Source: Bacilli bacterium (GTDB lineage Bacteria > Bacillota_I > Bacilli_A > RF39 > UBA660). From it: a DNA stretch of 14,943 bases. The translations under genes were made by a program, and so were the position numbers. The notes under the pieces were generated by a model, which saw only the letters and a list, made by a program, of their open reading frames with translations, ran no database searches and was not told the origin of the DNA. Each line of letters begins with the position of its first letter. Within the stretch, counting starts at the first letter, position 1. The stretch is taken from assembly GCA_017470045.1 (NCBI GenBank), contig JAFUFG010000055.1, positions 1-14,943 of the forward strand, read 5' to 3'. Below are positions 1-14,943 of this stretch, piece by piece.

Positions 1-135
1 GGAAGTATTTCTAGTATCATAATCTTATTGTTATGGATCTACATCTTATCGTATATCTTTGTATTAGGAATGATTATAAATGCTGGAACATACAAAGAAA
101 AAACACAAGTTTTAAAAGTAGTCGATAGTGAGTAG
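1..135 (+). CDS. YihY/BrkB-like membrane protein, C-terminal fragment
   Basis: This is the last 44 codons of a gene that enters from the left edge, in frame 1, ending at TAG. The visible protein is one hydrophobic segment (SSIIILLLWIYILSYIFVLG) followed by a polar tail containing NAGTYKEK. The order 'small residues, LLLW, Y, LG, N-A' is typical of the last membrane helix of the YihY/BrkB family (once called ribonuclease BN), polytopic inner-membrane proteins of uncertain function. I assign it from this short motif only. The start and most of the gene lie outside the window. The stop codon lies in the loop of a terminator hairpin, so transcription ends here and the next operon starts afresh. 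Confidence 0.6.
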   Translation, partial: GSISSIIILLLWIYILSYIFVLGMIINAGTYKEKTQVLKVVDSE

Positions 136-146
136 ACTACTTTTTT
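114..146 (+). terminator. Rho-independent terminator of the YihY-like gene
   Basis: AAAAGTAGTC (114-123) pairs with GACTACTTTT (135-144) around an 11-base loop, and a T-run covers 141-146. The stem begins inside the coding sequence and the TAG stop sits at the end of the loop. Confidence 0.85.
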
Positions 147-152
147 GTTGTA

Positions 153-181
153 TTGAAAAGGATATATGAAAATGTTATAAT
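153..181 (+). promoter_or_regulatory. Sigma-A type promoter of the LTA synthase operon
   Basis: TTGAAA (153-158) and TATAAT (176-181) are separated by exactly 17 bases. Transcription would start near 188, giving a leader of about 15 bases before the ATG at 203. Confidence 0.8.
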
Positions 182-202
182 ATAATAAGCGAGGTAGTGA
201 TT

Positions 203-2266
203 ATGAAAAGAATGAAAAAAGGACTAAGCAATTTTCTTGATTCAGTGAAATCATACTTAAAGAAAGTAAAGAAAGAACATCTAGTAAAGAAATATTTACA
301 TGAGAATGTTCTATTTCTAGTATTTGTATTTACAGTAGTATTAAATTCTACGGTATTAAGATTCTTCTGTATGCATACCATAGAAAACTACTTATCATTT
401 AAAGCAATTTTAGCAGACTTAACCGTTGCAATTATTATTGGATCATTCGGATATTTATGCAAACCAAAAAATCGTTTTACATATTATTTAGTATTCGATA
501 TTATCTTATCTGCAATCTGCATGATTAACTCTGCTTACTATACGTTCTATACATCCTTCGCATCCGTATCCATGTTATCCTTAACACAATACATTGGAGA
601 TGTAGGAGATGCCGTAGTAGAAAACGTTATTCAATTAAAAGATTTATTCTATATCATTGGACCATTACTATTAATATTCGCTTATGTAAAAACACATAAA
701 AAGAGTCGATTAAAACAAATTGAAATCAAATCAGAACGTAGAAAGAAAATGACTTCTACCTTAGCAGTAGGACTAGTTTTAATGTTCACGTATTGTATTA
801 CATTATCTTCTCTTGATGTAACAAGATTTGTAAAACAATGGAATAAAGAATATATTGTTATGAGATTTGGTATCTATGTATATCAAGTAAATGACCTAAT
901 CTCATCCGTACAACCAAAGATTAATTCAATGTTTGGTTACGACAAAGCGAAAAAAGAGTTTGATGATTATTTTAAAGATAAAGCAGATGTACCACAAACC
1001 AATCAATACACGAATATCTTTGAAGGAAAGAATGTTATTGTAATTCATGGAGAAAGTATGATGACAAATGTCATTAACTTAAAATTCAATGGACAAGAAG
1101 TAACACCAACATTAAATAGACTTAGTAGAGAAGGAATGTATTTCTCAAACTTCTATTCCGAAGTAAGTGTAGGTACAAGTAGTGATACAGAATTAACCTA
1201 TAATACATCATTAATGCCTACCAAATCCGGTACAGCATTTGTATCTTATTCCGATCGTTATTATAATGGTACTCCAAAGTACTTCAATGAAAAAGGATAT
1301 TATACCTTTAGTATGCATGCGAATAACGCAGATTTCTGGAATAGACGTGCAATGCATAACTCACTAGGATATCAAAGATTCTATGCAAAAACCGATTATA
1401 AAGTAGAAAAAGAAAATGTCATTGGATTAGGCTTAAATGATAAAGAATTCTTTAAACAATCCATTAAGAAGATTCAAAAAATCGATAAAAAGAATGATAA
1501 CTGGTACAGTTTATTAATCATGTTAACAAACCATACACCATTCTCAGAAGTAGATAAGTATGGAGAATTCGATGTTAACATCAAAGAAACAGTAACCAAA
1601 GAAGATGGAACACAAGAAGAAGTAATCTATCCATATATGGAAGGTACGAAACTAGGTAATTATTTCAAATCTATTCATTATGCAGATGCAGCCCTAGGAG
1701 AATTCATTGATGGATTACAAGAAGCAGGATTAATGGAAAACACAATCTTCATCCTATATGGAGACCATGATGCTCGTCTTCCAAAAGCAGACTATAATAG
1801 ACTATACAACTATGATAAAGAAAAAGATGACATCAAAGATGCAAATGATCCAACGTATAAAGAATACGATGCTTACCAATACGAATTAGGTAGAAAAGTA
1901 CCATTCATTATTTGGACACCAGATATGAAAGATACAGATCTTAATATGGAAGTAACCGATGTTATGGGAATGATTGATGTACAGCCAACTCTTGGTAACA
2001 TGTTTGGTTTCTACAATAAATATTCTCTAGGACATGATATCTTCAATGTAAGAGGAAACAATACCGTAGTATTCCCTAATGGAAACTGGGTAACGGATAA
2101 AGTTTACTATAACTCTCAAAAAGGAGCTAGTCTTTCTTTAAATAATGAAGCAGTAAGTGAAGATTATATTAAAGAGAAGAATGATTATGCAAATAAACTA
2201 TTAGATGTATCCAATAATATTATTGTATTTGACTTATTAAATGAAGAAAAAAATAAAACAGAATAG
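203..2266 (+). CDS. ltaS: LTA synthase (LtaS) family glycerol-phosphate transferase
   Basis: LtaS-type enzymes move glycerol-phosphate from phosphatidylglycerol onto growing lipoteichoic acid outside the membrane. This 687-residue protein is close to the usual size (S. aureus LtaS is about 650). It has five membrane helices (about residues 36-55, 66-85, 94-116, 146-164, 184-204) and then an extracellular sulfatase-fold domain (about 274-600). Key motifs fit the family: HGES with metal ligand Glu284, GTSSDTE with the nucleophile region at 325-330, MHANN...WNRR (His372, Trp379), TNHTPF (His444) and YGDHD (Asp521, His522). From my memory of S. aureus LtaS (KTSDSE), the catalytic Thr aligns with Ser326 here. 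ATG 203 is preferred over GTG 197 because GAGG (191-194) is 8 bases before the ATG but only 2 before the GTG. It is first in an operon with the gene at 2281. A paralogous LTA primase or other phosphoglycerol transferase is possible. Confidence 0.92.
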   Translation: MKRMKKGLSNFLDSVKSYLKKVKKEHLVKKYLHENVLFLVFVFTVVLNSTVLRFFCMHTIENYLSFKAILADLTVAIIIGSFGYLCKPKNRFTYYLVFDIILSAICMINSAYYTFYTSFASVSMLSLTQYIGDVGDAVVENVIQLKDLFYIIGPLLLIFAYVKTHKKSRLKQIEIKSERRKKMTSTLAVGLVLMFTYCITLSSLDVTRFVKQWNKEYIVMRFGIYVYQVNDLISSVQPKINSMFGYDKAKKEFDDYFKDKADVPQTNQYTNIFEGKNVIVIHGESMMTNVINLKFNGQEVTPTLNRLSREGMYFSNFYSEVSVGTSSDTELTYNTSLMPTKSGTAFVSYSDRYYNGTPKYFNEKGYYTFSMHANNADFWNRRAMHNSLGYQRFYAKTDYKVEKENVIGLGLNDKEFFKQSIKKIQKIDKKNDNWYSLLIMLTNHTPFSEVDKYGEFDVNIKETVTKEDGTQEEVIYPYMEGTKLGNYFKSIHYADAALGEFIDGLQEAGLMENTIFILYGDHDARLPKADYNRLYNYDKEKDDIKDANDPTYKEYDAYQYELGRKVPFIIWTPDMKDTDLNMEVTDVMGMIDVQPTLGNMFGFYNKYSLGHDIFNVRGNNTVVFPNGNWVTDKVYYNSQKGASLSLNNEAVSEDYIKEKNDYANKLLDVSNNIIVFDLLNEEKNKTE

Positions 2267-2280
2267 AAGGGAAGGGACAC

Positions 2281-2907
2281 ATGAAATTAAAAAAACGAGT
2301 AAAAATAACCTTAACTTTAATTCTAATTGTTCTATTTGTATTACTAGGATATCTAATCTATAAGAATTTCTTTACCGGAAATACAGTAGAAGAGGTAAAA
2401 GTAATTGATACAATCAAAGATTACGGTTATGAATTAAAAGATAATAAAAATGAAACCTATAAAAAGATGTTCTATGAACTAGAAGATATTTTAAAGGAAA
2501 AAGAAGTAGATGAAGAAGCATATGCGAAAAAGATAGCAGAAATGTTCATCTATGATTTCTATTCCTTAGAAGACAAAACAGCTAAAACAGATATCGGAGG
2601 AGTAGATTTTGTTCATCCTAATATCTTACAAAATTTCACAGAAAACGCTCAATCTACGTATTATAAATATGTAGAAAGCAATGTTTATGGGAACCGTAAA
2701 CAATCCCTTCCAATGGTAGATAAAGTAACAATCAGTAATGTTCAACAAGGTTTATATGTAGTAGGGGATACAGACAAAGATGAGGAAGCATTTGAATTAA
2801 AAGTAACTTGGACTTATACATCAAACTCTTTCTCAGATTACCAAAATCAAGCAACATTAGATTTTGTCCATGATGGTAAGAAATTACAATTAGTAGAATT
2901 AAAATAA
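2281..2907 (+). CDS. Membrane-anchored extracytoplasmic protein, unknown function
   Basis: I do not recognise this 208-residue protein. It begins with a short basic cytoplasmic end (KLKKRVK) and one hydrophobic helix (about residues 9-27). About 175 mostly charged residues follow, which should lie outside the cell. There is no lipobox cysteine, so the helix is probably an uncleaved anchor. The outer part starts with acidic helices rich in Lys and Glu and ends with alternating beta-like strands (KVTWTYTS, LDFVHDGKKLQLVEL). That loosely resembles an NTF2-like fold, but this is a guess. It starts 14 bases after the LTA synthase stop, with AAGGGA/AGGGA ribosome sites at 2267-2277, and a terminator follows it directly. 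It is therefore co-transcribed with the LTA synthase and may be an accessory factor of that enzyme; this is inferred from position only. Confidence 0.85.
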   Translation: MKLKKRVKITLTLILIVLFVLLGYLIYKNFFTGNTVEEVKVIDTIKDYGYELKDNKNETYKKMFYELEDILKEKEVDEEAYAKKIAEMFIYDFYSLEDKTAKTDIGGVDFVHPNILQNFTENAQSTYYKYVESNVYGNRKQSLPMVDKVTISNVQQGLYVVGDTDKDEEAFELKVTWTYTSNSFSDYQNQATLDFVHDGKKLQLVELK

Positions 2908-2908
2908 G

Positions 2909-2936
2909 AATAGTGGTAACCTTGCCACTATTTTTT
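2909..2936 (+). terminator. Terminator of the LTA synthase operon
   Basis: TAGTGG (2911-2916) pairs with CCACTA (2925-2930), extendable by two weaker pairs, followed by TTTTTT (2931-2936). It begins 3 bases after the TAA stop at 2905-2907. Confidence 0.85.
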
Positions 2937-2949
2937 ATTAGAAATAAAA

Positions 2950-2978
2950 TTTACAATCAAAATTGAAACGTATATAAT
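2950..2978 (+). promoter_or_regulatory. Promoter of the DUF6020-like gene
   Basis: TTTACA (2950-2955), a 17-base spacer, then TATAAT (2973-2978). The predicted transcript start near 2985 leaves a leader of about 40 bases before the ATG at 3025. Confidence 0.7.
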
Positions 2979-3024
2979 GAAGATAGAAGATAACTTCAAA
3001 TAGTCAGCAAATAGGGGGATAATA

Positions 3025-4740
3025 ATGAAGAAGAAAATAGAAACTATTATAAGGGCATTATTATTAGTAATTGCCATAAAATACATAGGTAATATTAGTG
3101 AGAAAGGATTTATTGATTTCCTATTATTTGGATTCTTATTTTTATGGATGAGACAAGAATCATTCGAGAAAGATCCAAATCGATTAATTACACTGATAAC
3201 AAGTGTTTTGTTATCCATCTTAGTGATTGTCAGTAAAGAAATATACTTATATCATGGATTCTTAAGAGTACTATCACAATGGTATCTTTTTATAATTCGA
3301 TTTATTAGTATTAGTTATCTATTTGATATTTCATTGCAATATTTATACCTTTTATTAAATCGATTCGAATTCTATGAGAAAGATAATACGTTTAAGAAAA
3401 AACAAATCATTATTTCTATTGTGATTATGATTTTACTATATGGAGTTTGCTATATAGCATTCTTCCCAGGATTCTATTCTTATGACATTTCATGGCAAGA
3501 TAAAATGGCAAGAGGACTAATGCCATTTAATTCTCATCATCCAATTATTCATACATTAATTTGGAAGGCTTTCCTATTTATCGAAAATCGTACTGGAGTA
3601 AAGTATGCTTGTATAATAGGATATTCGCTATTCCAGATGGCTTTTGTGATCGAAACTTATTATTATTTATTAAGATGGGAATATAAAAATAAAGTATCGA
3701 AAATCTTTATCTTATTTACATATTTTTATTTTCTACTTGTTCCAGTATTTCATACTTTGTCCTTTGCACCAACAAAAGATATATTTTTCGCATGTTTCCT
3801 ATTATTATTCTTAATAAGTTCCATTGATTTGTGGAACGAAAAGACAAAACGAAACATTGCAAAATTTATCCTATTTGGTATTCTTACTTGTTTATTTCGA
3901 AATAACTTTATCTATGGTTTAGTTCTATTCATTCCAATTGCCTACTTCCTATATAAAAAGAAGTATATGTTGATTTCACTAGGATTAGTTATCTTATTAT
4001 CAATTCTATCAAATAAACTTTTATTTACTTCTTTTCATGCAGTAAAAGGAAGTATAGGGGAAATGTTATCTGTTCCAATTACTCAAATACATGATCTTTA
4101 TAAACATACGGATTTTTATACAGAAGAGGAAAGGGCAACTTTAAAACAATACATAACGATGATAGATGTAGATTACAATGCAAGATTATCTGATGCAGTT
4201 AAAGGTGGATTTAATGATGAATTATATAAGAAAGATAAAATTACTTTCTGGAAATTATATCTAAAAGGATTCCTTCATCATCCATATAGTTATGTAGTAA
4301 GTGCCATAGACTTAAATGTACCATATTTGTATTATAATTCTGATTATATCGATCCAGTGAATGGAAAAGGATATATTGGAACAAGATTATTTGATGAAGA
4401 ATATCATAGTAAATTACCAAAACCATTAATCGCAATATATGATTACTACATAAAAGTAGATAATACTTCAATCTGGTATATGCATTTGCCATTTATAAAG
4501 TTCTTCTTTACCATTTCCTTCAATGTATATTTATTAATTGGAATGATTTATTATTGTCTTACAAAGAAGAATAATATTGGTTTATCCATTTTAATAATCT
4601 TATCATTATTAATATTGACATACTTACTTGGACCAATTGCAAACTTTAGATATATGTATCCTGTATATATTGCATTACCTTTCTATATTTTAATAAGTTT
4701 TCCAAAAGAAATTAGAAACAAAAAAAGAGTAGATAAATAA
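3025..4740 (+). CDS. Polytopic membrane protein, DUF6020-like (possible GT-C glycosyltransferase)
   Basis: This 571-residue protein has about a dozen hydrophobic segments. The clearest landmark is an outer loop after the helix at about 127-147, reading PGFYSYD with Asp154, then a stretch ending in SHHPIIHT (His171, His172). A 'PG..SYD...HHP..HT' loop after an early helix is what I recall for DUF6020-type proteins. It resembles the first outer loop of GT-C transferases, where an acidic residue helps catalysis with a lipid-linked sugar donor. A soluble section lies at about residues 350-455, before the last helices. A transferase decorating a cell-surface polymer is therefore plausible but unproven. 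AGGGGG (3013-3018) is 6 bases before ATG. The gene is transcribed alone, between its own promoter and a terminator shared with the opposing LCP gene. Confidence 0.75.
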   Translation: MKKKIETIIRALLLVIAIKYIGNISEKGFIDFLLFGFLFLWMRQESFEKDPNRLITLITSVLLSILVIVSKEIYLYHGFLRVLSQWYLFIIRFISISYLFDISLQYLYLLLNRFEFYEKDNTFKKKQIIISIVIMILLYGVCYIAFFPGFYSYDISWQDKMARGLMPFNSHHPIIHTLIWKAFLFIENRTGVKYACIIGYSLFQMAFVIETYYYLLRWEYKNKVSKIFILFTYFYFLLVPVFHTLSFAPTKDIFFACFLLLFLISSIDLWNEKTKRNIAKFILFGILTCLFRNNFIYGLVLFIPIAYFLYKKKYMLISLGLVILLSILSNKLLFTSFHAVKGSIGEMLSVPITQIHDLYKHTDFYTEEERATLKQYITMIDVDYNARLSDAVKGGFNDELYKKDKITFWKLYLKGFLHHPYSYVVSAIDLNVPYLYYNSDYIDPVNGKGYIGTRLFDEEYHSKLPKPLIAIYDYYIKVDNTSIWYMHLPFIKFFFTISFNVYLLIGMIYYCLTKKNNIGLSILIILSLLILTYLLGPIANFRYMYPVYIALPFYILISFPKEIRNKKRVDK

Positions 4741-4753
4741 TATCTACTCTTTT
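4723..4753. terminator. Bidirectional terminator between convergent genes
   Basis: AAAAGAGTAGATA (4723-4735) pairs perfectly over 13 bases with TATCTACTCTTTT (4741-4753) around loop AATAA. T-rich tracts follow on the plus strand, and an A-run (about 4719-4726) supplies T's for the minus strand. It overlaps the stop codon of the plus-strand gene and lies 6 bases beyond the stop of the minus-strand LCP gene, so it can end both transcripts. Confidence 0.9.
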
Positions 4754-4759
4754 ATTATT

Positions 4760-6742
4760 TTATTCCGTATCTGTTTCTTCGTTTGTCTCAACTTGTTTTT
4801 CAGAAGTCTCCGGAAGAGTGGTTTCTTCTTTGTTAGAAGTAGTTTCTTCTTCTTCCTCTTCTTCTTCCTCATTTTCTTCTACCACAGGTTTCTTTTTGTC
4901 TTTTGTTGTTTCTGATTGAGATAACGTTAATACTAAATTACCACTTAATTTATCGACACGTTTACCAGCAGGAAAACTTTGATTGATTACCGTTCCACCA
5001 GTTCCATTGAAGGTACAACGGATATTATATTTTAGACAAGTTGCGCTAGCTTGTGCTTGAGTATCTCCTGTAAAATCTGGAATTAAAGAATAATTACCAG
5101 TGTTTGTATAAGGACCATATCCAATTACTTCTTTTTCATATGGATCATTGATAGAGAAGTGGAACTCTTTAATATCTTGATGATCCGCTAACTCTAAGTT
5201 TTCTTTCATCGCTTGAATAATATCCTTACGACTATTTTTATTTGGAACATAATCCCATAATGTCATCTTGGCACGTTCATCATAAATCATTTGACCAGAA
5301 CCTTGTAGATATAAACGTTCAATATTAACAAGGTCTGCTTTATCGGTACTTAAGCTTTTTCTCATAATATCTTTCGCAATATTATAGAAAGATAAGATTT
5401 GCTTTGTAGTAAAGTTTGTATCCATACTATTTGAAATAGTATTTAAGATATTCATAAATGTTCCAACATCATCAATATCTTTTATTTTATCCATCATTGC
5501 TTTAATAATAACTTGTTGGTGATAGTTACGACCAAAGTCACCATCTGCCAATTGTTTACGATTTCTAGCGTATACTAGGGCATGTTCTCCATCTAATATC
5601 TGTTTTCCTGGTTGAACACAAATCTCTTGCATACGATTCGAATCATCTGTACATAATTCTTTTTCAACGTCAATTTCAACGCCACCTAAGGCATTTACTA
5701 ATTTAACAAGACCTTTAAAATTAATCTTAGCATAATAATCAATATTAACATCAAAATAGTTTTGAATTGTTTGAATCATACAGTCATTACCATAAGCAGC
5801 TGCATGAGTAATTTTATTTTCTGCTTTATCAGACCAACATGCGATTGGTACATAAGAGTCACGTGGAATACTTAACATCGTAGCATTTAATGTTTTTGGA
5901 TTAAATGTAATTAGAATTAATGTATCTCCATTCGCAACTGCATTCTTCGATAATACTTCATCCGTAGAATCAATTCCCATTAATAAAATAGTAAAAGGTT
6001 CACGGACATCTTTTCCAGAAGAAGCTACTTCAATCTTAGAAGTCTCTGCCTTCTTTAATTTCTCACTCTTCGATAAGATAACTTTTGTATCACTTTCAAT
6101 ATTTGCATATTCTGCCATGGTATCAAATAATTCAACATATCCTCCAGGAACAAAACAAGCATCAACATCTCCTGCATATAAGTCCACTACCATAGAAGTG
6201 AAATCACCATAAGAAACTAATTCATTTTCATCTTCTAACTTTTGTTCCTTCACCATATCCATTGGAATCTTGTAGCCCTCAATCGATTCTTCATCCTCTA
6301 AGATAGCAATCTTCATATCGAACATTTCATTTGGTTTTTCCACTTTACTATCTCTTGGAACAATCAACTTAGAAGTATAAGTAATATATTCTTTATTTAA
6401 ACCACTGATTTCTTTATATACATATTGAATTCCCATTCCAACGATTCCACAGATAAGAGAGTAGAATACCATGAATATTAGAATTCCTCGATACTTTTTA
6501 ATCTTCTTTACCTTTTTCTTTTTCGGATGTAAAATCCTACGAATTCGAAGGATTAAAAATAAATCCGTCAAGGCAAGTAATCCCATAACAATGTATCGAA
6601 TCATATCTTCGATACTACTTAATAGAGATAACTCATATATTGCGAAAACACTAGTAACTAGTGAAATAATTAATAATAAAACATATATTGGCCAAAATTT
6701 GGGTTTCTTCTGCATCATACCATCATCCATTTCTTCATTCAT
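4760..6742 (-). CDS. LytR-CpsA-Psr (LCP) family protein with PASTA-like C-terminus
   Basis: LCP enzymes transfer lipid-linked glycopolymers such as wall teichoic acid or capsule onto peptidoglycan outside the membrane. In this 660-residue protein I see three N-terminal helices (about 17-38, 48-67, 86-107) and an accessory domain resembling a half binding-protein fold (about 141-230). The LCP core (249-415) contains LLMGIDS, NGDT (Asp273), SIPRDS (Arg294), ARNRK (Arg393, Arg395) and DGDFGRNYHQQ (Arg405). The final Arg of the usual RxxRQ is His408, a position that I recall also varies in other LCP proteins. A PASTA-like domain follows (553-609, PDFTGDTQAQA...). The tail (611-660) is very rich in Glu, Thr and Lys. 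Cys302/321, 364/375 and 569/576 could form disulfides. GGAGG (6754-6750 on the minus strand) is 7 bases before ATG. The natural polymer substrate is not evident. Confidence 0.93.
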   Translation of the reverse strand: MNEEMDDGMMQKKPKFWPIYVLLLIISLVTSVFAIYELSLLSSIEDMIRYIVMGLLALTDLFLILRIRRILHPKKKKVKKIKKYRGILIFMVFYSLICGIVGMGIQYVYKEISGLNKEYITYTSKLIVPRDSKVEKPNEMFDMKIAILEDEESIEGYKIPMDMVKEQKLEDENELVSYGDFTSMVVDLYAGDVDACFVPGGYVELFDTMAEYANIESDTKVILSKSEKLKKAETSKIEVASSGKDVREPFTILLMGIDSTDEVLSKNAVANGDTLILITFNPKTLNATMLSIPRDSYVPIACWSDKAENKITHAAAYGNDCMIQTIQNYFDVNIDYYAKINFKGLVKLVNALGGVEIDVEKELCTDDSNRMQEICVQPGKQILDGEHALVYARNRKQLADGDFGRNYHQQVIIKAMMDKIKDIDDVGTFMNILNTISNSMDTNFTTKQILSFYNIAKDIMRKSLSTDKADLVNIERLYLQGSGQMIYDERAKMTLWDYVPNKNSRKDIIQAMKENLELADHQDIKEFHFSINDPYEKEVIGYGPYTNTGNYSLIPDFTGDTQAQASATCLKYNIRCTFNGTGGTVINQSFPAGKRVDKLSGNLVLTLSQSETTKDKKKPVVEENEEEEEEEEETTSNKEETTLPETSEKQVETNEETDTE

Positions 6743-6777
6743 TTGAAAACCTCCAAACTAAAGTTTATCTATCTTAA

Positions 6778-6806
6778 ATTATAAAGGAATTAAAAAGTTT
6801 TATCAA
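6778..6806 (-). promoter_or_regulatory. Promoter of the LCP gene
   Basis: On the minus strand TTGATA (6806-6801), a 17-base spacer, then TATAAT (6783-6778). The transcript would start near 6771, about 28 bases before the ATG at 6742. Confidence 0.75.
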
Positions 6807-6952
6807 GGAAGCCTAAAATATAAAAAATATGGGTATACTAATAATTGTCAAATATTGTAAAATATTATTCGGAAAAAGAGATAATTAATGTAATACCATA
6901 TTGCTTATTGATATAATAAGATTGAATAAGAGTCGAAAGAAGGTGATTCTTT
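6807..6952 (+). promoter_or_regulatory. Leader and likely promoter region of the glucosaminidase gene
   Basis: TATAAT at 6912-6917 is a good -10 box, but the best -35 at 17 bases is only TGTAAT (6889-6894), so the promoter may be weak or activator-dependent. AATATT occurs at 6851-6856 and again at 6861-6866, one helical turn apart. AAGGTGAT (6940-6947) is the ribosome site for the TTG at 6953. No hairpin or riboswitch-like structure is apparent. Confidence 0.45.
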
Positions 6953-9900
6953 TTGAAGAAAAAATTATTATTGTTAACAATACTGATCTCAGTATTTATG
7001 ATAAATCCAAAGAGTGTATCTGCATTAGGAGTCGATAATTATCGAAGTCGAGGAGTATGTGGAAATTTTGAAGTAGCAGGATTTCATTCCGATGGGGAGA
7101 TTGTTACAGTATATTGTAGAGATACGTTCCAAGATGCGATGAATGCAATGCGAGATAATGGAGCAGACGACCTAGCAATAATGACAAAAGTTAATGGTTC
7201 AACCAAAATTATTGGAGCAAACTTAGGTATTGTAGATTTAAATATAAACGGTAATACAACAGTAAATTATTATCGATATAGTAATATTACTGGTGTATAT
7301 ACTTATATGAATCATTCTAACTGGGGATCTGATGCTGCATTAATTCAAACAGAATATGCATCTAGAAATGGTTACGCAGGTTATTCTGCAAGAATAAGAA
7401 TCAGTGATTTTGATGGTTGGGTAGAGCAAGATAAATATGAAATACTTCCAGTCACTTGGGCAAAATCTACAAATAAATACATTGTATCAAATAGTGACAT
7501 TACTCATGTTTATACATACACACCCAAAAATACAAATTCTGGAAATGTAGCAAATACAATAGGTCCAAAACCAGAAATGTTAAATCCTGGAACATATTAT
7601 AGTTATGACGGACACTATTTCTATAATGACTTATATAAATTATTAAAGGACTATCGTAATAACAATTATAATAATTCTGTTAATAAAGATAAGCCTTATT
7701 ATAATTATTACCAATATTTATCCGTACATACAAAATCGAATTATTCAAGTTTAAATATCGATGAATATATTCGCAATAACTTAGGTTATGGAATGGATGT
7801 TTATGGAGACAAAGCAGAAAGCGGAACTTCTAGACTTTATGGTATGGGACAATTCTTATATTATGCTCAACAAAAATACGGAGTAAATGCTTTAATCACA
7901 TTATCTCATGGAATTAATGAATCAGGATATGGTAGAAGTAGAATAGCAGTAAATAAGAATAACGGATTTGGTCTTAATGCCGTAGATAGTAATCCATATG
8001 GAGATGCTTCTGTATATGGAACTTATGCTTCTTGTATTGAAGATTTTGCTCATAACTGGATGACTTGGGGATATGCCGAACCAGATGATGGAAGATATTT
8101 TGGTCCAGCATTTGGAAATAAGCACATTGGTATGAACGTAAAATATGCATCTGACCCATATTGGGGAGAAAATATGGTAAGCCATTATTATGCATTTGAT
8201 CGTGCCAAAGGTATGCAAGACTATAACTATTATCAATTAGGATTAGTAAATGAACCAGTAGCAGCAAGAGCTTCTGCTAGTAATTCAGCAAAAGAAGTGT
8301 ATACTTATCCAGAACGAGATGATGCCATTGTTATTGTTGGAGAAACAACAGGGGATGTAGTAAATGGATCCAATAAATGGTATGAAATTGTTACAGACCG
8401 TTCTGTTGATTCGAATTACAACGCTACTCCAAGAGATCAAGGATATAACTGGGCCAAAACGGTATTTGTACCAGCTTCAAAAGTTAGATTAATTAATACA
8501 CCAAAATCAGGTGCAGGTACTTATAAGTCACCTCAATCTGTTCCAAAATATCAAGATGCAGGTTATCAATATGACTTATTAACAACACAACAAGTTCATA
8601 GACCAAAGATTGGAATCACAATCCGTAAAACTGGTTATCATAGAGATGCTGCACTAAGCACATGGGCAGGATTATCTGCAGAAGCAAATCGATATTTATT
8701 AGTACATTCCATTGCTTATGATAAAAATGGGAATGCCGTATCTTATTATGTAACATCAGATTATAAATTCCAACAAAAGCATTGGGTAAAAGCAAGTGAT
8801 GTAGATATCGTAGATGGTGCAGTAGCAAAGATGGATATTGCTTACGATCCAAATATCTATATCATGGTAAACTCTACTACAAACTATAGTAGCAGTACAG
8901 AAATCAGTGGATTATACGATTACGCTTATACTCCAATCTTAGAAGAAAAGATAGTAGATGGTAAAAAATGGTACAAAGTTCCAGTAGATGTAGATGGAAC
9001 AAAAGCTCAGTATGGATGGATATTATCAAGTGCCCAATATGTATCTTGGGACATTAAAGGAAATATCAGTGCCTCTGCAGCACCAATTATTACTGCTAGT
9101 GATAAGACAGTAACACAAGGAATCGATTTTGATAAGATGGAAGGTGTTAGTGCCAAAGATTATCAAGGAAATGATATTACATCATCAATCACGATTAAAT
9201 CTTCTAATGTAAATTTAGATAAAGTTGGTACCTATGCAATTACTTATCAAGTAACAAGTTCCAATAATAGAACTGGTACTAAGACTATAAAAGTAACCGT
9301 AAAAGCAAATGAAAAGCCAGTAATTACAGCTAAAGATATCGAAGTAGAGCAAAATGGAACATTAACTCATGACTATAGTGCTACAGACAAAGAAGATGGA
9401 GATTTAACAGAAAATGTAACCATCGATACTTCAAAAATAGATATCACAAAAGTAGGTACTTATGAATGTACTTATAGTGTAAAAGATAGTTATAATCAAG
9501 AAACAAAGAAAACAGTAAATGTCTATGTATTAAGTTCCTCATCTAGTGTACGTTATTCTACACATGTAGAAAGTTATGGATGGCTAAGGACTCAAGAAAA
9601 TGGAAACATGTCTGGAACATCTCATGAATCGAAACGATTAGAAGCAATCAAGATTGCTTTAGCAAATATGGATTACGCTGGTTCTATTGAATACCGTACT
9701 CATATTCAAGATATCGGTTGGGAAAGTGAATGGAAGAAAGATAATGAACAATCTGGAACCGATCACCAATCAAAACGATTAGAAGCTATTGAAATGCGTC
9801 TAACTGGCGAAGTAGCAGAACATTATGATTTATATTATAGAGTTCACGCACAAGATGTTGGATGGATGAATTGGGCTAAGAATGGAGAAATGGCAGGTAC

Positions 9901-10471
9901 TGCTGGTTATAGTAGAAGACTAGAAGCTATTGAAATTATCTTAGTTTCAAAAGGAGAACAACCTCCAGTAGTAGAATACAAAAACGATAAATCATTTATC
10001 ATGCAAGCAGTATCTTACACAACTCATGTACAAGATATTGGATGGCAAAATTATGTAAATGATGGTGATCAAGCCGGAACGGATCATCAATCCAAACGAT
10101 TAGAAGCAATTAAGATTAAATTCAGTAAGCAAAAATATACCGGAAATATTGAATATCGTACTCATATCCAAGATATTGGATGGGAAAAAGAATATAAAGC
10201 AAATGATGCAATTTCTGGAACTTCTCATCAAAGTAAACGTCTAGAAGCAATTCAAATTCGTCTTACTGGACAAATGGCAGAAAACTATGATGTTTATTAT
10301 AGAGTACATGCTCAAGAATTTGGCTGGATGGGTTGGGCTAAGAACGGAGAAGAAGCAGGAACTGCACATTATTCTTACCGATTAGAAGCAATCCAAATTG
10401 TTCTAATACCAAAAGGACACTTAGGTCCAAGCGATAATCTAGCTGCTTTTAAAGATAAAAATGCACAATAA
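6953..10471 (+). CDS. Secreted multimodular N-acetylglucosaminidase (peptidoglycan hydrolase) with ChW repeats
   Basis: This 1,172-residue exported autolysin-like protein has a signal peptide (residues 1-24, cleavage likely after SVSA) and an unassigned module (about 25-200). A glucosaminidase domain follows (about 295-425). Glu323 in GINESGYG is the probable catalytic acid, and NKNNGFGL follows as in GH73-type enzymes that cut the GlcNAc-MurNAc bond. Next come SH3-like segments (roughly 428-515, 545-645, 650-698), likely for wall binding, then two Ig-like DUF5011-type domains (about 710-785 and 788-862). Six clostridial hydrophobic-with-conserved-W (ChW) repeats (866-1153) end the protein, each with a GW core and RLEAI. 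Start is TTG: AAGGTGAT ends 5 bases before it and the signal peptide begins there. It is divergent from the LCP gene. Full-length size and modules look intact. It probably acts in growth, separation or adhesion; which of these is not visible. Confidence 0.92.
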   Translation: MKKKLLLLTILISVFMINPKSVSALGVDNYRSRGVCGNFEVAGFHSDGEIVTVYCRDTFQDAMNAMRDNGADDLAIMTKVNGSTKIIGANLGIVDLNINGNTTVNYYRYSNITGVYTYMNHSNWGSDAALIQTEYASRNGYAGYSARIRISDFDGWVEQDKYEILPVTWAKSTNKYIVSNSDITHVYTYTPKNTNSGNVANTIGPKPEMLNPGTYYSYDGHYFYNDLYKLLKDYRNNNYNNSVNKDKPYYNYYQYLSVHTKSNYSSLNIDEYIRNNLGYGMDVYGDKAESGTSRLYGMGQFLYYAQQKYGVNALITLSHGINESGYGRSRIAVNKNNGFGLNAVDSNPYGDASVYGTYASCIEDFAHNWMTWGYAEPDDGRYFGPAFGNKHIGMNVKYASDPYWGENMVSHYYAFDRAKGMQDYNYYQLGLVNEPVAARASASNSAKEVYTYPERDDAIVIVGETTGDVVNGSNKWYEIVTDRSVDSNYNATPRDQGYNWAKTVFVPASKVRLINTPKSGAGTYKSPQSVPKYQDAGYQYDLLTTQQVHRPKIGITIRKTGYHRDAALSTWAGLSAEANRYLLVHSIAYDKNGNAVSYYVTSDYKFQQKHWVKASDVDIVDGAVAKMDIAYDPNIYIMVNSTTNYSSSTEISGLYDYAYTPILEEKIVDGKKWYKVPVDVDGTKAQYGWILSSAQYVSWDIKGNISASAAPIITASDKTVTQGIDFDKMEGVSAKDYQGNDITSSITIKSSNVNLDKVGTYAITYQVTSSNNRTGTKTIKVTVKANEKPVITAKDIEVEQNGTLTHDYSATDKEDGDLTENVTIDTSKIDITKVGTYECTYSVKDSYNQETKKTVNVYVLSSSSSVRYSTHVESYGWLRTQENGNMSGTSHESKRLEAIKIALANMDYAGSIEYRTHIQDIGWESEWKKDNEQSGTDHQSKRLEAIEMRLTGEVAEHYDLYYRVHAQDVGWMNWAKNGEMAGTAGYSRRLEAIEIILVSKGEQPPVVEYKNDKSFIMQAVSYTTHVQDIGWQNYVNDGDQAGTDHQSKRLEAIKIKFSKQKYTGNIEYRTHIQDIGWEKEYKANDAISGTSHQSKRLEAIQIRLTGQMAENYDVYYRVHAQEFGWMGWAKNGEEAGTAHYSYRLEAIQIVLIPKGHLGPSDNLAAFKDKNAQ
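9548..10411 (+). repeat. Six ChW repeats arranged as a duplicated triplet
   Basis: Each unit of about 45 codons contains T/V-H-x-Q/E-x-x-GW and ends with RLEAI. Triplet one spans about 9548-9955 and triplet two about 10010-10411, 154 codons apart start to start. Unit 1 is most like 4 (THVESYGW/THVQDIGW), 2 like 5 (THIQDIGWE in both) and 3 like 6 (VHAQDVGWM/VHAQEFGWM). A short Pro/Lys linker separates the triplets. Confidence 0.85.
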
Positions 10472-10500
10472 AAAATACACTTAATCAAGTGTATTTTTTT
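10471..10500. terminator. Bidirectional terminator between glucosaminidase and PASTA genes
   Basis: AAAAATACACTT (10471-10482) pairs with AAGTGTATTTTT (10487-10498) around loop AATC. A T-run continues to 10501 on the plus strand and an A/T-rich flank lies on the other side. It overlaps the stop of one gene and abuts the stop of the other. Confidence 0.88.
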
Positions 10501-12017
10501 TAGTCTTCTTCATCTGGATTATTCGTACTTAAGTTTAATGTAATCGTAGTTCCCTCTGTAACATCACTACCAGCACTAATGGATTGACTTAATACGATAT
10601 CTTTATCACCAGTATCATAAGTATAAACATAAACAACATTTAATCCAGCATCTTTCATCGTAGTAGTTGCCTTTTGTTTTGTCATACCAACAACATCAGG
10701 AACACCTTTTTTCTTACCATCACTAACTTTAACAATAATGGCATCATTATTCTTAATCGTTTCTCCTTTTTTATAAGAGTAACTAATAACTTTTCCAACA
10801 TCTACTTTATCATTGTATTCATGTTGAATACGATAAGAAATATGATATTTCTCTGCCCAAGTAGTAAATTCATCAAGATCTTTAAAAGACTTCATCTTTA
10901 AAGAACCTTTTGATAATACAATTTCGATAATTGTTCCTTGAGCAACTTTTTCACCTTTACCATAATTTGTCTTAACAACTTTATTTTTCTCAATCTTCTC
11001 ATCATATTGATCCGTAAAAGATAATTTTAATTTATTCTTAATAATCCAAGAAGTAATTTGATTTGTTGTCATATTTGTAAGATCAGGAACTGTTATTTCT
11101 GGTCCATTACTAATCACTAAAGTAACTTTATCATTATGAATATTGATTCGGTCCCCAGCTTTTTGCTTTTGACTCATAACTTGTCCTTGTTTAATCGTTT
11201 TACTAAATTCTCTTTCAAACTCACATTCAATTCCATATTGTTTACAATAGAATTCAGCTTCAAACTTCGTATGCTTAGTTAGATCCTTTAATACGATTTC
11301 ATCATAATTACGACTTTCTCCATAAGAGAAGGTAACTTTTAATTCATCACTTCTTCTCATTGTACCAGTCTTACTTTGTTCCATAACCGTATTTGGTAAG
11401 TATTCACTACTAACAAATTCAACACTAACATTACTTAAATAATTATCATCTACAAATTGAATAAATTTTTCATCATCCCAAGATTCCATTTTTGGAATAA
11501 TGACTTCTTTATTTGGATCCGTTCCATCACTAATAGAAATCTTCATATGGTCCTCATCTTCAATACGAGTACCAGCTTTCTTATCTTGTGTAATTACATG
11601 ATACTCTGGAACCATATCACTATATTCATAGATTGTTTCAACTTCAATATTATGATCCGTTGCCCATTCCATAACATCCGTAATACTTTTACTAGAAAAA
11701 TCTAGATAAGTCTTATTCTTATCCAATTGAATAAAACCTAATGTATGTAGAGAAGTAAGGATATAAAAGATAATAAAAATACCTTCTCCAACATAAATAA
11801 GAGTCTTATTCATATGCTTATTCGTAATCTCTAATGCGACAAATAAAATACTAAAGATTACTAATAAAAACCTACTAATTAGCGTATAAATTGGAGTCGT
11901 ATTACCTACAAATAAAGAGATTAGAAAAGAAGCAATACTAACTACCAATAAAATAAAAGATACAATTGTTACACCGATATGTTCTTGATCGAATATATCT
12001 GCAAATTCTTTTTTCAT
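10500..12017 (-). CDS. Kinase-less membrane protein with six PASTA-like repeats
   Basis: PASTA domains bind peptidoglycan fragments or help penicillin-binding proteins and Ser/Thr kinases sense the wall. This 505-residue protein has a short cytoplasmic end, three membrane helices (about 16-37, 43-63, 72-94) and six PASTA-like units outside (about 103-165, 171-234, 238-306, 307-371, 373-434, 437-498). Several units show the pattern 'VPDL/VVGMT...A...G..V........V..Q....G..V..G..I.L..S.G'; the first two are the most divergent. There is no kinase or transpeptidase domain. It ends in an acidic NPDEED tail. Unit 3 has Cys258 and Cys265. The start is the ATG at 12017: AGGATGG lies 5 bases upstream, while an ATG 42 bases further up (12059) lies upstream of the likely -10 box. 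It probably senses or scaffolds at the wall. Confidence 0.87.
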   Translation of the reverse strand: MKKEFADIFDQEHIGVTIVSFILLVVSIASFLISLFVGNTTPIYTLISRFLLVIFSILFVALEITNKHMNKTLIYVGEGIFIIFYILTSLHTLGFIQLDKNKTYLDFSSKSITDVMEWATDHNIEVETIYEYSDMVPEYHVITQDKKAGTRIEDEDHMKISISDGTDPNKEVIIPKMESWDDEKFIQFVDDNYLSNVSVEFVSSEYLPNTVMEQSKTGTMRRSDELKVTFSYGESRNYDEIVLKDLTKHTKFEAEFYCKQYGIECEFEREFSKTIKQGQVMSQKQKAGDRINIHNDKVTLVISNGPEITVPDLTNMTTNQITSWIIKNKLKLSFTDQYDEKIEKNKVVKTNYGKGEKVAQGTIIEIVLSKGSLKMKSFKDLDEFTTWAEKYHISYRIQHEYNDKVDVGKVISYSYKKGETIKNNDAIIVKVSDGKKKGVPDVVGMTKQKATTTMKDAGLNVVYVYTYDTGDKDIVLSQSISAGSDVTEGTTITLNLSTNNPDEED

Positions 12018-12038
12018 ATTCACCATCCTAACAATTTC

Positions 12039-12044
12039 ATTATA
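12039..12044 (-). promoter_or_regulatory. -10 box of the PASTA gene
   Basis: TATAAT on the minus strand (12044-12039). The hexamer 17 bases upstream is TTTTCT, a poor -35. The start would be about 12032, leaving a leader of about 15 bases to the ATG at 12017. This box rules out the longer reading frame beginning at 12059. Confidence 0.55.
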
Positions 12045-12069
12045 TAATAGAATTACCAATAAGAAAATA

Positions 12070-12078
12070 TGCTATAAT
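12070..12078 (+). promoter_or_regulatory. Extended -10 promoter of the O-antigen ligase-like gene
   Basis: TGCTATAAT is an extended -10 (TGN before TATAAT), which commonly compensates for a missing -35; none is obvious here. The transcript would start near 12085, directly before AGGTGAT (12088-12094) and ATG 12098, so the leader is very short. Confidence 0.65.
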
Positions 12079-12097
12079 GTAGAAAATAGGTGATTTT

Positions 12098-13342
12098 ATG
12101 GAAAAAACAATTCAAAAAAACATGTCATTATACATAAAAATATGGATTCTAATACAACCGTTAATCGATTTAATAACGGGAGTATTTGTTCATAATAATA
12201 TAAACTTTACAATAGGTATTCTAATTCGAGTAATTGCATTATTATGTCTAATGGTAATTACAGTATTTATCTACAAAAAGAAGAGTGCTTTATATGTTTA
12301 TTTAGCCTTATCAATCTATTGTATTCTATATTTAATTGGAATCATTCTTTATAAAGATGGAGGATTATTTAAAGAGTTACAAGGATTATTAAAAGTAATC
12401 TATTTTCCAGTATTACTATATTCTCTATATTGTATAAAAGATGATATAAAGATTGAAAGTAATACGTTATATACTACCTTTATTATTTATATTTTATGTA
12501 TTTTTATACCAACTATTTTTGATATTGGATATAAAACTTACGAAGTAACAAAGAGTGGTTCTTTAGGATTCTTTAATTCTGCAAATGAAGTAGGAGGAAT
12601 TATCTCCATATTAACTCCAATCTTATTTATCAAATTAAAAGAAAAAAAACATCTATTCTTACAAATTGCCTTTTTAGGAATTTATTTAGTAACAATATTA
12701 AATATGGGTACTAAGACTCCTTTATTATCATTATTGATTACAATAGCAGGAGTATTTGTCTATCTAATATTAGATTCTATCAAAAAGAAAAATTATAAGT
12801 TATTAACTGGTTTTATTACCACCGTAATTGTTCTAGTAACAGCAGTAATTGTATTACTTCCAAAGACCAATTTTTATAAGAATATTCGCGTACACTTAGA
12901 CTATTTAGGAGTTGATCATATAACCGATGTATTCCAAGAATTTAATCTTGTTGACCACTTTATCTTTAGTCAAAGATTAACATTCTTAAGTGATGAAAAA
13001 TATTTATATGATCAATGTGGAATCTATCAAAAAATAGTAGGTAGAGGATACTTAGATAACGGATTAGATACCAAGATGATTGAGATGGATTACTTCGATA
13101 TCTATTTCCATCACGGACCATTAGGTTTCTTATTAGTATTTGGAATCTATGGTTATGTACTATGGAATTTAATCAAGAGTAGAGGAAAATACTCCTTTGA
13201 ACGATTAATGATTTATATTTCTTCTTTCTTAGTACTAATCTTATCCTTATTTAGTGGACACATTATTATAGCTCCTAGTGTAAACATTATTGTGGTAAGT
13301 GTATTCTTATTAATATCTCAAAAAAATACAAAAAAAGCGTAA
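12098..13342 (+). CDS. O-antigen ligase/polymerase family membrane protein
   Basis: This 414-residue protein has about eleven or twelve membrane helices and one large outer loop (about residues 258-340). The family joins or polymerises lipid-linked oligosaccharides on the outer face of the membrane (WaaL, Wzy; TuaE-like in Gram-positives). Supporting marks are FFNSANEVGG (Asn160-Glu164) before a helix, NMGTKTPLLS in the next loop, SQRL with Arg293, and YFHHG with His338/His339 near the end of the big loop. The last two match the conserved Arg and His seen as catalytic in ligases. Length is normal and the frame is intact. AGGTGAT ends 3 bases before ATG. It is transcribed alone, back to back with the PASTA gene. 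Ligase and polymerase cannot be told apart by sequence alone. Confidence 0.82.
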   Translation: MEKTIQKNMSLYIKIWILIQPLIDLITGVFVHNNINFTIGILIRVIALLCLMVITVFIYKKKSALYVYLALSIYCILYLIGIILYKDGGLFKELQGLLKVIYFPVLLYSLYCIKDDIKIESNTLYTTFIIYILCIFIPTIFDIGYKTYEVTKSGSLGFFNSANEVGGIISILTPILFIKLKEKKHLFLQIAFLGIYLVTILNMGTKTPLLSLLITIAGVFVYLILDSIKKKNYKLLTGFITTVIVLVTAVIVLLPKTNFYKNIRVHLDYLGVDHITDVFQEFNLVDHFIFSQRLTFLSDEKYLYDQCGIYQKIVGRGYLDNGLDTKMIEMDYFDIYFHHGPLGFLLVFGIYGYVLWNLIKSRGKYSFERLMIYISSFLVLILSLFSGHIIIAPSVNIIVVSVFLLISQKNTKKA

Positions 13343-13363
13343 AAAAAAAGTACGCTTTTTTTA
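13331..13363 (+). terminator. Terminator of the O-antigen ligase-like gene
   Basis: AAAAAAGCGTA (13331-13341) pairs with TACGCTTTTTT (13351-13361) around an A-rich 9-base loop, and T's continue to 13362. The stop codon TAA is at 13340-13342, inside the structure. Confidence 0.85.
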
Positions 13364-13369
13364 TTTCAC

Positions 13370-13410
13370 TTCGAATAATACTATAGAGAGTAATCTCTAA
13401 TATATTCGAA
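13370..13410 (+). repeat. Nested inverted repeat in the leader of the Rpn gene
   Basis: TTCGAATA (13370-13377) is matched perfectly by TATTCGAA (13403-13410). Inside, TAGAGA (13384-13389) pairs with TCTCTA (13394-13399) around GTAA, a GNRA-type tetraloop. It ends two bases before the GGAGG at 13413. It has no T-run, so it is not a terminator. It could be an operator or an RNA structure controlling translation. No convincing separate promoter is visible in 13364-13424. Confidence 0.7.
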
Positions 13411-13424
13411 ATGGAGGTAATAAG

Positions 13425-14450
13425 TTGAATATATTATTGGAAAAAAAGATTAATTATAAAGATCGTTATCTATTAAGTGATTACGAGAAAGGGGAAATGT
13501 TTCCGATTATATCAGACACCATGTTTCATGTAATGCTAAACAATGAGTCTAGAAAACAATATGCCGCTTATTTATTATCATTAGTTTTAAAAGAGAATTA
13601 TCAAGAAATCTATAACAATATTACCTTTTCAAAAACAGAACTTGATAAAGATAAATTTCATACATCTAAGAAAACAGTAGATCTAGTCTGTAAAATTAAA
13701 GGGAAAGTTTATAATATTGAGATGAATAATAATCCAGATCTTTCTTCGCTAGAAAGAAATATCGACTACGCAAATCAACTATATGCTAGTAGTAGAAAAA
13801 GAGGAAAGAAATATCAATTTACTCCGATTGTTCAGATCAATCTCAATAATTTTAGTTTTGAAGGCAATGATAAAGTAATGGATGATTTCTATCTAAAAGG
13901 AGAAGAGGATTTAATTCTTACGGATAAAATTAGAATTATTTATTTGTATCTTCCAAATATTCGAAGAAAATATTATAATAAAGAAAAGTTATCCGATATA
14001 GATAAGTTATTATTAATCTTTAATGAAAAAGATTCAAAAAAATTATCGGAATTGTATCGAGGTGATAGTATTATGAACGATTATCGTGAAGAGGCATTAG
14101 ATGCCAGTGAAGATGATGAAATTCTTGGATTATATGACAAAGAAAAAGAAGAGGAAATGCTTCGAATCGCTAGAGAAGAAGAATATCGAGTACGTTGGAA
14201 AAAAGAGGGACTGGAAGAAGGAAGAGAAGAGGGCAGATTAAAAGGATTAGAAGAAGGTAGATCAGAAGGTAGATCAGAAGGTAGAGCAGAAGGTAGAGCA
14301 GAAGGTAGAGCAGAAGGTAGAGCAGAAGGAAAAAAAGAGGCCATCAAAGAAATGGTAAAAGGTTTGTTTCAAAACCATATACCAATAGAGATAATTGCTA
14401 ATTCTACAAATTTATCCACTGAAGATGTGGAAAAAATAATAAAAGAGTAA
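13425..14450 (+). CDS. Rpn family PD-(D/E)XK nuclease (PDDEXK family transposase-like), full-length RpnL
   Basis: Rpn proteins (recombination-promoting nucleases, often labelled 'PD-(D/E)XK nuclease family transposase') are DNA endonucleases. Published work shows that full-length Rpn is a toxin, active in phage defence, and is blocked by its own separately translated C-terminal part. In this 341-residue protein the nuclease half (about 25-180) starts with SDTMFHVMLNN. It has TVDL with Asp86 and IEMN with Glu99 and Asn101, the core D...ExN (most relatives have ExQ). The C-terminal half (about 217-341) is a charged helix with tandem EGRS/EGRA and ends in a small helical segment (IPIEIIANSTNLSTEDVEKIIKE cut as IPIEIIA...DVEKIIKE). 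Start is TTG with GGAGG (13413-13417) 7 bases before it. It stands alone between terminators, with no insertion-sequence ends visible, so it is not evidently mobile. Confidence 0.88.
   Translation: MNILLEKKINYKDRYLLSDYEKGEMFPIISDTMFHVMLNNESRKQYAAYLLSLVLKENYQEIYNNITFSKTELDKDKFHTSKKTVDLVCKIKGKVYNIEMNNNPDLSSLERNIDYANQLYASSRKRGKKYQFTPIVQINLNNFSFEGNDKVMDDFYLKGEEDLILTDKIRIIYLYLPNIRRKYYNKEKLSDIDKLLLIFNEKDSKKLSELYRGDSIMNDYREEALDASEDDEILGLYDKEKEEEMLRIAREEEYRVRWKKEGLEEGREEGRLKGLEEGRSEGRSEGRAEGRAEGRAEGRAEGKKEAIKEMVKGLFQNHIPIEIIANSTNLSTEDVEKIIKE
14059..14066 (+). promoter_or_regulatory. Internal ribosome binding site within the Rpn gene
   Basis: GAGGTGAT is an 8-base match to the complement of the 16S rRNA 3' end. 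It lies 6 bases before an in-frame ATG at 14073 (GAGG ends 10 bases before it). It is the longest such match I see in front of any start in this window, and it lies inside coding sequence (codons for R-G-D). Confidence 0.7.
14073..14450 (+). CDS. Predicted intragenic RpnS antitoxin (C-terminal part of Rpn)
   Basis: This is an in-frame internal product of 125 residues, beginning MNDYREEALDAS at codon 217 of the full-length gene. It starts at ATG, whereas the long form starts at TTG, so it could be made in excess, as an antitoxin should be. It lacks the nuclease residues. It holds an acidic helix, the EGRS/EGRA run (residues 61-84 of the short form) and the final helical segment. In characterised Rpn loci the short form dimerises through a helix with four-residue repeats and inhibits the long form. 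Here that role is inferred from the ribosome site, the start and the repeats. A perfect TATAAT at 13974-13979 with a poor -35 might also give a short transcript, which I regard as weak. Confidence 0.6.
   Translation: MNDYREEALDASEDDEILGLYDKEKEEEMLRIAREEEYRVRWKKEGLEEGREEGRLKGLEEGRSEGRSEGRAEGRAEGRAEGRAEGKKEAIKEMVKGLFQNHIPIEIIANSTNLSTEDVEKIIKE
14253..14324 (+). repeat. Six tandem 12-base units encoding EGRS/EGRA
   Basis: Two copies of GAAGGTAGATCA are followed by four identical copies of GAAGGTAGAGCA, differing at one base. All are in frame (Glu-Gly-Arg-Ser, then Glu-Gly-Arg-Ala). Degenerate units precede (EGREEGRLKGLEEGR) and follow. Because the unit is 12 bases, slippage adds or removes four residues without a frameshift. 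Confidence 0.95.
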
Positions 14451-14482
14451 AGAAACCGCGTAAATGTGGTTTCTCTTTTTTT
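14451..14482 (+). terminator. Terminator of the Rpn gene
   Basis: AGAAACCGC (14451-14459) pairs with GTGGTTTCT (14466-14474, one G-T pair) around a 6-base loop, followed by seven T's at 14476-14482. It starts immediately after the TAA stop. Confidence 0.88.
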
Positions 14483-14489
14483 GCTATAG

Positions 14490-14518
14490 TTGAATATAAA
14501 GCACTTTTGTAGTATAAT
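14490..14518 (+). promoter_or_regulatory. Promoter of the glycosyltransferase gene
   Basis: TTGAAT (14490-14495), a 17-base spacer, then TATAAT (14513-14518), with transcript start expected near 14525. Confidence 0.75.
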
Positions 14519-14543
14519 ACTCTTGATGAAAGCGAGGAAGAAG

Positions 14544-14943
14544 ATGCAAAAGAAAATTGGTATCGTTATAGTAAATTATAATGATTTTAAAACAACAAAA
14601 AGACTAATCGAAAATATTAAAGATTATAAATGTTTAAAACAAATTGTTGTAGTAGACAATAACTCTACCGATGATTCTTTTGAACAGTTGAAAGAGTTTG
14701 AAAGTAACCGAATCACTATAATTAAAAATAGTAGTAGACATTTCTCTTCAGGGTTAAATGTAGGTGCTAAATGCTTAATTAAAAAAGTAGGAGATTGTAA
14801 TATTATTTTCTCCAACTCAGATGTCATCATTAAAGGTGAGGAAGACTTAGAACAACTTTCATCAGATATGAAGGAAGATATCGTTGTAGTAGGACCAACC
14901 ATAGAGGAACACGGGGTATTAAATAGAGGATGGCGATTACCTA
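14544..14943 (+). CDS. Family 2 glycosyltransferase, N-terminal part
   Basis: The gene runs off the right edge after 133 codons with no stop. The protein begins MQKKIGIVIVNYND and continues with VVVDNNSTDDS and GLNVGAK, then FSNSDVII. This is the GT-A nucleotide-sugar binding fold of family 2 transferases, with the SNSD stretch in the place of the metal-binding DxD. Such enzymes add sugars from nucleotide donors to lipid-linked glycans in the cytoplasm; rhamnosyltransferase-like members share the GLNVGA pattern. GAGG (14534-14537) is 6 bases before the ATG at 14544, which suits the fold, since VIVNYN normally starts a few residues in. An upstream ATG at 14526 lies in the same frame but has no ribosome site and almost coincides with the transcript start. 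Acceptor and sugar are unknown. Confidence 0.88.
   Translation, partial: MQKKIGIVIVNYNDFKTTKRLIENIKDYKCLKQIVVVDNNSTDDSFEQLKEFESNRITIIKNSSRHFSSGLNVGAKCLIKKVGDCNIIFSNSDVIIKGEEDLEQLSSDMKEDIVVVGPTIEEHGVLNRGWRLP

Follow-up and report, generated by a model that had tools for sequence, protein, structure and literature searches.

A conserved internal ribosome-binding and start site in an Rpn nuclease gene of a small-genome Bacilli lineage, predicted to yield an intragenic RpnS antitoxin

The question raised by this locus is whether one gene of the Rpn nuclease family encodes two proteins, a long toxin and, from an in-frame start inside it, a short antitoxin. The window (the whole stretch of DNA analysed, 14,943 nucleotides) carries at 13425..14450, on the plus strand, a TTG-started open reading frame (ORF) of 341 residues, recognized as the rpn long form (RpnL) by its match to TIGR01784 and preceded by the ribosome-binding site GGAGGT at 13413..13418 (plus strand; SD energy -10.7). 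The initial annotation had proposed that an 8-base Shine-Dalgarno (SD) match precedes an in-frame ATG at codon 217, and the coordinates of both were confirmed: the putative internal ribosome-binding site, GAGGTGAT, lies at 14059..14066 (plus strand; SD energy -12.8, conserved in homologues) and is separated by six bases, AGTATT, from the ATG at 14073-14075, which is in frame with the TTG-started ORF. The predicted short form (RpnS; 14073..14450, plus strand) would have 125 residues, a prediction based on the conservation of M217 and on short ORFs with the same start, and the nuclease core, D86 to E99 (13680..13721, plus strand), lies 5' of this product, as was also claimed. We regard it as probable that the locus encodes an Rpn-type toxin together with an intragenic antitoxin.

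The long protein was placed in the Rpn family (COG5464) by TIGR01784, against which it scored 79.9 bits with a cut-off of 52.1. The cut-off of Pfam PF12784 was missed by the window protein and by one relative, P0001, and was reached by five scanned relatives. In an alignment of 66 sequences E99 and N101 were invariant and D86 and M217 were kept in at least 90%, and the residues of the PD-(D/E)XK-type active site are kept. In an AlphaFold2 model of the long form (mean pLDDT 89.7) the nuclease-like part extends to around residue 200. It is followed by short helices, by a helix at residues 215-229 whose beginning roughly coincides with the internal start, by a long helix (231-316) bearing the repeats, and by two short end helices; the short form, modelled separately, reached a mean pLDDT of 87.4. 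As to a PD-(D/E)XK fold of the N-terminal part, a Foldseek search of the PDB with the model gave no match with an E of 0.001 or better, the best being McrBC (E=0.046); all listed Z values were below 6. A profile of the C-terminal part built from 26 sequences matched PDB 7TH0, the E. coli RpnA-S, with E=4.5e-6, and the C-terminal sequence of the window protein is homologous to it; this RpnA-S-like part (14331..14447, plus strand) ends in two helices (321-328 and 332-340) that resemble a helix-turn-helix. Residue 292 of the model, and not residue 217, aligns with E. coli residue 244.

Between the internal start and the end domain the long helix carries ten 4-residue units (LEEG...RAEG), encoded by a 12-bp tandem array at 14211..14330 (plus strand), as judged by TRF, the model and counting by eye; TRF itself reported an array at 14252-14329 with a period of 12 and a 98% match. 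The number of units, counted by eye, is ten in the window, seven in P0140 and three in P0001, both close relatives, and the repeats begin 46 residues after the codon-217 start. On the minus strand opposite the repeats (14081-14347) there is a mechanically called ORF of 88 residues, rich in SALP repeats, which is not likely to be a gene and is best taken as a shadow of the EGR array.

SD strength was expressed as the energy of the duplex with the 16S tail, in kcal/mol. At -12.8 kcal/mol, codon 217 has the best site of the 141 in-frame internal ATG, GTG and TTG codons of the eight complete window genes, the next two internal starts reaching -7.8 each. The eight ORFs' own first starts, which were assigned mechanically and some of which are uncertain, range from +1.3 to -11.3, and all of them are weaker than codon 217. 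When the peptide LYRGDSI was re-drawn with synonymous codons, the mean energy was -9.1 and 2.4% of 5000 re-draws were as strong as -12.8. Much of the SD strength therefore follows from the protein, as Arg-Gly-Asp in AT-rich codons tends to resemble an SD, and the single window site stands out only modestly once its protein is taken into account; thus, homologues were needed to decide. Folding of the start region showed no special stability (z -0.34); in the minimum-energy RNA fold GGUGAU pairs with AUUAUC just 3' of it, and the centroid fold leaves GGUGAU open. M246, which as a start would be nearer the repeats and fit the published 8-20 rule, was rejected, since it did not rank in the window's top ten of internal starts and since position 246 showed no synonymous excess (-0.10, t -0.4) with clustering at 50% identity.

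The homologue set consisted of 122 distinct ORFs from 130 fetched loci and the window, the genomes of nearly all of them belonging to the order or family of MAGs titled Firmicutes, Bacilli or Bacillales. Residues 190-240 were covered with at least 100 bits in 108 of them (14 were dropped), and these were reduced at 80% identity to 78 cluster representatives, the window included. Among 232 positions (30-261) the mean SD energy 5' of codon 217, -8.46, was the strongest raw value in the 78 clusters. With the proteins held fixed, the two largest excesses over the synonymous-codon null were found at codon 218 (-1.35, t -5.9) and codon 217 (-1.23, t -5.2), where t values here and below are guides only, because relatedness among the clusters partly remains; outside 215-221 the largest excess was -0.61. 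The SD was stronger than the synonymous mean in 55 of the 78 clusters and not in 23 (p=1.9e-4). The excess at codon 217 persisted in 50 clusters at 50% identity (-1.09, t -4.7) and was third of the 232 positions in 28 clusters (t -2.5). It ranked tenth among 15 very distant clusters (t=-2.5) and was lost among 11 (t=-0.8, rank 41). The check proposed in the initial annotation, whether the SD-ATG arrangement is held more strictly at synonymous sites than neighbouring codons, had a positive outcome in the 78 clusters, but the GGTGAT core is partly due to the Gly-Asp motif and the signal fades in the 15 or 11 most distant clusters.

An in-frame start within two codons of the column, with an SD of -7.5 or better, was kept in 52 of the 78 clusters; applied to every fifth codon elsewhere, the same combination was seen in 0.6% on average and in 7.8% at most. 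Where the column holds an ATG, an SD of -7 or better was present in 40 of 50 clusters versus 39 of 630 other in-frame ATGs. In 23 of the 78 clusters no start lying within one codon of column 217 had an SD of -7 or better, and 12 of the 78 had no start codon at all within one codon. Loss of the site or of the ATG, which had been named, for close homologues, as a possible argument against internal initiation, is found in a part of the homologues; most keep both. In these 12 the median SD was -3.1, versus -10.3 in the 66 with a start (p=3.1e-6), and each had a further in-frame start, with an SD no weaker than -7.7, not more than 20 codons away. In L107 and L128, two of these 12, a strong SD is retained despite the missing start codon. 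As far as the aligned sequences indicate, the loss of the start codon tends to go with loss of the SD. Among the paralogues of the more distant genome G471, six (L183, L189, L193, L196, L199 and L202) had no strong internal start in the linker, and thus the internal start is not universal. As a control we used four of the five rpn genes of E. coli K-12 (rpnA, rpnB, rpnC and rpnE; rpnD was left out), in which the start at codon 241-244 ranked first in three and second in rpnA; rpnA M244 is a start confirmed by mutation, according to the portions of Zhong et al. (PMC10327210) drawn on here.

It might be argued that the SD-like sequence is a mere by-product of a conserved Gly-Asp-x-Ile-Met motif at a domain boundary, written in AT-rich codons, with no initiation at the site. 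Such an origin fits the wide occurrence of the Gly-Asp...Met motif in this region throughout the family, the high conservation of M217 in the 66-sequence alignment and the strong mean of the synonymous re-draws of the window peptide. Other findings speak against it. Of the 37 clusters that lack Gly213, 20 retain a start with an SD of -7 or better, spelled by other residues such as AGG GAG GAT (R-E-D), GAG GAG GAT (E-E-D), AAG GAG GAA (K-E-E) and others, and where column 217 holds a valine it is encoded by GTG in five of six cases, versus 108 of 1074 valine codons in the background (p=5.7e-5). Together with the peak of synonymous excess at codons 217-218, the disappearance of the SD along with the start from most of the start-less clusters and the short ORFs that begin at the same start, these findings make a by-product an unlikely explanation. 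A second alternative, that the stretch is a programmed ribosome pause between the nuclease and the C-terminal helix which aids folding and is not a start, is consistent with its domain-boundary position, helix 215-229 following the nuclease core. A pause could do without a start codon at a set spacing, yet start and SD tend to vanish together, valine is written as GTG, and short ORFs use the site as a start of their own; we consider a pause very improbable.

If the short form is made, it could be a structural or regulatory partner of RpnL and not an antitoxin, for example as a component of a larger assembly or as a DNA-binding autorepressor acting through the helix-turn-helix-like end. Such a role also seems unlikely to us, slightly less so than a by-product. 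The site, its conservation, the homology to Rpn proteins and the variation in repeat number are established here, and the preferred reading, a gene with an internal start for a C-terminal RpnS part, as the initial annotation had put it, is supported at the sequence level by the TIGR01784 and 7TH0 matches, by the repeat variation, by the conservation of SD and start and by the short ORFs.

These short ORFs were collected as 27 distinct frames of 60-175 residues containing the C-terminal domain and having both ends inside the fetched locus. In 13 of them the best start lies not more than six residues from the equivalent of codon 217, in every case with an SD of -6 or better, and five of these (L035, L084, L141, L143 and L148) have no earlier start codon in the ORF. 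Eight of the 13 are located directly 3' of a longer rpn frame (in L035, L084, L101, L122, L141, L143 and, twice, L142); some of the rest still contain pieces of the nuclease region and could be truncated genes instead of copies. The short ORFs of L035 and L084 abut or overlap the end of a full-length gene, and at the homologous codon their opening reads AAAAGGAG...ATG or AAGGAG...ATG. The best start of the other 14 short ORFs is not within six residues of the codon-217 equivalent. Four of the 14 (L049, L163, L170 and L190) nevertheless start, by eye, with the same SD-plus-Met motif, the profile alignment being shifted; three are tandem copies in L208, a locus of G471; and seven (L006, L140, L149, L164, L171, L185 and L203) have different or weak starts, or none in the range examined. 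In L208, on the minus strand, one rpn gene is followed by these three C-terminal copies, which stand alone and share an identical GGAGGTGG...ATG about 15 residues 5' of the repeats, with an SD of -14.0.

Several other arrangements were seen among the relatives. In L049, whose neighbours resemble ribosomal proteins and ObgE by eye, rpn is split into two frames and the C-terminal ORF has its internal SD and ATG intact, possibly an antitoxin remnant retained after loss of the nuclease. Long proteins with an in-frame duplicated C-terminal domain or repeat block occur in L004, L081, L088 and P0007 and are perhaps fusions with a downstream RpnS copy. Up to 34 matches to the C-terminal domain were found in one genome (G224), the same observation extending to G303 and G290, which suggests a strong expansion, for part of which contig ends may account. 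Solo C-terminal fragments at contig ends (e.g. G013 C10, C15 and C51; G003 C7, C46 and C59) were set aside as assembly breaks at multi-copy genes.

Like RpnA-E of E. coli as described by Zhong et al. (PMC10327210, in the sections consulted), the window gene combines a predicted PD-(D/E)XK nuclease with an in-frame internal start that would yield the C-terminal domain, and both families have 4-residue repeats of varying number; in RpnC, the same sections report, adding a repeat to just one of the two sides disrupts their pairing. The separate small-protein copies beside full-length genes in the window's relatives resemble E. coli rpnE-ypaA; in E. coli small proteins are described as encoded separately next to rpnE and rpnC (Zhong et al., PMC10327210, same sections), and in the K-12 record ypaA, marked as a pseudogene, adjoins rpnE. 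The initial annotation had held that the locus follows exactly the plan of known Rpn loci. The internal in-frame start and the repeats do follow it, but the start of the 125-residue short form precedes the repeats by 46 residues, in contrast to 8-20 in E. coli RpnS (PMC10327210, as far as drawn on). Elsewhere in a phylum sample, starts about 12-15 residues 5' of the repeats were found in L187 (by eye) and L208 and a strong start much further upstream in L184, and thus the start-to-repeat distance seems to vary by lineage. A further, possible difference concerns transcription, as the portions used of PMC10327210 report an internal transcription start in E. coli rpn, whereas inside the window gene, 5' of 14059, a consensus scan found a single weak plus-strand promoter match (13550-13578). 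It had also been argued that a TTG for the long form and an ATG for the short form would favour an excess of antitoxin; the codons are so arranged in the window gene, but this is not a feature of the family, in which the long-form start with the best SD is ATG in 55 of 68, TTG in seven and GTG in six.

The rpn gene of C. difficile offers a Gram-positive parallel: its RpnS is made, and was abolished by mutating the predicted ribosome site and start (PMC10327210, main text, in part). The Cas10d/Cas11d pair of Synechocystis, as cited in the same portions of PMC10327210, likewise gives a second protein from one gene through an in-frame internal start, and differs in being a CRISPR protein whose internal product is a partner subunit and not an inhibitor. 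Zhong et al. (PMC10327210), in the text drawn on, already suggested that Rpn co-expression is broadly conserved, and among the matches listed from the open-licence literature there was no account of intragenic Rpn antitoxins besides theirs. Since intragenic Rpn antitoxins are described in the consulted part of that work, the locus is to be seen as one of the published RpnL/RpnS kind with a start shifted relative to the repeats, not as a new kind, and this assignment is well supported.

With regard to its surroundings, rpn seems to be insulated on either side, because an intrinsic-terminator-like hairpin with a T run, found by the terminator scan, abuts its stop codon (14451..14474, plus strand) and a hairpin, AAAAAGCGTA/TACGCTTTTT, with a T run was seen by eye at 13332-13360, between an O-antigen-ligase-like gene and rpn; the latter is missing from the scan list, as its loop exceeds the length allowed. 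The neighbouring genes that were scanned look like cell-envelope and sugar-transfer genes. They include a LytR-CpsA-Psr protein (4760-6742) that carries a single PASTA domain and matches Phosphonate-bd at the cut-off, a large protein (6953-10471) in which a glucosaminidase domain is combined with Ig-like domains and six ChW repeats and whose TTG start has a strong ribosome site, and a PASTA-repeat protein with no kinase match in Pfam (10500-12059), the PD-T4-6 matches of which probably reflect the PASTA repeats and not defence. In PADLOC the rpn protein had no match at an E of 0.01, seven pattern matches in viral contigs included no relative of rpn, and phage and plasmid records gave no match. 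Matches were present in 125 of 291 and 144 of 288 genomes of small-genome relatives (two overlapping samples; genome size about 0.8-1.8 million bases among the matches listed), and a family-model search of a phylum sample gave a match in seven of 149 genomes.

By analogy with the E. coli work, in which the translation of RpnS, its inhibition of RpnL and a role in defence have their model, one mRNA would give rise to both RpnL, of 341 residues, and RpnS, of 125. In RpnL a PD-(D/E)XK nuclease domain would be joined to a long helix with the repeats and to a small helical domain at the end, and RpnS would be the C-terminal part of RpnL, started at 14073 from GAGGTGAT. RpnS may then bind RpnL by way of the repeat helix common to both and prevent it from cutting DNA, and stress or phage infection might upset the RpnS-RpnL complex and so release cleavage. 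A more speculative extension, which we put forward tentatively and think rather doubtful, is that the rpn genes of this lineage shed standalone RpnS copies with ribosome sites of their own at the same start, so that each genome would hold several of the long toxins beside an even larger stock of free antitoxins. Repeat numbers would then set which toxin is silenced, as a length-matching code and not as isolated pairs, and RpnS would use its extended N-terminal segment (MxEYxxEAxxxSx...YDKE) for a second contact with the nuclease domain that is absent from E. coli RpnS.

Genes within genes are hard to find, because annotation assigns one product per gene. The signature described here is visible at the nucleotide level, as an SD and a start codon that are held together as the residues change and as short copies that open at the same codon. 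It supports the published claim of widespread intragenic Rpn antitoxins, as made in the sections of PMC10327210 used here, and extends that claim to a group of small-genome relatives. The distance from the internal start to the repeats is not constant, a point relevant to which part of RpnS does the blocking.
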